From Bacteroidales bacterium CF (GTDB lineage Bacteria > Bacteroidota > Bacteroidia > Bacteroidales > UBA932): a stretch of DNA of 64,000 bases. How positions within the stretch are numbered: position 1 is the stretch's first letter; every line of letters starts with the position of its first letter. Under the pieces are notes generated by a model, which searched no databases, had not been told where the DNA came from, and saw nothing but the letters and a program-made list of their open reading frames with translations. The stretch covers positions 1,550,001-1,614,000 of the forward strand of contig CP006772.1 of the NCBI GenBank assembly GCA_000473305.1, in the 5' to 3' direction. Shown here piece by piece: positions 1 to 64,000 of the stretch. A program made the position numbers and the translations under genes.

Positions 1-38
1 GGCGCAGCATTTGTTTGAAGAAATACTAAAAAATTCAT
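1..38 (-). CDS. N-terminal fragment, probable preprotein translocase subunit YajC
   Basis: A minus-strand ATG at 38-36 opens a frame running off the window edge, reading MNFLVFLQTNAA. An A-rich AAAATAAAG tract precedes it. Bacteroidales YajC proteins begin with a similar short hydrophobic stretch and yajC commonly follows nusB in this order, which is the arrangement here. Only 12 codons are visible, so the name rests mainly on position and is an inference. Confidence 0.4.
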   Translation of the reverse strand, partial: MNFLVFLQTNAA

Positions 39-70
39 CTTTATTTTATTTAAATATCATACAAATTTAA

Positions 71-1018
71 CTAATCTATTGAGCCCACCAAACCTCTTCC
101 TGACTTTTGAACTACTCCTTCACGCTGCAGGCCTATCAATACCTTGTCCAATATACCATTTACAAAAACCTTACTGTTCTGGGTGCTATAGAATTTCGAA
201 AGTTCTACATATTCATTTATGGTCACCTTGAGCGGTATGTTAGGAAAAGCAATTGCCTCGGCAATTCCAAGAACTATAAGGTTGGTGTCTGTAGCTGCAA
301 GGCGCTCGGGTTCCCAATTCAGAACATACCTGGCCATCATCTCTACATATTCGTCATAATTAAGTAAAGCCTTGGCAAGCAATCTGACAGCATACTCCCT
401 GTCTTCATCCTTAATAAACACCTTTGGAAAAGAGACTTTGGACTTCTCTTTCATCAAGGCCAGTCTTTTAATTATGATGTTAATTACATATGCAATATCA
501 TCAACCCAATACAAGCTGGCATCTTCAAGCATAGTGTAAAGATCTTCACAATCCTCCAGTTCCTGCTCATAAATATCCAGAATCAACTTAAGATCCTTAT
601 CATAACTTGTCTCAGGTGCGCTCATATACTCTCTGTAATAATCGCTCTTGATCATAGAGGAATATATCTTTTTTACTACTGATTCATGATCATTCCATAA
701 AAGACCCCTGTTTTCGCAGAACTTTGTGAGTTCTTCACAATTTTCAAGTTTTTCTATTACAGGATTGTCAACAAAACGCCTGTTCGGATTGAGTTCCTCA
801 CTTGTAGGATGGAATTTTTTAAGTCCCGCTTCAATTTTAGTTTCTGAAATCTTTTTAAGGGCCACCGGTAATCCAAGGAGGAAATAGTAAAGATCCAGAG
901 TCTTCTCACAACTCATAATAAGTTCCTTCTCCGCTCCGTTTATTGAATCGGACCCTGAACTTACCCTACTGAAAAGAACTTTAAACACCTTTACCCTAAT
1001 CAATCTTCTGCTAATCAT
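71..1018 (-). CDS. nusB: transcription antitermination factor NusB, long Bacteroidota form
   Basis: NusB binds boxA RNA with ribosomal protein S10 and supports rRNA antitermination in the cytoplasm. The 315-residue product is about twice the length of E. coli NusB, as is usual in Bacteroidota. The helical NusB RNA-binding fold is in the last third, with the typical motifs TDTNLIVLGIAEAIAF, VTINEYVELSKFYS and KVFVNGILDKVL near the C-terminus. The N-terminal two thirds is the phylum-specific extension. The start MISRRLIRVKVFK matches the family N-terminus. A TATCTTTG promoter element lies 24 bases upstream, facing away from the DUF3276 gene. The gene probably leads into yajC at the window edge. 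Confidence 0.93.
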   Translation of the reverse strand: MISRRLIRVKVFKVLFSRVSSGSDSINGAEKELIMSCEKTLDLYYFLLGLPVALKKISETKIEAGLKKFHPTSEELNPNRRFVDNPVIEKLENCEELTKFCENRGLLWNDHESVVKKIYSSMIKSDYYREYMSAPETSYDKDLKLILDIYEQELEDCEDLYTMLEDASLYWVDDIAYVINIIIKRLALMKEKSKVSFPKVFIKDEDREYAVRLLAKALLNYDEYVEMMARYVLNWEPERLAATDTNLIVLGIAEAIAFPNIPLKVTINEYVELSKFYSTQNSKVFVNGILDKVLIGLQREGVVQKSGRGLVGSID

Positions 1019-1041
1019 AATTAATTATTTCAAATATTTTG

Positions 1042-1049
1042 CAAAGATA
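1042..1049 (-). promoter_or_regulatory. -7 promoter element for nusB
   Basis: On the minus strand this reads TATCTTTG, a match to the Bacteroidota TAnnTTTG element, 24 bases before the nusB ATG. No -33 TTG at ideal spacing was found, so the call rests on the -7 match and position. Confidence 0.5.
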
Positions 1050-1054
1050 GGTTT

Positions 1055-1082
1055 TTGTGCACAAAAAATAATTTTATCTTTG
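1055..1082 (+). promoter_or_regulatory. promoter for the DUF3276 gene
   Basis: TTG at 1055-1057 and TATCTTTG at 1075-1082 are separated by 17 bases, close to the Bacteroidota consensus of about 19. The element is 25 bases upstream of the DUF3276 start and back to back with the nusB promoter. Confidence 0.55.
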
Positions 1083-1107
1083 TAAGAGAAATTTAAAAAT
1101 AACAAAA

Positions 1108-1464
1108 ATGTACTTCGAAGATTTTGATAACGCGGATACACAAGAACGCAACGGAGATGATGTATATTCAAAACCGGTAAGGGCAGGAAAGAGGACATAC
1201 TTCTTTGATGTAAAGGCGACTAAGAACAATGATTATTATCTTACAATCACCGAAAGCAAAAGAAGACTCGACAGGGACGGCAGGTTTGTGTACGACAAGC
1301 ACAAAATTTTTCTGTACAAGGAGGACTTTGAGAAGTTTTCACAAGGACTTGAGGAAATAATTCAATACATAAGGGAGAAAGCCCCTATCATGACTGAAAA
1401 GAATGAAAAAGAGGGCACTGACGAAGTGACTCCATTTTCTGATGTCAACTTTGAGGAGCTTTAA
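1108..1464 (+). CDS. DUF3276 (PUR-alpha-like) nucleic-acid-binding protein
   Basis: This small 118-residue protein matches the DUF3276 family, found mainly in Bacteroidota and related to the eukaryotic PUR-alpha single-stranded nucleic-acid-binding fold. The core motif is visible as KRTYFFDVKATKNNDYYLTI followed by ITESKRR and the helix FEKFSQGLEEIIQYI. The acidic N-terminus (YFEDFDNAD) and C-terminal acidic tail are loosely conserved. It is monocistronic: it has its own promoter and a strong terminator 22 bases after its stop. A role in binding RNA or single-stranded DNA is known for relatives and inferred here. Confidence 0.85.
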   Translation: MYFEDFDNADTQERNGDDVYSKPVRAGKRTYFFDVKATKNNDYYLTITESKRRLDRDGRFVYDKHKIFLYKEDFEKFSQGLEEIIQYIREKAPIMTEKNEKEGTDEVTPFSDVNFEEL

Positions 1465-1485
1465 AATTTTCTCATAAATATAAGT

Positions 1486-1519
1486 TGAGGGCCAAAAATA
1501 CTTTTGGCCCTCAGTTTTT
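1486..1519 (+). terminator. rho-independent terminator after the DUF3276 gene
   Basis: A perfect 12-bp inverted repeat (TGAGGGCCAAAA at 1486-1497 with TTTTGGCCCTCA at 1502-1513) encloses a 4-base loop and is followed by GTTTTTATTT. It sits between the convergent DUF3276 gene and the secreted-protein gene and may act on both strands, though the T-tract is best on plus. Confidence 0.85.
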
Positions 1520-3158
1520 ATTTGAATGGTGTAAGAGTTAAGGTCACACTGATTTTCTCGTCATTCAAGGGGGATCCTGAATTATTGAAAGCGCTTCCTT
1601 TCAAGCTCAAAGTATATGCTCCATCAGGATTCAAAAGATAACGCTCTAGAGCCTCTACATCCTGAATCTTCATGGGGACGATTATTTGATCTGCTGATGA
1701 GAGAAATTTTGAATAGTCAAAGCTTATGCCAACACTCTGTTTTGGAGATACCTCCGCATCAACCGACTCCATCTCTCCGTATTCGTTTCGTTGTTGCCGT
1801 TTTCTTTTCCCTGTTGTGGGGTATTTTGATGAATTGAAAAGAGCTCTGGCATTACTTCCCATCTTAACAACAAGGCAGTAACTTCTGGCGATAGCCGGTA
1901 ATGGCAAACCATCTGCTCCCTGATATGAAAGAGTGGTAATCTCAACTGTAAGATCGCAACCGTTAGAGCTTACCTCTGATGTCTCCTTCTCGTCAAGACG
2001 TAATTTCCCCTCATGCTTATTGTACATTGAAAAGTCCATTGACTCATGGATTTGCACAGGTTCACCAGTCAAAAAATTCACATTATTACCCGATGCTATA
2101 CTGAAATAACTGAACTCAGATATTGCCCTGTTAAAGTTCTCCATTTTTTGTTGCAGATATTCGATCCTTTCCGGAATAATCTTCAAGTAGACAGTAGTTG
2201 AGAGCATACTTCTTTCAATAGATTTTTGTTCGGGATCCTCTCTTGTTCCGCATGTTACACTTGTATTGCTATAACTTATACGCAATAATCCGGAGAGCTC
2301 TTTCACCGGCTTCTTGACCAATATCCGCGGAGAAGGGTATAATAGTAGTTGTTGATGCTTTTCACCCGGGGTCTCGTAATTTGAAATTCCAAGAATCTCG
2401 TATTCCTGTTCTTCATCAGGAGCTGTATGGACGATATAACCAATACCTTTGTAATCAGTCTTGATTGTTGTCTGATGCATCTTTCCCTTATATCCGGAAA
2501 GCTCTATCTCTAGCCCTTTTATCGGTTCTCCATCGGCATCCTTTACCTCTATCATGAATTGTTTCACCTCTCCCGGCTTAAGAATAACCGGATCCTTCAA
2601 ATCCTTAACCGACATCTCTGGACATATAGGTTTATATTTCACGGGATCTTTTGTTCTCTCTTTTTTTTCAAAATCAGTTATAACATCAATCAGCGGTTTC
2701 GAGCCACTTTCTGTAGATCCCATCTTGAGAGCAGCCACTGAGCCTCCGAATTGTGCCTCCTCTGCTCCTTCAAAAACAGTAGAGCCCTTTGCTATCACCA
2801 ACCTTGTTTTAGGTGCCACCAGAAACAACTCTATTCTGAACCGATTCTCTCCGATAGATGTCATCTTGCCCCATATCACATATTCATTAGGACTGTCAGT
2901 GCCAAAATAGACAGGGTGTTCCCAAGGTTCTGCCAGTATTCTCATAGGTTGTATGCCCACTTTGAAAAAATCGTTTTCTGCCACAGAATTCAGTTGTAAT
3001 TGCTCAATATACCCTTTGCTGGCATAATAGAACCTTTTATCCGGATCGGGAAACTGAATCTGGATATCGTAACAATGCACGATTCTGGTACATTTCTCTT
3101 TTGCTGTTATTGCTATAGTTGAGAAAAAAAACAGAAAAAAAATCAAAAGTCTTTTCAT
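1518..3158 (-). CDS. secreted protein of unknown function with Ig-like segment
   Basis: I do not recognise this 546-residue protein. It starts with a clear Sec signal peptide (LLIFFLFFFSTIAITAKEK), so it is exported. Around residues 180-260 a segment beginning KPGEVKQFMIEVKDADGEPI and running through glycine and threonine turns resembles a bacterial Ig-like or carboxypeptidase-regulatory fold with 'additional property' wording typical of beta-sandwich domains. The rest is beta-rich with scattered cysteines and no catalytic motif I can identify. The gene lies between a terminator and the tRNA-Cys gene and seems to be transcribed alone. It could be a periplasmic or surface adhesin-like protein, but that is only a guess. 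Confidence 0.7.
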   Translation of the reverse strand: MKRLLIFFLFFFSTIAITAKEKCTRIVHCYDIQIQFPDPDKRFYYASKGYIEQLQLNSVAENDFFKVGIQPMRILAEPWEHPVYFGTDSPNEYVIWGKMTSIGENRFRIELFLVAPKTRLVIAKGSTVFEGAEEAQFGGSVAALKMGSTESGSKPLIDVITDFEKKERTKDPVKYKPICPEMSVKDLKDPVILKPGEVKQFMIEVKDADGEPIKGLEIELSGYKGKMHQTTIKTDYKGIGYIVHTAPDEEQEYEILGISNYETPGEKHQQLLLYPSPRILVKKPVKELSGLLRISYSNTSVTCGTREDPEQKSIERSMLSTTVYLKIIPERIEYLQQKMENFNRAISEFSYFSIASGNNVNFLTGEPVQIHESMDFSMYNKHEGKLRLDEKETSEVSSNGCDLTVEITTLSYQGADGLPLPAIARSYCLVVKMGSNARALFNSSKYPTTGKRKRQQRNEYGEMESVDAEVSPKQSVGISFDYSKFLSSADQIIVPMKIQDVEALERYLLNPDGAYTLSLKGSAFNNSGSPLNDEKISVTLTLTPFK

Positions 3159-3212
3159 TGTTGATTTCAGATTTATTTGATCATTAAAGATATAAAAAAG
3201 AAATATATTAAA

Positions 3213-3245
3213 GCAAAAAGCCCATCTGTGTATTCACAAATGGGC
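3213..3245 (-). terminator. terminator of the tRNA-Cys transcript
   Basis: On the minus strand a hairpin GCCCATTTGTG/CACAGATGGGC with one internal mismatch is followed by TTTTTG. It begins about ten bases past the tRNA 3' end and is the expected end of that transcript. Confidence 0.8.
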
Positions 3246-3253
3246 CTCTTTAG

Positions 3254-3324
3254 AGGTACCCAGCAGAATCGAACTGCTGTACACGGTTTTGCAGACCGTT
3301 GCCTAACCACTCGGCCAGGGTACC
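3254..3324 (-). tRNA. tRNA-Cys (anticodon GCA)
   Basis: The 71-base minus-strand sequence folds into a cloverleaf. The acceptor stem is a perfect 7 bp (GGTACCC with GGGTACC), the D-loop contains GTGGTTAGG, the anticodon loop is CTGCAAA (anticodon GCA, cysteine), and the T-arm is AGCAG-TTCGATT-CTGCT. The discriminator base is T, and CCA is not encoded. A consensus promoter precedes it and a terminator follows. Confidence 0.95.
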
Positions 3325-3336
3325 CTGTTGGGAGTG

Positions 3337-3366
3337 CAAAGATATTAAAAATTCCTTTCCCTCCAA
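3337..3366 (-). promoter_or_regulatory. promoter for tRNA-Cys
   Basis: On the minus strand TTG (3366-3364) and TATCTTTG (3344-3337) are separated by exactly 19 bases, a full match to the Bacteroidota sigma consensus. It lies 12 bases upstream of the tRNA 5' end. Confidence 0.75.
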
Positions 3367-3386
3367 AATTCATATAACATACCGGA

Positions 3387-4289
3387 TTATGTGCGTTTGC
3401 CTGACATTTCTTTTCTATTACTTATATATATTCCACACATTACCAAGGCTAAACCGACAATCGTCAAGGGAGTTATTGATTCCCCCAATATATAGTGAAT
3501 AAAAAAAAGTGACAAAAGTGGAGAGAGGTATGTAATCTGAGTAAGGACGATTTTATTCTCCGCAAGTCTCAGAGCTTTCGTCCAAAGAATGAATGTGAGT
3601 CCCATTTCAAAAATTCCGACATAGACTCCTGCCAGTAATCCTCTTGATGACGGCCAATCCATAGGGTAAAATAACGATAGAATTGCAAGGTAAATTGTTC
3701 CGAACAGAAAATTATAGAATAGCTCCACTACCGGATCGATCTCATTCTTTAACTTCGAAATCCAGTATGAGGCCCATATGACCGAACTGCCTAGTGCCAG
3801 AGAGATACCTACAAGAGAAAGGTTTCCACTTATATCTGCTTTCCCGTTAAGTGATAGCGAGACAACACCGGCAAAACAGATCATAACACCGGTCAATTGA
3901 CTAAATGTCAAGCGCTTCTTATAAAAAAACGACATCATCAATATCAGTACAACTTGCCATGAGTAGTTAAGAGGTTGGGCAATCTGTGCGGGAAGAAGTG
4001 AGTAAGCCTTGAACAGGACAAGATAGTAGAGGAATGGGGTAAGTAATGCCTGTAACATGAGTATTGGCAATCTTTGAGACCCATTATCTATTGCTAGTTT
4101 AATTACCAACCCGGTCTTGCTGGATCTTATGAGTTCCAAAGCACATACAGCAAGTGCAGTTATTGAAGAAATAAGCAACAGTTGTATGAAACCCATCTCT
4201 GATAGTGCAATCTTGAATGCAGTAGCTACAGTTGCCCAAAAAACAACAACCGCTCCTCCCATATAGAGCGCACGGTTCTGGCTGTTCAT
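3387..4289 (-). CDS. EamA/DMT-superfamily transporter
   Basis: This inner-membrane permease of 300 residues has about ten predicted hydrophobic helices arranged as two EamA repeats, the classic drug/metabolite transporter layout. Recognisable segments are FFYKKRLTFSQLTGVMICFA at the end of the first repeat and ILGESITPLTIVGLALVMCG at the end of the second. EamA proteins export amino acids, purines or other metabolites, and the substrate cannot be read from sequence. Its ATG overlaps the stop of the upstream M1 peptidase gene by four bases, so the two are probably co-translated. Amino-acid or peptide-product export is a reasonable inference. Confidence 0.85.
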   Translation of the reverse strand: MNSQNRALYMGGAVVVFWATVATAFKIALSEMGFIQLLLISSITALAVCALELIRSSKTGLVIKLAIDNGSQRLPILMLQALLTPFLYYLVLFKAYSLLPAQIAQPLNYSWQVVLILMMSFFYKKRLTFSQLTGVMICFAGVVSLSLNGKADISGNLSLVGISLALGSSVIWASYWISKLKNEIDPVVELFYNFLFGTIYLAILSLFYPMDWPSSRGLLAGVYVGIFEMGLTFILWTKALRLAENKIVLTQITYLSPLLSLFFIHYILGESITPLTIVGLALVMCGIYISNRKEMSGKRT

Positions 4290-6817
4290 CTCTTTATTCC
4301 GGATAGATGGTCTGATTGTTGAAGTATTTTATTTCTGAGCATTGGCGGATAATTTTTGTTCTTTTCCAGAAACTTCTCTGTTATTACCGCTGCTTCACGG
4401 GAGTGATGACCTGACAATAGTGCTTTTAACCAATTAACCGGAAAAAAGATATCTCCGGTTTTCTGAACCTCTTCCACCATTTCCAATGCTGGGTTGATGT
4501 ACTCATGAGAAGACATATCCCTGGTGTAATGATTAAGATACCCGAGGGAAGTGATTGTCCATGGTTCAACTGAACGGTTTTTCTCATCTTTAAGGGAGTT
4601 GAAGACAGAATCTCTAACCTGTCTTGAACCAGAAACTGAAGGAAAAATGTAGTTAAATTCCGCTACTCTATCCGGATTTGAAATTCTTTCAAGTTGCACA
4701 TTTCTTATCTCACTATACCTGTCAGGGAAGTGCAAGGCAAGCAGATATGCCAGGTTGGTAAGCTCTCTCTCACCAAGTTCCAATGATGTGAAGCTTACTG
4801 GTCTTTTCCATATTGAGAAGAGCCTCTCTAACCCTTTTGTAGAAGTTGTTATATTAGACAAAGCCCTGAAAGCAAGTGACCGGTCCTGCATTTGTGAAGA
4901 CTTATCAGCCATTTGCCCGAGAGTGCTCTCTATCTTCTCCTGTAATAATATGTTTAGAGACTTATTATTATTATTGTAAATATATGCGCAATAGGCATCT
5001 GTCAAATAAGACAATCCTCTGGAGAGAATAAGTGAATTAGCCTCATGTGGAAGATAGTCCGTCAAAGTATTACAGAAGGACTGCGGATCCAGGTTTCCTC
5101 TCTTCAGGTTCTCGTATAGGGTTATTAGTAAGGAACATCTTGTCAGATCATCATAAATAGCCGATGAGTCAGAGTCTTTCAGATTGCTTCTGTATCCGGA
5201 GAATGTCTTAAGAAGATAATCAGAACTCCTCTTATCCAGAAAAAAGTATCCATACCCTCTCCCATCGGTGTTTGGTATTGGGAAACCGTTTTCCACCCTA
5301 TAAGCAAGTGGTTGATCCCAGACTACCTTTTTCTCAGAATTGCTCAAAACCTCTGTAATCACAGAATCCCCCGAAACCGAGGCGTGTATCTCGGCCATAC
5401 CAGGTTCATTGATCCAAGAATAGCTCCAACTCTTCAAATCCTTTTCTGTATATTGATCCAAAATCCCGATCAAATCATCCCAGGTCGCATTACTGTATCC
5501 AAATTTGTTTAAGTAAACACGTATTCCTTTTTGAAAATTCTCCTCTCCTATAAGTGCCACAAGCTTATCCATAACAATGGGCGCCTTGTTGTAAATTATA
5601 TTGCCATATACCAATCCTGCATTATTGAGATTGTCCAGATCCTGTCTGACCGGAGTGGCTCCTGCGGTTCTGTCCTCAGAATATGCGGCCGGAAAATATG
5701 AGTTGAGAAAATTCAGACGATGATTCACCTCGGGGAAGAGGGGTTCTACCATCCTTTTGGCAAACCAGTTGGCAAAAACCTCTTTGGTCCACACCTCATC
5801 AAACCACTTCATAGTAACATAATCTCCAAACCACATATGTGCTGTCTCGTGAGCAATAAGCTCCGCACGCGAGAGACGGTCAGTATCTGTCGGATTTTCG
5901 CTCAGAAACATAGTCCTGTCAGAGTATAGAGTGGCTCCCATATGTTCCATCCCGCCATATTGAAAACCCGGTATGATTACAATATCATATTTAGTAAAGG
6001 GATACTTGACACCTGTATAATTCTCCATCCATTCAAGCGAGGAGAAAACCTGAGAGAATATCTCGTCACATTGAGAAACTTTCCCGGGTTCCGACTCCCT
6101 GTGGTAAATGGTAATCTCTCGCCCACTCTTCTCTTGAGTAACTTTTTTCATCTTTCCGGCAACGAAAGAAAATAGATATGTAGGGATCGGTTCTGTCTCG
6201 GAAAATTGCACGAACCTTCTTTGTGTCTGCTCAATAGTGTCGTTTTGTAGAACTTTTCCGTTAGCAACAGCTTCCCACTCCACAGGTATTTCAAGTGAGA
6301 GTGAGTAACGGCTTTTTATATCCGGCTGGTCGAAGCAGGGGAAAAGAGTTCTGGCCCTGTCCGGTACCAATAATGTGTAGAGAAGGTCTTCCCTCCGGTT
6401 TAATGATTGATTTCCTGCATGAAACTGAATCGTAAGACGGTTCTCCCCTCTCAATGAAAATGATGCCGGTATCACTATATGTTCGTTTCTGAATGAGTAA
6501 CGTGCCTTTTTCCCATTTACAGAGAGACTTATCAGAGAGGTGTCGGAGTTTACGAAATCAAGTACTATCGGCTTTCTCTCCTTCAATTTAAAGGATAGTG
6601 AAACCATACCTTCAAGAGCCACATTCTGATCTGAGTGTATTTCAAACAAGAGGGAGTATTTTACATCTGAAATATTTTCTGCTCTTGTCTCTGCCAATTT
6701 TTTGCCGACTCCGTCAACCTCCATTTCCGGCAGTCTTTTCCCACAGCCGGTGGTAAAGGATATAAGTGCTGTCAAAAAGATTATTGCCGCGCAAATCTTC
6801 CTCATCATGTAAATCAT
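4286..6817 (-). CDS. M1-family zinc aminopeptidase, lipoprotein
   Basis: Members of this family remove N-terminal residues from peptides. The 843-residue protein has an N-terminal hydrophobic stretch and a lipobox (FTTGC, Cys25), so it is probably anchored in the periplasm or outer membrane rather than cytoplasmic like PepN. The zinc site HETAH (residues 323-327) is followed at the canonical X18 spacing by Glu346. The exopeptidase motif is GGMEH (288-292), with His where GxMEN has Asn. The M1 beta-saddle domain precedes this and a helical C-terminal domain follows. Its start overlaps the upstream GAF-protein stop by four bases and its stop overlaps the DMT transporter, forming a three-gene coupled unit. 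Confidence 0.93.
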   Translation of the reverse strand: MIYMMRKICAAIIFLTALISFTTGCGKRLPEMEVDGVGKKLAETRAENISDVKYSLLFEIHSDQNVALEGMVSLSFKLKERKPIVLDFVNSDTSLISLSVNGKKARYSFRNEHIVIPASFSLRGENRLTIQFHAGNQSLNRREDLLYTLLVPDRARTLFPCFDQPDIKSRYSLSLEIPVEWEAVANGKVLQNDTIEQTQRRFVQFSETEPIPTYLFSFVAGKMKKVTQEKSGREITIYHRESEPGKVSQCDEIFSQVFSSLEWMENYTGVKYPFTKYDIVIIPGFQYGGMEHMGATLYSDRTMFLSENPTDTDRLSRAELIAHETAHMWFGDYVTMKWFDEVWTKEVFANWFAKRMVEPLFPEVNHRLNFLNSYFPAAYSEDRTAGATPVRQDLDNLNNAGLVYGNIIYNKAPIVMDKLVALIGEENFQKGIRVYLNKFGYSNATWDDLIGILDQYTEKDLKSWSYSWINEPGMAEIHASVSGDSVITEVLSNSEKKVVWDQPLAYRVENGFPIPNTDGRGYGYFFLDKRSSDYLLKTFSGYRSNLKDSDSSAIYDDLTRCSLLITLYENLKRGNLDPQSFCNTLTDYLPHEANSLILSRGLSYLTDAYCAYIYNNNNKSLNILLQEKIESTLGQMADKSSQMQDRSLAFRALSNITTSTKGLERLFSIWKRPVSFTSLELGERELTNLAYLLALHFPDRYSEIRNVQLERISNPDRVAEFNYIFPSVSGSRQVRDSVFNSLKDEKNRSVEPWTITSLGYLNHYTRDMSSHEYINPALEMVEEVQKTGDIFFPVNWLKALLSGHHSREAAVITEKFLEKNKNYPPMLRNKILQQSDHLSGIKR

Positions 6818-7308
6818 ATTTTTGACTTTATACTATCTACTATTATCTCAAGAAACTCCCTGTCAATATCATCGTATGAACCAACATCACTACTGTCGAT
6901 GTCTAACACGGCAATCACCTTTCCGTCTCTGACCAGAGGAACTACAATCTCTGAACGTGAGAGTGAACTGCATGCAATATGACCGGGGAAAAGTTCAACA
7001 TCAGGGACAATTATTGTTTTCATCTCTTTCCAGGATGTACCGCAAACACCTTTACCATAAGCAATTCTTGTACATGCAAGAGGCCCCTGGAACGGGCCCA
7101 GAACCAAAGATTCTCCAAATGGCGAAGAGTCCGGACGAACAATGTAGAATCCAGTCCAAAAATTATTGAATGTAAAATGAATGGCAGAAGAGATATTTGC
7201 CATATTGGCAATAATGTCGTTTTCACCCTCTACCAGTGAAACAATTTGTGGGAGAAGAGTCTTATATTTATCTCTCTTGCTTCCATCGCAAACTTCGAGT
7301 GATTCCAT
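6814..7308 (-). CDS. GAF-domain free methionine-(R)-sulfoxide reductase
   Basis: This 164-residue single GAF domain matches fRMsr, which reduces free L-methionine-(R)-sulfoxide with thioredoxin. The three redox cysteines of the family are present at Cys79, Cys89 and Cys113 in the motifs GPLACTRIAYGKGVCGTSW and FPGHIACSS. Family length is about 150-180 residues, so it is complete. Its stop overlaps the start of the M1 peptidase. A link between oxidised methionine recycling and peptide breakdown is plausible but inferred. It ends only 4 bases into the next gene and starts 43 bases after rlmI. Confidence 0.92.
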   Translation of the reverse strand: MESLEVCDGSKRDKYKTLLPQIVSLVEGENDIIANMANISSAIHFTFNNFWTGFYIVRPDSSPFGESLVLGPFQGPLACTRIAYGKGVCGTSWKEMKTIIVPDVELFPGHIACSSLSRSEIVVPLVRDGKVIAVLDIDSSDVGSYDDIDREFLEIIVDSIKSKI

Positions 7309-7351
7309 TCTGTTTTCAGAATTTATGTGTGATTATTGCAAATATATGCAA

Positions 7352-8551
7352 TTACTCCACATAAATAACCAGCCCTTTGAGGTATTCTCCCTCCGGGTGG
7401 TATATATTGACAGGATGATCTGCAGGCTGTGTGAGCCGGTGCAGTATCCTGACCCTTCTTCCTGTCTGGGCTGCAGCAGAAAAGATTGCCTCTGCAAATG
7501 CAGTCTTATCAACTGCCTGAGAACAGCTGAAAGTAAACACTATCCCTCCGGGGGCGATTTTATCAATTGCTGCTGCATTAAGCCTCTGATAAGCCCTTAA
7601 CGCATTGGGGATTGCGGCTCTGTGCTTTGCAAATGCGGGAGGGTCAACAACTATCACATCATATTGCCCCTTTTGGCTCTTCTTCAGATACTCTATTGCA
7701 TCATCACAAACAGAGTCGTGCTTTGCATCATTCAGAACAATTCCGGCTTCCCTGTTCAATCCTATGTTCTTTTCAAGCATCTCCATTGCTGTACGGGAAC
7801 TGTCGACAGATGTAACGGATATAGCTCCTGAAGCTAAGGCATACATCGAGAAACCACCTGTGTAACAGAATAAATTGAGCAGATTCTTTCCCTTTGAATA
7901 TTTTCCCACCAACTCCCTGTTATCTCTCTGATCAAGAAAAAAGCCTGTCTTCTGGCCGCTGCACCAATCCACAAAGAAACTGATTCCATTCTCTTTTATT
8001 GAGGCGGGATGAGTCTCGTTACCGTAAATATAGCCGTCCGACAGTTGAAGCCCTGCTTTGAAAGGAGCTGTAGCTGAACTTTTATCGTAAACTGCTCTTA
8101 GTTTTTTTCCGTAAGTCCTCTTTAATGCTTCTGTTATCTCCTCTCTGGCAAGGAACATCCCGGCTGAATGTGCCTGTATAACAGCTGTATCGTTATAAAT
8201 GTCTATTATAAGCCCGGGGAGCATATCTCCTTCACCGTGTATCAGTCTGTATGCAGTTGTGGATTCGTTTTCTGCAAGGCCTAAAACACTCCTGAATCTG
8301 TATGCAGCCTCAATTCTCTTTTCCCAGAAATTTTCCGGAAGAGTATCTGTTTGAAATTCCAACACTCGTACCGCAATTGAACCTATCTGGTAGTGGCCGA
8401 CTGCCAGCGCTTTACCATCTGAAGAATAAACAGATGCCATAGCTCCGTCCTCCTCAACCCCTTCGAGCTTATGTATTGCCCCTGAAAATATCCATGGGTG
8501 GAAGCGTTTTACAGACTCCTCTCTCGATTTTTTTAGATAGACCTTTATCAT
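7352..8551 (-). CDS. rlmI: 23S rRNA (cytosine-C5)-methyltransferase, RlmI family
   Basis: The protein methylates a 23S rRNA cytosine (C1962 in E. coli) using S-adenosylmethionine. Its 399 residues match the family length. An N-terminal PUA-like RNA-binding domain is seen in KRFHPWIFSGAI. The Rossmann methyltransferase has NLFCYTGGFSMYALASGA (SAM loop), VDPPAFAKHR (catalytic-site motif) and FSCSQAVD, whose cysteine is the likely nucleophile. Its ATG overlaps the stop of the upstream exonuclease gene by four bases, so the pair is translationally coupled. Confidence 0.92.
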   Translation of the reverse strand: MIKVYLKKSREESVKRFHPWIFSGAIHKLEGVEEDGAMASVYSSDGKALAVGHYQIGSIAVRVLEFQTDTLPENFWEKRIEAAYRFRSVLGLAENESTTAYRLIHGEGDMLPGLIIDIYNDTAVIQAHSAGMFLAREEITEALKRTYGKKLRAVYDKSSATAPFKAGLQLSDGYIYGNETHPASIKENGISFFVDWCSGQKTGFFLDQRDNRELVGKYSKGKNLLNLFCYTGGFSMYALASGAISVTSVDSSRTAMEMLEKNIGLNREAGIVLNDAKHDSVCDDAIEYLKKSQKGQYDVIVVDPPAFAKHRAAIPNALRAYQRLNAAAIDKIAPGGIVFTFSCSQAVDKTAFAEAIFSAAAQTGRRVRILHRLTQPADHPVNIYHPEGEYLKGLVIYVE

Positions 8552-9165
8552 TGTTCTGTCTCTTTTTCCTCTATCGGAAGCTTAGGTGTACTTAAAAGTT
8601 TAAGGTACATCTTCTGGCATACCCATGCATCTGTGGCAGCATATAAGACTTGTGCATGAGTGAGCATATCAGCCTCCCAGTTTGAGAGTTGCTGTGATTT
8701 TGAAACCTTTATACCAAGAATTATTGCAGCCATCTTACGGACACTCTTCTCTTTAATACCCCAGTTGCTGCCTATTATCTGAAGATCAACAAAGCCCCTT
8801 GGAGTGAATTTTGTCAATCTTTGCAGTCCGCGGATATCATCATGAACTGCAGCGCCGATTTTGGCAATTCTCTTTGACCCGAGTATTCCACAAAGATCTT
8901 CCGTCAATCCAATCTTTATAAGTCTGAATATAAATGCCTTATCCCTGCCGGCCAACTGAAGGAGCGAAACACTGTTTCTCTTAACATTAGCCTGGAATGT
9001 AGGTTTTGTCTCTGTGTCAAATCCAATAATTCTCTGAGAGGTAAGATAAGAGATTGCATTTTCATACTCTTCCCCAAGTTTGTCAATCACATGAATATCA
9101 CCTTCAAATGAAGCCTGCGGAAGGTTATCAAGCTCCTCATGAGATATGTTAGAAGAATATGCCAT
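8548..9165 (-). CDS. 3'-5' exonuclease domain protein (RNase D/DnaQ-like)
   Basis: This 205-residue DEDD-superfamily nuclease has the first acidic pair in IGFDTETKPTF, the Exo II region in KIGAAVHDDIRGLQRL and the Exo III region YAATDAWVCQKMYLKL, so all metal-binding acidic positions appear intact. It resembles the single-domain RNase D-like proteins common in Bacteroidota, lacking the HRDC tail of true RNase D. Its substrate, RNA or DNA, is not settled. It sits 8 bases after the racemase-like gene and overlaps rlmI. Confidence 0.88.
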   Translation of the reverse strand: MAYSSNISHEELDNLPQASFEGDIHVIDKLGEEYENAISYLTSQRIIGFDTETKPTFQANVKRNSVSLLQLAGRDKAFIFRLIKIGLTEDLCGILGSKRIAKIGAAVHDDIRGLQRLTKFTPRGFVDLQIIGSNWGIKEKSVRKMAAIILGIKVSKSQQLSNWEADMLTHAQVLYAATDAWVCQKMYLKLLSTPKLPIEEKETEQ

Positions 9166-9173
9166 CTATTTTA

Positions 9174-10613
9174 TCATTTTATTTCCTTTTCAATAAGGCT
9201 CCATGTCAGAGGCAGCCTCTCCCTGATTCGTTGAAGATTGTAGGGATTGATATTTTTTATTGAAAATGGTACAATATCAACACTTTGAACCTCGTTACCG
9301 GCCTCTCTGCCATACTTGAATTCATAAGTAAAGTTTCCATCCTTGTCAAGTTTTTTCGCATCCAATCCTGAAGCAGGAATTGAGATAAAGGCATTCAACC
9401 TGTCTGTGGCCGGAGTAGCTGTAAGTATTCCCTGTTCCCTCAGCTTTGTATAAACCTCTTTTGCAGTATATACTGAAGGGTCTATAAACTCTATATCTGC
9501 CGGAAGTACTTTCTCATAAATCCTGACACCGTTTTTTTCGTAAGCACGAAGTTCCTCGACAACCTTTTTGAGAGTGTCAAGAAGGAACGGATAATGGGTG
9601 CAACCCAAAATGATATTCCTCAATGGGAGATTCCCGTTTCTTACTCTTTGCCTCTCAATAAGATTCACAAGATGCAACCTTGCATAATTTGAAGCAGAGT
9701 TTAACTGAATCCTGGTATAGCTCTCTCCATTTTTTTCAAATAAGACAGAATTCCCTGCAAAGCTGAATTTATAACGATCCAGCATTTTTGTATCAATAGA
9801 AAGAGAGTCCTCACCTATTGACGGTCCTCTGTAATTATCCCTTACAGAAGATGCCTTCATGTCCACATAATCCTTTTCCATATCTACAGCTTCAGCAAAA
9901 CCCAATCCCGGCTGAGCGACAACTTCAAGTTTACCTTTATAACCTCTCCCGGAAGCTGTCGAAACAATTGCTTTCTGATATCCTCCAGATGAGATGGTTC
10001 CTACAGTAGCTAGAACACCAATCGCTGCGTTTTCGTCCGGATTTATCATGTCCAGAGATGCCCTGGTCCCGGCTTCAATAACACCTATAACCGAGACTGC
10101 AGGAATTCCTTTAGACAAAAGATCCCTTACATCAGGCAAACCATATGCTGTTGCAGTATTACAGGCGATAACCACAATCTTTGAACGGTTCGGCACTTTT
10201 GTCAGAAAAAGTGCATCTTTCACCACCAATTCTCTGAAATAACCCAACTTACCGGCTGACGCATAGTTTCCGTAAGGCATATTTGCCTGATCGGCCAGGT
10301 AAGTAAACTGCTCTGAGGTTAAATCAGGAATCCCGTCTGAGCCTTCTGCTCCGGTTGCATTGTTATAACAATCCATCCTCAGCAATGACTCGAGGACTGT
10401 GAGCCCTCCGGTGCCGGAATCAAAGACCCCTATCGGAAGTTTTGACAAATCTTCAGGATATGTTTTATAGTCAGCATAATAGACAGATGTAGTATCTTGC
10501 AGTGCCTTAGTAACTATCGGAATACTCTGGTAAGATTCCTTGCCGCCCTCTTTTGGCGAGCACGCCGTTAACGCCATTAAGGCAATGATGATATACCCTC
10601 TATTATTTCTCAT
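9174..10613 (-). CDS. glutamate racemase homologue with lipoprotein signal
   Basis: The protein belongs to the Asp/Glu racemase family. The hallmark motifs are GVFDSGTGG, ACNTATAYG and GCTHYPF, with both catalytic cysteines present (Cys156 and Cys343 counted from an upstream ATG at 10628). Unlike normal cytoplasmic MurI (about 265 residues) it is about 480 residues. It begins with a signal peptide and lipobox (IIIALMALTACSPKEG), and carries an insert of roughly 90 residues between the two cysteines plus a C-terminal extension. I chose the ATG at 10613 (MRNNRGYIII) because it gives a standard lipoprotein signal. The start overlaps the purM stop by 11 bases. An exported racemase or D-glutamate-sensing protein is inferred. 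Confidence 0.85.
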   Translation of the reverse strand: MRNNRGYIIIALMALTACSPKEGGKESYQSIPIVTKALQDTTSVYYADYKTYPEDLSKLPIGVFDSGTGGLTVLESLLRMDCYNNATGAEGSDGIPDLTSEQFTYLADQANMPYGNYASAGKLGYFRELVVKDALFLTKVPNRSKIVVIACNTATAYGLPDVRDLLSKGIPAVSVIGVIEAGTRASLDMINPDENAAIGVLATVGTISSGGYQKAIVSTASGRGYKGKLEVVAQPGLGFAEAVDMEKDYVDMKASSVRDNYRGPSIGEDSLSIDTKMLDRYKFSFAGNSVLFEKNGESYTRIQLNSASNYARLHLVNLIERQRVRNGNLPLRNIILGCTHYPFLLDTLKKVVEELRAYEKNGVRIYEKVLPADIEFIDPSVYTAKEVYTKLREQGILTATPATDRLNAFISIPASGLDAKKLDKDGNFTYEFKYGREAGNEVQSVDIVPFSIKNINPYNLQRIRERLPLTWSLIEKEIK

Positions 10614-11787
10614 ATGTGAATTCTCCAAATTCAGTAATTAGGTCTACCGATGAAAACTTCCCAGCTTCTACCCTTCCGATAACTTTGGCCTCAACTCCGT
10701 AGCTTTCGGAAATTCTGACAATCTCTTCAGCTGTCTCTAAATCGGTATATATTTCAAACCGGTGCCCCATGTTGAAGACTTTGTACATCTCCTGCCATGG
10801 TGTCTTTGACTCGAACTGGATTGCACGGAACAGTGGAGGGACCGGAAAAAGATTATCTTTAACCACATGAAGTCTATTGATAAAATTCAGAATTTTTGTC
10901 TGTGCTCCACCTGAACAGTGAACCATTCCATGTATCTTTTGTCTGTATGAAGAGAGTATCTCTCTGACAATAGGAGCATATGTCCTTGTCGGTGACAGGA
11001 GCAATTTTCCGTAAGTAATCCCTGTTTCAGGCTCAATTTCATCCAGTCTCTTTGACCCGGTATATGCCAGGTCTTTTGGTATCTGGTTATTATATGTCTC
11101 CGGATACTTCTGTCCAATATAAGATGAGAAAAGGTCGTGTCTTGCCGAGGTCAGTCCATTACTGCCTGTTCCCCCGTTGTACTCATCCTCATACTCGGCT
11201 TTACCCGACGAAGCCAGACCTACAATCACGTCCCCGGGCTTTATATTGGAATTATCGATTACTTCAGACCTTTTAAGTCTTGCGCAGACGGTACTGTCAA
11301 CTATGATTGTCTGAACAAGGTCCCCTACATCTGCAGTCTCGCCACCGGTCAGAATTATATTAATACCATACCGGGCCATCTTTTCTACAAATGAGCCGGA
11401 ACCGTCAATAACTGCTGAAATAACATCTCCTCCAATACGGTGCTTGTTTCTCCCAATTGTAGAAGAAAGCAGAATGTTATCACACGCCCCGACGCAGATA
11501 AGGTCATCTGTGTTCATCACGATTGCATCCTGAGCAATCCCTTTCCAGACACTCATATCACCGGTCTCCTTGAAGTATGCATAAGCAAGCGAGGATTTTG
11601 TCCCTGCTCCGTCTGCGTGCATTACAATGCAATACTCCGGGTCATTGCCGAGAAAATCCGGAACTATTTTGCAAAAAGCATTGGGGAACAATCCCTTGTC
11701 AATATTCCTGATAGCACTATGAACATCCTCCTTTGTAGAGGATACACCTCGTTGTGCATACCTTTGAGCCTCAGTAGTATTATCCAT
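10603..11787 (-). CDS. purM: phosphoribosylformylglycinamidine cyclo-ligase (AIR synthase)
   Basis: PurM closes the imidazole ring in step five of purine synthesis using ATP. The sequence has RYAQRGVSSTKEDVHSAIRN at the start, the substrate loop MHADGAGTKSSLAY, MNTDDLICVGA and ILTGGETADVGDL. The 394 residues suit the longer Bacteroidota PurM. The start MDNTTEAQRYAQRG at 11787 is preferred over an ATG 48 bases upstream because it matches the family N-terminus and avoids overlapping glnN. It follows glnN by five bases, linking ammonia assimilation to purine synthesis, which uses glutamine. Confidence 0.94.
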   Translation of the reverse strand: MDNTTEAQRYAQRGVSSTKEDVHSAIRNIDKGLFPNAFCKIVPDFLGNDPEYCIVMHADGAGTKSSLAYAYFKETGDMSVWKGIAQDAIVMNTDDLICVGACDNILLSSTIGRNKHRIGGDVISAVIDGSGSFVEKMARYGINIILTGGETADVGDLVQTIIVDSTVCARLKRSEVIDNSNIKPGDVIVGLASSGKAEYEDEYNGGTGSNGLTSARHDLFSSYIGQKYPETYNNQIPKDLAYTGSKRLDEIEPETGITYGKLLLSPTRTYAPIVREILSSYRQKIHGMVHCSGGAQTKILNFINRLHVVKDNLFPVPPLFRAIQFESKTPWQEMYKVFNMGHRFEIYTDLETAEEIVRISESYGVEAKVIGRVEAGKFSSVDLITEFGEFTYEK

Positions 11788-11792
11788 ATTAA

Positions 11793-13982
11793 TTATCTCC
11801 AGAATAGCAATTCCCTGTATTTCGGAAGAGGCCAAAGCTCGTCATCAACCAGCATCTCCAGTTTGTCGGCGACAATCCTGATACTTGACATCAACGGAAG
11901 AACAGTTTCTGAATAAAGCATCGCTTTCTCCTCAATCTCCTCGATCTGATTAGCCAACTTCCTGGCCTCTATCAACTCCTTGGTCTCTTTTCTCAGACTC
12001 TCTATATATCCGGATATCTTCCTTATTGTAATCAGCTGTCTCTCGGACATAGTCTTATATTCATCCTCCTCAAAGAGCTCCTTGATACCTTTCACATTAT
12101 CGATCAATGTATTCTGGAACTTGATAGCTGTCGGAATTATATGGTTAAGTGTAAGATCCCCGAGTACTCTCGCCTCAATTTGCAACTTTTTGATGAAAGT
12201 CTCATTCATAACTTCATATCTTGCCTCCACCTCTCTGCTTGTCAGAACATTTGTCTCTTCAAAAAGTTTTATACTGTTCTCTTCCAGATAAGTCTTGAAC
12301 GCAGACGGAAGATCCTTGATACCTCTCAAGCCTCTTCTCTCTGCCTCTTTGTGCCATTCAGGACTGTATCCGTTACCTTCAAACATAATATTTTTGGATT
12401 CTATTATGAATTGTCGGATAACCCTGAGGAAAGCCTCCTCCTTATCCACTCCCTCTTTCATAAGATCCTCCACTAACCCCTTGAATCTCTTTAACTGCTG
12501 GGCTACGGCTGCATTCAGCGGATAGAGTGCTGCCGCTACGTTTGCTGAAGAACCTACAGCACGGAACTCGAATCTGTTTCCGGTAAAGGCAAAAGGAGAT
12601 GTCCTGTTCCTGTCAGTATTGTCAGGCAGTATCTCGGGTATCTTGTTAACTATATCAAGTTTATGGTGAGTCTGGTCTTGTGAGGCAGAGTCATCTTCCG
12701 CCATACTCTCTATAGAGTCGAGTACCGAGGTTAAAAGTTTTCCTGCAAAGACAGACATCACTGCAGGTGGCGCCTCATTCCCGCCAAGTCTGTACGAGTT
12801 GTTCAAAGTAGCCACTCCGGCCATAAGCAGTGGATGGTGCTCATATACTGCCCTTATAACTGATACAAAAAATGAGAGGAATTGAAGGTTTGTCCTTGGA
12901 GTCTTTCCTGGTGACAAAAGGTTAACACCATTGTTTGTAACAATTGACCAGTTGCAGTGTTTACCTGATCCGTTGACGCCGGCAAAAGGCTTCTCGTGAA
13001 ATATGACTTTCAGTTTGTGTTTCTTGGCTATCTTCCTCATAAGAATCATCATCATGAGGTTGTGGTCTACTGAAAGATTTGCCTCGGCAAAATATGGGGC
13101 AAACTCAAACTGATTGGGAGCCACCTCGTTGTGCCTTGTTTTAAGTACTACTCCAAGTTTGTATGCTTCTGTTTCGAAATCCTTCATAAAAGCCATAACC
13201 CTTGAAGGGATAGCTCCGAAATAGTGGTCTTCAAGCTGCTGATCCTTCGCAGATGTGTGTCCAATAAGTGTGCGGTTACACAACATAAGATCCGGACGTG
13301 CTCTGTAAAGGGCTTCATCTACCAGAAAATATTCTTGTTCAATGCCGAGCATTACATTCACCCTGTTGGTTTTGTGGTCAAAAAGGCGGCAAAGCTCTGT
13401 GGCTGCTTTATCCAAAACCTGAAGAGACTTAAGGTGGGGAGCTTTATGGTCAAGAGCCTCTCCTGTATAAGATACAAATACTGTAGGAATACACAGAGTC
13501 TGATCCATTATAAAAGCAGGAGAGGTAGGATCCCATGCGGTGTAACCTCTTGCCTCAAATGTATTTCTCAATCCGCCGTTAGGGAAACTCGAAGCATCCG
13601 GTTCCTGTTGTACAAGTGCATCTCCCTTGAAATTTTCGAACACACCTCCGTTCTTTGAAGGATCAACAAATGCCTCATGTTTTTCTGCGGTTGCGTCTGT
13701 TAATGGATGGAACCAGTGAGTGTAGTGTGTGGCACCATTTTCCACTGCCCATGATTTCATTCCGGATGCTATCTGATTGGCAATACTCCTGTCTATCTTC
13801 ATTCCCTCCCCTATTGCCTGCTGGACTGCCTCAAAAGCTTCTGCTGATAAATAACGTCTCATTTTTTCTACATCAAATACTTTTTGTCCAAAGTATTCGG
13901 ATACAGGTCTCTCTTCCACATAAAAACGTTCAGCTCTGTGGCTTGCGAATTCGTCCAGTGCTCTTTTTCTAAAACTACTCAT
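11793..13982 (-). CDS. glnN: glutamine synthetase type III
   Basis: GlnN makes glutamine from glutamate, ammonia and ATP. The 729-residue length is diagnostic of type III enzymes, as against about 470 for type I. Family signatures include EQEYFLVDEALY, RHNEVAPNQFEFAP and FHEKPFAGVNGSGKHCNWS in the catalytic barrel, with ATP-site residues near FTGNRFEFRAVGSS. The N-terminus (SSFRKRALDEFASHR) fits the family. A TACATTTG promoter element lies 34 bases upstream. It heads a minus-strand run with purM. No PII or nitrogen-regulatory gene is adjacent. Confidence 0.96.
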   Translation of the reverse strand: MSSFRKRALDEFASHRAERFYVEERPVSEYFGQKVFDVEKMRRYLSAEAFEAVQQAIGEGMKIDRSIANQIASGMKSWAVENGATHYTHWFHPLTDATAEKHEAFVDPSKNGGVFENFKGDALVQQEPDASSFPNGGLRNTFEARGYTAWDPTSPAFIMDQTLCIPTVFVSYTGEALDHKAPHLKSLQVLDKAATELCRLFDHKTNRVNVMLGIEQEYFLVDEALYRARPDLMLCNRTLIGHTSAKDQQLEDHYFGAIPSRVMAFMKDFETEAYKLGVVLKTRHNEVAPNQFEFAPYFAEANLSVDHNLMMMILMRKIAKKHKLKVIFHEKPFAGVNGSGKHCNWSIVTNNGVNLLSPGKTPRTNLQFLSFFVSVIRAVYEHHPLLMAGVATLNNSYRLGGNEAPPAVMSVFAGKLLTSVLDSIESMAEDDSASQDQTHHKLDIVNKIPEILPDNTDRNRTSPFAFTGNRFEFRAVGSSANVAAALYPLNAAVAQQLKRFKGLVEDLMKEGVDKEEAFLRVIRQFIIESKNIMFEGNGYSPEWHKEAERRGLRGIKDLPSAFKTYLEENSIKLFEETNVLTSREVEARYEVMNETFIKKLQIEARVLGDLTLNHIIPTAIKFQNTLIDNVKGIKELFEEDEYKTMSERQLITIRKISGYIESLRKETKELIEARKLANQIEEIEEKAMLYSETVLPLMSSIRIVADKLEMLVDDELWPLPKYRELLFWR

Positions 13983-14016
13983 CCTGATGAAAATATTTTT
14001 TGAATTTAATGACTGG

Positions 14017-14024
14017 CAAATGTA
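14017..14024 (-). promoter_or_regulatory. -7 promoter element for glnN
   Basis: On the minus strand this reads TACATTTG, matching TAnnTTTG, 34 bases before the glnN ATG. No clear -33 TTG was seen. Confidence 0.45.
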
Positions 14025-14057
14025 GATAAAATTTCGTAATGCATTAATTAAAATCCT

Positions 14058-14065
14058 TACTTTTG
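14058..14065 (+). promoter_or_regulatory. -7 promoter element for dacB
   Basis: TACTTTTG matches TAnnTTTG and lies 23 bases upstream of the dacB ATG, in the divergent gap with glnN. Confidence 0.5.
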
Positions 14066-14088
14066 CTTAAACAACCAACCTTATAGAA

Positions 14089-15561
14089 ATGAAAAACTCA
14101 GCCTCGTTGTTGCTGATTATCTTGGCATTGGCAACATCTTACAATTCGTTAGCCAAGGATAGGAATATCCAAAGGCATGTAAATCAAATGAAAAAAGACA
14201 CCCTGTTCAGCAACTCTGTTGTTGGAATAATGGTTATGGACAGTAAGGGAAGAGGTGTGGCATCATGGAATCCTGACGCTCCGTTGCTGACGGCATCTAC
14301 TATGAAGACCATATCCACAGGTCTTGCATTACAGATTCTAGGTCCGGACTATCGTTTCAAGACCAGAATAGGTTATTCAGGCATAATCAGAGACAGTGTG
14401 CTTGAAGGGGATATTTATATTGTCGGAGGCGGGGATCCTACCCTTGGATCAAAAGACACGGTAGCTACGCCTATAGAAAAGATTTTTACACTTTGGCATG
14501 ACGCCCTGAAAGCGGCCGGAATCAATAAAATCGCAGGGAGCATTATCGGGGATGACCGATTCTTAGAAAATGAGGCAATTCCTGACAGCTGGTCATGGAG
14601 CAATCTGGGGCCCTATTTCGGAAGCACAGCCTCGGGGCTCTCTTTCTGTGAAAATCTTCAGTATTTTACCTTCATACCGGGTAAAGCCAAGGGAGAACCT
14701 GTTGAGCTCATCAGTGTATACCCGTCACTACCAGGTATGGTTTACAAGAACAAGCTCTTAACCGGAGAGACAGGGACAGGAGACAGAAGCTCGTACTATA
14801 TTTCAGATCTTGCTAAAATTGGAGAGTTCAAAGGAAGTCTGGGTGCCGGTAAAGAGAGCTATATTCTTACCGGTTCCAGCAAGTTTGCGCCACTTATGTG
14901 TGCAGAGGAGTTCAGACTTTTTCTTGCTTCCAGGGGGGTGGAGTGCACCTCCGGAATACGTGACATATCCGAGATACCGGCCACTCCGCAGGATGAGCTT
15001 GTTATTATCGGAGAGACATTCTCTCCGAAACTTATCTCGATTATCAATGTGACTAACAGAATAAGCAACAATTTCTACGCCGAGACACTTTTCAAAATGT
15101 TAGGCAAACAGATGACCGGTGTCGGATCATATGATTCGTCGGTTGTTGCGGCAAAGAGATTGCTGGCAGGCATGGGGCTGTCTCTGAAAGGATACACGCA
15201 GGTTGACGGAAGTGGGTTATCCCGACAGAATTATGTGTCTGCAAGATTTTTCTGCAAATATTTCGCAAGGATGAAAGAAATGAGTAGCTTTGCCGAATTC
15301 ATCGGGACCCTTCCGCAGCCGGGAGGTCCCGGTACATTAAAAAACGTTCTCAAGGATGTTGAGAGTGGCACCAAATCAAGGATACACGCAAAAAGCGGCT
15401 CGCTGTCCAACGTCAGGTGCTATGCAGGTTATGTTGAGAAAAAAGGGGGAGATTACTACTATTTTGCAATTCTAACCAACAACTATCCCGCCAGGACATC
15501 GGTGATGCAAGTTGGAGTAGAGAGGTTTTTGGGATCGCTTGTAAATGTAAAAATGAAATAA
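14089..15561 (+). CDS. dacB: D-alanyl-D-alanine carboxypeptidase/endopeptidase (PBP4 type)
   Basis: This low-molecular-weight class C penicillin-binding protein trims peptidoglycan cross-links in the periplasm. The 490 residues begin with a Sec signal peptide (LLLIILALATSYNSLAKD). The serine nucleophile motif is STMK (Ser70-Lys73), the second motif is SNN in NRISNNFYAETL, and the third is KSG in HAKSGSLSNVRCYAGYV. The DacB insert domain lies between the first two motifs. It is divergent from glnN, has its own promoter element, and is followed 32 bases later by an aminotransferase gene. Confidence 0.93.
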   Translation: MKNSASLLLIILALATSYNSLAKDRNIQRHVNQMKKDTLFSNSVVGIMVMDSKGRGVASWNPDAPLLTASTMKTISTGLALQILGPDYRFKTRIGYSGIIRDSVLEGDIYIVGGGDPTLGSKDTVATPIEKIFTLWHDALKAAGINKIAGSIIGDDRFLENEAIPDSWSWSNLGPYFGSTASGLSFCENLQYFTFIPGKAKGEPVELISVYPSLPGMVYKNKLLTGETGTGDRSSYYISDLAKIGEFKGSLGAGKESYILTGSSKFAPLMCAEEFRLFLASRGVECTSGIRDISEIPATPQDELVIIGETFSPKLISIINVTNRISNNFYAETLFKMLGKQMTGVGSYDSSVVAAKRLLAGMGLSLKGYTQVDGSGLSRQNYVSARFFCKYFARMKEMSSFAEFIGTLPQPGGPGTLKNVLKDVESGTKSRIHAKSGSLSNVRCYAGYVEKKGGDYYYFAILTNNYPARTSVMQVGVERFLGSLVNVKMK

Positions 15562-15593
15562 CAGTAACAACATCATAAAAAAAATTATCAATA

Positions 15594-16796
15594 ATGCTTA
15601 CATTATCCAAAAAGGCAGAGATCATGCCGGCTTCTCCGATAAGAAAGCTGGTGCCATATGCTAACGAAGCTAAAAAAAGAGGGGTAAAGGTTTTTCACCT
15701 TAACATCGGTCAACCTGACATTGAATCTCCAAAAGAGGCTCTTGAAGCGGTCAAAAAAAACACGCTTGAACTAGTTGCTTATCCGGATTCTAAAGGTAAT
15801 GAATCTTACAGGAAAGGTCTTGTAAAATACTATCAGGGCATCAATATTGATGTAACCGAGAAAGATATCAATATAACAACAGGTGGAAGCGAGGCTCTCC
15901 AGATTGCGCTTGCCGTAACTTGCAACCCTGAGGATGAGGTTATCGTGATAGAGCCATTCTACACAAACTACAACTCTTTTGCTACACAGAACGATGTAAT
16001 CCTGAAACCGATATCAACAAGCATTAAGGATGGTTTTGCACTCCCTGACCCATCTGAATTTGAGAAGATGATAACCCCTAAAACAAAAGGAATCATCATC
16101 TGCAATCCCGGCAACCCTACAGGTACACTCTATACAAAGGAATCCATGCTTAAATTGGGTGAGATTGCAAAGAAACATGAACTTTTTATATTTGCGGATG
16201 AGGTTTACAGGGAATTCTGCTACACAGACCAGCCTCATTTTTCAGCTATGCATATTCCCGGCCTCGAGAAGAATGTCATACTAATAGACTCAGTTTCAAA
16301 AAGATACAGCCTTTGCGGCGTACGCATCGGAGCAATCGTATCAAAGAATCAGGAGGTTATGAATGCAGTGCTTCGCTTCTCTCAGGCACGCCTTTGCTCT
16401 CCTGCATATGGACAGATAGCTGCTGAAGGTGCTCTTGCAACTCCACAGTCATATTTCGATGCAGTCCGCGCAGAGTATATCAAGAGGAGGGATTTTCTCA
16501 TCGAGGCATTAAACAAGATTGAGGGTGTATATACTCCAATGCCTATGGGTGCTTTCTATACAATTGCAAGCTTGCCTATTGATGACAGTGACAAGTTCGC
16601 CCAATGGCTTCTCGAAGAATTCCAATATGAGGGAAAAACCGTTATGGTTGCACCTGCAGCCGGATTCTATGCAACAAAGGGAAGAGGCACAAATGAGGTA
16701 AGAATAGCTTATGTGCTCAAGATTGAAGATTTGAAAGAGTCTGTTAAATGTCTTGAAGTTGCCCTTAAGCAATACCCCGGCAGAACAATCAAATAA
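15594..16796 (+). CDS. class I/II PLP aminotransferase, aspartate type
   Basis: The 400-residue fold-type I enzyme transfers amino groups between amino acids and keto acids through pyridoxal phosphate. Visible motifs are FHLNIGQPDIESP at the substrate loop, TTGGSEALQIAL, CNPGNPTGT, FADEVYREF (cofactor Asp and Tyr) and the Schiff-base lysine in DSVSKRYSLCGVRIG. It resembles aspartate or aromatic aminotransferases of subgroup I-gamma, and exact specificity cannot be settled. A perfect hairpin lies 26 bases past its stop, inside the convergent membrane-protein gene, whose end it overlaps by eight bases. Confidence 0.9.
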   Translation: MLTLSKKAEIMPASPIRKLVPYANEAKKRGVKVFHLNIGQPDIESPKEALEAVKKNTLELVAYPDSKGNESYRKGLVKYYQGINIDVTEKDINITTGGSEALQIALAVTCNPEDEVIVIEPFYTNYNSFATQNDVILKPISTSIKDGFALPDPSEFEKMITPKTKGIIICNPGNPTGTLYTKESMLKLGEIAKKHELFIFADEVYREFCYTDQPHFSAMHIPGLEKNVILIDSVSKRYSLCGVRIGAIVSKNQEVMNAVLRFSQARLCSPAYGQIAAEGALATPQSYFDAVRAEYIKRRDFLIEALNKIEGVYTPMPMGAFYTIASLPIDDSDKFAQWLLEEFQYEGKTVMVAPAAGFYATKGRGTNEVRIAYVLKIEDLKESVKCLEVALKQYPGRTIK

Positions 16797-17763
16797 AGCA
16801 GACAACCCTGCTTAGTACCATAAAGATAGTCACAAGAAAGAAACTGAGTTTTCTCTTGTGACTATCTTCATTTTCACCTGTCGATTCCACAATCAGGACA
16901 GCCGCCGGTAATGACACTATCTGCATGAGCCAGCTGCCCGATTCAGGATAAAGTATCACTAGTATAGCAAGAAAAACAATCATTGTCGTGAACCTGACAA
17001 ATGACGCACTCTTTACAATCTTAAAACTATTTATCCTTCTGTAAACACTTTTTATAGAAGTCAGAAGCAAGATAATGAATTCAAGAAGGAAAAGAATGTT
17101 AGAAACGCTTCTGATGTTTGGTTCCAAAACTGCTCCGGCCTTAAGATGCCTCAAATACTCCTCGGCAAAGATGACAGCATCGTCGAAAAATATGAATCGC
17201 AGGGAGATTATAAAGAGAAACGGGATAAGGAAAGCAAGTAGTATAAGAACAATTTTTCTTAAAGATACGGCGATCTCTCTTATAGAGAAGAACATCGCTA
17301 TTGGAATCAAGAAAACAGCCAGAGGTTCAAACAAAGCTGCACTAGTAGCCAGAAAAACAGAGAGAAATGAGTTCTGATCGTTTTTCTTTAGGGTAAGAGT
17401 TGTATAGAGCGACCACATTAGAAAAAGTGTGGCCACCGATGTTCCGGAAAAAATAAGGCTTAAAGGAGAAGAGAGTGCAAGGATTAAAAACACCAGGGGC
17501 AAAGTCAGACTTACACGCCCTGTCATTATATACCTTTCATTGAAAGCATACAGTGATACTGCTGTTATTATCAGAAAAACTGCAGCAATAATGTGAGAAT
17601 CCAGTAAAGGAATATCCTCAATATCCACAAAACCTGCCAGAACGGGAATCCATCGGTGTATATTCTGTGCCGGTAAGATCCATGCAGTTGCAGACATAAA
17701 CGCAAACAGTAATATCAGATAGGGTATCGATATTGCAAAGCTGTATTTACGATTGTACTGCAT
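16789..17763 (-). CDS. multi-pass inner-membrane protein (DUF6427-like)
   Basis: The 324-residue product has about nine to ten hydrophobic helices and charged short loops and no catalytic motif that I recognise. It resembles the DUF6427 membrane proteins of Bacteroidota that sit near purD or envelope genes, but that assignment is from general appearance. The gene starts 12 bases after purD on the same strand and is probably co-transcribed with it. Its last eight bases overlap the end of the convergent aminotransferase. The codons for about residues 299-313 contain a perfect 15-bp hairpin that looks like a terminator. Confidence 0.72.
   Translation of the reverse strand: MQYNRKYSFAISIPYLILLFAFMSATAWILPAQNIHRWIPVLAGFVDIEDIPLLDSHIIAAVFLIITAVSLYAFNERYIMTGRVSLTLPLVFLILALSSPLSLIFSGTSVATLFLMWSLYTTLTLKKNDQNSFLSVFLATSAALFEPLAVFLIPIAMFFSIREIAVSLRKIVLILLAFLIPFLFIISLRFIFFDDAVIFAEEYLRHLKAGAVLEPNIRSVSNILFLLEFIILLLTSIKSVYRRINSFKIVKSASFVRFTTMIVFLAILVILYPESGSWLMQIVSLPAAVLIVESTGENEDSHKRKLSFFLVTIFMVLSRVVCFI
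16823..16874 (+). terminator. hairpin terminator for the aminotransferase, inside the convergent CDS
   Basis: AAGATAGTCACAAGA (16823-16837) pairs perfectly with TCTTGTGACTATCTT (16854-16868) across a 16-base loop and is followed by CATTTT on plus. It lies 26 bases past the aminotransferase stop, but in the 3' coding part of the minus-strand membrane protein. Confidence 0.65.
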
Positions 17764-17775
17764 TTAAAGAAATTT

Positions 17776-19053
17776 TCAATAGTGCATCAGGTCCGATCCT
17801 ATATCTGTTCTGTAATATATACCTTCATAACTGACAGAAGAGACCTCTCTGTAAAGGATTTTTCTGCAACACTCAATATTATTATCCAAAGCTGTAATGG
17901 CCAGAACTCTTCCTCCGGCAGTCACAATTTGACCATCCAAAGATTTTGTCCCTGCATGGAAAAGATTGACCTCCTTCAATTCTTCCAGCCCTTTTATAAC
18001 GAATCCCTTTACATACTCTTCGGGATAACCTCCGGAAACAGTGACCAGAGTCATTGCTTGCCTGTCATCCTTAACTATAGTTTCGGCTCCGAGTTCTCCT
18101 CTTGCTGCAGCAATCAGATGAGCAAGCATATCGCTCTTAATTCTCGGCAGAACAGCCTCAGTCTCAGGATCCCCCATTCTCACATTGTACTCTATCACAT
18201 ACGGATCACCGCCACAGTTCATTAAACCTATAAAAATGAAACCGGTATATTTTATTCCGTCTCCCTTAAGTCCTTCAATAGTAGGTTTTATTATCCTCTC
18301 CTCTACCTTCTTCATAAATTTCTCATCAGCAAAAGGAACCGGACTCACAGCCCCCATTCCTCCTGTATTGAGACCGGTATCGCCATCTCCTATCCTTTTG
18401 TAATCCTTCGCTTCAGGTAAAATCAGGTAATCTTTTCCGTCCGTAAGAACAAATACAGAGAGCTCTATGCCGTGAAGGTACTCCTCAATCACCACCTTAT
18501 CACCTGCCGGTCCGAACTTTCCATCCAACATTGAATGCAACTCTCTGACGGCATCATCAATATTGTCAGGTATCACCACCCCTTTGCCGGCTGCAAGACC
18601 ATCAGCCTTAAGCACATAGGGTGCACGAAGCGTTTGAAGGAACTTTTCCGCCTCAGTAATCGATGATTTACTGAAACTTTTGTATGAAGCAGTTGGAATG
18701 GACCACCTTTCCATAAACTCTTTGGCGAACTCCTTGCTTCCCTCAAGCTGAGCACCTTGTCTGCCCGGACCAATAAAAAGGATATCCTTAAGCTGATCAT
18801 CAGATTTGAAAAAATCTCCAAGGCCATTAACAAGCGGTTCTTCCGGGCCAACTATCACCAATCCGATACCGTTTTCAATAACAGTTCGTTTTATTGCATT
18901 AAAATCCTTAATGTTTATATCCAGGTTCTTTGCAAGAGTTGCTGTACCGGGATTTCCGGGAGCACAGTACAGTGCTTCAAGCTTAGGGCTTTTATTTATA
19001 CTCCATGCAAAAGCTGATTCTCTCCCCCCCGATCCTATTATTAAAACTCTCAT
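17776..19053 (-). CDS. purD: phosphoribosylamine-glycine ligase (GAR synthetase)
   Basis: PurD is the second enzyme of purine synthesis, an ATP-grasp ligase joining phosphoribosylamine and glycine. It opens with RVLIIGSGGRESAFAW and shows ADGLAAGKGVVIP, VIEEYLHGIELSVF (ATP-grasp), GLNTGGMGAVSP and YNVRMGDPETEAVLPR. I start it at 19053 (MRVLIIGSGGRE), the family start. An in-frame ATG 81 bases upstream would add an unrelated tail and overlap the promoter element. With 425 residues it is normal length. It precedes the DUF6427-like gene. Confidence 0.95.
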   Translation of the reverse strand: MRVLIIGSGGRESAFAWSINKSPKLEALYCAPGNPGTATLAKNLDINIKDFNAIKRTVIENGIGLVIVGPEEPLVNGLGDFFKSDDQLKDILFIGPGRQGAQLEGSKEFAKEFMERWSIPTASYKSFSKSSITEAEKFLQTLRAPYVLKADGLAAGKGVVIPDNIDDAVRELHSMLDGKFGPAGDKVVIEEYLHGIELSVFVLTDGKDYLILPEAKDYKRIGDGDTGLNTGGMGAVSPVPFADEKFMKKVEERIIKPTIEGLKGDGIKYTGFIFIGLMNCGGDPYVIEYNVRMGDPETEAVLPRIKSDMLAHLIAAARGELGAETIVKDDRQAMTLVTVSGGYPEEYVKGFVIKGLEELKEVNLFHAGTKSLDGQIVTAGGRVLAITALDNNIECCRKILYREVSSVSYEGIYYRTDIGSDLMHY

Positions 19054-19086
19054 TACGGCTATTTTTAATTTTCTCTTTTGATGCGG

Positions 19087-19094
19087 CAAAAATA
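19087..19094 (-). promoter_or_regulatory. -7 promoter element for purD
   Basis: On minus this reads TATTTTTG, matching TAnnTTTG, 34 bases before the preferred purD ATG. Its position supports that start over the longer open frame. Confidence 0.5.
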
Positions 19095-19106
19095 ATAATA
19101 ATAAAT

Positions 19107-19114
19107 TAACTTTG
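19107..19114 (+). promoter_or_regulatory. -7 promoter element for the DUF4296 gene run
   Basis: TAACTTTG matches TAnnTTTG and lies 19 bases upstream of the DUF4296 ATG, divergent from the purD element. Confidence 0.5.
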
Positions 19115-19133
19115 TCGACTGAAAAATATAGCA

Positions 19134-19778
19134 ATGAGTCGTTTTTACCGTATACTTCCCATACTTCTCATAATTGCCGTTTCATGCAGCAGAAGGGATA
19201 TTATTCCAAGAAGTGAGCTTCCTCAGATACTGGCAGACATATATATGGCAGACAGATCTGTCATGAATGACCCGATGATGTTATCAAAAACTGACAGCCT
19301 GCTCATTTATGAGCCTGTCCTGAAAAAACACGGATATAGCACAAAGGATCTTATCAACACTTTCAACTATTACCTGCCTACTCCATTAAAGCTCAAGAGT
19401 TCATTCATGTCCGCCAGGACTATTCTTGAAAAAAGGCTTCAGGAGGTAAGGTTGGCTATTGCGGCATATCAGGGCAGCGACTCTACATTTGCCCCTATCC
19501 GCAAACTCATTAAAGATGCGGATTCTCTGAAATATATGGATTCCAGGGAGAGAGCCCTGAGGTGGATTTTTGCACCGGAGCTCTTTCCGAACAGGCGCAT
19601 ATACATACCTGATTCATTGACAACCAGATATGAACATCCAATGATGCTGATATGGTGGCAAAATAATTTTAAGAACGAAGGAAAAAAATTTTATCAGTAT
19701 GAGAAAAATCGCGGCGCAATATTTATTCCCGATAGACCGGAACCCAATCCGGAGAGGCTATCTCTGCCTGAACACTAA
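19134..19778 (+). CDS. DUF4296 lipoprotein
   Basis: This 214-residue lipoprotein has signal peptide ILPILLIIAVSCS with the lipobox cysteine at residue 18. The DUF4296 domain covers roughly residues 25-110, seen in LPQILADIYMADR and KKHGYSTKDLINTFNYYL. DUF4296 is a Bacteroidota-specific helical domain of unknown function. The C-terminal half is less conserved. Its last 80 bases overlap the start of the amidohydrolase gene in another frame. It leads a plus-strand run with intergenic gaps of 3-13 bases. Confidence 0.85.
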   Translation: MSRFYRILPILLIIAVSCSRRDIIPRSELPQILADIYMADRSVMNDPMMLSKTDSLLIYEPVLKKHGYSTKDLINTFNYYLPTPLKLKSSFMSARTILEKRLQEVRLAIAAYQGSDSTFAPIRKLIKDADSLKYMDSRERALRWIFAPELFPNRRIYIPDSLTTRYEHPMMLIWWQNNFKNEGKKFYQYEKNRGAIFIPDRPEPNPERLSLPEH

Positions 19779-20901
19779 TGGTGAGATTCTGGAGATCGGG
19801 CAGCTGAAAGATGGAGAAGAGAGTGAGAGTACCGAATTTTATAATGGAATTATTTGCCCCGGTTTTGTAAATTCACACTGTCATATAGAACTTTCTCACC
19901 TAAAAGGTGCGTTTGCTGAAGATACCGGCATGGCCGGCTTCATCCGTCAGATAAATGCTCTCAGGGAGAGTGTGGGGGCTTCTGAGCGTATAAGTGCACT
20001 GGAAAGGGAGATGGATCAGTTGTACGAGAGCGGCGTATCCGCGATGGCAGATATCAGCAACTGTGATGAGAGCTTTAATAAGAAATCAAAATCTCCGATG
20101 TACACCCGCACATTTCTGGAAGTCTTCGGTTCGGAGCCAAAGGATTGCGAAAGCGTGATGCAGGGTGTAGGTAAATTACATCAGACAGCCAGATCATACG
20201 GTATAGACGCCGCGCCAACACCTCACTCCTGCTATACAATGAGCCCGGCTTTGAATAAGGCATCAAGCATTGAGGCTCTGAAGGAGGGATACCTCTCCTA
20301 TCACAATCAGGAGAGCTGGGAAGAGGAGGAACTTATAAAAACAGGAACCGGCCCTCTTGCTGATGACTATAAGGGAAGAGGATTGAGCACACCTCCTGTA
20401 ACAGGCAAAAGCGCCCTCACATATTTCATGGACAATATCTCAGAGATATGGAAGTCTGACACGAACAAAATCAAGGAGCACATTCTTCTTGTACACAATA
20501 CTGCAACAAATGAAGAGAGCATCGACTACGCAATGGCGATAGCCGAAAACCTTTACTGGGCAATCTGTCCGCTATCCAATATGTTTATTCACAGATCCCT
20601 GCCTCCGCTGGAGCTTATGAGACGCAAAGGGTGCACAATCACGCTGGGTACAGACAGTCTCTCAAGCAACAAAGTTCTTTCGATTGTAGAGGAGATTAAA
20701 TTGTTGCACGGCTATTTCCCCGCAATCCCTCTGAATGAGATACTTCAATGGGCTACTTTAAACGGAGCTAAATTTCTTGGAAAAGACAACAATCTTGGCA
20801 CTTTATCTGTTGGTAAAAAGCCGGGCGTTGTCCTGATAGAGGGTATTGACTGGGAAACGATGCAACTTAATAATAACAGCCGTTCAAGAAGGCTGGTTTA
20901 A
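19699..20901 (+). CDS. amidohydrolase, possible aminodeoxyfutalosine deaminase
   Basis: The 400-residue metal-dependent hydrolase has the amidohydrolase signature: HCHIELSH (metal ligands) after GFVNSH, PTPHSCYT, the HNQES pair, and the metal aspartate in LGTDSLSSN. It belongs with the cytosine deaminase/chlorohydrolase group. The start MRKIAAQYLFPIDRNPI resembles family N-termini, so the 80-base overlap with the DUF4296 gene appears real. mqnE lies at the far end of this window, so futalosine-route menaquinone synthesis is likely and this could supply the 6-aminodeoxyfutalosine deaminase. Guanine-like or other deamination cannot be ruled out. Confidence 0.8.
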   Translation: MRKIAAQYLFPIDRNPIRRGYLCLNTNGEILEIGQLKDGEESESTEFYNGIICPGFVNSHCHIELSHLKGAFAEDTGMAGFIRQINALRESVGASERISALEREMDQLYESGVSAMADISNCDESFNKKSKSPMYTRTFLEVFGSEPKDCESVMQGVGKLHQTARSYGIDAAPTPHSCYTMSPALNKASSIEALKEGYLSYHNQESWEEEELIKTGTGPLADDYKGRGLSTPPVTGKSALTYFMDNISEIWKSDTNKIKEHILLVHNTATNEESIDYAMAIAENLYWAICPLSNMFIHRSLPPLELMRRKGCTITLGTDSLSSNKVLSIVEEIKLLHGYFPAIPLNEILQWATLNGAKFLGKDNNLGTLSVGKKPGVVLIEGIDWETMQLNNNSRSRRLV

Positions 20902-20913
20902 AATTCAGCAGCT

Positions 20914-21690
20914 ATGTCTACTATATTGTTCAATGAGATAATTTTCGGACCTATAAAGAGCCGCCGGCTTGGAACCTCACTCGGAGTCAACCTCCTTCCA
21001 AGAAACGGAAAGTGGTGCAACTTTGATTGCCTCTATTGCGAATGCGGATTTAACAAAGACGGAAAGGATGACAGAAAATTACCAAAGAGGGAGGATGTCA
21101 GCACAAGTCTGGAGAGAGTTCTTGCACACTATTCAGCATCAGGAGAGAAGATAGACACAATAACATTTTCCGGAAACGGGGAGCCCACAATGCATCCCGA
21201 TTTTGCTGAAATTATTGAGGATACTTTGAACCTTAGAAACAGATATGTTCCGGATGCAAAAGTATCTGTGTTGTCCAATGGCAGCGGCATTTCAAAAAAA
21301 GAGACCTCAGAGGCCCTTATGAAGGTAGATAATGCAATTCTGAAGGTGGACTCTGCCTTTGACAGAACGACTATTCTGATCAACCGTCCCGCGTATGCAT
21401 ACTCTATCAGAAAGTTGAAGAGAGAGCTCGAGCCGCTCAAAGGACGTTTTGTACTTCAGACAATGTTTCTTAGGGGCGAGTTCGAAGGTGAGGTTATAGA
21501 CAATACAACTCCGGAAGAGATTGCTGCATGGCAGGCTCTCGCCGCAGAGCTTGACCCCAGAGAGATAATGATATACACAATAGACAGGGAGACACCTGCA
21601 AAGAATCTCAGCAAAGTAACTATTCAGGAGATGGAGCAAATTGCAGCACCATTAAGGGAGAGAGGTTATTTGGTAAAAATAAGCGGATAA
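20914..21690 (+). CDS. radical SAM protein, COG0731-like
   Basis: The 258-residue protein has the radical SAM cluster motif CNFDCLYC (Cys35, Cys39, Cys42) preceded by FGPIKSRRLGTSLGVNLLP, a signature of the COG0731 group related to wyosine-type enzymes. GNGEPTMHP is the GGE-like SAM-binding motif. The substrate is unknown. Members are widespread in Bacteroidota as stand-alone proteins. It starts 12 bases after the amidohydrolase stop and 3 bases before dtd. Confidence 0.88.
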   Translation: MSTILFNEIIFGPIKSRRLGTSLGVNLLPRNGKWCNFDCLYCECGFNKDGKDDRKLPKREDVSTSLERVLAHYSASGEKIDTITFSGNGEPTMHPDFAEIIEDTLNLRNRYVPDAKVSVLSNGSGISKKETSEALMKVDNAILKVDSAFDRTTILINRPAYAYSIRKLKRELEPLKGRFVLQTMFLRGEFEGEVIDNTTPEEIAAWQALAAELDPREIMIYTIDRETPAKNLSKVTIQEMEQIAAPLRERGYLVKISG

Positions 21691-21693
21691 GAT

Positions 21694-22143
21694 ATGAGGC
21701 TGGTTGTTCAGAGAGTAATCGAAGCGTCTGTTACGGTTGATGGATCCTATACAGGAAAGATTGGCGGAGGCCTCATGATTTTGGTCGGTTTTGAGGATGA
21801 GGATGGCGAGGGTGATATAGCTTATGCTGTAAAGAAGGTTGTAAATCTCCGCATATTTGATGATGCCGGCGGGGTTATGAATCTTTCTGTCAAAGATATC
21901 GAGGGATCGATTCTTGTTGTAAGCCAGTTCACACTATACGCACAGACCCGAAAAGGAAACAGACCATCTTATATAAAAGCGGCAAGACCCGAAAAGGCCA
22001 TACCTCTTTATGAAAGATTTATAACAGAACTTGAGGCTTCTCTCGGGAAAAAGATAGAAACAGGAATTTTCGGAGCTGAGATGAAGGTTTCTCTCATTAA
22101 CGACGGACCTGTTACTATTTGGATAGATACAAAAGTTGATTAA
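21694..22143 (+). CDS. dtd: D-aminoacyl-tRNA deacylase
   Basis: Dtd hydrolyses D-aminoacyl-tRNA and glycyl-tRNA-Ala, protecting translation fidelity. The 149-residue length is standard, with SQFTLYA (nucleophile-region motif) and DGPVTIWID (the Gly-Pro chiral selector motif) intact. It sits between the radical SAM gene and deoC, an arrangement common in Bacteroidales. Confidence 0.96.
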   Translation: MRLVVQRVIEASVTVDGSYTGKIGGGLMILVGFEDEDGEGDIAYAVKKVVNLRIFDDAGGVMNLSVKDIEGSILVVSQFTLYAQTRKGNRPSYIKAARPEKAIPLYERFITELEASLGKKIETGIFGAEMKVSLINDGPVTIWIDTKVD

Positions 22144-22155
22144 AATAATAGAATC

Positions 22156-22989
22156 ATGAAAAACATTGAGAATGAAATATCAAGAATTAAGGCGGGCATT
22201 GTTGGCAGAGGCGGGATGCAGGAGATTTACAGGAGATGCTTCAGTTTAATTGATCTTACGACACTGAATTCAACAGATACTCCCTCCAAAGTAGCCGGTA
22301 TGATTGAAAAAGTAAACGGATTCAAGGATATCTACCCTACATACCCATCTGTTGCAGCAGTTTGCGTATATCCTAACTTTGCAGAACAAGTAAGATCTCA
22401 GCTTAAGGTTGATAGCGTAAAGATTGCTGTTGTTGCAGGGGTATTCCCCTCTTCACAAAGCTTCCCTGAGATAAAAATCGCTGAATGCAGGATGGCGGTT
22501 GAGAAAGGGGCTGATGAGGTAGATATAGTACTCGCATTGAGCAAGTTCCTCGACAATGACAAGAGAGGAACATTCGAAGAGATCAAGAGTATAAAGGAGG
22601 CTATAGGAGAAAAGCATCTGAAAGTAATCCTGGAGACAGGAGCTTTGAAGGAACCTGGTCTGATAGCAGAGGCATCCTCGCTGGCAATTGGTGCCGGAGC
22701 AGATTTTATCAAGACTTCGACAGGAAAGATGGAACCGGCTGCCACCCCCGAGGCGGCATATATAATGTGCAGCAAGATTAGGGAGCACTTCGAAAAAACA
22801 GGCAAACGCATAGGATTCAAGCCGGCAGGAGGAATATCAACCCCCGGTGAGGCTGTTCTATACTATGCAATTGTAGAGGATGTACTTGGCAAGGATTGGC
22901 TCAATCCACAACTTTTCAGAATAGGTGCAAGTCGTTTGGCAAATAACTTGCTTACAGAAATTGAAGGGAAGACTATTAATTACTTTTAA
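22156..22989 (+). CDS. deoC: deoxyribose-phosphate aldolase
   Basis: DeoC cleaves 2-deoxyribose-5-phosphate to acetaldehyde and glyceraldehyde-3-phosphate in nucleoside salvage. The motif VAAVCVYPNF and the Schiff-base region GADFIKTSTGK are present, along with VIPE-type residues in VILETGAL. At 277 residues it is normal. A short gap of 12 bases follows dtd, and the small secreted-protein gene starts 12 bases later. Confidence 0.95.
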   Translation: MKNIENEISRIKAGIVGRGGMQEIYRRCFSLIDLTTLNSTDTPSKVAGMIEKVNGFKDIYPTYPSVAAVCVYPNFAEQVRSQLKVDSVKIAVVAGVFPSSQSFPEIKIAECRMAVEKGADEVDIVLALSKFLDNDKRGTFEEIKSIKEAIGEKHLKVILETGALKEPGLIAEASSLAIGAGADFIKTSTGKMEPAATPEAAYIMCSKIREHFEKTGKRIGFKPAGGISTPGEAVLYYAIVEDVLGKDWLNPQLFRIGASRLANNLLTEIEGKTINYF

Positions 22990-23001
22990 AACCAAAGAAA
23001 T

Positions 23002-23463
23002 ATGAAAAAAGCTATAATTATAATTTCCGCACTCCTGATTACTCTGAGTGCCAAAGGTCAGGATTATGAAAGGGCAGTCGGTGCACGTCTCGGAACAAGC
23101 ATTGGTGCATCTTACAAACAATTCGTTACGGCAGGTTCTGCATTTGAAGTTGTAACCTCTCTGGATCTAATAGGTAAAAACGACCGCAAATTAACTCTCT
23201 CGGCATACGGGGAGTATCACTATAACCTGGGAGTGGACGGACTCTCTCTTTTCGGCGGTCCAGGCGTGTCATATGGTCTTTATGTTGCAGGCGATTATAG
23301 AGACGGAGCTGTTTTTTCAATCGACCTGATCAGCGGTGTTGAATACAAACTTCCTGATTACCCTTTTATATTATCCTTTGATTGGAACCCGCAATTGCAA
23401 ATGGTGACAAACGCAGGTATCAAGCCTGCAAACTTCGGCTTAAGTTTCAGATATACATTTTAG
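23002..23463 (+). CDS. small secreted beta-barrel-like protein
   Basis: This 153-residue protein has a signal peptide (KKAIIIISALLITLSAKGQ) and alternating glycine/aromatic strands, ending in the aromatic SFRYTF typical of outer-membrane beta-barrels. I do not recognise a family. It is probably an eight-strand outer-membrane protein. It sits in the plus-strand run between deoC and the M20 peptidase. Confidence 0.68.
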   Translation: MKKAIIIISALLITLSAKGQDYERAVGARLGTSIGASYKQFVTAGSAFEVVTSLDLIGKNDRKLTLSAYGEYHYNLGVDGLSLFGGPGVSYGLYVAGDYRDGAVFSIDLISGVEYKLPDYPFILSFDWNPQLQMVTNAGIKPANFGLSFRYTF

Positions 23464-23475
23464 CATTAAACTATC

Positions 23476-24828
23476 ATGAAAAATTACATTAAGGAAAATA
23501 GTGATCGCTTTCTCTCAGAATTATTTGAACTGCTGAGAATCCCATCAGTCAGCTCTATGGCTGATCACAAAGGTGATATGCAAAAAGCTGCAGATAAGTA
23601 TGTTCAACTTCTTTTAGAGGCCGGAGCAGATCGGGCTTCCGTATACAAGACAAAAGGGCACCCTGTGGTCTTCGGAGAAAAGATTCTGGACAAGTCTCTT
23701 CCAACAATTTTAGTTTATGCCCACTATGACGTACAACCGGCTGATCCTATCGAGAAATGGACAACTCCCCCTTTCGAGCCTCAAATAAGGGATGGGGCGA
23801 TATATGCCCGTGGTGCAAATGACGACAAGGGTCAGGGGTTCATGCATGTCAAGGCTCTTGAATACCTTATAAAGACCAATCAGCTTAAATGTAATGTAAA
23901 ATTTATCATTGACGGAGAGGAGGAGATTGGTTCCCCGAGCCTTGCTGAATGGGCTGCCGGCAACAAAGAGCTGCTCTCTTGCGATGATATTTTGGTCTCC
24001 GATACAACAATGATTGATGAGAAGATTCCTTCATTAAATGTTGGTATGAGAGGACTTACCTATATGGAGGTAGAGGTAACAGGACCAAATAAGGATCTCC
24101 ATTCCGGCCATTACGGAGGTGCAATCCTCAATCCTATCAACACATTGTGTAGTATGATAGATAAGCTTATTGACAAAGACGGAAGAATTAGCATTGAAGG
24201 CTTTTATGATGACGTTGTTGAGCTTTCAGAACAAGAGCGTAAAATGTTGGGAATGGCTCCGTTTGATATCGAGGAGTACAAGAAGTTTCTGGACATAGAT
24301 GAAGTCAGCGGTGAGGCCGGATACACTACAATGGAAAGAACAGGAATAAGACCATGTCTCGATGTAAACGGCATCTGGGGCGGGTATACCGGTGAGGGTG
24401 CAAAGACTGTCATTCCTTCAAAGGCTTATGCAAAGATCTCTATGAGACTCGTTCCTAACCAGGACAATAAAAAGATTGCCGGACTATTCCAGTCACACTT
24501 CATGAAACTAGCACCTAAGGGTGTTAAGGTTAAGGTTACATCTCATCATGGCGGACAAGGTTTCCTCTGCCCTATCTCTTCTAAAGTATACAAATCTGCA
24601 TCGCGGGCCATAACAGAAGTATATGGCATTGAGCCTGTTCCGAACAGAGGTGGAGGAAGCATTCCTGTACTGGCAGATTTACAGCAGATTCTGGAAGCCA
24701 ACCCGCTTCTGATGGGTTTTGGACTTGAAAGAGATGTCATTCACTCACCAAATGAAAGCTATCTCTTGAGTCAGTTCTATAAAGGAATTGAGTCAATTGC
24801 TCTTTTTTACAAATATTATACAGAATAA
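23476..24828 (+). CDS. M20-family dipeptidase/peptidase
   Basis: The 450-residue metallopeptidase has the M20 metal motifs VYAHYDVQP and RGANDDKGQ, then the catalytic DGEEEIGSPS (Glu) and HSGHYGG, with RGGGSIPV and a final HSPNE. This matches the CNDP-like dipeptidase group that cuts dipeptides or deacetylates small molecules, probably in the cytoplasm since no signal peptide is seen. It ends the plus-strand run. A hairpin terminator follows in the gap to the ProC-like gene. Confidence 0.93.
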   Translation: MKNYIKENSDRFLSELFELLRIPSVSSMADHKGDMQKAADKYVQLLLEAGADRASVYKTKGHPVVFGEKILDKSLPTILVYAHYDVQPADPIEKWTTPPFEPQIRDGAIYARGANDDKGQGFMHVKALEYLIKTNQLKCNVKFIIDGEEEIGSPSLAEWAAGNKELLSCDDILVSDTTMIDEKIPSLNVGMRGLTYMEVEVTGPNKDLHSGHYGGAILNPINTLCSMIDKLIDKDGRISIEGFYDDVVELSEQERKMLGMAPFDIEEYKKFLDIDEVSGEAGYTTMERTGIRPCLDVNGIWGGYTGEGAKTVIPSKAYAKISMRLVPNQDNKKIAGLFQSHFMKLAPKGVKVKVTSHHGGQGFLCPISSKVYKSASRAITEVYGIEPVPNRGGGSIPVLADLQQILEANPLLMGFGLERDVIHSPNESYLLSQFYKGIESIALFYKYYTE

Positions 24829-24854
24829 TTTGTAAGCAGATTTAATATATTTTA

Positions 24855-24862
24855 TATATTTG
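24855..24862 (+). promoter_or_regulatory. -7 promoter element upstream of the ProC-like gene
   Basis: TATATTTG matches TAnnTTTG, with a TTG 22 bases upstream at 24830-24832. It is 71 bases before the ProC-like ATG, with a hairpin between them. Confidence 0.45.
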
Positions 24863-24876
24863 CAATGTTTTATTAA

Positions 24877-24915
24877 TCGTATGCCTCTGATTCATGGAGG
24901 CATACGACTTTTTAT
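24877..24915 (+). terminator. intrinsic terminator between M20 peptidase and ProC-like gene
   Basis: TCGTATGCCTC (24877-24887) and GAGGCATACGA (24897-24907) form a perfect 11-bp stem with a 9-base loop, followed by CTTTTTAT. It ends M20 transcription, but it also lies inside the leader from the promoter element at 24855. Confidence 0.82.
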
Positions 24916-24933
24916 ATCACATTACAAATAGTT

Positions 24934-25767
24934 ATGAAAATAGGTATCATCGGTTTTGGCAGCATGGGCAGTATGCTGATGCACAAGTTTTTAGAAGCAG
25001 GCACTCTATTACAGGAAGATCTTTTTATTTCAAATCGCTCAAAGGAGAGGTTGTCCGAGATACCCGAAAGATACCCCAAGGTCAATGTAATGAAGAATAA
25101 TGAAGAGGTTATAAAGTCTTCTGATATAGTATTCTTCTGTGTGAAACCGACGGACATGAAGGAGGTTGCCGAAGCTACTGCCGGCTTTTTCAAAGAGGGA
25201 CAACATATCTGTGCTGTCAATGCCTGTATAAGATTTAATCAGTTAAATACAATCTTCCCAAATGCATCATGTTCCATTGTCATCCCCAGTGTTACCGGAG
25301 AAGTGGATAAATCAGTAACCCTGGCAACATTTAATCAATTTGTTCCGGAACGCGAGATAACCTTGATAAAAAAGCTTATGGGAACATTCAGCTCTGTTGT
25401 AATTATTCCGGAAAACGAGTTGGGTATATGTACGGATCTGACAAGCTGCATGCCCGGATTTATAGCCTCAATATTCAGCATTATTGTTGAGGAGGCATTG
25501 TCTCGCTCAACTTTAAGCAAAGAGGATATTCACAATATGATAATCACAACTATTCTCGGCACCTCCAAACTTTGTGTCGACCAGAAGATGCCTTTTGACA
25601 AAATTGTAGAGAGGGTTGCCACTAAAGGTGGAATTACTGAAGAGGGGACAAAAGTTATAGAGTCTGCTTTTCCCGAGACTGTAAGAACTCTTTTCCAACG
25701 CACCAAAGAGAGACGGGAGAGTACTATACTTAACTGGCCGGGACATTTTAATAAAAAAAATGAATAA
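24934..25767 (+). CDS. pyrroline-5-carboxylate reductase-like (ComER-type) protein
   Basis: The protein has an NAD(P)-binding Rossmann start (KIGIIGFGSMGSMLM) and the CVKP motif at the end of the domain, as in ProC, which makes proline. The 277 residues are normal length. Later motifs depart from ProC: IPSVTGEVDKSVT replaces the MPNTP region and LTSCMPGFIA replaces the usual LTGSGPAYV. TILGTSKL and TKGGITEEG remain recognisable. It may act on a related substrate or in another role (as ComER does), so proline synthesis should not be assumed. A hairpin lies in its upstream leader. Confidence 0.8.
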   Translation: MKIGIIGFGSMGSMLMHKFLEAGTLLQEDLFISNRSKERLSEIPERYPKVNVMKNNEEVIKSSDIVFFCVKPTDMKEVAEATAGFFKEGQHICAVNACIRFNQLNTIFPNASCSIVIPSVTGEVDKSVTLATFNQFVPEREITLIKKLMGTFSSVVIIPENELGICTDLTSCMPGFIASIFSIIVEEALSRSTLSKEDIHNMIITTILGTSKLCVDQKMPFDKIVERVATKGGITEEGTKVIESAFPETVRTLFQRTKERRESTILNWPGHFNKKNE

Positions 25768-25784
25768 TGTCTGTAGAGATGATA

Positions 25785-25792
25785 TAACTTTG
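25785..25792 (+). promoter_or_regulatory. -7 promoter element for the small secreted gene
   Basis: TAACTTTG matches TAnnTTTG, 30 bases before the ATG at 25823. Confidence 0.4.
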
Positions 25793-25822
25793 CCGATCGA
25801 AAATTAAAATAAATCAATCACC

Positions 25823-26323
25823 ATGAAACAATTATTTATTACCCTGTTATTGGTCATTATTGCTATACCTGCAACATCACAGATATGCAAGAGAGGATTA
25901 TCCGCAAATAAAGATGTTGTCACACTGACAATAGACAGGAACACTACTTCTGCAAGCTTTGAAAAATATCAGAAGGAGCTTAAGAGGTTTAACATAGAGA
26001 TAACATTAATTGAACCTCAGTTTACAAGCGAGGGCAGACTTACATCCGGGACCCTCTATGTTGACTGTAAAGATGGGTTCACCGGTTCTTTGCCGGGAAC
26101 TTTCCAGTCATCAAAGGATTTTATAGGCTTTTACAGAATATATACAAAAGGAGCTAAGTACTCTTTCGGAATGGTTAAACCATGCCCTCCTGAAAAACCC
26201 TCTTCAGCATCCATAATGAAAAAGGTTGAAAAGATGCTTGAACCTGTAGTTGGCGGTGGAACACCTATTATAGAAAAAAATGATGTGAATAAAGACACAA
26301 CCGTAACTGCCGGAACAAAATAG
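25823..26323 (+). CDS. hypothetical secreted protein
   Basis: The 166-residue product has a signal peptide (LFITLLLVIIAIPATSQ) and no motif I recognise. A segment with ISVDCKDGFTGSL-like character near residues 80-95 and the charged C-terminus suggest a small soluble periplasmic protein. It has its own candidate promoter and no operon partner that informs function. Confidence 0.7.
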   Translation: MKQLFITLLLVIIAIPATSQICKRGLSANKDVVTLTIDRNTTSASFEKYQKELKRFNIEITLIEPQFTSEGRLTSGTLYVDCKDGFTGSLPGTFQSSKDFIGFYRIYTKGAKYSFGMVKPCPPEKPSSASIMKKVEKMLEPVVGGGTPIIEKNDVNKDTTVTAGTK

Positions 26324-26362
26324 GCAGTTGGGTCGCGATAAGTGATAGATTGTCACAATATA

Positions 26363-26393
26363 TTGATAATATAGCAATATTTTAGTATATTTG
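26363..26393 (+). promoter_or_regulatory. promoter for the membrane protein at 26401
   Basis: TTG (26363-26365) and TATATTTG (26386-26393) are 20 bases apart, close to consensus. The ATG is only 8 bases after the last base, so the transcript would have essentially no leader. Confidence 0.6.
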
Positions 26394-26400
26394 ACATATT

Positions 26401-27135
26401 ATGGAAAGCAAAAATCTATCACATCGATGGTCATCGGTATATAAGGCAGGAGGCATAGCTGCATTTATTTGCACCATTCTCATTATTGCCGGAATTGTCA
26501 TAAATGTGACAATAACCCTGAACGGGACCGATTCTGTCACACAGAGTGCTACAGGATTGTTCGGGGAGCTTAAAACGAACATTTTACTGGGATTATACAA
26601 TCTGGGATTACTAAATCTTTTATTACAGATTGCTCTGATCCCGGTTTTTTTTGCATTTTATGCTGCTCACAGACATTCGAAAGTCGGTGGGGACTCTTTT
26701 CTGGCTCTTGTTCTTTTTATTATCGGTACCTCTGTTTTTATTACACAAAACCCGGCTTTGCCTTTTTTGGAATTAAGCACCAAGTATGCCAATGCAATAA
26801 ATGAGACGGCAAGGTTGTCTTGCATAACAGCTGGTGAGGCTATACTTGCAAAGGGAGGTACCGGACCCGGAGGTTCATATATGGCTTACCTTCTGATTAG
26901 TATCGCAGGTATACTTATATCCGGAGTCATGTTCAAAGGAAAGGTCTTCAATAAATTCTTTTCCGTACTGGGATTTATCGGTAACCTTCTGCTAATTATC
27001 TATTTCACCGGAATAGCGTTTTTCCCGGACTATTCCACATTGGTTTTCTCAATTGCAGCACCGGCAGTGCTTTTTTATCTTTTATGGGTAACTGTCTCAG
27101 GAATTAAACTGATAAAATTGACTCTTCACAACTAA
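26401..27135 (+). CDS. multi-pass membrane protein, DUF4386-like
   Basis: The 244-residue protein has about six to seven hydrophobic helices (for example IAAFICTILIIAGIVINV and LYNLGLLNLLLQIALIPVFF). It resembles the DUF4386 membrane proteins, whose role is unknown, though the match is judged by eye. The start is right beside a consensus promoter, implying a leaderless mRNA. It has no clear functional partner, with a small secreted protein upstream and the WG-repeat gene downstream on the same strand. Confidence 0.68.
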   Translation: MESKNLSHRWSSVYKAGGIAAFICTILIIAGIVINVTITLNGTDSVTQSATGLFGELKTNILLGLYNLGLLNLLLQIALIPVFFAFYAAHRHSKVGGDSFLALVLFIIGTSVFITQNPALPFLELSTKYANAINETARLSCITAGEAILAKGGTGPGGSYMAYLLISIAGILISGVMFKGKVFNKFFSVLGFIGNLLLIIYFTGIAFFPDYSTLVFSIAAPAVLFYLLWVTVSGIKLIKLTLHN

Positions 27136-27182
27136 TATAAGTAAAAGTGTTTTTAACTTTACACTATATAACAAAAAGTGTA

Positions 27183-28844
27183 ATGTACCGGTTATTTAAT
27201 ATTTGCTTGTTCGCGCTTATTGGCACATCTCTCTTTTCGCAAGAGAAGAATGATATCATTAAAAATTTAGGGAACAGATACGAAAAGGTTGTTTGCGATA
27301 CCGCCTCCGGTTATTTCATTGTAACATCTGGGGAGAGGGAGGGTTTGCTCAATCCTTCCGGGCAAGAGATAATTCCTCCTGCAGAATACAACAAAGTAAG
27401 ATGTTTTTTCATCAGCGATGGATATATTATTGTTGTCAAAGATGGGAAAACAGGACTCACAGACCTTACAGGTAAAGTTATTTTGGCTCCCGGAAGATAT
27501 AAAAATTTTGACAACAGGTTTTTCAAGGATGGTTATATATCTGTAAATGAAGACCGGTCATATGGACTTTGTAACAATTATGGTGTTGAGATTATCCCCC
27601 TCGGGAAATACACATCTGTATCATTGTATTATGTTAATGATGGAGTTATCATAATTCACAAAGATGGTAGGGCCGGAATCTGTGATCTGTCCGGAAAAGA
27701 GTTGATTCCTCCTGTCATGACAAATATATATCTTAACAAGAAGGATGGTTTTATAAGTGTGGAACAGGATGGAAAAAAAGGCATCTATGATTTGAGTTGT
27801 AAAGAACTTATTGCACCAGTATATTCAAAATGTATGTTTTATGATAGTTTTTTCCATGTTGAAAAAGATGGAAAGATGGGTTTGTATACCAAAGACGGTC
27901 TTGTGGTCTTACCTACTGAAATGGACGCTATCTACATATATGAAAAAGAGGGGTATATAGTTGTCAAGAGGGGTGGAAAGAGCGGTGTATGCTCCATGGA
28001 TGGGAAATATATAGTCGAACCTGTTATGGAGGAACTGAGTGTCTATTATCCTGATGGATACATACATATAACTAAAGAGGGAAAGAAAGGATTGCTCGAC
28101 ATCAAAGGCAAAGAGATCATACCTCCTGTTATGGACAAGGTTTATGTCGACAAATTTCATGGATATATTGAAACTTTGAGCGGAAAAAGTGAGGGGATTT
28201 ATACATTCTCAGGTAAAGCAATTATTCCCGTAGGCAAATACACTAATATAACAGAATTCTACCTTCAGAACAGTCAGAATAAATTCTATATTGTAACTGA
28301 TGAGGGAGATAAGAAGGGCCTTTATGATCTGAATGGAAACCAGAAGATTCCGGCAGAGTATTCAATGATTGTTTATGATGATACAGACCGCTATATAAGA
28401 GTAAGGAACGGAGATTTTGTAGGTGCTTATGATACTGATGGAAGATTAATGATTCCATGTACTTATACAGCGATTTCTTGTATTTCAGGCAGATTTGAGG
28501 TACAGCAACAAAAAGACGGTCCGTATACAGTTTACAATGTTCCTGGATATGCCCCCGTGGAAAAAAATGTCCACACACAACCTGACAAGCCGCAGACAAA
28601 TGTTGTTATCGTTCCGGTATATGTTCCGCAAACCACAAATCCTTCACAAAACAATCAGACACAACAGCCAAGGAAAGTTCAGTGCCCATACTGTAACGGT
28701 ACCGGCCGGAGAGATGTGATAAAATTTGCTCCAAGCTACGGAGGTAATAACGAATGGTGCACTATATGCCGTAAAGTCGTAGCTGCAGGGCATTATCACG
28801 ACAATGTGAAGTGCATACACTGCAACGGGACGGGATACAGGTAG
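27183..28844 (+). CDS. secreted WG-repeat protein with DnaJ-like zinc tail
   Basis: The 553-residue protein (from the ATG at 27183; an ATG 36 bases upstream gives no signal peptide) has a signal peptide FNICLFALIGTSLFSQ. It then contains about fourteen WG/KWG-type repeats of 25-40 residues, each containing short D-G-(K/R)-x-G-(L/I)-x-(D/N) units such as KDGKTGLTDLTGK. The last 75 residues include CPYCNGTGRR, WCTICRK and CIHCNGTGYR, matching the DnaJ CxxCxGxG zinc motifs. WG repeats usually form beta-propeller-like surfaces. Binding of partners or cell-surface function is inferred. Confidence 0.88.
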   Translation: MYRLFNICLFALIGTSLFSQEKNDIIKNLGNRYEKVVCDTASGYFIVTSGEREGLLNPSGQEIIPPAEYNKVRCFFISDGYIIVVKDGKTGLTDLTGKVILAPGRYKNFDNRFFKDGYISVNEDRSYGLCNNYGVEIIPLGKYTSVSLYYVNDGVIIIHKDGRAGICDLSGKELIPPVMTNIYLNKKDGFISVEQDGKKGIYDLSCKELIAPVYSKCMFYDSFFHVEKDGKMGLYTKDGLVVLPTEMDAIYIYEKEGYIVVKRGGKSGVCSMDGKYIVEPVMEELSVYYPDGYIHITKEGKKGLLDIKGKEIIPPVMDKVYVDKFHGYIETLSGKSEGIYTFSGKAIIPVGKYTNITEFYLQNSQNKFYIVTDEGDKKGLYDLNGNQKIPAEYSMIVYDDTDRYIRVRNGDFVGAYDTDGRLMIPCTYTAISCISGRFEVQQQKDGPYTVYNVPGYAPVEKNVHTQPDKPQTNVVIVPVYVPQTTNPSQNNQTQQPRKVQCPYCNGTGRRDVIKFAPSYGGNNEWCTICRKVVAAGHYHDNVKCIHCNGTGYR

Positions 28845-28847
28845 GGA

Positions 28848-28882
28848 AGAGTGAAAAGTGAAAAGTGAAGAGTGAAAAGTGA
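28848..28882 (+). repeat. five heptamer tandem repeat (AAAGTGA)
   Basis: Five consecutive heptamers, AGAGTGA-AAAGTGA-AAAGTGA-AGAGTGA-AAAGTGA, fill the 43-base gap between the convergent WG-repeat gene and ROK kinase gene. A related array occurs inside the MFS gene at 41014-41057. Confidence 0.9.
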
Positions 28883-28887
28883 ATCAG

Positions 28888-29988
28888 TTATTTTGAATCA
28901 ATACTATCAATCGCATAACAATATGCACCTATTGCAATTGCCTTACTTGCACCCAGTTTGGAAATCATGACACCGGTTCTCTTCTCAGGATCATATATTA
29001 CCTTTTTATCGCTACCGTATACACTGATTTCCCGACTCTCTCCCTTAGCAAACTTTTCAAACTCTTCCTTTGAATCCAGATTATAAACATTCATCTGAAG
29101 ACGACCGACACTCTCCCCTCCGATAGTCTTCAACTCACTCCTCATCTCCTTTAACATTGAAGGCATAATAAACTTGCTTGCAGCTGTGATTCCACCACCA
29201 ACAACAACAATACCATCTACAAGGGATGTGGCTGTTGCTATTGCATCTCCGGCAATTTCACCAAAGAGTTCGAAAGCTTTGACGGCTGCATCTTTATCTC
29301 CATCCATTGCACCTGTTGCAACTCTGTAAATATCTACAGGTTCAAGGTTATAATCCGGATGGTTTGCAAATTCACCATAAGCTCTTTTAATAGCCCTTAC
29401 AGAGACACCGTCTTCAACAATAATACCGGGTAATAATTTATGTTTAAGGCAAAAAGTTTCTGTGCACGAATTATCCCCCATATGAAGCTTTCCATTTATT
29501 GATAAGCCGTATCCAAAACCTGTACCCCAGGTATAACCTATTAGGTTGTTATATTGTTTGTGACTGCCGGCCTCCCTCAATCTCTGGTTAATCTCAGGAA
29601 GGGCTCCTGCAACTGCTTCCCCGTATGTAAAAAGATCAGCATCATTATTTATGTACACCGGCAAACCAAACTTTTCCTCTAAAAAAGGGCCTAAAGCCAC
29701 TCCATCCCTGAACGACGGGAAGTTAGGCAGATAGCCTCCTATAATTCCGTTTTTGTAATCAGCCGGGCCCGGAAAGGCAAAACTGATGGCAACGGGACTG
29801 TTGCCCAAAGATTTGATTATAGCTTCAAAACCCTTTACCAAAGTGGCAAGGCAGTTATCCAAATCCGAGGCGTTAGAAGGGAGGGTTATTGGTCTTACAA
29901 CATATTCGTTACCCTGAATGGCACTGAAGACAAAATTTGTTCCTCCTGCATCCAGTGTGACTACAATTCTGTTTTCCTTAGTATACAT
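28888..29988 (-). CDS. ROK-family sugar kinase
   Basis: ROK proteins phosphorylate hexoses such as glucose, mannose or N-acetylglucosamine. The start MYTKENRIVVTLDAGGTN at 29988 gives the ATP-binding DxGGTN motif near the N-terminus, and a longer open frame upstream would place it unusually far in. The catalytic aspartate lies in INNDADLFTYGEA. The zinc motif CxCGxxGC of many ROK kinases is absent; the equivalent region reads NSCTETFCLKHKLL. At 366 residues it is slightly long. It lies downstream of lutC, separated by 100 bases with its own promoter, so it may be separately controlled. Confidence 0.87.
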   Translation of the reverse strand: MYTKENRIVVTLDAGGTNFVFSAIQGNEYVVRPITLPSNASDLDNCLATLVKGFEAIIKSLGNSPVAISFAFPGPADYKNGIIGGYLPNFPSFRDGVALGPFLEEKFGLPVYINNDADLFTYGEAVAGALPEINQRLREAGSHKQYNNLIGYTWGTGFGYGLSINGKLHMGDNSCTETFCLKHKLLPGIIVEDGVSVRAIKRAYGEFANHPDYNLEPVDIYRVATGAMDGDKDAAVKAFELFGEIAGDAIATATSLVDGIVVVGGGITAASKFIMPSMLKEMRSELKTIGGESVGRLQMNVYNLDSKEEFEKFAKGESREISVYGSDKKVIYDPEKRTGVMISKLGASKAIAIGAYCYAIDSIDSK

Positions 29989-30024
29989 TTTAATATTTGT
30001 TATCTGATAATTATTAAGTGTTAA

Positions 30025-30057
30025 CAAATATATAAAAAAGTATGGTAATCCGCTCAA
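30025..30057 (-). promoter_or_regulatory. promoter for the downstream ROK kinase
   Basis: On minus, TTG (30057-30055) and TATATTTG (30032-30025) are 22 bases apart, 36 bases upstream of the kinase ATG. The 100-base gap here is the largest in the carbohydrate locus. Confidence 0.5.
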
Positions 30058-30088
30058 AAACCTAATAAAATAAAGCGAAACGGAGATT

Positions 30089-30688
30089 TCAGCCTCTCAG
30101 TATAACTACATCGAGAGAGATTGCCCCATGAGCTCCGTAAACCAGACTCTGTTCTATATCTGCAGTCTTTGATGGACCGGAAATAAAAACACCGAAACCC
30201 TGCAGTTTTCCGGCTATAGCTGCATATGCGGCATGCATGTCACGGACAATCTTCTTCTCGTCGACTGACAGTATCAGATTTCCGGTGATAAACGGCAGTA
30301 ATCGCTCAGGAAAACAGGTTTCATCAACCCATACTGCTCCATTTTCTGCAACGCCCATTTTCCCTGAAACAAGAACAGATCCGGCTTTTGCCTCCATTTC
30401 CGAAGGCTTCATTCCCTTGTAACGCTCCCACACACTCTTTTCTCTTAAATCAATCACTCCGGGACATTTCTCTTTCAAATATCCCTCCAGTTCAGAAACA
30501 TCCAATAGAACAACTCTTGCTCCGGCTGTTTTCAATGATTGAGAGAATCTCTCATATAGCTCCTCTTTTGACTCACTCTCTATATCAGTAAAAGGTAACT
30601 GAGGCAGAGTATGACTAATGCCTCCGGCCATCATTGACTTTCTGATATTCTCAACTATCTTTTGTCTGCTACTATTTATTGCTTTCAT
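30089..30688 (-). CDS. lutC: lactate utilization protein LutC (LUD domain)
   Basis: LutC is the third subunit of the LutABC L-lactate oxidation system. The LUD domain is seen in GPSKTADIEQSLVYGAHG near the C-terminus with AENGAVWVDE earlier. I start at 30688 (MKAINSSRQKIVENIRKSM), giving 200 residues and overlapping lutB by 17 bases, as the longer frame has no family similarity. It is the last of three consecutive lut genes. Confidence 0.92.
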   Translation of the reverse strand: MKAINSSRQKIVENIRKSMMAGGISHTLPQLPFTDIESESKEELYERFSQSLKTAGARVVLLDVSELEGYLKEKCPGVIDLREKSVWERYKGMKPSEMEAKAGSVLVSGKMGVAENGAVWVDETCFPERLLPFITGNLILSVDEKKIVRDMHAAYAAIAGKLQGFGVFISGPSKTADIEQSLVYGAHGAISLDVVILRG

Positions 30689-32048
30689 TTTGTCTGTACC
30701 ACTCTTTAAAAGATTGTACTGGAACATCAGGCAGTTCCCTCTCCAATCCCCAGGTATTGACACGATTGTATATCAGTGCCCTGGGAAGTTTTTTCAAAGC
30801 TATTCTCACCATTTTTCCGGACAAATCATATAAGTGAGGTTTTGAGAAAACAAATCCGGAAATCTTCAGGACGACCCTTTTGACAAGAGAGCCATACCCC
30901 TTCCTTATTAACTCCTGCCTCAGTTTATATATCTGCTCGTGAATGCCGATTTTGACAGGGCAGACATTTGAGCAGGACATACATAATGAGGATGCAGCGG
31001 GTAGATCCTTGTAAACGATTTTTCCGGGCAAAGAGTGTGGCGCCAGTATTGTACCTATAGGTCCCGGTATTGTGAAGCCGTAACTATGCCCTCCACTCCT
31101 TCTATAAACAGGACATGTGTTCATACAGGCCCCGCAACGGATACATTTGAGCGCATCCCTGTAATCCCTGCTTGCGAGTCTCTCAGTACGTCCATTATCC
31201 ACAATTATTATATGCATCTCCCCATTCACCTTTGGAGTCATGTAATGCGAGGTATATGTGGTTATAGGCTGTCCTGTGGCATTTCTGGCAAGAAGTCTTG
31301 TAAATATACCCAGATGCTCCATCTTGGGTATAATCTTCTCTATCCCCATACAGTGAATCTGTACTGGAGCCGAGTGTACACCCATGTCTGCATTTCCTTC
31401 GTTTGTGCAGACTACGACAGAACCGTTTTCGGCAACTGCAAAGTTTACTCCGGTAAGTGCAACCTGAGCGTTTACAAATTTCTCCCTCAAATGAGCCCTG
31501 GCTGCTCGGGTCAAATACTGAGGATCTGTGGAACCTCTCTCCGTCCCCAGCTTTTCATGGAACAACTCTCCTATATCCTCTTTTTTCAGGTGTATCGCCG
31601 GGAGTACAATATGACTCGGAGGTTCATTCCTGAACTGAATTATTCGTTCCCCGAGATCGGTGTCTACAATGTCAATCCCATGCTCCTCCAGATAATGGTT
31701 CAACCCACACTCCTCGGTAAGCATTGACTTGCTCTTGACTATATTATGTGCACTCTTGCTATTGATAATCTCCAGCACAATCCTGTTAAACTCATCTGCA
31801 TCGGCTGCCCAATGGACAACAGCCCCGTTTTGTGTTGCATTTTTTTCAAATTCCAACAGCAGATAGGCCAGATCTGAAAGAACATACTCTTTCACCTGAG
31901 AGGCTTTTTCACGAAGCTCCTCCCACTCCTTAACCGCAGCAGCAGCCTTGTCCCTCTTTTTTCTTACAATCCAGAGCGTCTCATCGTGCCAGGTGACCCG
32001 ATTCTGATCTTTTAGAAAAAGTGCGGCTCTTTCTGAATGGCTTCTCAT
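30672..32048 (-). CDS. lutB: lactate utilization iron-sulfur protein LutB
   Basis: The 458-residue protein contains an N-terminal LUD domain and two [4Fe-4S] motifs, CIRCGACMNTCP and CMSCSNVCP, followed by a C-terminal helical tail ending in the DUF3390-like region. It transfers electrons in lactate oxidation with LutA and LutC. The length and motif order fit. It overlaps lutA by four bases. Confidence 0.94.
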   Translation of the reverse strand: MRSHSERAALFLKDQNRVTWHDETLWIVRKKRDKAAAAVKEWEELREKASQVKEYVLSDLAYLLLEFEKNATQNGAVVHWAADADEFNRIVLEIINSKSAHNIVKSKSMLTEECGLNHYLEEHGIDIVDTDLGERIIQFRNEPPSHIVLPAIHLKKEDIGELFHEKLGTERGSTDPQYLTRAARAHLREKFVNAQVALTGVNFAVAENGSVVVCTNEGNADMGVHSAPVQIHCMGIEKIIPKMEHLGIFTRLLARNATGQPITTYTSHYMTPKVNGEMHIIIVDNGRTERLASRDYRDALKCIRCGACMNTCPVYRRSGGHSYGFTIPGPIGTILAPHSLPGKIVYKDLPAASSLCMSCSNVCPVKIGIHEQIYKLRQELIRKGYGSLVKRVVLKISGFVFSKPHLYDLSGKMVRIALKKLPRALIYNRVNTWGLERELPDVPVQSFKEWYRQNESNK

Positions 32049-32803
32049 AGAGTGTTACTGTTTAATATTTCAGCAATATGGACAACCTTTATACTCTTAT
32101 TATTTCTCTTGATTATTCCCTCCAGGTGCATCAGACAGGACATATCGGTTGCCGTAATAATCTCAGCGTTATTCCTGATATGGTCATCAACCCTGTCTCG
32201 TCCCATCCTCGCCGAGACTGCCGGTTCAAATATAGAGAAGGTTCCTCCGAAACCGCAACACTCATCCTCTCTGTCAAGCTTTATCAGTTCTATTCCCTCA
32301 GCTTTCTCCAACAAAGAGATAACTTTTGAATAGCTTGCTGAAATAAGTTCCGAAGGGTTGCCGAGCTTAAGTCCGCGTAAGCCGTGACAGCTCTGATGAA
32401 CCCCTACCCTGTGGGGATAGTTTATTTTAAGATCGTCAACCTTCAGAACATCGGCGATAAATTCACACAACTCATAAGTACATCGCCTGACTTTAACAAC
32501 ATCCTCACTCTGCTCTAAAATATCATAATGCTCTCTGACATGATAGGCACAGCTTCCGGATGGGGTTACAACATAATCGAATTCAGAGAAATTCCTTACA
32601 AAATTTCTGTACACCGCTTTTGCATCATCCTCAGCCCCGCTGTTTGCAAGCGGCTGCCCGCAACATGTCTGCTCAAGAGGATAGTGTACATCCTGCCCCA
32701 GTTTTCTGAGCAGCTCTAATGTGGCTATACCGACCTGAGGATAAAACTGGTCAATATAGCATGGTATGAACAGCCCTATTTTGTATCTCTTTGCCACCTT
32801 CAC
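32045..32803 (-). CDS. lutA: lactate utilization protein LutA (CCG domains)
   Basis: LutA has two cysteine-rich CCG domains, TCCGQPLANSG near residue 43 and ECCGFGGTFS near residue 175, used in heterodisulfide-type iron-sulfur chemistry. The 252 residues are normal. Its ATG overlaps the stop of the upstream glycosidase by four bases, which ties the lut genes to the sugar locus. Confidence 0.94.
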   Translation of the reverse strand: MKVAKRYKIGLFIPCYIDQFYPQVGIATLELLRKLGQDVHYPLEQTCCGQPLANSGAEDDAKAVYRNFVRNFSEFDYVVTPSGSCAYHVREHYDILEQSEDVVKVRRCTYELCEFIADVLKVDDLKINYPHRVGVHQSCHGLRGLKLGNPSELISASYSKVISLLEKAEGIELIKLDREDECCGFGGTFSIFEPAVSARMGRDRVDDHIRNNAEIITATDMSCLMHLEGIIKRNNKSIKVVHIAEILNSNTL

Positions 32804-34902
32804 TTTTTTGCTCTTATTTCATACATGACATATCCCACTTTCCTGATATTCTCAATTGTTTCAGGATATGGATTGTCGCAAACATCTGTAAATCCAACCT
32901 GGAAGTTTTCACCGTCAAACCTGCCTGTTGTTGCCTGATCTGAGAATTGGTGCCAGTGTGTCCCTATAATATTTGGGTGTCGCAATGCTGACTCGACATA
33001 TACTCTGTATGCCTCACCCCTTTTTTGCTGATTTGCTGTCTCAACAAGTCCCGGATGGAAAAGTCCTCTGTCAAGGGCACCAAAATGGAACTCACCTATC
33101 ATCACCGGTTTGTCAATGCCTTCAGGGAGGGAGAATGTTGACAGTGAACGGGAATATATGTTATAGCTGATTACATCACAATATTTCGCGGCAATTTTCA
33201 GAACAATCGGGTTTGAACGTGCAAAGCGGCAACCGAGATATAGTTTGTTTGGTGCGACTTTTTTAAACTCCTCTCTAACAAATTTAAAGTACGCTTCGGT
33301 TATGACCTCTGTAAAGATTTTGCAATCTTCCATAGCTGCATCAGGAAGCTCCCCCTGAAATTTGAGAAGGTCATCCCACCCAGCATAATTTGTTGTCCAC
33401 TTAGAGTTGAGTTTTTGTATTGAGCCATACCTTTTCTTCAGGAATTTCATCATCTCAATCTTTGCCGGTTGTGTTGCAGGCGACTGCATGGTCCACTCTG
33501 CAAGAGCAGTAGAACTTCCCCACGCAATCTCGTTGTCCACGAAGAATCCGAAACACCATGGATCATCCAGCTCTTTTTTTCTTTCAAGCAACTGTCTTCT
33601 GAAATCTTTTGTGAATTCAGGATGAAAAGGATCTTTGAACTTCCACCAATCTTGCCTGCTACCCTCAATATCGGGTGATTTCAGCTCAATTCTGTCCGTA
33701 TAAGGAGTCTTGTCCATCATGCAGATAGCCTTGTCCGAGCTATTGGCTATTGTATTCAAGCCCCAGCTTTTCAGACGTATATGTGCTATGCTTGCAAACT
33801 CGGCACGCCAGTCCTCACCGTATTTTCTCTTGATATTTGCTGCAGAAAAGTCATAAGTGCGTTTTATGCCTCTTGCCACGTAGTATGGGTAGAGAAGCTC
33901 GTCGTGAGTCTTGTAGAACCCTGCGAAAGAATCATTCTCTTTTGGCAAGTCTGTGAAATATATATCCCTTCCGTCCAAAGGAGTTACTCCTGTCGAAGGG
34001 GTTACCCTGACAACACCGTGAGACCAGAATAGATAACCCTCGGGATCTACCATCCACCATTTGCCGTCAATCTTCTTCACATAGAAATGACCTGTAGCCT
34101 TCTCTCTCGGGCCACTCTTCCAACCACCGAATTTACTCCTGTCCTCAGGCCCTTTATGTGATTCAAGGTCGAGCAACTCTCTCTTGTGAGACTCCACGAG
34201 TTCCTCATCGCTTTTTGTCTTTCCGGGCCAATCTTTATGGATGAATTGTCCGTACTTGTCAATAAATGGGAAGAACTTCTCTGCGGGAAGATTCATCCAA
34301 GAGACCAATTTCTCGGGCTCTCCTTTTGTTGCAGAGACGCTTTTCACTGCCCACTCCCAGTCATTTTTCGGTTTTCTCAGATATACGGTGATGGCCTTCA
34401 CCTTGTTTTTATCAAGATCTTCAACGAGACCCGACAATTTGTATGGTGTGTATCTCATCCCAAAAAGTTTCTCTTTTACATCCGGATAGGGTGGCTTCGG
34501 AGGTATTGGAAATGTAAGGCTTTTGGCTGCACCTCCGGCTATTGAAACCCTGTCTAGAAGTATCCCCCGCTCATTGTCAGGGTCAGCATTGGCATTCTCA
34601 AGTCTTACCATCACAGGAAGTGATGACTGGCTGAAATTGACAAGCTCTATCTCTATCTGGTTAAAATCTGATATATTCCACTCACCTTCAATACGTACTG
34701 ATGGATATTCATTGTTCCCGACAGTAGATATTTTCAGAAGTCCGCCGTCAAGTTTAAATGTTGCTCCGTTAGTTGCAGACAAAGATACATTTGTGGCTTT
34801 GGATGCATCAAACAAAACCAATTTTCCTTCATTCTGAACCTGAGCAGAAATTGTATTATTCATCGCCAAACCGATTAATAAGAGAACTAATCTATTTTTC
34901 AT
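32800..34902 (-). CDS. secreted glycoside hydrolase, GH50/agarase-like (clan GH-A)
   Basis: The 700-residue enzyme has a signal peptide (RLVLLLIGLAMNNTISAQ), an N-terminal beta-rich carbohydrate-binding-like domain (about residues 25-200) and a (beta/alpha)8 barrel. The barrel contains GHFYVKKIDGKWWMVDPEG, the acid/base in FFVDNEIAWG and the nucleophile in MIGEFHFG. This layout matches GH50 agarase-like and related GH42-type proteins, but specificity (agarose is unlikely to be assumed) is unknown. It is coupled by four-base overlaps to the ROK gene upstream and to lutA downstream. Confidence 0.83.
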   Translation of the reverse strand: MKNRLVLLLIGLAMNNTISAQVQNEGKLVLFDASKATNVSLSATNGATFKLDGGLLKISTVGNNEYPSVRIEGEWNISDFNQIEIELVNFSQSSLPVMVRLENANADPDNERGILLDRVSIAGGAAKSLTFPIPPKPPYPDVKEKLFGMRYTPYKLSGLVEDLDKNKVKAITVYLRKPKNDWEWAVKSVSATKGEPEKLVSWMNLPAEKFFPFIDKYGQFIHKDWPGKTKSDEELVESHKRELLDLESHKGPEDRSKFGGWKSGPREKATGHFYVKKIDGKWWMVDPEGYLFWSHGVVRVTPSTGVTPLDGRDIYFTDLPKENDSFAGFYKTHDELLYPYYVARGIKRTYDFSAANIKRKYGEDWRAEFASIAHIRLKSWGLNTIANSSDKAICMMDKTPYTDRIELKSPDIEGSRQDWWKFKDPFHPEFTKDFRRQLLERKKELDDPWCFGFFVDNEIAWGSSTALAEWTMQSPATQPAKIEMMKFLKKRYGSIQKLNSKWTTNYAGWDDLLKFQGELPDAAMEDCKIFTEVITEAYFKFVREEFKKVAPNKLYLGCRFARSNPIVLKIAAKYCDVISYNIYSRSLSTFSLPEGIDKPVMIGEFHFGALDRGLFHPGLVETANQQKRGEAYRVYVESALRHPNIIGTHWHQFSDQATTGRFDGENFQVGFTDVCDNPYPETIENIRKVGYVMYEIRAKK

Positions 34903-35816
34903 ACATTTTCATTGTTTTCTATTGATTGAAGTGCTCCCCACAACGGGGCATTCTCAATACTCGTTACTACAGAGATAAGTTTCAGGGCAGTGATATCTTT
35001 AAGCTCGTCCCTGACTATTGACTCCATACAGTGAAAAGATCTGGATATCTGTCCGCCAAACAGCAGACATTCTATCTCCAACTCTTTTAGCAACGGTTTA
35101 AGTGATTGTGCAAGTATCAGTCCAACCTCCTCAAAGACACGCTGAGATACGGAATCTCCTTCAGATGCCCATTTACCTATGTCAGACACCTCTATCCCCT
35201 CTATTGATGCTCTTCCGCTTAAACTCTTATATAGAGAGAGAAATCCACGTTTTGATATGTAATCTTCCAGTATTCCATCTTTATATGGTATTCTGAAAAT
35301 AGTAATAAGAGGTCCGCCTATCTCGTTTGTCTGCACAACACCATCACGGGAGAATGCAAAACCAAGACCGGTTCCAAGCGTTACAGCAGCAGCATTTTTG
35401 AAACCGGCAGCGTTGCCGCGCCAGAGCTCTCCTGCCAATAAAGAGTTTGCATCATGCCTGAAAACGACAGGAATATCTTTGCCAACCTCCGGTATCTTCG
35501 CTATGCACTCTTTCAGGCTAACATCTTTGAGCTCCCTGAATTTATGCTCCATCAACGATGTGCCTTTGAAATAGTTAAAGGGCCCCGGAAAGGTCATTGC
35601 TATTCCGGAAAGCATTGCTCCTCTCTGCTCAAGAATCTGCTTCTCCTTCACAATTGCAGATCTCATCGCATCCAGAATCTCTTCCCTTGATCCTTCTGAA
35701 TGAGCCTCTGTCATACATAAAGAATCAGGAAAGAGTTCACCGTCCGGCCTCATCACTGCAGATTTGAGATAAGTTCCCCCAACATCCACAACTATATATG
35801 CCTTTCTATCAGTCAT
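34899..35816 (-). CDS. ROK-family kinase or regulator-like protein
   Basis: The 305-residue protein has the ROK ATP motif DVGGTYLKSAV at the start, GIAMTFPGPFNY and the catalytic aspartate in FRHDANSLLAG, so kinase activity is plausible. The CxCGxxGC zinc motif is missing, and no HTH domain is present. It probably phosphorylates a sugar released by the neighbouring glycosidases. It overlaps the fusion gene by eight bases. Confidence 0.87.
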   Translation of the reverse strand: MTDRKAYIVVDVGGTYLKSAVMRPDGELFPDSLCMTEAHSEGSREEILDAMRSAIVKEKQILEQRGAMLSGIAMTFPGPFNYFKGTSLMEHKFRELKDVSLKECIAKIPEVGKDIPVVFRHDANSLLAGELWRGNAAGFKNAAAVTLGTGLGFAFSRDGVVQTNEIGGPLITIFRIPYKDGILEDYISKRGFLSLYKSLSGRASIEGIEVSDIGKWASEGDSVSQRVFEEVGLILAQSLKPLLKELEIECLLFGGQISRSFHCMESIVRDELKDITALKLISVVTSIENAPLWGALQSIENNENV

Positions 35817-37665
35817 TTATAAAGCCATCTTTTAACATGGTCTTGTGAATGCAAACCGGTTGATTCCCAAGATTTTTGACAACATACTTACCGACATTTG
35901 CAGGTATTACCACAACATCAAGATAATTCTGATAATAGCAGAGATCCGGATTCTCCAGAGACTGTACACAAACCTTCTCTCCATCCACCAATGTCAGTAC
36001 ATGGAATTTACCTGCAGTATCCCCGTAAGCCTCTTTCTCAAATTCGAGTCTTCTGAGAGAGAAGTAAAGGAGATCATGCTCTCCGACAATATATTCTGTC
36101 CAACCTTCACCTGTTACAGCCACTCGTGGTTTTTGTACAATGTTATCATTTACCCATGTTGTTGTTCTGTCTAAAGCCAAAACATTCTCTCCGTGGTAAG
36201 TGTGTATCGGCCTTGGTTTTCCGTCCAGGTCAGCTCTCAGATAGTCATACATCTTGTATGTATATGAACCGACTGTAAGGCTGCCGATCTCAAGAATAAG
36301 CTGATTGCGTCCCGAAGAGTGGATTGTCCCTGCAGGAAGCATAACCTGTACTCCCGGTTTTGAGTCAACATAGTTGATATATTTTTCGTAATCTATCTCT
36401 GTATGTTGTTTCTCCGAAATCTTAGCCTCTTTTATAAACTCCTTTGGATCTGCTGTTTCTGTAAAACCGACATATGTCTTGGCATTGTGAGCAGTCTCTA
36501 CAATATAGTAGCTCTCATCCTGCCTTCCATACTCACCAAAGTTGTTTATATTGTAATCGTGACCTGAATGTACCTGAATAGACATGTTTCCGGAACTGTG
36601 ATAAGTATCATCATAGTTAAACCTTATAGGAAAGTATCCACCGTATTTTTTAACACACTCCTTACCCATCAGGGAGTCTCCCTCCTTCTGGACAAATGTG
36701 AAATATGGGAATTCTATTGTATGCCCCTCTGTCTCAACGACAACACTCACCTCAAGAGGAATAAGGTCAAATACCCACGCACAGTTTTTCATACTCTTAG
36801 GAAGATTCCTGAGCCTGGTAACATAGTGACCGCCCCAGACTCCCTCTATATAAACAGGTCTGCAACGGAATGGCTGCTTAACCAAACCTGACATAATCCT
36901 GTTGAATGCCCCTCTTGGCAACATCTTCACAGCTTCAGGGTCGTCACTTGCAACATAGAAATCAATCAGATCCTTTTTGAGCAGCTCCCAACGAAGATGA
37001 CCTGCAACCTCAAAGTCCACATAATAGCATCTTCTCAACATGGCCTTTACCGGCCTTGCAGATTTATCTCCTATATTGGCGTACTCTCCGGCCTTTGCCC
37101 TTAGAATCGCCCTTTTAGGCGTCACGTCAAGATAGACCAATGTGTCATAATAAGCTCTCAATCTTGATATTGCAGCACCACAACCGGCTACTATCACTAC
37201 CTCAGCCTTCTCTGAACTCTTTACTTTTTTCAGACAGCCCTCAATTTCAGACAATTTTTCCGGATCAAGCAGATCCTCATAACTACCCTTGAAGAGCTTT
37301 CCGAAAAGCTGTACAGGATCCTTCTCCTTGTCTATCGCAAGGTTGTCGGCCAGCAGTGAATCAAGTTCCTGTGGTGTTTTATAACATGAGGCAAAATCTA
37401 TAACCTTTACAGTTACAGAATTCAAACCCAAATTTTGTGATATCAGGTTGACAAATTGATTGAACTTAGCTCCGACATAACCGTCAAAAGCTATAATTAC
37501 ACTCTTTTGAGGTTCCCTCTCCAGCATTTTTAAAACCAACTCACTGATATGACCTGCAGAATCTTTTGTGCCGGTTACTATTGACCCGGCAACTTCCTTC
37601 TCCACTTTCAACCTATTAATAGCATTTGGATCGTCATAAGGGTGCGGGTTAAACATGAAACTCAT
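35809..37665 (-). CDS. kinase-like domain fused to mannose-6-phosphate isomerase-type cupin
   Basis: The 618-residue protein joins two parts. Residues about 40-260 resemble a nucleoside/uridine kinase-like P-loop fold (SVIIAFDGYVGAKFNQFVNL and YLDVTPKRAILRAKAGEY), but the P-loop GxxGxGK(S/T) is not intact. Residues about 270-618 form a class I mannose-6-phosphate isomerase, with IEGVWGGHYV, MSIQVHSGHDYN (zinc-binding QVH) and LPAGTIHSSG. The isomerase presumably interconverts a phosphohexose for glycolysis, and the N-terminal part may be structural. It lies after the isomerase-like gene by 23 bases. Confidence 0.82.
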   Translation of the reverse strand: MSFMFNPHPYDDPNAINRLKVEKEVAGSIVTGTKDSAGHISELVLKMLEREPQKSVIIAFDGYVGAKFNQFVNLISQNLGLNSVTVKVIDFASCYKTPQELDSLLADNLAIDKEKDPVQLFGKLFKGSYEDLLDPEKLSEIEGCLKKVKSSEKAEVVIVAGCGAAISRLRAYYDTLVYLDVTPKRAILRAKAGEYANIGDKSARPVKAMLRRCYYVDFEVAGHLRWELLKKDLIDFYVASDDPEAVKMLPRGAFNRIMSGLVKQPFRCRPVYIEGVWGGHYVTRLRNLPKSMKNCAWVFDLIPLEVSVVVETEGHTIEFPYFTFVQKEGDSLMGKECVKKYGGYFPIRFNYDDTYHSSGNMSIQVHSGHDYNINNFGEYGRQDESYYIVETAHNAKTYVGFTETADPKEFIKEAKISEKQHTEIDYEKYINYVDSKPGVQVMLPAGTIHSSGRNQLILEIGSLTVGSYTYKMYDYLRADLDGKPRPIHTYHGENVLALDRTTTWVNDNIVQKPRVAVTGEGWTEYIVGEHDLLYFSLRRLEFEKEAYGDTAGKFHVLTLVDGEKVCVQSLENPDLCYYQNYLDVVVIPANVGKYVVKNLGNQPVCIHKTMLKDGFIND

Positions 37666-37688
37666 TTGTAAATCTCCTCTATTTTATG

Positions 37689-39137
37689 TTAATTAATCTC
37701 AAAATATTCAAAATTCATAATCTGCGACAGGGTTGCAAGTTCTCTCCTGTAATCACCGTCAACAAGGGCAAAATGCTGTGTTGTCCCTATCTTTAATATC
37801 TTCTCGAAAAGATCCTTTACAGGCATCAACGGTTTAAAGATACCGTGCGAATAGCTTGCAAAGATGTGTTCACCATCTATTGCATCCACCAAAGTGCAGA
37901 CAACTTTATATTTCCCGTTCTCTTCAACAAACTGAGCCATGGTTTTTCTCCCCGCGGGTATCCTGTACCATGCAAACGGAGCTCCGGCATATTTGTATTT
38001 GGTTTTAGCAAAACGGACATCTCTTGCAATCTTCACATTCCCGACATGGCCGGGATCGGTGTGATCATTGGGACCAGCATGTCCTGCTGCGAAAGTATTG
38101 TCGGCTGATTCAATGTGGAAAGGTTCAATAAAATTGACATGTTTCCCGCTTATCAGCTTTAGTATAAATGTCATGGTGCCGGCACCCATATCGGCCTCAG
38201 GAACCATAACCGAAAGATTCTTTCCGAACGACGGGTGATAGAATCCCGGACGAAGACCTATCTGCTGAAACATTGCAGGATCGACATCGTTATAAATCAT
38301 TGCATCAATCCCCATCTTTTCTGCCAGGCGGGCAGTAGCCAAAGAGGCTCTTACTGAAGCCATGAACTTATCATCTTCAACATCATCCGTCACCTGGTAT
38401 TTGGATTTCAGTTCATCAAGGTACTCCTTGCATTCCGGCTCCGAAAGAGAATCTATCTCATCCTGAAGTGTGGAATATGAAATAAATCTTATCTCAGGGC
38501 CGATCTTGGTAAACATATTGTACGGATCCATATATGTTGACCACATCAGTTCGTTATAACTTGCCAGTAAACCGAAAGTGGACTCCCTCAGGACACTCCT
38601 CACCTTTGCAGCCTTGGAGAAGGAGATAATCTCCTCTGTCACCTCATCTCGGTTTCCCATAACAATCTTAAGATTTTTCTTTCCCAATCTTGCTATCGAG
38701 CCCGATGCTTCCAAAGAGCCGACCAGTGTTCCATTACAGAGAAACTCCACAAAGTCATTCTCCTCCACGGTTTTTTCAAAAGTCATCCTCTCCTTCACAC
38801 TATTCACAAAAATCACAGGCATATCGGGCATATCCCTCAGAAACCTCACCCATGCAAAATCCTCGGCCCATGAGAGAAACTCGGCAATCACAAAATCAAC
38901 CTTAGCTGAAGAGAACATATCCATCGCTTTTGACAGATCCTCCCTTTCATAAACAATTCCCGGATTTACCAGGTCAATTGTCTGGCTCAGGCTACTTTCT
39001 ATAGCCTCTACTACAGATCTCTTTCTGCTATCATAAGAACCCTCTTCAAGCTCGGCTCCCATATTCCTGAACCTTGGCGAAGCTATCAGTAAAAGTCCCG
39101 CTTTTGCTTTCTGGAATTTTTTTAATTCATTCATCAC
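37689..39137 (-). CDS. L-fucose/L-arabinose isomerase-like protein
   Basis: The 482-residue protein has the fold of the fucose/arabinose isomerase family: an N-terminal alpha/beta part (LLLIASPRFRNMGAELEEG), then a middle domain and a C-terminal part with PEADMGAGTMTFILKL and the metal-ligand-like AGHAGPNDHTDPGHVGN. Such enzymes interconvert aldoses and ketoses. The exact sugar is unknown, and it may be a divergent member. Its ATG overlaps the DUF4380 gene stop by four bases. Confidence 0.72.
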   Translation of the reverse strand: MMNELKKFQKAKAGLLLIASPRFRNMGAELEEGSYDSRKRSVVEAIESSLSQTIDLVNPGIVYEREDLSKAMDMFSSAKVDFVIAEFLSWAEDFAWVRFLRDMPDMPVIFVNSVKERMTFEKTVEENDFVEFLCNGTLVGSLEASGSIARLGKKNLKIVMGNRDEVTEEIISFSKAAKVRSVLRESTFGLLASYNELMWSTYMDPYNMFTKIGPEIRFISYSTLQDEIDSLSEPECKEYLDELKSKYQVTDDVEDDKFMASVRASLATARLAEKMGIDAMIYNDVDPAMFQQIGLRPGFYHPSFGKNLSVMVPEADMGAGTMTFILKLISGKHVNFIEPFHIESADNTFAAGHAGPNDHTDPGHVGNVKIARDVRFAKTKYKYAGAPFAWYRIPAGRKTMAQFVEENGKYKVVCTLVDAIDGEHIFASYSHGIFKPLMPVKDLFEKILKIGTTQHFALVDGDYRRELATLSQIMNFEYFEIN

Positions 39138-40399
39138 TTTCCAATTTTTATTTTTTCAATCTCCTCTAAAAAATCATCTTTGAAATTATAGAGTCTGAAC
39201 GACAACAGTATTTCACCCTTTTCGGTACTCCATGATTCATCAACCGGAATGTCGATTATCGAAGGTGAAAGCGGAGATACCTCCGTTTCGAACAAGACTC
39301 TGTTTTTTATATTTTTTGCTTCTGCCTCTTCATCCATAACCATCCGGAAAAAACCACCATTAAAGAAGCCAAACTCTCCTTTGATATGTAATCCGTCAGA
39401 CATTTTCTCAGTATGTATCCGCGATACAGTAACACCATATTTGGAAGCAGCCTTTATACACATTCCACTTTCGATTGTACAGGCAGAAATGGTGTATTGG
39501 AAATCATAACTTTCCCCGGGACTTAACTTCACCAGTGGTGAGAGAATCTCCATCTCCATATACGGAGGGTTAACCTTTCTATCAGATTTATGAATATTAA
39601 CCCTGCCCCTCGAATATGTTGCACCCTCACCCTGAGTCCACACCTGGAGAGATGTGCCATCGGGATACTCTGCGCCATCAGCAACATCAAAATTCATTAC
39701 CAGTACCTTGCCACTGCTCCTGTTTACACAGGCAATCCACCCATCGGCAGAATCAGTTCCAACCTTACCGACTATATATTTGTATGCAACTACCAGGTTG
39801 CCGGCTTCATCGCACATATACTGAGGATTATTGGCCAACCCGTGTAACACTTTATATTGAGCGTTTCCTTTAGAATCTTTTTTTGCAGGACACACTATCT
39901 GTGATTGTTCAACAGCCTGTTCATCGACAGCAACCTGACAAACCGGCCATACAGACCATCGTATATCCTTGTCAATTTTATTGGTAAAAGTTGCAGAAAT
40001 ATCTATAGTCGCTACATCAGGGTTAACTGTAAATTGTCTTTGAATCTGCAAGCCTGTTCTTTTGTCCACAGGACTTTTAAGGGTAACCAGGTTGTTTTCA
40101 GTATTGCACTCATAAACACCTCCATCCAAAATATGATCCGGTGGTCCGGGCCAATACCCGTCACCATCCCAGCCTTGTGGCGCCGGCCAAACCTTCTCTC
40201 CTCCGAAATTCATCCATGGTTTGTCAGGAATCCTTTCAGGAAAAAGGGATTCTAAAGCAGGATTCACAAACAGATATTCATGTCCGTGCAAGGAAAACTG
40301 CATAAGTCTTCCTCCCAAATCAGGTACGACATGACAATCTATCAAGCCATTGCTCAGAGAGAGCGCATTCCACCCCTTATATGTTGTGTATCTTAGCAT
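39134..40399 (-). CDS. DUF4380-like, mutarotase-fold protein
   Basis: The protein of about 421 residues (start MLRYTTYKGWNALSLSNG at 40399) resembles DUF4380/aldose-1-epimerase-like beta-sandwich domains, with VVPDLGGRLMQFSLHG early and MEMEILSPLVKLSPG later. A sugar mutarotation or binding role is inferred from fold and context. It has no signal peptide. A longer in-frame start at 40432 lies further inside the MFS gene. With the preferred start it overlaps the MFS stop by 23 bases. Confidence 0.72.
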   Translation of the reverse strand: MLRYTTYKGWNALSLSNGLIDCHVVPDLGGRLMQFSLHGHEYLFVNPALESLFPERIPDKPWMNFGGEKVWPAPQGWDGDGYWPGPPDHILDGGVYECNTENNLVTLKSPVDKRTGLQIQRQFTVNPDVATIDISATFTNKIDKDIRWSVWPVCQVAVDEQAVEQSQIVCPAKKDSKGNAQYKVLHGLANNPQYMCDEAGNLVVAYKYIVGKVGTDSADGWIACVNRSSGKVLVMNFDVADGAEYPDGTSLQVWTQGEGATYSRGRVNIHKSDRKVNPPYMEMEILSPLVKLSPGESYDFQYTISACTIESGMCIKAASKYGVTVSRIHTEKMSDGLHIKGEFGFFNGGFFRMVMDEEAEAKNIKNRVLFETEVSPLSPSIIDIPVDESWSTEKGEILLSFRLYNFKDDFLEEIEKIKIGK

Positions 40400-41654
40400 A
40401 ATCTCTGTTATAGAAGAACTTATATGCCACAACCATTAATAATCCACAAACCAGCCATATTACTGCCAGGCTCGAAATTGAGAAAGAGAGTCCCAGAACC
40501 GGTTTCATCAACCCCAGAATCAGAGGGGAGAGAGAACCCACAGCAAAGCCTAGCATAATCATCACACCAGAGGCAGAAGAGTGGTACTTTTCAGGAATAA
40601 CATCATACAACACTGTATATGTGTTTGCATCGAAAAAAGCCCTTGCGAACCCAAATCCAGCAAAACCAACATAAATTGCTGCCAGAGTCCCGGAATTACC
40701 CATCAAAATAATGAAAGGCACCGCAAACAGAAGACCTCCTGCCTGAAGCAAAATCCTGTTTGCCGGATTCTTACCTGCAAGCTTGTCAGAGAGTTTCCCG
40801 GCAATCATTACGCCAAAGAAAGCGAACAGGTGTGTATAGAACATTGAGTGAAAACCAGCCTCAGCTAATGACATGTTGAACTCCTCATAAAGGTATGTGG
40901 GCATCCATGTAAGATATCCTGTAAGAACAAAGATCAGTCCGCTGAATCCGATTGTCAGCATAACAGCTGTCGGCGTTGTAAAAAGTACTCTGAACCCTTC
41001 AAAAAGCGAAATCTTTTCACTCTTCACATTTTCACTATTCACTCCCTCACTATTCACTATCCCCTTTTCTCTTTTATCTTTCAATCTGAATATCATCACC
41101 ACCGCGTGAATCACACCAACAGCACCAAATACCAGAAATGCACTTCGCCAACCGTAATGCTGACCGATATATCCCGCAACAAAACCGCTCAGGATGACTC
41201 CCACATAATATGATGTCTGGTGTATGGACATTGCGAAAGATCGCGTCTCCCTATGATAGCTTGCCAGCAATGCATAATTGGATGGTCCGAAAAAGGCCTC
41301 CCCGCCTCCTGTGGCAACACTCCTCATAACAATAAGCATTATCATTCCGTTGCTCAACCCTGTAAACATTGTGGCAACACTCCAGAAAAGAATGCTAAGC
41401 GAGACAATCCACTTCCTGCTGAAAAGGTCGCCTATATATCCTGCCATGGGCACCAGAAGGGCATAGACAAGATTAAAAGCTGTGGCGATTGTACCTATTT
41501 GGACATCAGAAAGAGCCAGATCCTCCTTAATTAGTGGCAGTACGACATTAAAAACCTGTCTGTCTGCCTGATTGACAAAGAAAGCAATCCAGAGCAGCAC
41601 AAGTACCTCCCATTTGTAATTATCTTTCTTTACCTTTATAGTATTCATAAACAT
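40377..41654 (-). CDS. MFS sugar transporter
   Basis: The 425-residue inner-membrane permease has 12 predicted helices with the MFS loop motif GDLFSRKW between helices 2 and 3. It resembles the anion/hexuronate-type MFS members common in sugar loci. It probably carries the released monosaccharide across the inner membrane. The central cytoplasmic loop contains a tandem-repeat-encoded stretch (VNSEG-VNSEN-VKSEK) absent from typical transporters. It starts 18 bases after the phosphoesterase and may also start at the third methionine. Confidence 0.88.
   Translation of the reverse strand: MFMNTIKVKKDNYKWEVLVLLWIAFFVNQADRQVFNVVLPLIKEDLALSDVQIGTIATAFNLVYALLVPMAGYIGDLFSRKWIVSLSILFWSVATMFTGLSNGMIMLIVMRSVATGGGEAFFGPSNYALLASYHRETRSFAMSIHQTSYYVGVILSGFVAGYIGQHYGWRSAFLVFGAVGVIHAVVMIFRLKDKREKGIVNSEGVNSENVKSEKISLFEGFRVLFTTPTAVMLTIGFSGLIFVLTGYLTWMPTYLYEEFNMSLAEAGFHSMFYTHLFAFFGVMIAGKLSDKLAGKNPANRILLQAGGLLFAVPFIILMGNSGTLAAIYVGFAGFGFARAFFDANTYTVLYDVIPEKYHSSASGVMIMLGFAVGSLSPLILGLMKPVLGLSFSISSLAVIWLVCGLLMVVAYKFFYNRDYAKIHNI
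41014..41057 (-). repeat. heptamer/octamer tandem array inside the MFS gene
   Basis: Six units with lengths 7-7-8-7-8-7 (plus strand TTTTCAC, TCTTCAC, ATTTTCAC, TATTCAC, TCCCTCAC, TATTCAC) equal GTGAATA-type units on minus. They pair into 15-base periods that encode VNSEG, VNSEN, VKSEK. They resemble the intergenic array at 28848-28882. Confidence 0.85.
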
Positions 41655-41672
41655 CTATTTAAAAAGCCGGAA

Positions 41673-43166
41673 TCACCAATTTACCTGACGGGTAAAATCA
41701 ACTCCAAATGAATTTGTCACCTTTATCTTTACCTCTTTAATGCCGGACCCCGGAATACATTTAAAAATATGGTCTGTAGTAACTGCGTTTATCCAAGTCC
41801 TTCCGGAAATTTTATTATCGCCATCAGCCCCAAACCACGAGTATGCAGTAGGATCCATAGTCTTCTCGGAAATCCTCACCATCTCCTGGTATGTTGCTCC
41901 GTGATTATCAGACCACATTACCTTCCAATCAGGATCCCAATCCCACACATTAACCAGCAACTCATCAGATGGCCTCAGGACAGGAGCCCTGTTTTCCGGT
42001 TTATAAACCGAAAACTGTGAGTCAGGATTGGTATATGATCTGTAGATCCATTTAAAGTCTGTGCCGTTCACCTCAAAAATCTTATAGCCCAATTCGGCTC
42101 CGTCAAGACATACAGGCCCTTCCCAGAATCCGCCGCAGGCTGCACCTACAATATGCTCAGTAATGCCGGTATTATCCTTCATCACAGAGTTATAGTGTGT
42201 GTGGCCGCATATAATCTGAACATTTGCATAACCTTGCAAAAGCGCATGCAGTGTCTCACTATTTCCATAGGAAGAGGCATACCTTGACTTTGAAGGTGCA
42301 TGAAACAATAGAACCAAAGCTTTATCCTTTGTTACATATGAGAGATCATTACGGACCCAGCTCAACTGCTCTTCTGTGAAATTCACGGTATATTCTCCAT
42401 CAGGTCCACCCTTGTAATAGATGTTGTCAAGGCTTATATAGTGTACCATCCCTCTGTTAAAAGAGTAGAATGTAGGACCGTAATGACGTATATACGCAGA
42501 ATCGGCAACTTTATCATAATTATACGATGGCGTCTGAGAGGTGCTGAACAGATGATCGTGATTACCTATGGAGTAATATACAGGCTGATTCACTGCTGAG
42601 AAATAGCTTCTGCTGAGATCATTCATCAGCGGCTTGTTGAACACTACATCACCGGCGACCATCAGATGAACTGGACTTAAGGAAGCAGAAGCTATCTCCT
42701 GTCTCATAAAAGCAAGAATCGGCTCCAGCTTTTTAAGTTCTGTCTCATTCCTGACCTGTGGGTCCCCTACCGCAATGAAATAGTGTTTATTGTCAGATTG
42801 TCCCATTTTATTGAGAACAAAGTTTATGTTTTTCTTATCCGGGGCATTTTTCAATGCCACCCAAAACTTAGGCACGCTTCTCTCCACAGGTACGGTATAG
42901 CCTGCCGGAGACGATATGTATACGTGAGTGGCGGATGGGTTGTATGGTAATTCATAAGCCCCGTCTGCAGCAGTTAGGGTAAAATTGGTGCCATCAGTCA
43001 CAACAACTCCGGCTACACCTTTTGAATCACAAAGCACCTTTCCTGACTTGACAATATTGACAGGCTTATCATCCCCGCCATCTCCGGAAGGATTGTTCTC
43101 TTTACCGCACGAGGCCGTAAAGATTGTCATGGTTGCCAGAAGTACAAAAATCTTGATATAATTCAT
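41673..43166 (-). CDS. calcineurin-like metallophosphoesterase, lipoprotein
   Basis: The 497-residue lipoprotein has a lipobox (TIFTASCGKEN), an N-terminal beta domain of the carboxypeptidase-regulatory type (residues 35-100), then a metallophosphatase core with VGDPQVR, VAGDVVFN, SIGNHDHL and CGHTHYN, and a C-terminal beta domain. This domain order matches the MetallophosN/Metallophos/MetallophosC proteins. It would hydrolyse a phosphoester on the cell surface or in the periplasm. Six bases separate it from the DUF6259-like gene. Confidence 0.9.
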   Translation of the reverse strand: MNYIKIFVLLATMTIFTASCGKENNPSGDGGDDKPVNIVKSGKVLCDSKGVAGVVVTDGTNFTLTAADGAYELPYNPSATHVYISSPAGYTVPVERSVPKFWVALKNAPDKKNINFVLNKMGQSDNKHYFIAVGDPQVRNETELKKLEPILAFMRQEIASASLSPVHLMVAGDVVFNKPLMNDLSRSYFSAVNQPVYYSIGNHDHLFSTSQTPSYNYDKVADSAYIRHYGPTFYSFNRGMVHYISLDNIYYKGGPDGEYTVNFTEEQLSWVRNDLSYVTKDKALVLLFHAPSKSRYASSYGNSETLHALLQGYANVQIICGHTHYNSVMKDNTGITEHIVGAACGGFWEGPVCLDGAELGYKIFEVNGTDFKWIYRSYTNPDSQFSVYKPENRAPVLRPSDELLVNVWDWDPDWKVMWSDNHGATYQEMVRISEKTMDPTAYSWFGADGDNKISGRTWINAVTTDHIFKCIPGSGIKEVKIKVTNSFGVDFTRQVNW

Positions 43167-43171
43167 ATCTA

Positions 43172-45415
43172 TCAGTTATTTTTTTTCCACACCAGAAATC
43201 TGATACTCTCTGCAGCGATTTTTTCTGATGCATTTACTGTTCCTTTGCCGGGCTCTGTTGCATACTCGAATGTATATCCCGGCACATTCACTTCAAATGA
43301 CTCATTGTCTTTCCCGGTATTCCATACAACAACACCCATCCTGCTTCCTGAGACAAAAGATTTGGCAATGACAGTATTATTATTGCACTTTATAGAAAAG
43401 CCATTATCATCATTGAAATTACCTCTCCACAGCAGTCCTGAATTCTCTCTCTGAAAATCAATCACATCTTTTGTATAACTCTTCATTGCAACAGGATCCT
43501 CTGATGTTACCAGATCGATATTTGGTTTGCTTATGACATTGGAGTAATCTTCAGGTACCGGAATCCTGTTTTCTTTGAGATAACGGACATCTGCCGCATA
43601 GCGGGTCTCAAGCTCGGACCTCAGACCATACATAGTTGCATAGTTTAGTATAAGCCTGTTATTTACCGGTGCAGGATTTCTTGTTGTGGTGATCAATTCA
43701 GGGAATGTGTACTTGAACATCTCAGGAAAAATGAAAGTAGGAGCACTTCCGTTCAATCTTGCAGAAAATTCCTCGATTAGCGGAACATAAGCGCCATTTT
43801 CATAACCGTGGAACATAGATATTGACTCCATCTCCACATCATTGAGCCCCTCAGTCATAACCACAAAATCCTTGTTTATAGTCTTCATGTATTCAGCTAT
43901 CTTGCGTAAGAACAGATATCTGTCCTCGGCATATACAACTGCCGGAACCGCATGTCCGTGATCAGGTGAATAGCAGAATTTAGGAGCAGTGACAGCAAGC
44001 TGATCATACAAAATACCATCTGCACCCAGCTCATTTGCCTGAAGGGCAAGCTTGAGCATTATATCATACCACTCGTCGCATCCGAGACAAGCCATACCAT
44101 GAAAACGGGCAGGAGCATCATAATACTTGTGCCATTTCTGATAGTCTACCTTTCCGTCTCTCTTCAGTACAGAAATTCTCTTACCCTCTTTTTCCCAGTA
44201 ATCAGTCCCGTTTTGATCTATCAACTGTCCGTTAGCATATATAATAGAACGTACACCCTTCTTTTTAATATCCTTCAGGACTTTCATCAGCCCCTCTTTT
44301 CCTCCCATTGCGGGATCAGGTTCATAATAAGGGTAAAACTTATCGTGACCACCAACAGTCCATCCGAAAAGACCTATAATATCAAGTCCTCTCTCTAGTG
44401 ACATGTCTGCAAGCTCTGAGAGATCACCATAATTCCACATCACTTCATTGTTCTGCTGCTTCATTATGGTCAACATCCATCCCGAAGAGTTTCTTAGCCA
44501 CTCCGGTACCTGCTGAAAAGCGACAGAAGTCTTGAACCACTCTCTGTATAAATCTGCCCCTTTGTGCCAGGTACCCTTGTAAGGATAGATAATCTGTTCA
44601 GGAATTTGCCATTTTGCGCCCGGAGCACAAGCAAGATCATGCTCAAAAGCCACACCCAGAGTATTGTCCGAGGGTTTATATGAAACCAGGAAATGCTTTG
44701 ATCCGTGTTTTTTGTCATGACTGCCGTAATACAAACCACCCTTGTCGCCTGCGAAAGAGCACCACTGCATAGTGGCAAATCTTGACGGATAGTCTGACTT
44801 CACGAAAAAGGATGAAGTGGCCTGGTCGTACTTCCAGGCCAATCCACCTTTGAAACTAACTTTATTAATTGAATCTTTGCTCGATGGAGCCTTTGTAAAT
44901 TTCTGACCAAGACCGCAAGGCATGATCAGAGGATAACCGGCAAGCTCTGCTTTGATACCGCTTATAACAGGGCCGGTAAATCCAACAACAACCCAACCTT
45001 GGACATCATTTTTGATTTCACCGTTAACAGAGAATGCCTCACCCTTTTTGGAAAAATTTAGATTTAAATCTATATCCCAACGTTTTCCATTATATATGAG
45101 ACCATTGTAAGACAACACAAATCCATTTTCAGATGTAGATATAACCGGTTTATTGTCTCTCTCGCTGAAAATAATCTCACTGCTGTTATCTGACAGATTC
45201 TGTATCTTGATTGACCATACAGCCTCGCTCTTCGAATCAGATCCCGGAGCTGTTCCATCTGTCTCAATCTTAATTCCATCTTTTGAAAAGATCATCTTGC
45301 CGGAAACGTTTGTGACACTTGCCGATGAGATTGACTCTTTTGCAGTGACTTCTGAATACTGACAGGTCAATATCACTATAACCAGCAGGTAAAATGTTGA
45401 AAAAACTCGTCTCAT
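43172..45415 (-). CDS. DUF6259-like secreted glycoside hydrolase
   Basis: The 747-residue protein has a signal peptide (TFYLLVIVILTCQYSEVTA), an N-terminal beta-sandwich and a TIM-barrel-like centre, with GLFGWTVGGHDKFYPYYEP, VRSIIYANGQLID and GADGILYDQLA. It ends in a beta-sandwich with a FLVWKK tail. The layout fits DUF6259 proteins, which look like GH36/GH31-type glycosidases. The aspartate in GILYDQ is a candidate catalytic residue, but activity is inferred. It sits 13 bases downstream of susD and is likely a locus glycosidase. Confidence 0.78.
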   Translation of the reverse strand: MRRVFSTFYLLVIVILTCQYSEVTAKESISSASVTNVSGKMIFSKDGIKIETDGTAPGSDSKSEAVWSIKIQNLSDNSSEIIFSERDNKPVISTSENGFVLSYNGLIYNGKRWDIDLNLNFSKKGEAFSVNGEIKNDVQGWVVVGFTGPVISGIKAELAGYPLIMPCGLGQKFTKAPSSKDSINKVSFKGGLAWKYDQATSSFFVKSDYPSRFATMQWCSFAGDKGGLYYGSHDKKHGSKHFLVSYKPSDNTLGVAFEHDLACAPGAKWQIPEQIIYPYKGTWHKGADLYREWFKTSVAFQQVPEWLRNSSGWMLTIMKQQNNEVMWNYGDLSELADMSLERGLDIIGLFGWTVGGHDKFYPYYEPDPAMGGKEGLMKVLKDIKKKGVRSIIYANGQLIDQNGTDYWEKEGKRISVLKRDGKVDYQKWHKYYDAPARFHGMACLGCDEWYDIMLKLALQANELGADGILYDQLAVTAPKFCYSPDHGHAVPAVVYAEDRYLFLRKIAEYMKTINKDFVVMTEGLNDVEMESISMFHGYENGAYVPLIEEFSARLNGSAPTFIFPEMFKYTFPELITTTRNPAPVNNRLILNYATMYGLRSELETRYAADVRYLKENRIPVPEDYSNVISKPNIDLVTSEDPVAMKSYTKDVIDFQRENSGLLWRGNFNDDNGFSIKCNNNTVIAKSFVSGSRMGVVVWNTGKDNESFEVNVPGYTFEYATEPGKGTVNASEKIAAESIRFLVWKKNN

Positions 45416-45428
45416 ATAAATGGTACTA

Positions 45429-47159
45429 TTAATAATTTGGATTATTTACCAAGTTAGGATTAATCTGCATATCTGCGGTAGGTATTGGCCACAGATAGTG
45501 TTTGTTCTTGTCGAAGACTCTTGTACTTAATACACGGGCCTGCGATAAGTTGGCCATTTTTGAGAAGTCAGGGCAACCGTTTTCGTCAATATCCGGAACT
45601 CCGGGGATAAACCAGTAACCACTCTTGTAATATGTCTTGCATAGAGCCACACTTGTCGGAAGACCATAGTTAGGATAGTTCATCACCTTTTCTGCTATTC
45701 TCCAACGGAGAATGTCGTTATAGCGAAGCCCCTCGAATGCAAACTCCATTCTTCTCTCTGTTCTCAGGATTGTTCTTAGTGCAGACTGTGATGTTTCGGT
45801 TATCTTAGGATAGTTACCAGTCCTGAAATCAACCTTATATGCGCGGGCTCTTACCATATTCATTGCATCCAGTACAGATTGGTCAATCTGATTAAGTTCA
45901 ATCTTAGCCTCGGCATACATAAGCAACACGTCAGCATAGCGCATGATCAGCTTATCGTTCTCTGCCTCCAGATTATCATTCCAATCCTCATCAATACCTT
46001 TTCTGAGAATTAGACCGTTATACGATGCATACTGGTCACCTGCCTTAGAGTCCTTATTTGTTACAAATGTCTTGGTATTGTAGTTCCAGCATTTTAAAGA
46101 ATCAGGATGAGGAGTGTAATTAAAGCCAAAGTAATTTGAATTGAACTCTACGATAGTATACGAGCATCTCGGGTCACGATTTTTAAAAGGATTCTTACGG
46201 TCGTACAACGGTGACTCATCAATTGGCTTGCCATCTGTGCAAAGGAAAGCACAGAGAAGATCCCATGAAGGAGACGCTGTTGCAGATGGAGATGTTATAT
46301 TTCTGCTCAGATATGCAGTAACTGAACCACTTGTAAGAGCTGTGCCATATTGAGTTGAACGAGGTATACCAAAGACTGTTTCAACAGAGTTTTTTGTCTT
46401 ACTGAGGAAAAGTTCCCCAAAATCAGGATAGAGCTGATATACTCCCAGGTCCATACAACCCTTTGCAGCATCACGTGCAGTTGCATAGTCATTGAAGAAG
46501 AGAGCAACTCTTGCCTTCATTGCATAAGCGGCACCTTTTGTAGCCCTTTTTATCTCAGTACTCTCATAGGCAACCGGCAGCTTCTCAATAGCATAATCGA
46601 AATCCTCGTAAATGTGCGCTAGTATTGTATCCTTGCTTATTCTTGTAAGAGAGTATGATTTTTCTATATCAATATCATCAGTAAAATAGACAGCATCGCC
46701 CCAATACTCTATTATTCTTGAATACTGGCAGGCTCTTACAAACCTGGCATCTGCAATATACCTCTCATACAATTCTGTAGAGAGATTATCCTCTGCCTTA
46801 TGAATGTTGTTTATAATGGTGTTGGCCCGGCTGATTGCCCTATAGCTGTATGTCCATGTATTATTGAGGAATGAAGAGTTACTTCCGGTCAAAGTTCCGT
46901 TTGTAAATGGAATCAGGGTGGTCCTATTTGTCCAGTCATCGGAAGGTTCGTCAAGAGACATTATATTACTTCCGAAATCAGTCTTATGTATTGGCCAGAA
47001 TTGGTGCAAATAGAGAGTGTTAAGGCTCATCTCCACCTGAGTGCGGTCTTTGAACCAACTCTCATTGGATGCCTTTGAAAGCGGCTGAAGATCGAGATTG
47101 TTGCATGAATAGAGAGCCACAACCGCCATTGCCGATAATATATAATTTCTTTTTTTCAT
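45429..47159 (-). CDS. SusD/RagB-family glycan-binding lipoprotein
   Basis: SusD-type proteins form the lid over SusC and bind the imported oligosaccharide at the cell surface. The product starts at 47159 (KKRNYILSAMAVVALYSC), with lipobox cysteine in LYSCNN. SusD features include the TPR-like helices (SYRAISRANTIINNIHKAE, YADVLLMYAEAKIEL), RRMEFAFEGLRYNDILRW and YLWPIPTADMQINPN at the end. At about 576 residues it is normal length. It follows susC by 21 bases. Confidence 0.95.
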   Translation of the reverse strand: MKKRNYILSAMAVVALYSCNNLDLQPLSKASNESWFKDRTQVEMSLNTLYLHQFWPIHKTDFGSNIMSLDEPSDDWTNRTTLIPFTNGTLTGSNSSFLNNTWTYSYRAISRANTIINNIHKAEDNLSTELYERYIADARFVRACQYSRIIEYWGDAVYFTDDIDIEKSYSLTRISKDTILAHIYEDFDYAIEKLPVAYESTEIKRATKGAAYAMKARVALFFNDYATARDAAKGCMDLGVYQLYPDFGELFLSKTKNSVETVFGIPRSTQYGTALTSGSVTAYLSRNITSPSATASPSWDLLCAFLCTDGKPIDESPLYDRKNPFKNRDPRCSYTIVEFNSNYFGFNYTPHPDSLKCWNYNTKTFVTNKDSKAGDQYASYNGLILRKGIDEDWNDNLEAENDKLIMRYADVLLMYAEAKIELNQIDQSVLDAMNMVRARAYKVDFRTGNYPKITETSQSALRTILRTERRMEFAFEGLRYNDILRWRIAEKVMNYPNYGLPTSVALCKTYYKSGYWFIPGVPDIDENGCPDFSKMANLSQARVLSTRVFDKNKHYLWPIPTADMQINPNLVNNPNY

Positions 47160-47180
47160 TTTTCTAGGTTGTTTTAACAC

Positions 47181-50100
47181 TTAAAATTTAACTGAAACTC
47201 CAAAAATTACGGATTTTGTTATAGGGTAGCCTGTAGAACTTACCTCCGGATCCCATCCCTGAGGATAGTTGCTTACTGTAAAGAAGTCCTGAAGTGAGGC
47301 ATATAGTCTCACATTCTGAAGGGAGATCTTAGATAAAAGTTTAGAAGGAAGTGTATAGCCAAGTGTTATGTTTTTAATTCGGAAATATGAGCCGTCAATC
47401 ATCCAGAAATCAGAAATTGCATAGTTGTTTGTATTTCCTGTTCTGGAAACCCTCGGATACTTCGCGTTTGCATTCTGCGCTTCTGTATTGTAGTTGCTCC
47501 AGTAGTTACCTACAATTATCTGTGGCACATTGTACCAGTCGCCGCGTATTGGCTGAACCATCTCTTCAGTAATCATCGAGTTACGTTTTCCGACACCCTG
47601 GAAAGCCACCAAGAAATCGAAGCCTTTGTACCCAAGGTTAATGTTACCTCCATAATTGAATCTAGGAAGAGATCCGCCAAGAAGAACCCTGTCGTATACA
47701 GCATCAATCTTACCATCAGGTGTCCCTTCAGGGCCGCTTATATCCTTGTACTTGATATCTCCAACCTTAATAGCTCCTGAAGTAACAGGAGAAGAAGCAA
47801 TCTCCTCTGCTGTCTGGAATATACCATCACTCTTGTATCCGTACCACTCATTGTATTCACTGCCCTCCTTGATAATGAGGCCATTCGAGAGCACTTGGGT
47901 ATCCTTCAGGTCACCCATAACGGTCTTTGAATCATATAGGTTAAAGTTAACGCCATAAGAGAAGTCTCCGATCTTGTCAGACCATCCAAGGTCAATCTCC
48001 CATCCTTTGGTCGACATAGTACCTGCATTCTGATCAGGATCGGCATAACCCATATAATTCGGGATCTGAAGCTGCAACAGCATATCCATTGTCTTCTTCT
48101 GGTAGTAGTCACCTGTGAACTTCAATCTCTCGCCAAGGAAGCTGAGGTCAAGACCAAGGTCGATTGTCTCTGTTGTCTCCCATGAGATGTCCTGTATTGC
48201 ATACTGGTATGCAGAAGCGCCCTGTACCGGTATAATTGTACTGCCTTGATATAATGTACCTGTGTTGAATTCAATTGAAGACTGATAAGGGTAATTACCT
48301 ATCCTCTCATTACCAAGCTGGCCATACGAAAGACGCAATTTGGCAAAATTGATCCAATCAATATCCTGCATGAAGTTCTCCTTAGATATAACCCATCCCA
48401 GAGATGCCGAAGGGAAGAATGCCCATCTGTGATCTTTATGGAAACGGCTTGAACCGTCATAACGGAAGTTGGCCTGGACATAATATTTATATCCCCAGTT
48501 GTACATTACCCTTCCGATATATGAATTGTAAGCGTTTTCGTATGCGTCTCCATTATTATCCATTAAAGTTGAAGGACCTGCAGCCAGGTATGGGTAATAA
48601 GGAATGTCATACTCTCCGCGTGAAGCCCAGAGATTCTCATAGAAATAGTGGAATGTCTCATAACCTAAAGTCGCACTTATATTATGCTTGTTTATAGATT
48701 TATTGTAGTTTGCATAAATCTGTGAGGTTATTGAATAACTGTCACTTCTGGTTTCCCTCAAGTCAGTTGTATTTGTTTCATCCATAAAATCGGTGCTCAC
48801 CATATCATCCCATGCGGTATAATATTCAACCTGCTTGTTGAAGAGTTTGACCTTAGAGAAATTATAAATAGGCGCAAAGACTCCTGTGATAGTAATATCC
48901 TCGATAGGCTTGATATCAACAGAAACTTTTCCGCTAACCTGATAACCCTTACTGTTTTCATTCCCTCCATAAACGAGTTTTCCGTATGGATTCTCACCAT
49001 CCTTACCTCCTGCAAGACGTCCGTCAGAGAATATAGCAGGATATACCGGAGCCGCGTACCTCATTCTCAAAGATGGGCTGAAAGCCGGCTCTATAGTCTC
49101 ACTATGCTTGAGACCAAGGTCAATTGATGTAGAGAGCCACTTTTTAAGTTTGATGTCATTGTTGACTCTGGCAGTGATCCTTTTCCATGAGTTGTTTGCA
49201 ACATACAAACCATCCACATTATCATATCCGAAACTAACCTTTGTCCTTGATTTCTCATTTCCGCTTGAAATACCAAGCTGATGGCTGTGTTTCACGCCAT
49301 AATCCTCCATACATAAGTTAACCCAATCAGTATTTGGATAAAGATCAGAATTCTGTTTATTCAGACTCCAATAATTATCAATCAGGTCCTTCTCATATAC
49401 AGAATATTCACCTCCTGCATTATTATCATTCCAGTTTCTCTCATTCAGCACCTTCATGTAGGTTACCGCATTGGCATATTCAGGCATCTTTGTAGGTACA
49501 TCCAATGAGAGGCTGTAGTTATAGTCAATATTCATTCCGTCTCGGGATCCTCTTTTAGTTGTTATAAGAACAACTCCTGCAGCAGCTCTTGCTCCATAGA
49601 TAGAGGCTGATGCAGCATCCTTGAGGACTGTGATATTCTCGACATCGGCAGGGTTCACATCATTGATACTACTGGCAGGCACTCCGTCAATAATTATGAG
49701 TGGATCACTCTCCTGAATTGAGGTAATACCTCTGACACGGATTGTACCCCCAACTCCGGGAGCAGAACTTGATCTTGTAATTGTGACACCGGCCATGGCA
49801 CCCTGAAGGGCTGTTATGACCTGGTTGTTCTGACGTGACATGAGCTTCTCGCTGCCCACAGCCGAAACCGAACCTGTCAGATCTTTTTTCTTTGCAGTTC
49901 CGTAACCAATTGCCACCACCTCATCAAGTACAATTGCGCTCTCTTTAAGTACGACATCAATCTGTTTCCTGCCATTCAGGTTCACCTCCTGTGTCTCCAT
50001 ACCTATAAAAGAGAATTGAAGAACAGAATTTGCAGGCACATTTGTCAAATTATAGGTACCATCTGCATTAGTCATGGTTCCATTTGCAGAACCCTTTACA

Positions 50101-50279
50101 GAGACATTTGCACCAGGGACAGCCTCTCCTGTTGAAAATCTGACTGTTCCGGATACGGATAAGTTTTGAGCCATCAGGTCTGTATACAAGAAACAGCCTA
50201 ACAGCATCAATAAAGTTGCAGTCCAATATTTTTGGAATAACTGCATTAAATCATTTGATCCAACATTTTTTTTCATCAA
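47181..50279 (-). CDS. SusC/RagA-family TonB-dependent outer-membrane transporter
   Basis: This 1032-residue outer-membrane receptor imports glycan oligosaccharides with its SusD partner and TonB energy. An N-terminal signal peptide precedes a carboxypeptidase-D regulatory-like domain (SGTVRFSTGEAVPGANVSVK), then a TonB-box-like segment and plug motif VVAIGYGTAKKKDLTGSVS. The barrel contains the SusC signature region and ends in ITKSVIFGVSVKF. It heads the minus-strand operon opposite the GntR regulator. The first ATG (MMKK) is not certain; MQLFQKYW 11 residues later is an alternative. Confidence 0.96.
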   Translation of the reverse strand: MMKKNVGSNDLMQLFQKYWTATLLMLLGCFLYTDLMAQNLSVSGTVRFSTGEAVPGANVSVKGSANGTMTNADGTYNLTNVPANSVLQFSFIGMETQEVNLNGRKQIDVVLKESAIVLDEVVAIGYGTAKKKDLTGSVSAVGSEKLMSRQNNQVITALQGAMAGVTITRSSSAPGVGGTIRVRGITSIQESDPLIIIDGVPASSINDVNPADVENITVLKDAASASIYGARAAAGVVLITTKRGSRDGMNIDYNYSLSLDVPTKMPEYANAVTYMKVLNERNWNDNNAGGEYSVYEKDLIDNYWSLNKQNSDLYPNTDWVNLCMEDYGVKHSHQLGISSGNEKSRTKVSFGYDNVDGLYVANNSWKRITARVNNDIKLKKWLSTSIDLGLKHSETIEPAFSPSLRMRYAAPVYPAIFSDGRLAGGKDGENPYGKLVYGGNENSKGYQVSGKVSVDIKPIEDITITGVFAPIYNFSKVKLFNKQVEYYTAWDDMVSTDFMDETNTTDLRETRSDSYSITSQIYANYNKSINKHNISATLGYETFHYFYENLWASRGEYDIPYYPYLAAGPSTLMDNNGDAYENAYNSYIGRVMYNWGYKYYVQANFRYDGSSRFHKDHRWAFFPSASLGWVISKENFMQDIDWINFAKLRLSYGQLGNERIGNYPYQSSIEFNTGTLYQGSTIIPVQGASAYQYAIQDISWETTETIDLGLDLSFLGERLKFTGDYYQKKTMDMLLQLQIPNYMGYADPDQNAGTMSTKGWEIDLGWSDKIGDFSYGVNFNLYDSKTVMGDLKDTQVLSNGLIIKEGSEYNEWYGYKSDGIFQTAEEIASSPVTSGAIKVGDIKYKDISGPEGTPDGKIDAVYDRVLLGGSLPRFNYGGNINLGYKGFDFLVAFQGVGKRNSMITEEMVQPIRGDWYNVPQIIVGNYWSNYNTEAQNANAKYPRVSRTGNTNNYAISDFWMIDGSYFRIKNITLGYTLPSKLLSKISLQNVRLYASLQDFFTVSNYPQGWDPEVSSTGYPITKSVIFGVSVKF

Positions 50280-50323
50280 ATCAAGTTTAAATTAGCATTT
50301 TGTTGTTTAAATTTGCACCCAAA

Positions 50324-50376
50324 ACCACACCACAGCTAAGTTAATCAGGATCAATTTAAGTGTTGTGTAGTGTGGT
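50324..50376. promoter_or_regulatory. candidate operator (inverted repeat) in the susC-gntR gap
   Basis: ACCACACCACA (50324-50334) and TGTAGTGTGGT (50366-50376) are inverted copies matching at 10 of 11 positions, centred between the divergent susC and regulator genes. A GntR-family dimer site is a reasonable reading. No binding evidence exists. Confidence 0.4.
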
Positions 50377-50440
50377 ACAAATTTAAAGTTTGTTTTTAAA
50401 TATACAATAGGAAGTTTATATTTTTATATAAAATATTATT

Positions 50441-51472
50441 ATGAATTCAAAAATAAAAGTGGATCCCGCATCTCAGGTTCCTGTCTATAAGCAGGTAATG
50501 CAATCGATAAGGGATTTGGTAAATGACGGAGAGTATGAGGTGGGAGATTTTTTGCCATCAATGAACGAATTGTCTGCTGAGCTGAACATCTCCAAGGAGA
50601 CTGTCAAAAAGGCCTATGCGCTGCTCAGAGATGAAGAGCTGATCGGATCTGCCCAGGGGAAAGGATTCTACATCACAAATAAAAACGGGGATAAAATCAA
50701 GATTCTTGTCTTATTTGACAAATTGAGCACATACAAGCAGGTACTATTCTCCTCATTTATGAATCATATCGGAGAGCTCTCCGAAATAACCATCCGTCTC
50801 CACAACCAGGATGTTGACCTATTCGAGCAATTCGTAGAGGAGAATCTGGATAAATTCGACTACTACATCGTTACCCCTCACTTCTCACTCCAGGAAGACA
50901 TCCAGAGCAGAGTGGTCAGGACCCTTAAGAGAATACCAAACAGAAAGCTAATTCTACTTGACAGATATATAGACGAGTTAAAAGGTAACTTCGGGTCAGT
51001 ATACCAGGATTTCGAGAATGACATTTATGACGGCCTCTGTCAAGGTAAAGAGGACATCCTTAAATTCAGGAAATTGAATATTGTCTCTATGAAGGGTTCT
51101 CTATACTCTCCTATTATAGAAAAAGGTATAAAACGTTTTTGTGACGAAAACGGAATACAATACGAGTTTCACCATACAATTAATCAGAATAAGATTGAAA
51201 AGGGTGAGATCTTCCTTATCCTGAACAGCCAGTTGGACTCTGAACTGATAGAACTTGTAAGGATAGCAAAAATGAAGGGGTGCAGTATAGGAAAGGATAT
51301 CGGTATCATCTCATACAACGAGTCTCCGATAAATGAGATTATCCTTGACGGGCTTACTGTGATGTCGACCGACTTCATACAGATGGGTGAGCTTGCCGCA
51401 CTGATGATCCTCGAGAAACCCTTCAGGAAGATTCGATGCAACTTCAGATTGATAAGAAGAAGCACATTTTAA
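50441..51472 (+). CDS. GntR-type regulator with periplasmic-binding-like sensor domain
   Basis: The 343-residue protein has an N-terminal GntR winged helix (VPVYKQVMQSIRDLV, LPSMNELSAELNISKETVKK), followed by a LacI/periplasmic-binding-like effector domain (about residues 85-340). This resembles the AraR-style architecture, where a sugar releases the repressor. It is divergent from susC, 161 bases away, with an inverted repeat between. It is the only regulator in the carbohydrate locus and probably controls it in response to a monosaccharide. A DUF2007 gene follows. Confidence 0.9.
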   Translation: MNSKIKVDPASQVPVYKQVMQSIRDLVNDGEYEVGDFLPSMNELSAELNISKETVKKAYALLRDEELIGSAQGKGFYITNKNGDKIKILVLFDKLSTYKQVLFSSFMNHIGELSEITIRLHNQDVDLFEQFVEENLDKFDYYIVTPHFSLQEDIQSRVVRTLKRIPNRKLILLDRYIDELKGNFGSVYQDFENDIYDGLCQGKEDILKFRKLNIVSMKGSLYSPIIEKGIKRFCDENGIQYEFHHTINQNKIEKGEIFLILNSQLDSELIELVRIAKMKGCSIGKDIGIISYNESPINEIILDGLTVMSTDFIQMGELAALMILEKPFRKIRCNFRLIRRSTF

Positions 51473-51522
51473 CACACTTATCCGATATTTGACTATCTTT
51501 AATAGTCTAAAATTGAATTATC

Positions 51523-51753
51523 ATGGATAAATGGATTACGATACTGACTTCAGCCTACCCACAGGACATACTGATACCAAGATCAAACCTTGAGGCTAAC
51601 GGTATACACACTTTTCTGAAAGATGAGTTCTATAACTCTGTGATTAACATATATCCGACATCGAACGTCAAGCTTCAGGTTCCTGAAGAGGAATATCAAG
51701 CGGCAGCTGAGATTCTCACAGCTGCCGGTTATGAAATATTACCAAAAAAGTAG
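51523..51753 (+). CDS. DUF2007 small signal-transducing-like protein
   Basis: The 76-residue protein matches the DUF2007 family (putative signal-transducing protein). Typical features are TSAYPQDILIPRSNLEANGI and VPEEEYQAAAEIL. The fold is a small ferredoxin-like domain, and the role is not known. It ends just before clpX on the opposite strand, seven bases from its stop. Confidence 0.85.
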   Translation: MDKWITILTSAYPQDILIPRSNLEANGIHTFLKDEFYNSVINIYPTSNVKLQVPEEEYQAAAEILTAAGYEILPKK

Positions 51754-51759
51754 TCGTTA

Positions 51760-52998
51760 TTAAGCAGAAGCTGCCAGTATACCTGTGAACTTGTCAATCT
51801 TCTTCTTTGCATAGTCAAGCTTTATGGTAAGGCTCTTCTTTGCCTGTGAAGGAGTCTCGTACATGGCATCTACCATAATTGCCTCGCATATTGAGCGCAA
51901 ACCTCTAGCCCCAAGCTTGTACTCAATTGAAGTATTAACAATATAATCCAACACATCATCCTCAATCTTCAACTTGACACCGTCAAGTTCGAAAAGCTTG
52001 TGATACTGCTTGACCAGCGCATTTTTCGGCTCTGTCAGGATAGTCCTCAATGCTTTTCTGTCCAATGGATGGAGGTAAGTCAGAACAGGCAACCTGCCTA
52101 TTATCTCCGGAATAAGACCATAGGCCCGCAAATCCTGAGGAGAGACATATCTTATAAGGTTATCCTTGTCAATCTTGCTTCTCTTCTTCTCTGCCCCATA
52201 ACCCACAACCTGAGTGTTCAGCCTTTGTGAGATCTTTCTGTCTATTCCTTCAAACGCCCCGCCGCAGATAAAAAGGATATTCTTGGTATCTACAGCTATC
52301 ATTCTTTGCTCAGGATGCTTACGTCCTCCCTGAGGCGGAACATTCACAACGCTTCCCTCCAGAAGTTTCAGCATAGCCTGCTGCACACCTTCCCCGGAGA
52401 CATCTCTTGTTATTGACGGATTATCGCTTTTCCTTGCAATTTTGTCAATCTCATCAATAAATACAATGCCTCTCTGAGCTCTCTCGACATCATAGTCTGC
52501 CTCCTGAAGCAATCTCGTCAAGATACTCTCGACATCCTCACCGACATAACCGGCTTCGGTAAGCACAGTTGCATCAACGATTGTGAATGGAACGTCCAGC
52601 ATCTTGGCTATGGTTCTTGCTAAAAGAGTCTTTCCCGTTCCGGTCTGACCAATTAGCATTATATTTGATTTTTCCAGATCCAGGTCATCATTTCCCGGAT
52701 TGGAGATTCTCTTATAGTGGTTATAAACGGCTACGGCAAGGTGTTTTTTCGCCTCTTCCTGACCTATAACATATTGGTCAAGAAACTGAGTAATCTCAAC
52801 AGGTTTCATGAGTTTCTTCTCAGAATCCTCACTCTTACGCCCTTTTGACCTCTTTGCCCTTACAGCCTCCTTGGAGTAATCTACAGCTTGTTGTGCACAT
52901 TCGCCACATATACATGCTATCTCACCGGCAATCAGAACCTCTACCTCGTCCTTTCCCCGTCCGCAAAATGAACAATAGTCGTTATACTTGGATGCCAT
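51760..52998 (-). CDS. clpX: ATP-dependent protease ATPase subunit ClpX
   Basis: ClpX unfolds substrates for ClpP. The 412 residues show the zinc finger (CxxC-x18-CxxC with Cys9, Cys12, Cys31, Cys34), the Walker A GQTGTGKT, Walker B IVFIDEID, and the sensor and pore loops including GYVGEDVES. The C-terminal D2 domain has [12 protein letters not shown] and [11 protein letters not shown]. It follows clpP after ten bases, with tig upstream. Confidence 0.98.
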
Positions 52999-53008
52999 AT
53001 TTATACAA

Positions 53009-53680
53009 CTATTTTTTAGATTTAATCAGGATTTCATCGATCATGCCGTAAGTTTTGGCTTCTGTTGCAGTCATCCAGTAATCCCTGTCAGCGTCTTTCT
53101 CAATTATATCCAATGGTTTACCTGAGTGGAGAGAGATTATTTCATACAACTCCTTCTTAATCTTCATTATCTCTCTTGCAGTAATCTCGATATCAACTGC
53201 CTGGCCTTCAGCACCACCCATAGGCTGGTGAATCATTACCCTCGAATGAGGCAGTGCAGACCTTTTGCCGGTAGCACCTGCAGTCAGTAATATAGCCGAC
53301 ATAGAAGCAGCCATACCTGTGCAGATAGTGGCAACATCGGAGCCTACAAGCTGCATTGTGTCATATATACCCAGGCCGGCATATACCGAACCACCCGGAG
53401 AATTGATATAAAGCTGAATGTCAGCCTTTGAATCAACCGAGTCGAGATATAACAATTGTGCCTGAATAATGTTGGCAACATCATCGTTGATAGGTACTCC
53501 CAAGAAAATGATCCTGTCCATCATCAACCTCGAAAATACATCCATGGCAGCGACATTCAGCTGTCTCTCCTCAATGATTGTAGGGTTGATATATGCACCA
53601 TAAAGGGACTGGAACCTGTGCATGGACAGACTGCTGACGCCCTGGTGCAACCTGGCAAATTTTTCAAATTCAGTAGCCAT
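53009..53680 (-). CDS. clpP: ATP-dependent Clp protease proteolytic subunit
   Basis: ClpP is the 14-subunit serine protease. The 223 residues carry the nucleophile in GMAASMSA (Ser126), the histidine in MIHQPMGG (His151) and the aspartate in [18 protein letters not shown]. An N-terminal extension of about 30 residues precedes the mature start. It lies between clpX and tig in the conserved tig-clpP-clpX order. Confidence 0.97.
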
Positions 53681-53690
53681 ATTTTTTTTA

Positions 53691-55016
53691 TTAGTTGGTC
53701 ATTTTGTGAAGTTCATCAAGAGATATGGACTTTTTGTCAATAGATGTAACGCTCTTTACATATTCAATAGTCATATCCTCTTCTGCCTTCTCATATATTC
53801 TCCTTCCCTCTTTCTCATTTGACAAGAGTGACTGAGCATACTTCTCAACCTGCTCTTCAGGTGCATTTGTCAGACCATACATTGCAAACTGGTAGCTTGC
53901 AATCTTCTTTGCATTCTCTATGAGAATCTCCTTAGTAACCTCAAGCTTCTGCTCCTTCATAATTGTCTGACGGATCATCTGCCAACGGAAATCCTTAAGG
54001 AAAAGCGCAAAATCCTTCTCTATCTCCTCCATTGTGAATTTTCCCTCATTGGCAGTAAAGAGCCACCTCTTCAGGAAATCTTCAGGCAATTTGAGTGCAC
54101 TCTTCTCAATCAGGTACTCTCTTGCATCAAGCATATAGCGATAGTCACTCTCCTGAGCAAACTCTCCCTTCATCCTCTCAACCAATTTAGCATCAAACTC
54201 CTCCTGGCTGGTTACAACACCCGCTCCAAAAGCCTTGTCAAAGAGATCCTGGTTAACTTCAGCATCTACAAATCTCTTCACCTCTTTAACAATTACCTTG
54301 AAAATAGGTTCGATTGAAGCTAGCTCCTCTTTCTTGACCTTAAGCATTGCAGCCCTGTCCGCCTCATTTGCAAAAGCCTTGTTTACATCGATTTCAAACT
54401 CGTCACCGGCTTTTTTGCCAATGAATGTCTTCTTAATCTTTGCATCCTCGATAGACCTCATGGCAACATAAGTACCTTCTATTCTCATCTCACCCTGAAC
54501 AAGGTCAGCGATGATGAAATCCTCTTCCTCAATCTTGTCCGCAACGCCAAGTTGTCCGAACTGTTTCTTTATATTACCTGTATATTTCTCCTTCTCCTCT
54601 TTTGAAATCTCAACTTCATAGTATGGGATCTTATCATCCTTGCTCAGCTGAAGCTCAACCTTAGGTGAAAGTGCCAGGTCAAATACAAACTCGAAAGTTG
54701 TGTCGTTGTCCCAGTCAATCTGCTTTTGCTCTGTCTCGTTTGGTAGTGGTTCTCCCAAAATGTTAAGCTTGTTCTCAGAGATATAGTTATTCAGACCTTC
54801 AGATATGAGATTATTAACAGCATCAAGCATAGCAGACCTGCCATGCATCTTTTCAATAAGGCTCATCGGCGCCATTCCTTTACGGAATCCTTTGATATCA
54901 GCTTTTCTGCGATAGTCGTTAAGAATCTTCTTCTGCTTATCGCTATAGTCTCCCTGCTCTATGTTTAGAGTAACAGTGAGATTGAGATCATCAATGTTTT
55001 TTTGTGTTACTTTCAT
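53691..55016 (-). CDS. tig: trigger factor
   Basis: Trigger factor is the ribosome-bound chaperone. The 441-residue protein (start MKVTQKNIDDLNLTVTL at 55016) has an N-terminal ribosome-binding domain with the FRKGMAPM-type loop (DIKGFRKGMAPMSLIEK), then a PPIase-like middle and a helical C-terminal domain. An in-frame ATG eight codons upstream (MIDNNNRY) looks spurious. It heads tig-clpP-clpX. Confidence 0.94.
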   Translation of the reverse strand: MKVTQKNIDDLNLTVTLNIEQGDYSDKQKKILNDYRRKADIKGFRKGMAPMSLIEKMHGRSAMLDAVNNLISEGLNNYISENKLNILGEPLPNETEQKQIDWDNDTTFEFVFDLALSPKVELQLSKDDKIPYYEVEISKEEKEKYTGNIKKQFGQLGVADKIEEEDFIIADLVQGEMRIEGTYVAMRSIEDAKIKKTFIGKKAGDEFEIDVNKAFANEADRAAMLKVKKEELASIEPIFKVIVKEVKRFVDAEVNQDLFDKAFGAGVVTSQEEFDAKLVERMKGEFAQESDYRYMLDAREYLIEKSALKLPEDFLKRWLFTANEGKFTMEEIEKDFALFLKDFRWQMIRQTIMKEQKLEVTKEILIENAKKIASYQFAMYGLTNAPEEQVEKYAQSLLSNEKEGRRIYEKAEEDMTIEYVKSVTSIDKKSISLDELHKMTN

Positions 55017-55050
55017 ATATCTGTTATTATTATCTATCAAGCTAATAGCT

Positions 55051-55084
55051 AAAAAGCAGATACCCCAAAGGCTATCTGCTTTTT
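55051..55084 (-). terminator. terminator of the tRNA-Leu transcript
   Basis: On minus, AAAAAGCAGATA and TATCTGCTTTTT form a perfect 12-bp stem across a 10-base loop and end in a T-run, starting three bases after the tRNA. It lies just upstream of tig. Confidence 0.88.
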
Positions 55085-55086
55085 AG

Positions 55087-55168
55087 TGCGGGCAAAGGGA
55101 CTCGAACCCCCACGCCTTACGGCACCAGATCCTAAGTCTGGCGCGGCTACCAATTACGCCATGCCCGC
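55087..55168 (-). tRNA. tRNA-Leu (anticodon TAG)
   Basis: The 82-base minus-strand gene has a perfect 7-bp acceptor (GCGGGCA with TGCCCGC), anticodon stem CCAGA/TCTGG with loop CTTAGGA (anticodon TAG), the long class II variable arm TGCCGTAAGGCGT typical of leucine tRNAs, and T-loop GGTTCGAGTCC. The discriminator is A, and CCA is not encoded. Confidence 0.96.
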
Positions 55169-55179
55169 TTTGAGGGATG

Positions 55180-55209
55180 CAAAGGTACGATAATTTTCTA
55201 ATTTTGCAA
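55180..55209 (-). promoter_or_regulatory. promoter for tRNA-Leu
   Basis: On minus, TTG (55209-55207) and TACCTTTG (55187-55180) are exactly 19 bases apart, a full consensus match, 11 bases upstream of the tRNA. Confidence 0.75.
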
Positions 55210-55223
55210 CACCTGAGTGATGG

Positions 55224-56075
55224 TTAGTCAACTTTTTTCAGTTCTGCTGCCATCCAATTATCGCGTCTTCTCTCAGTAACATACTCTAAAGAGAATTTTT
55301 TTGCCTCCTCCAGAATCATCGGCAGATCTTCACTATAAAAGCCGCTAATGAAAAGCCTTCCGGAAGAGACAAGAGCCCTGCTGTATGTGCCTATATCCTG
55401 AAGTATTATATTCCTGTTGATATTGGCCAGCAAAACATCATATCTTCCGGCCTGTATCAGTGATGCATCTCCGCAGAGGGCGACAACCTTTCCCCGTACC
55501 CTGTTCTTCCTCACATTCTCCTCTGTCGAAGATACTGCAATATGATCAATATCAATTGCATGTACAGGTGCTGCAGCACCCATCTTTGCAGCCAGGATAG
55601 AGAGAATTCCCGTCCCGCAACCAACATCCAGTACCCTTTTTCCCTTCACCTCCCCATCCAGCAAAGTCTCCACCATAAGAGAGGTTGTCTGATGGTGTCC
55701 CGTTCCAAAGGCCATCTTGGGATCAATTGTTATTGTATACCTGGTTTTGGGAAGTCCCTTATGGAAGCTGGCCTTTACGGTACATTTCCCCCCTATTGAA
55801 ATAGGAGGGAAATTTGATTCCCATAAAACATTCCAGTTTTGCTCATGTATAAGGGATGCACTGCTCTTCACCCGAAAATCAGGAGAGTTTGCAAATGCAG
55901 AGAGCAGAGCCCTAAGATCACCTGCAGAGTACTTCTCCTCTGGAATATAAGCTTTGAGACAGCCATTCTCAGTTGCAAAACTTTCGTAAGGCAGCTCTTC
56001 TATCTGAGCTATTACCTGCTCTGCATAATCTTCCGAAAAGGGTTCAATCTCAAATACTACCTCTATATAATTCAT
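55224..56075 (-). CDS. prmA: ribosomal protein L11 methyltransferase
   Basis: PrmA trimethylates ribosomal protein L11. The 283 residues include the SAM motif VLDVGCGTGILSILAAKMGA and DVLLANINRN (the NPF-like catalytic region), with the substrate segment KMAFGTGHHQTT. The start overlaps the tpiA stop by one base as TAATG, so they are coupled. Confidence 0.95.
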   Translation of the reverse strand: MNYIEVVFEIEPFSEDYAEQVIAQIEELPYESFATENGCLKAYIPEEKYSAGDLRALLSAFANSPDFRVKSSASLIHEQNWNVLWESNFPPISIGGKCTVKASFHKGLPKTRYTITIDPKMAFGTGHHQTTSLMVETLLDGEVKGKRVLDVGCGTGILSILAAKMGAAAPVHAIDIDHIAVSSTEENVRKNRVRGKVVALCGDASLIQAGRYDVLLANINRNIILQDIGTYSRALVSSGRLFISGFYSEDLPMILEEAKKFSLEYVTERRRDNWMAAELKKVD

Positions 56076-56842
56076 TAGAAGGCCTTTACGATATCTACAA
56101 AATCTTTGGCTACCAAAGATGCCCCACCGATAAGACCTCCGTCTACATTCGGTTTAGAGAAAATCTCCTGAGCGTTCGATGGCTTGCAACTTCCTCCGTA
56201 CAAAATAGGAACCATGTCAGCTACCTCGCCGAATTTATCAGTAACTACCTTTCTTATATATGCGTGCATCTCCTCAGCCTGCTCTGAAGTGGCGGTTTTA
56301 CCTGTACCGATAGCCCAGACCGGTTCATAGGCAATTATTACCTTGCTCATTTCAGCCCCTTTGAGCCTGTATAGCACGTCCTTGATCTGCTCAGCAACAA
56401 CCTCGAAATGTCTGTTGGACTCTCTCTCCTCAAGTTTCTCACCTACACAGAAAATCGGAATAATACCGGCATTGAGAGCCAATTCTATCTTATCATACAA
56501 AGATGCACTGTTCTCATGATAATACTCTCTCCTCTCTGAGTGGCCTAGAATTACATATTTGCAGTTCACTGATTTCAACATGTTTACTGAAACCTCTCCG
56601 GTGTAAGCGCCAGATGTATGATCGGCACAGTTTTGAGCACCGAGATAGATCTTCTCGTTCTCATCATATTGTTTGGCTAGCAGTCTGGTAACAGAGTCAA
56701 GGTGAGTGAAAGGCGGACACACTATAATATCAACATCTGTATCAAACTCATCTACAAGAGCTGTGAGGTCTTTTATAAGTACTTCAGCCTCCTTGATGGT
56801 GGTATTCATTTTCCAGTTTCCGGCAACAATTTTCTTTCTCAT
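56075..56842 (-). CDS. tpiA: triose-phosphate isomerase
   Basis: TpiA interconverts dihydroxyacetone phosphate and glyceraldehyde-3-phosphate. The 255 residues include GNWKMN (catalytic lysine), [10 protein letters not shown] (histidine), [14 protein letters not shown] (glutamate) and [12 protein letters not shown] (phosphate loop). A TATTTTTG promoter element lies 32 bases upstream. Confidence 0.98.
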
Positions 56843-56874
56843 ATCCTATAATTTTATGTATTTAACTTTGGCGG

Positions 56875-56882
56875 CAAAAATA
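56875..56882 (-). promoter_or_regulatory. -7 promoter element for tpiA-prmA
   Basis: On minus this reads TATTTTTG, matching TAnnTTTG, 32 bases before the tpiA ATG. Confidence 0.5.
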
Positions 56883-56915
56883 CTAAATAAAAAAAATCAT
56901 AGAAAATTAAAATAG

Positions 56916-56950
56916 AAAAGGGGGCTCAGACGATAACGCCAGAGCCCCCC
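56916..56950 (-). terminator. terminator after the PLP aminotransferase gene
   Basis: On minus the GC-rich hairpin GGGGGCTC/GAGCCCCC, with an inner CGT/ACG extension, is followed by TTTTCTATTTT. It lies about 22 bases past the aminotransferase stop. Confidence 0.85.
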
Positions 56951-56971
56951 ATCTATCAGTAGAACTGATTA

Positions 56972-58165
56972 TTACTTATTAATCATTTTATCAATTGCAC
57001 GTGCAAGTCTCTTCACACCCTCCTCTGTTCTTTCAGCATTCATAAATGAGAAGTTCATCCTCATTGTGTTCTTTCCGGAACCGTCGCAGTGGAATGCCTC
57101 TCCTATCACGAATGCAACATCCTCTTTCATTGCTATATCAAAAAGTTCCCTCGCGTCATAACCTTCCGGCATCTTTACAAAAAGGAAAAGTCCCCCTTCA
57201 GGATGTGTCCATGTAACTCCTTCCGGCATATATTTTTCAAAACATGCCAACATATGGTCTCTCTTCTCACGATATAGAGCGATAGTCTTCTGAAGGTTCT
57301 TCTCAAAGAGGCCCTTCTCAAGATATTTCGCAGCAACAGCCTGATCAAATACAGGAGTACAAAGGTCAGTAGACTGCTTTGCAACAACCAGTCTGTCAAT
57401 AATCTCTTCAGGTGCAATTATCCATCCGATACGGAAGCCCGGAAGGAAAGTCTTGGAGAAAGTACCAAGCAATATCACCCTATTGTCGTCATCGAGCGAA
57501 TACATCATAGGTTGCTCCACACCGTCAAACCTGAGTTCCCTATATGGGCTGTCCTCAAGAAGAAGAAGGTCATACCTCTTGACTATATCAAGAACGTACT
57601 TTCTTTGTTCCAGATCCATAGTCACTCCTGATGGGTTCTGGAAGTCAGGGATAGCATAGACGAATTTTGGTTTCTTGCCTTGGGCAATAAGCTCTTTTAC
57701 TGTATTTTCAAGGTCACTGTCACATTTTATGCCTACCGGCTCAGCCTGATATGACCAGAAAGCCTGTAGTGCTCCCAAATATGATGGCAGACCGCAGACA
57801 ATAGTGTCACCCGGATTTATGAATATTTTTGTCGTTAAATCTATAGCCTGCTGTGAAGAGGTTGTTATCAGAACGTTCTTTGCTGAAACCTTACAACCTT
57901 TCTCGGAATACCTCTTTGCAATAAGCTCCCTGAGCTTCTGGTTACCCTCTGTAGGTCCGTACTGAAGAGCTGATGTACCTTCTGTTTCCAGCACCTCTTG
58001 CATTATTCCCTTAAGGTCTTCGATAGGAAATGTTGCTGCATTCGGAAAACCGCCTGCAAACGAAATCACCTCGGGTCTGTTTGCTACACTAAGAAGATCT
58101 CTGATTGCAGACCTTCTCATATTCTTTGCATTGGAAGATAGAAAGTTTTGAATATTTATCGCCAT
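56972..58165 (-). CDS. PLP-dependent aminotransferase (2-aminoadipate/MocR-like class)
   Basis: The 397-residue fold-type I enzyme has ISFAGGFPNAATFP, YGPTEGNQKLRELIAKRY, a PDFQNPSGVT motif and the lysine in LGTFSKTFLPGFRIGW. These are signatures of the 2-aminoadipate/kynurenine aminotransferase group. Its natural amino donor is unknown. It has its own promoter element (58184-58191) and terminator. Confidence 0.9.
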   Translation of the reverse strand: MAINIQNFLSSNAKNMRRSAIRDLLSVANRPEVISFAGGFPNAATFPIEDLKGIMQEVLETEGTSALQYGPTEGNQKLRELIAKRYSEKGCKVSAKNVLITTSSQQAIDLTTKIFINPGDTIVCGLPSYLGALQAFWSYQAEPVGIKCDSDLENTVKELIAQGKKPKFVYAIPDFQNPSGVTMDLEQRKYVLDIVKRYDLLLLEDSPYRELRFDGVEQPMMYSLDDDNRVILLGTFSKTFLPGFRIGWIIAPEEIIDRLVVAKQSTDLCTPVFDQAVAAKYLEKGLFEKNLQKTIALYREKRDHMLACFEKYMPEGVTWTHPEGGLFLFVKMPEGYDARELFDIAMKEDVAFVIGEAFHCDGSGKNTMRMNFSFMNAERTEEGVKRLARAIDKMINK

Positions 58166-58183
58166 GACTTATAAAATTTTCTA

Positions 58184-58191
58184 CAAAAGTA
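58184..58191 (-). promoter_or_regulatory. -7 promoter element for the PLP aminotransferase
   Basis: On minus this reads TACTTTTG, matching TAnnTTTG, 18 bases upstream of the ATG. Confidence 0.5.
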
Positions 58192-58300
58192 AGAATTTGT
58201 AATAAAAATAAAAACTTTAATTAATTATTTAAATAAAACTTATTTAGTTTTCATCTATTTAATAGAATAGCAGCAATTCCAGATTTTACAAAAATATTAA

Positions 58301-58308
58301 TACTTTTG
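58301..58308 (+). promoter_or_regulatory. -7 promoter element for queD-polA
   Basis: TACTTTTG matches TAnnTTTG and ends 10 bases before the queD ATG, so the mRNA leader would be only a few bases. Confidence 0.5.
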
Positions 58309-58318
58309 TAAAAAAATA

Positions 58319-58774
58319 ATGTCAACACTTCGCATTACAAAAGAGTTCCGGTTCGAAGGAGCACATGCACTCACCGGATACGATGGAAAGTGCCGTCATA
58401 TACATGGACATTCCTACGGATTATATATAACTGTCAAGGGCACTCCAATATCAGAGACTTCTAATCCGAAAAACGGCATGGTACTCGATTTCAGCGATCT
58501 GAAAAAGGTAGTAAATGATTATATTATAAACGTTTTCGACCACGCACTTATCTTAAGGAGGGGATCCGCCTTGTCATCAGAAATTTCCGAGGCATACGAT
58601 AATGTTGTCATAGTAGACTTCCAGCCCACCTGCGAAAACCTGGTCCTGTACATCCACGACATTCTTATAGAGAGACTACCGGCCAAGGTGACACTTCAAA
58701 GCATCAAATTGTACGAGACACCCACATCCTATGTGGAATGGATGGCTGACGACAACAGCCAAAGCTTGATTTAA
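58319..58774 (+). CDS. queD: 6-carboxy-5,6,7,8-tetrahydropterin synthase
   Basis: QueD makes 6-carboxytetrahydropterin in queuosine synthesis. The 151 residues carry zinc histidines His16, His29 and His31 in FEGAHAL and HIHGHSYG, the catalytic cysteine Cys25 in GKCRHIHGH, and YETPTSYVEW at the end. It is two bases from polA and probably co-transcribed. Confidence 0.94.
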   Translation: MSTLRITKEFRFEGAHALTGYDGKCRHIHGHSYGLYITVKGTPISETSNPKNGMVLDFSDLKKVVNDYIINVFDHALILRRGSALSSEISEAYDNVVIVDFQPTCENLVLYIHDILIERLPAKVTLQSIKLYETPTSYVEWMADDNSQSLI

Positions 58775-58776
58775 TT

Positions 58777-61422
58777 ATGAAGAGACTTTTCCTTATTGAC
58801 GGTCATGCATTGATATTCCGGTCATACTATGCATTCTTAAGAAGGCCGATGTTCAACTCCAAAGGGGTTGACACATCAATCCTATTTGGTTTTACAAAGA
58901 CCCTGATTGACCTTATAATAAAGGAGCGGCCGACACACCTTGCCGTTGCATTCGACCCTCCGGCAAAGACATTCCGTCATGAGCTCTACCCTGAATACAA
59001 GGCGAACAGGAGTGAGACCCCCGAACTTATAAAAAAGGCACTCGAGCCTCTGTCAGAGATTCTTGAAGCGATATCAATACCGGTGATAATGAAACCAGGA
59101 TTTGAGGCTGATGATGTTATAGGGACATTGGCAAAAAGGGCGGAAAAAGAGGATTTTGAGGTATACATGGTGACTCCAGACAAGGATTACGGACAACTTG
59201 TCTCAGGCAGAATATTCCAGTACAAACCTGGAAAGAGCGGGGCAGATATGGAAGTCATCGGGATGAAGGAGATTTGTGACTATTACACCATCGAGAGGCC
59301 CGAGCAGGTTATAGACATTCTTACTATTTGGGGAGACGCCTCCGACAATGTTCCCGGAGTTAGGGGTGTCGGTGAGGTTGGTTCGAAAAAGCTTATACAG
59401 AAATATGGTTCTGTAGAGAACATCTACAATATGTTAACAGAGCTGCCCGAGAAGCAGCAGGCAGCATTCCGGGAGGCAGAGCAACACATCGGACTCAGCA
59501 AAAGGCTTATCACAATCGACACGAATGTAGATGTATCATGGGATGAAGATTCCCTCAGACTCTCAACACCTCATTTCAAGGATTTGAGCAGAATTTTTAC
59601 TGAGTATGAGTTCAGCTCTCTGAACCGGTCAATACAGAAACTCGGAGAGGTTTTTGAAGTAACAGGAGGTAATTCTGAAGCGCCATTGGTGGAGAGCAAG
59701 TCGAAGACAGTCAGCTATAGGCTCTCTTCACCTGAAGAGATAATATCCGAAGCAAGAGTTAAAAAAGAGATTGCAATAAAACAGGCTGAGGGAGGATATC
59801 TCCTGGGTTGTTACGACTCAGTCTATTTCTGTTCAAGAGAGAGGATTTCTATTTTCAAAGAGATTCTTGAAGAAGGGACTATCTTGAAGTGCGGATATGA
59901 TCTAAAATCCCTGATGAATGAACTGGCATCAGCAGCCATTTTCCTGAAGGGTTACCTGGCTGACATTGAGCTGATGCACTATCTTCTGATGCCTGAGAGA
60001 GCACACAAGATCGAGATACTGGCTTCAACATATCTGGATATAACACTCGGTGAAGAAAAAACGGTCGTTCAGGCAGACCTTTTCCAGGAGAGCGCGAACA
60101 GCGTCAACGACAACGATACTCTTTTCAAAGAGGGTGCAATACTTCTGCCACTGTTTCACAAACTAGAGGAAGATCTTAAGAGAGAATCCCTCTACAGTTT
60201 ATACAACGAGATCGAGATGCCATTGATAAGCGTCTTGGCAGGGATGGAGCAGACCGGTGTCAAGATTGACACAATCATGCTCAAGAACTATAGTGAAAAG
60301 TTAACTGCGGAACTTTTTGAGATAGAAGATAAGATAAGAGATATTGCAGGGGATCCGACACTGAATGTCTCATCACCTAAGCAATTAAGTGTACTTCTCT
60401 ACGAAAAGCTCAAGCTTGACCATAAAAACGGGAAGGAGGGAAAGAAAGCTCTCTCCACCGATGAGGAGACTCTTTCAGAACTCGAAGGGGAACATCCGGT
60501 AATTCCGCTGATACTTGAATTCAGGAATATCAAGAAACTGATTTCAACATATACAGACCCCCTGCCGCTTCTGATCTCAAGAAAAAGCGGCAAGCTGCAC
60601 ACGACATTCAATCAGGCGCTGACATCAACAGGAAGGCTCAGCTCTGTCAAACCAAACTTACAGAATATCCCTATAAGGACAGAGAGAGGCAGGGAGATAC
60701 GCAAGGCATTTATTCCATCGTCTCCTGACGGTTGTATAATGTCATCCGATTATTCTCAGATAGAGCTAAGGCTGATGGCACATATAAGCGGAGATGAAAA
60801 TTTTATAGAGGCTTTCCGTGCCGGCAAGGATATCCATGCTGCCACTGCATCCAGAATCTTCGACACACCCGAAGAGATGCTTTCAAAGGAACAGAGGAGC
60901 AGGGCAAAAGTCGCCAACTTCGGCATAATATACGGCATATCTGCCTTTGGCCTCTCTCAGAGGCTTCATATCTCAAGGAGTGAAGCCAAGAGCCTCATTG
61001 AGGAGTATTTCAACAAATACCCGGGAGTACATGCCTATATGACAAACACGATTGAGCAGGCGCGAAAAAGTGGATATGTAGAGACTCTTTACGGAAGGAA
61101 AAGATTCACACCTGACATCAACTCAAAGAATGCCGTTGTTCGCGGACTGGCGGAGAGAAACGCTGTAAATGCCCCTATACAGGGCAGTGCGGCAGACATC
61201 ATAAAGATAGCCATGATAAATGTTGACCGCAGGATAACAAAAGAGGGGCTCAAAAGCAAGATGATCCTTCAGGTACATGACGAGCTTGTATTTGATGTCA
61301 TCAAGGGAGAAGAGGAACAATTGAGCCTTATCGTGAAAGAGGAGATGGAAAATGTTACAAGGCTCTCAGTACCACTCACTGTAGATTGTAACACCGGTAA
61401 AAACTGGCTTGAGGCTCATTAA
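58777..61422 (+). CDS. polA: DNA polymerase I with degenerate proofreading domain
   Basis: PolA acts in Okazaki fragment maturation and repair. The 881 residues have the 5'-nuclease domain (LFLIDGHALIFRSYYAF, PDKDYGQLVSG), a middle domain and the polymerase with motif A MSSDYSQIELRLMAHISGD, motif B RSRAKVANFGIIYGISAFGL and motif C LQVHDELVFDV. The 3'-5' exonuclease region (about 300-480) lacks the DTE motif; the equivalent strand reads GYLLGCYDSVYF. Hence it probably lacks proofreading, like Bst and Taq. It follows queD after two bases. Confidence 0.95.
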   Translation: MKRLFLIDGHALIFRSYYAFLRRPMFNSKGVDTSILFGFTKTLIDLIIKERPTHLAVAFDPPAKTFRHELYPEYKANRSETPELIKKALEPLSEILEAISIPVIMKPGFEADDVIGTLAKRAEKEDFEVYMVTPDKDYGQLVSGRIFQYKPGKSGADMEVIGMKEICDYYTIERPEQVIDILTIWGDASDNVPGVRGVGEVGSKKLIQKYGSVENIYNMLTELPEKQQAAFREAEQHIGLSKRLITIDTNVDVSWDEDSLRLSTPHFKDLSRIFTEYEFSSLNRSIQKLGEVFEVTGGNSEAPLVESKSKTVSYRLSSPEEIISEARVKKEIAIKQAEGGYLLGCYDSVYFCSRERISIFKEILEEGTILKCGYDLKSLMNELASAAIFLKGYLADIELMHYLLMPERAHKIEILASTYLDITLGEEKTVVQADLFQESANSVNDNDTLFKEGAILLPLFHKLEEDLKRESLYSLYNEIEMPLISVLAGMEQTGVKIDTIMLKNYSEKLTAELFEIEDKIRDIAGDPTLNVSSPKQLSVLLYEKLKLDHKNGKEGKKALSTDEETLSELEGEHPVIPLILEFRNIKKLISTYTDPLPLLISRKSGKLHTTFNQALTSTGRLSSVKPNLQNIPIRTERGREIRKAFIPSSPDGCIMSSDYSQIELRLMAHISGDENFIEAFRAGKDIHAATASRIFDTPEEMLSKEQRSRAKVANFGIIYGISAFGLSQRLHISRSEAKSLIEEYFNKYPGVHAYMTNTIEQARKSGYVETLYGRKRFTPDINSKNAVVRGLAERNAVNAPIQGSAADIIKIAMINVDRRITKEGLKSKMILQVHDELVFDVIKGEEEQLSLIVKEEMENVTRLSVPLTVDCNTGKNWLEAH

Positions 61423-61432
61423 CAGAAACATT

Positions 61433-62005
61433 ATGGTTAAGGTAGCTGTACATAAGGATGAGATTGAACTCATAAGATTGGCTGTCAGAAATGACCAGTC
61501 AGCTTTTTTCAGACTCTTCGAAAGGTACAGCGACCAGGTATATGCATTCGTTCTGGGAATAATTCCTCAACCACAGGATGCAGAGGATATTTGTCAGGAG
61601 ACATTTGACAAAGCCTTCAGAAACATCTCCACATACCGGGAAGATTGGGCCTTCTCAACCTGGCTTTATAAAATTGCCCAGAATACGGCTTTTGATTTTT
61701 ACAGAAAGAGAATTGCAAACATCTCAACATCTGTCGCGACATCTGCCGTAGATTATTCAGAGACGACAGAATCTCTGGAACCGACAAGAAGTCCCGAGGA
61801 CAATTTGATCACTCAGCAGACTTTTGAACAGCTGATCAAGGCAATCAAGGGGCTGGATATAAAATACCGCAAGGTTGCCGAACTGAGATTCATCCATGAC
61901 TACGCATATGAGGAGATTGCAAAGGAGCTGGATCTCCCTGTCAACACCGTTAAAACACACATAAACAGAGCAAGAAAACTTTTAGCAGAAAAATGGAAGA
62001 GCTGA
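61433..62005 (+). CDS. ECF-type RNA polymerase sigma factor
   Basis: The 190-residue sigma-70 family protein has region 2 (FFRLFERYSDQVYAFVL, AEDICQETFDKAF) and region 4 (AYEEIAKELDLPVNTVKTH). The start MVKVAVHKDEIELIRLA at 61433 is preferred; a longer frame overlaps polA. It overlaps rsmG by 13 bases. No anti-sigma or transmembrane partner is beside it, so its signal is unknown. It may regulate a constitutive set of genes. Confidence 0.9.
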   Translation: MVKVAVHKDEIELIRLAVRNDQSAFFRLFERYSDQVYAFVLGIIPQPQDAEDICQETFDKAFRNISTYREDWAFSTWLYKIAQNTAFDFYRKRIANISTSVATSAVDYSETTESLEPTRSPEDNLITQQTFEQLIKAIKGLDIKYRKVAELRFIHDYAYEEIAKELDLPVNTVKTHINRARKLLAEKWKS

Positions 62006-62637
62006 TTACAAAATATTTCCCCGACATTACAGAGAGCCAGAAAGAGAGATACAAAGCCCTCTACCCTCTCTATATGGAGTGGAATTCAAAGATAAATGTG
62101 ATTTCACGCAAGGATGCCGGGAATCTTTATCTTCACCACATACTGCACTCTCTTTCAATTGCACGGTTCATAAAGTTCCCTGCCGGGGCAAGAGTCCTGG
62201 ATGTGGGGACAGGAGGTGGTTTTCCGGGAATCCCGCTTGCCATAATGTTTCCTGAAACCTCGTTTCACCTTTGTGACTCGATAAAGAAAAAAATATTGGT
62301 TGTAAATGAGGTTGCAAAGGCTGCCGGTATATCCAATATAGTTGCAGAGCAGACAAGAGCGGAGGATCTATCTTCCAAATATGACTTCATTGTCTCAAGA
62401 GCCGTTACCGAACTGAAGGATTTCCTCCCATGGATATGGAAGAATATTGAGCCCGGGGTATGCGGAGGTGTATCAAGAGGAGTCATATATCTAAAAGGCG
62501 GGGATCTGGATGAAGAGATATCCGCAGCCTGTGCAAGAATGAGGATTTCCCCCCGCAACATAGAAAAAGAGTATATAAACAAGTGGTTTGACGAGCCATT
62601 TTTTGAAGAAAAACAGCTTTTGTACATCAAACGCTGA
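61993..62637 (+). CDS. rsmG: 16S rRNA (guanine-N7)-methyltransferase
   Basis: RsmG methylates G527 of 16S rRNA. The 214 residues show NVISRKDAGNLYLHHILHS and the SAM motif VLDVGTGGGFPGIPLAIMFP, then FIVSRAVTEL and YLKGGDLDEEI. The length is normal. Its first 13 bases overlap the sigma factor gene. Confidence 0.95.
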   Translation: MEELITKYFPDITESQKERYKALYPLYMEWNSKINVISRKDAGNLYLHHILHSLSIARFIKFPAGARVLDVGTGGGFPGIPLAIMFPETSFHLCDSIKKKILVVNEVAKAAGISNIVAEQTRAEDLSSKYDFIVSRAVTELKDFLPWIWKNIEPGVCGGVSRGVIYLKGGDLDEEISAACARMRISPRNIEKEYINKWFDEPFFEEKQLLYIKR

Positions 62638-62646
62638 TATAAATAT

Positions 62647-62676
62647 TTGCTATTAAAAACATTTTACATATCTTTG
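62647..62676 (+). promoter_or_regulatory. promoter for rpmH
   Basis: TTG (62647-62649) and TATCTTTG (62669-62676) are 19 bases apart, a consensus match 38 bases upstream of the rpmH ATG. Confidence 0.72.
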
Positions 62677-62714
62677 CACTCCCTTTTGAAGAAATAAAAT
62701 AACAGGTATATATC

Positions 62715-62867
62715 ATGAAACGCACATTCCAACCATCACAACGCAAGCGTCGCAATAAACACGGATTCCGCGAGAGAATGTCAACTCCCAATGGACGTCG
62801 CGTACTGGCAGCCCGTCGTCGTCGTGGGCGCAAGAAACTCACAGTATCATCTGAAGATCTTTACTAA
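62715..62867 (+). CDS. rpmH: 50S ribosomal protein L34
   Basis: This 50-residue protein is L34, part of the large ribosomal subunit. It starts [18 protein letters not shown], then [20 protein letters not shown], both invariant signatures, with a short Bacteroidota C-terminal tail ([10 protein letters not shown]). It has a consensus promoter and its own terminator. Confidence 0.98.
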
Positions 62868-62888
62868 CAGAGATATACTATAGACTAC

Positions 62889-62912
62889 AAAGACGCCTTG
62901 AGCGTCTTTTTT
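62889..62912 (+). terminator. terminator after rpmH
   Basis: AAGACGC and GCGTCTT form a 7-bp stem with loop CTTGA, ending in TTTTTT, 22 bases past the rpmH stop. Confidence 0.88.
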
Positions 62913-62914
62913 GT

Positions 62915-62922
62915 TATATTTG
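62915..62922 (+). promoter_or_regulatory. -7 promoter element for mqnE
   Basis: TATATTTG matches TAnnTTTG, 19 bases before the mqnE ATG and just past the rpmH terminator. Confidence 0.5.
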
Positions 62923-62941
62923 AAGCCGTAATCAGAATTCT

Positions 62942-63988
62942 ATGGAAAAGGTTTCCAATTACCGCAAGCCTCTTGAACTATACTCTTCGACAGAGATGAA
63001 CAGCCTCTCAGGGGTTGCTTTGAAAATAAGGGAGGAGAAGAACGGCAATAAGGTATTTTACAATAACAACTTTCATATTGAGCCGAGCAACATCTGCATT
63101 CACAGATGCAGGTTCTGCTCATACAGGAGAAACGATTCATCCCAGAAAGGGGCATGGGCAATGACTCTGGATGAGATACGCGACTACTGCCATGAGAAAT
63201 ACCGGAAAGGGATGACAGAGGTACATGTTGTAGGCAGTGTCCATCCAGACAGAGACCTTCAATACTACACCTCAATCATATCTTTATTGAAAAGCGAACT
63301 CCCGGCCGAAGTAGCAATAAAGGCATACTCCGCTGTCGAGATAGATGACATGTCTAGAAGCTCGGGGAAAAGCGCCGAATATGTCCTGAAGACTCTCAGG
63401 GATACAGGACTATCTGCAATTCCGGGAGGCGGTGCCGAGATCTTTGCCCCAAGAGTGCGAAGAGAGATTTGTCCGGATAAGGCGGATGCATCACGTTGGC
63501 TCGATATACACCGTACTGCACACAAACTGGGCATAAGGAGTAATGCCACCATGCTTTTCGGTCATATAGAGAGCCGTGAGGAGAGAATAGACCATATGAT
63601 GCAGTTGAGAGAGTTACAGGCTGAGACAGGAGGTTTTGATGCATTCATTCCGCTCCTTTTCAGATCAGCAAACAACGAGCTGTCTCATCTTGGAGAGATT
63701 GGTATTATAGAAATTCTTAAAACATTTGCTATTTCCAGAATTGTCCTGGACAATATAACACATATTAAATCTTATTGGCCGATGCTTGGAAAAGAGTTGA
63801 GCCAACTTGCGCTTCTCTACGGTGCAGACGACATTGACGGAACAATCAACGATTCAACCAAGATATACAGCATGGCCGGTTCTCAGAAAAATCCGGGAAT
63901 GAGCAGTCTGGAGCTGAAAAAAATGGCTGAGGAGTGCGGATTTGTGGCAATTGAGAGAGACAGCTTCTACAATGAAGTGAAAAAATAG
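62942..63988 (+). CDS. mqnE: aminofutalosine synthase (radical SAM)
   Basis: MqnE is a radical SAM enzyme making 6-amino-6-deoxyfutalosine in the futalosine menaquinone pathway. The 348 residues carry the cluster motif CIHRCRFC (Cys52, Cys56, Cys59), with FHIEPSNICIHRC and EVHVVGSVHPDRDLQYY typical of the MqnE/MqnC/CofH family. VGSVHPDR and FIPLLFRS-type segments favour MqnE over MqnC. It is complete, ending 12 bases before the window edge, with its own promoter element. Confidence 0.88.
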   Translation: MEKVSNYRKPLELYSSTEMNSLSGVALKIREEKNGNKVFYNNNFHIEPSNICIHRCRFCSYRRNDSSQKGAWAMTLDEIRDYCHEKYRKGMTEVHVVGSVHPDRDLQYYTSIISLLKSELPAEVAIKAYSAVEIDDMSRSSGKSAEYVLKTLRDTGLSAIPGGGAEIFAPRVRREICPDKADASRWLDIHRTAHKLGIRSNATMLFGHIESREERIDHMMQLRELQAETGGFDAFIPLLFRSANNELSHLGEIGIIEILKTFAISRIVLDNITHIKSYWPMLGKELSQLALLYGADDIDGTINDSTKIYSMAGSQKNPGMSSLELKKMAEECGFVAIERDSFYNEVKK

Positions 63989-64000
63989 TATTTTTGTATC

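Follow-up and report, generated by a model that had tools for sequence, protein, structure and literature searches.

How can a tandem array of a 7-base unit that carries a stop codon lie within the open reading frame of a transporter gene, and did the repeat arise in the DNA or in the protein? The array in question consists of six GTGA units at 41014..41057 of the window (the whole 64-kb stretch of DNA analyzed), which is C1:1591014-1591057 on the contig, and was identified on the minus strand by GTGA chaining and TRF. The first-pass annotation had listed six heptamer units spaced 7-7-8-7-8-7, with a 15-base period encoding VNSEG, VNSEN and VKSEK. The units and the peptides were borne out, in an intact MFS gene on the minus strand, but chaining gives a spacing of 7-8-7-8-7; the additional 7 is obtained only if a degenerate upstream copy, GGGGATA, is counted as a seventh unit. 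The composite period of the array is 15 bases, TRF reported periods of 15, 7 and 22, and translation yields VNSEGVNSENVKSEK (VNSEG-VNSEN-VKSEK), residues 200-214 of the MFS protein.

The array in the MFS gene

The host gene (40377..41654, minus strand; genes were called as open reading frames and not via a gene finder) is intact and encodes an MFS transporter of 425 aa, which matches Pfam MFS_1 with 193.4 bits against a cut-off of 33.4. A substrate could not be read from NCBIfam: 49 models matched, and the 25 listed all stayed below their cut-offs. In an AlphaFold2 model based on an alignment of 41 sequences (mean pLDDT 86.9), the only one made for the array region of a host protein, most of the array falls in a loop predicted to be disordered (pLDDT <50; protein residues 197-212; 41019..41066, minus strand). 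Numbering in the model is one below that of the protein due to omission of the start codon, so that this loop corresponds to model residues 196-211. Helix 168-189 precedes it, helices 216-225 and 227-257 follow, and we take it to be the cytoplasmic loop between TM6 and TM7 of the MFS topology.

Chains of this length were not produced by chance. Order-2 Markov simulation of the 64-kb window, run 400 times, gave 7/8-spaced GTGA chains of at most 3 units, a value reached in 9 runs, while the real window has a chain of 6. When the loop was recoded synonymously with the protein fixed and codons drawn according to the codon usage of the window ORFs, a chain of 6 was obtained in 1 of 20,000 trials; the same procedure never recovered the chain of the RsmF linker described below (0/20,000). 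A softer heptamer score was likewise matched in none of 2,000 resamples for the MFS and SRAP genes of both this species and its sister, and for RsmF, DnaX and GH31. The pair pattern GTGAANNGTGAA, allowing one mismatch, was found 12 times versus 5.4 expected, a number reached by 1 of 100 shuffles, so this enrichment is less striking than the chain result. The reversed pattern also matches the arrays and is therefore unusable as a null for heptamer counts.

Because synonymous recoding of the peptide recreates the array in only 1 of 20,000 trials, the MFS array is a repeat at the DNA level. The peptide is itself a 5-residue repeat, and duplication at the amino-acid level followed by selection could in principle have produced VNSEG, VNSEN and VKSEK, with the DNA likeness being secondary. 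But a single DNA word, GTGAA, spells both VN/VK and SE in different frames, an arrangement that selection on the protein is unable to create; the heptamer word is also dispersed between genes, and the peptide repeat was present in none of 79 loops outside the sister pair. We regard a protein-level origin as scarcely credible.

The orthologue comparison covered 84 loci, namely the best 80 of 106 relatives and four further loci: L029 of this species, L030 of the sister, and L031 and L032, the loops of the last two being identical to those of L060 and L062. Counted from FRL up to the EG that precedes FRVLF, loop length was 22 to 42 aa across the best 80. The heptamer score of the loop was 43 in this species and 33 in the sister (L059, with a loop identical to that of G006), while the 79 loops outside the pair had a mean of 6.1 (sd 1.9) and a maximum of 11. 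None of these 79 loci contained a heptamer array in the loop, nor were loops with the same peptide in unrelated codons found among them. The array is thus confined to the two sisters among the loci compared, in agreement with the earlier proposal of a DNA repeat within coding sequence.

A close orthologue of the MFS gene was detected in 2 of the 24 congeners searched, G006 and G017. Between this species and its sister, the DNA is identical at 513 of 573 positions before the loop and 561 of 636 after it. Inside the loop 33 of 66 aligned bases are identical, with 30 more bases in the sister. By the strict GTGA chain the sister loop is weak, since its chain of 2 was reached in 1,026 of 20,000 resamples, and it stands out by the softer score only. 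Judging from these alignments, both sisters probably inherited the array from their common ancestor, after which it diverged; the sister loop holds a longer, decayed version.

Other dispersed repeats had been suspected by eye in the same loop of L108, L110, L111, L124 and L128, of which only L128 was upheld. In this distant relative the loop of the gene (L128, 3001-4296) carries the repeat AGCGAAGAATC, present in 24 copies in a 2.3-Mb genome versus 0 for the reversed control. The genome of L124 has 3 copies of its loop word with about 1 expected by base count, that of L110 has 10 copies although the exact word is absent from the L110 loop, and those of L108 and L111 have 2 and 1, respectively.

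Dispersal of the heptamer in the genome and the genus

Tandem 7-base units of the form GTGANNA occur at many sites of this one genome. The arrays are mostly intergenic with plain 7-base spacing, and 41 of at least four units were counted, which is a lower bound: the pattern was listed at no fewer than 100 places (>=100), the count refers to sampled stretches, and the 21-base form described below escapes 7/8 chains. The dispersed nature of the repeat, proposed in the first-pass annotation, was thereby confirmed.

The five-unit intergenic array that had been noticed near 28848 was found on the plus strand at 28846..28885 by chaining and TRF (units 28851-28885; TRF 28846-28883), with plain 7-base spacing. 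A WG-repeat gene (27147-28844, plus strand) and a ROK-family gene (28888-30057, minus strand) flank it with their 3' ends. At the syntenic site of the sister species no array was found; from two genomes, gain in this lineage and loss in the sister are inseparable. Both presence and length of arrays vary between the sisters, as shown by this site and by a 15-base difference in the GH31 gene.

Of 25 genomes of the genus, 2 had exact 4-unit GTGAANN arrays, namely this one and that of the sister, G006; the count rests largely on incomplete multi-contig genomes, and arrays can drop out of assemblies made from short reads. A looser 3-unit pattern, applied to eight chosen relatives, gave 27 matches in G006, 25 in G035 and 0 to 3 in the other six. 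G035 belongs to another genus of the same family, and its matches are mostly of the GTGATTA/G type; related arrays are therefore not confined to the sister pair.

Alternating spacing is found outside genes as well. The intergenic array C1:1760765-1760808 is also spaced 7-8-7-8-7, and runs of 7/8 occur in further intergenic arrays; phasing thus comes about in the absence of coding selection too. At gene ends, the KdtA-type, exonuclease VII and Wzz-type genes terminate inside arrays.

The arrays could also be what a cassette-carrying mobile element left behind, or the sites that it targets. Such a reading is favored by the polysaccharide locus C1:1723584-1731678, where arrays separate successive genes, some of accessory type (AAA_14, 23S-IVP, SLFN/AlbA_2, ATPase_2), and by another array that adjoins AAA_21/AAA_15, RloB and DUF4143 genes. 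Of 30 genes that flank arrays outside the polysaccharide locus, however, 3 were mobile or accessory in kind (IS110-type transposase, RloB and DUF4143/AAA_14), two of them beside the RloB-site array; 25 belonged to other Pfam families, including enolase, DnaK, KdtA and exonuclease VII, and 2 had no Pfam match. At the one site compared, near 28848, there was no gain of a flanking gene relative to the sister. The arrays were consequently rejected as general borders of accessory cassettes, and a mobile-element origin is considered quite improbable.

Several other features were observed. The polysaccharide cluster as a whole (C1:1718000-1735000) has arrays between successive genes, including those for AAA_14, 23S rRNA-IVP, SLFN/AlbA_2 and ATPase_2. 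Arrays at C1:1799348-1799465 lie between neighboring MFS genes of 472 and 459 aa, and in the sister arrays are found between ORFs of the same lengths. The window also contains an AT-rich 26-base tandem repeat of 1.9 copies at 50386-50435. The ORFs C1:1698513-1698959 (148 aa) and C1:1726522-1727016 (164 aa) are largely antisense reads of arrays and are probable false genes. This is a warning for annotation, since antisense reads of heptamer arrays give long ORFs that are probably false.

Frame arithmetic and other host genes

In an idealized plain 7-base array every sense frame is closed by TGA within three units, and the antisense frames are free of stops. Six units can be spaced by sevens and eights in 32 ways, of which 2, both strictly alternating, are open; the MFS and RsmF arrays each have one of these. 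Combinations of 7+8 bases, of 7+11, or of three sevens minus one TGA each leave one sense frame open, which reads V-K/N/R-S-E; these residues are forced because the open frame is single.

All five sense arrays inside recognized genes (one each in MFS, RsmF and DnaX and two in GH31) have one open sense frame, as against 1 of the remaining 36 of the 41 arrays. This contrast is in part a matter of definition, as a gene would stop at a closed array; what it adds is the rarity of phased arrays elsewhere and the existence of several different phasing solutions. The earlier description of the MFS array as frame-selected can accordingly be kept in the sense of a survival filter, given that 2 of 32 spacings are open and the array has one of them, but it is no proof of a useful loop. 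The related claim that the repeat invaded coding sequence is upheld insofar as the repeat is in the gene and absent from 79 of 79 other loops, but the array may instead have grown in place from a short seed.

The coding arrays in MFS, RsmF, GH31, DnaX and SRAP of this species have periods of 15, 18 or 21 bases, and the frame is kept. In the RsmF gene (C1:1696862-1698544, sense) the array encodes residues 407-451, after the methyltransferase match, which ends at 384, and before the PUA match, which starts at 501; part of it is a 15-base repeat of 2.8 copies at 100% match. RsmF of the sister was not found on search. In the DnaX gamma/tau gene (C1:1870160-1871923, sense) 18-base and then 15-base units encode residues 381-418, past the end of the N-terminal DnaX match at 363. 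The GH31 gene (C1:2179992-2182373, sense) has a 15-base period at residues 737-761 of 793, beyond the final Pfam match, which ends at 727 as measured on the sister protein. The GH31 proteins of the two sisters are 98% identical (780/798 residues), and the array in this species is shorter by 5 residues, or 15 bases.

The array of the SRAP gene (L265, C1:1236060-1236638, sense) follows the GFYEW motif and has a 21-base period with 5.9 copies, while the sister gene has 7-8-7 spacing at the same place and TRF periods of 7 and 28. No SRAP repeat was seen by eye in 17 of 18 other loci, and in the remaining one the loop was undetected by the script. A short tract, LKSEKVKSEESS, is present at 445 of a serine hydrolase (C1:222019-223677, sense; best NCBIfam match below cut-off), behind its match to the Pfam Beta-lactamase family (to 405). 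In the gene for a GH26 protein (L235, C1:517121-518341) the array is antisense, and the N-terminus is built of seven of its units, a chain reached in 2 of 20,000 resamples. By eye, this N-terminus seems to resemble a lipoprotein signal peptide, and that of the sister appears ordinary.

RsmF contains repeats of other kinds as well. An insert of the HSS/DHS type in its methyltransferase domain was tried as a 7/8 heptamer and rejected (chain of 1, reached by 19,664 of 20,000 resamples); its TRF periods are 12, 24, 36 and 60 bases, and it was excluded from the array count. The open frames of RsmF in the genus (L204-L233) range from 403 aa, some perhaps cut by contig ends, to 669 aa, and several species have low-complexity tandem inserts after APGGKSTH and in the linker before PUA. 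To judge by these sequences, RsmF looks like a hot spot for repeat inserts. The RsmF linker of the congener G017 (L226, 1436-1510) carries another heptamer, GGCAATN, in 10.7 copies with a plain 7-base period, which needs no phasing because it is read through without a stop.

Could the arrays have a function? Simple repeats are known switches in other bacteria, and since 7 is not a multiple of three, slippage by one unit would shift the frame, as expected of a contingency locus for phase variation of the transporter. The composite period of the MFS array is, however, 15 bases, and the length differences between the sisters are in frame (30 bases in MFS, 15 in GH31), with the genes open in both. 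On this evidence the switch was rejected and is held to be very unlikely. Alternatively, the VKSEK segments could be adaptive, serving as tunable linkers under positive selection for charge or length. In favor of this, three host proteins (DnaX, RsmF and SRAP) have functions of the core type, and the GH31 and SRAP arrays are present in both sisters. Against this, the residues are dictated by the sole open frame, the MFS array of the sister is decayed at the DNA level, and the RsmF, DnaX and GH31 arrays lie outside or between domains where the borders are known, the exception being the SRAP array, which is within its Pfam domain match. Adaptation is therefore unlikely, if less so than a switch.

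We consider it highly probable that a heptamer simple-sequence repeat proliferated in the two sisters and that its sense copies within genes survive in phased form only. A repeat with the consensus AGTGANN would spread in two sister species of one Bacteroidales genus, the copying step presumably being slipped-strand duplication. The stop codon in the unit would remove nearly all sense-strand insertions in genes by purifying selection, leaving phase-compensated survivors with a period of 15 bases (7+8), 18 bases (7+11) or 21 bases (3x7, one unit having lost its TGA). Such forms could persist where the protein tolerates extra residues (loops, linkers, ends), would be read as V-K/N/R-S-E-x with probably near-neutral effect, and would then change length in whole multiples of three. 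More generally, a single proliferating 7-base repeat might be a source of new, probably disordered protein segments in a bacterial chromosome: its stop codon would be a sieve that admits it to genes, those for replication and ribosome modification among them, only in antisense or in the few phased forms (15, 18 and 21 bases) that the arithmetic permits, with whole-codon length changes afterwards; we give this broader proposal slightly less than an even chance. The path from noncoding repeat to new protein segment could be traced by strain comparison.

Comparison with known repeat systems

Rickettsia palindromic elements are dispersed repeats inserted in frame in many unrelated genes; unlike the tandem heptamers described here, they are palindromic and much longer than a heptamer. 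The repeat studied here shares more than one feature with TAACTGA heptamers of Beggiatoaceae, cyanobacteria and some Bacteroidetes, the best-described stop-bearing heptamers in the literature searched, which are dispersed, mostly intergenic direct repeats (MacGregor 2015, PMC4679880). According to the same paper, forward repeats have stops in all three frames and are hence necessarily at ORF ends, copies within coding sequence are in reverse orientation, and long arrays in some Bacteroidetes can be missing from close relatives (PMC4679880). Both repeats are dispersed, stop-bearing and mostly intergenic, and several arrays here are also at gene ends, but the unit is GTGANNA, and forward arrays are internal to the MFS, RsmF, DnaX, GH31 and SRAP genes in phase-compensated form.

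In Borgs, tandem repeats within ORFs have units divisible by three and are commonly disordered and fast-evolving, while intergenic units are mostly indivisible by three and nearly all units are locus-unique (PMC9879509). Here the coding periods are likewise divisible by three, and the repeat region of the MFS protein is predicted to be disordered. Unlike in Borgs, one 7-base word is common to intergenic and coding arrays at many loci, and the multiple of three is achieved via altered spacing or loss of a stop.

The heptamers GGGAATC and GGGGA(T/C)T of Xanthomonas and Nostoc are dispersed and mostly intergenic, and some overlap stop codons; a GTGATTA heptamer in Helicobacter pylori is mentioned as well (PMC4692102). 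The Xanthomonas and Nostoc heptamers contain a G-quadruplex motif and are under-represented in coding sequence, and no phased coding form is described in the sections consulted. A survey of prokaryotic satellites includes heptamer-derived families and short-repeat satellites with units in multiples of three that are maybe gene parts (PMC6749651), and there the classes are kept separate, with no single word appearing in both forms in the sections consulted.

In the open-licence literature the exact heptamer words had no match, and a stop-bearing dispersed heptamer that is plain between genes and phased within them was not found. Disordered coding repeats divisible by three (Borgs) and dispersed heptamers (several bacteria) are already known, and tandem repeats in coding sequence are as a rule placed in a class of their own. 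Here one word occurs in both forms in one genome, with several solutions to one frame problem.
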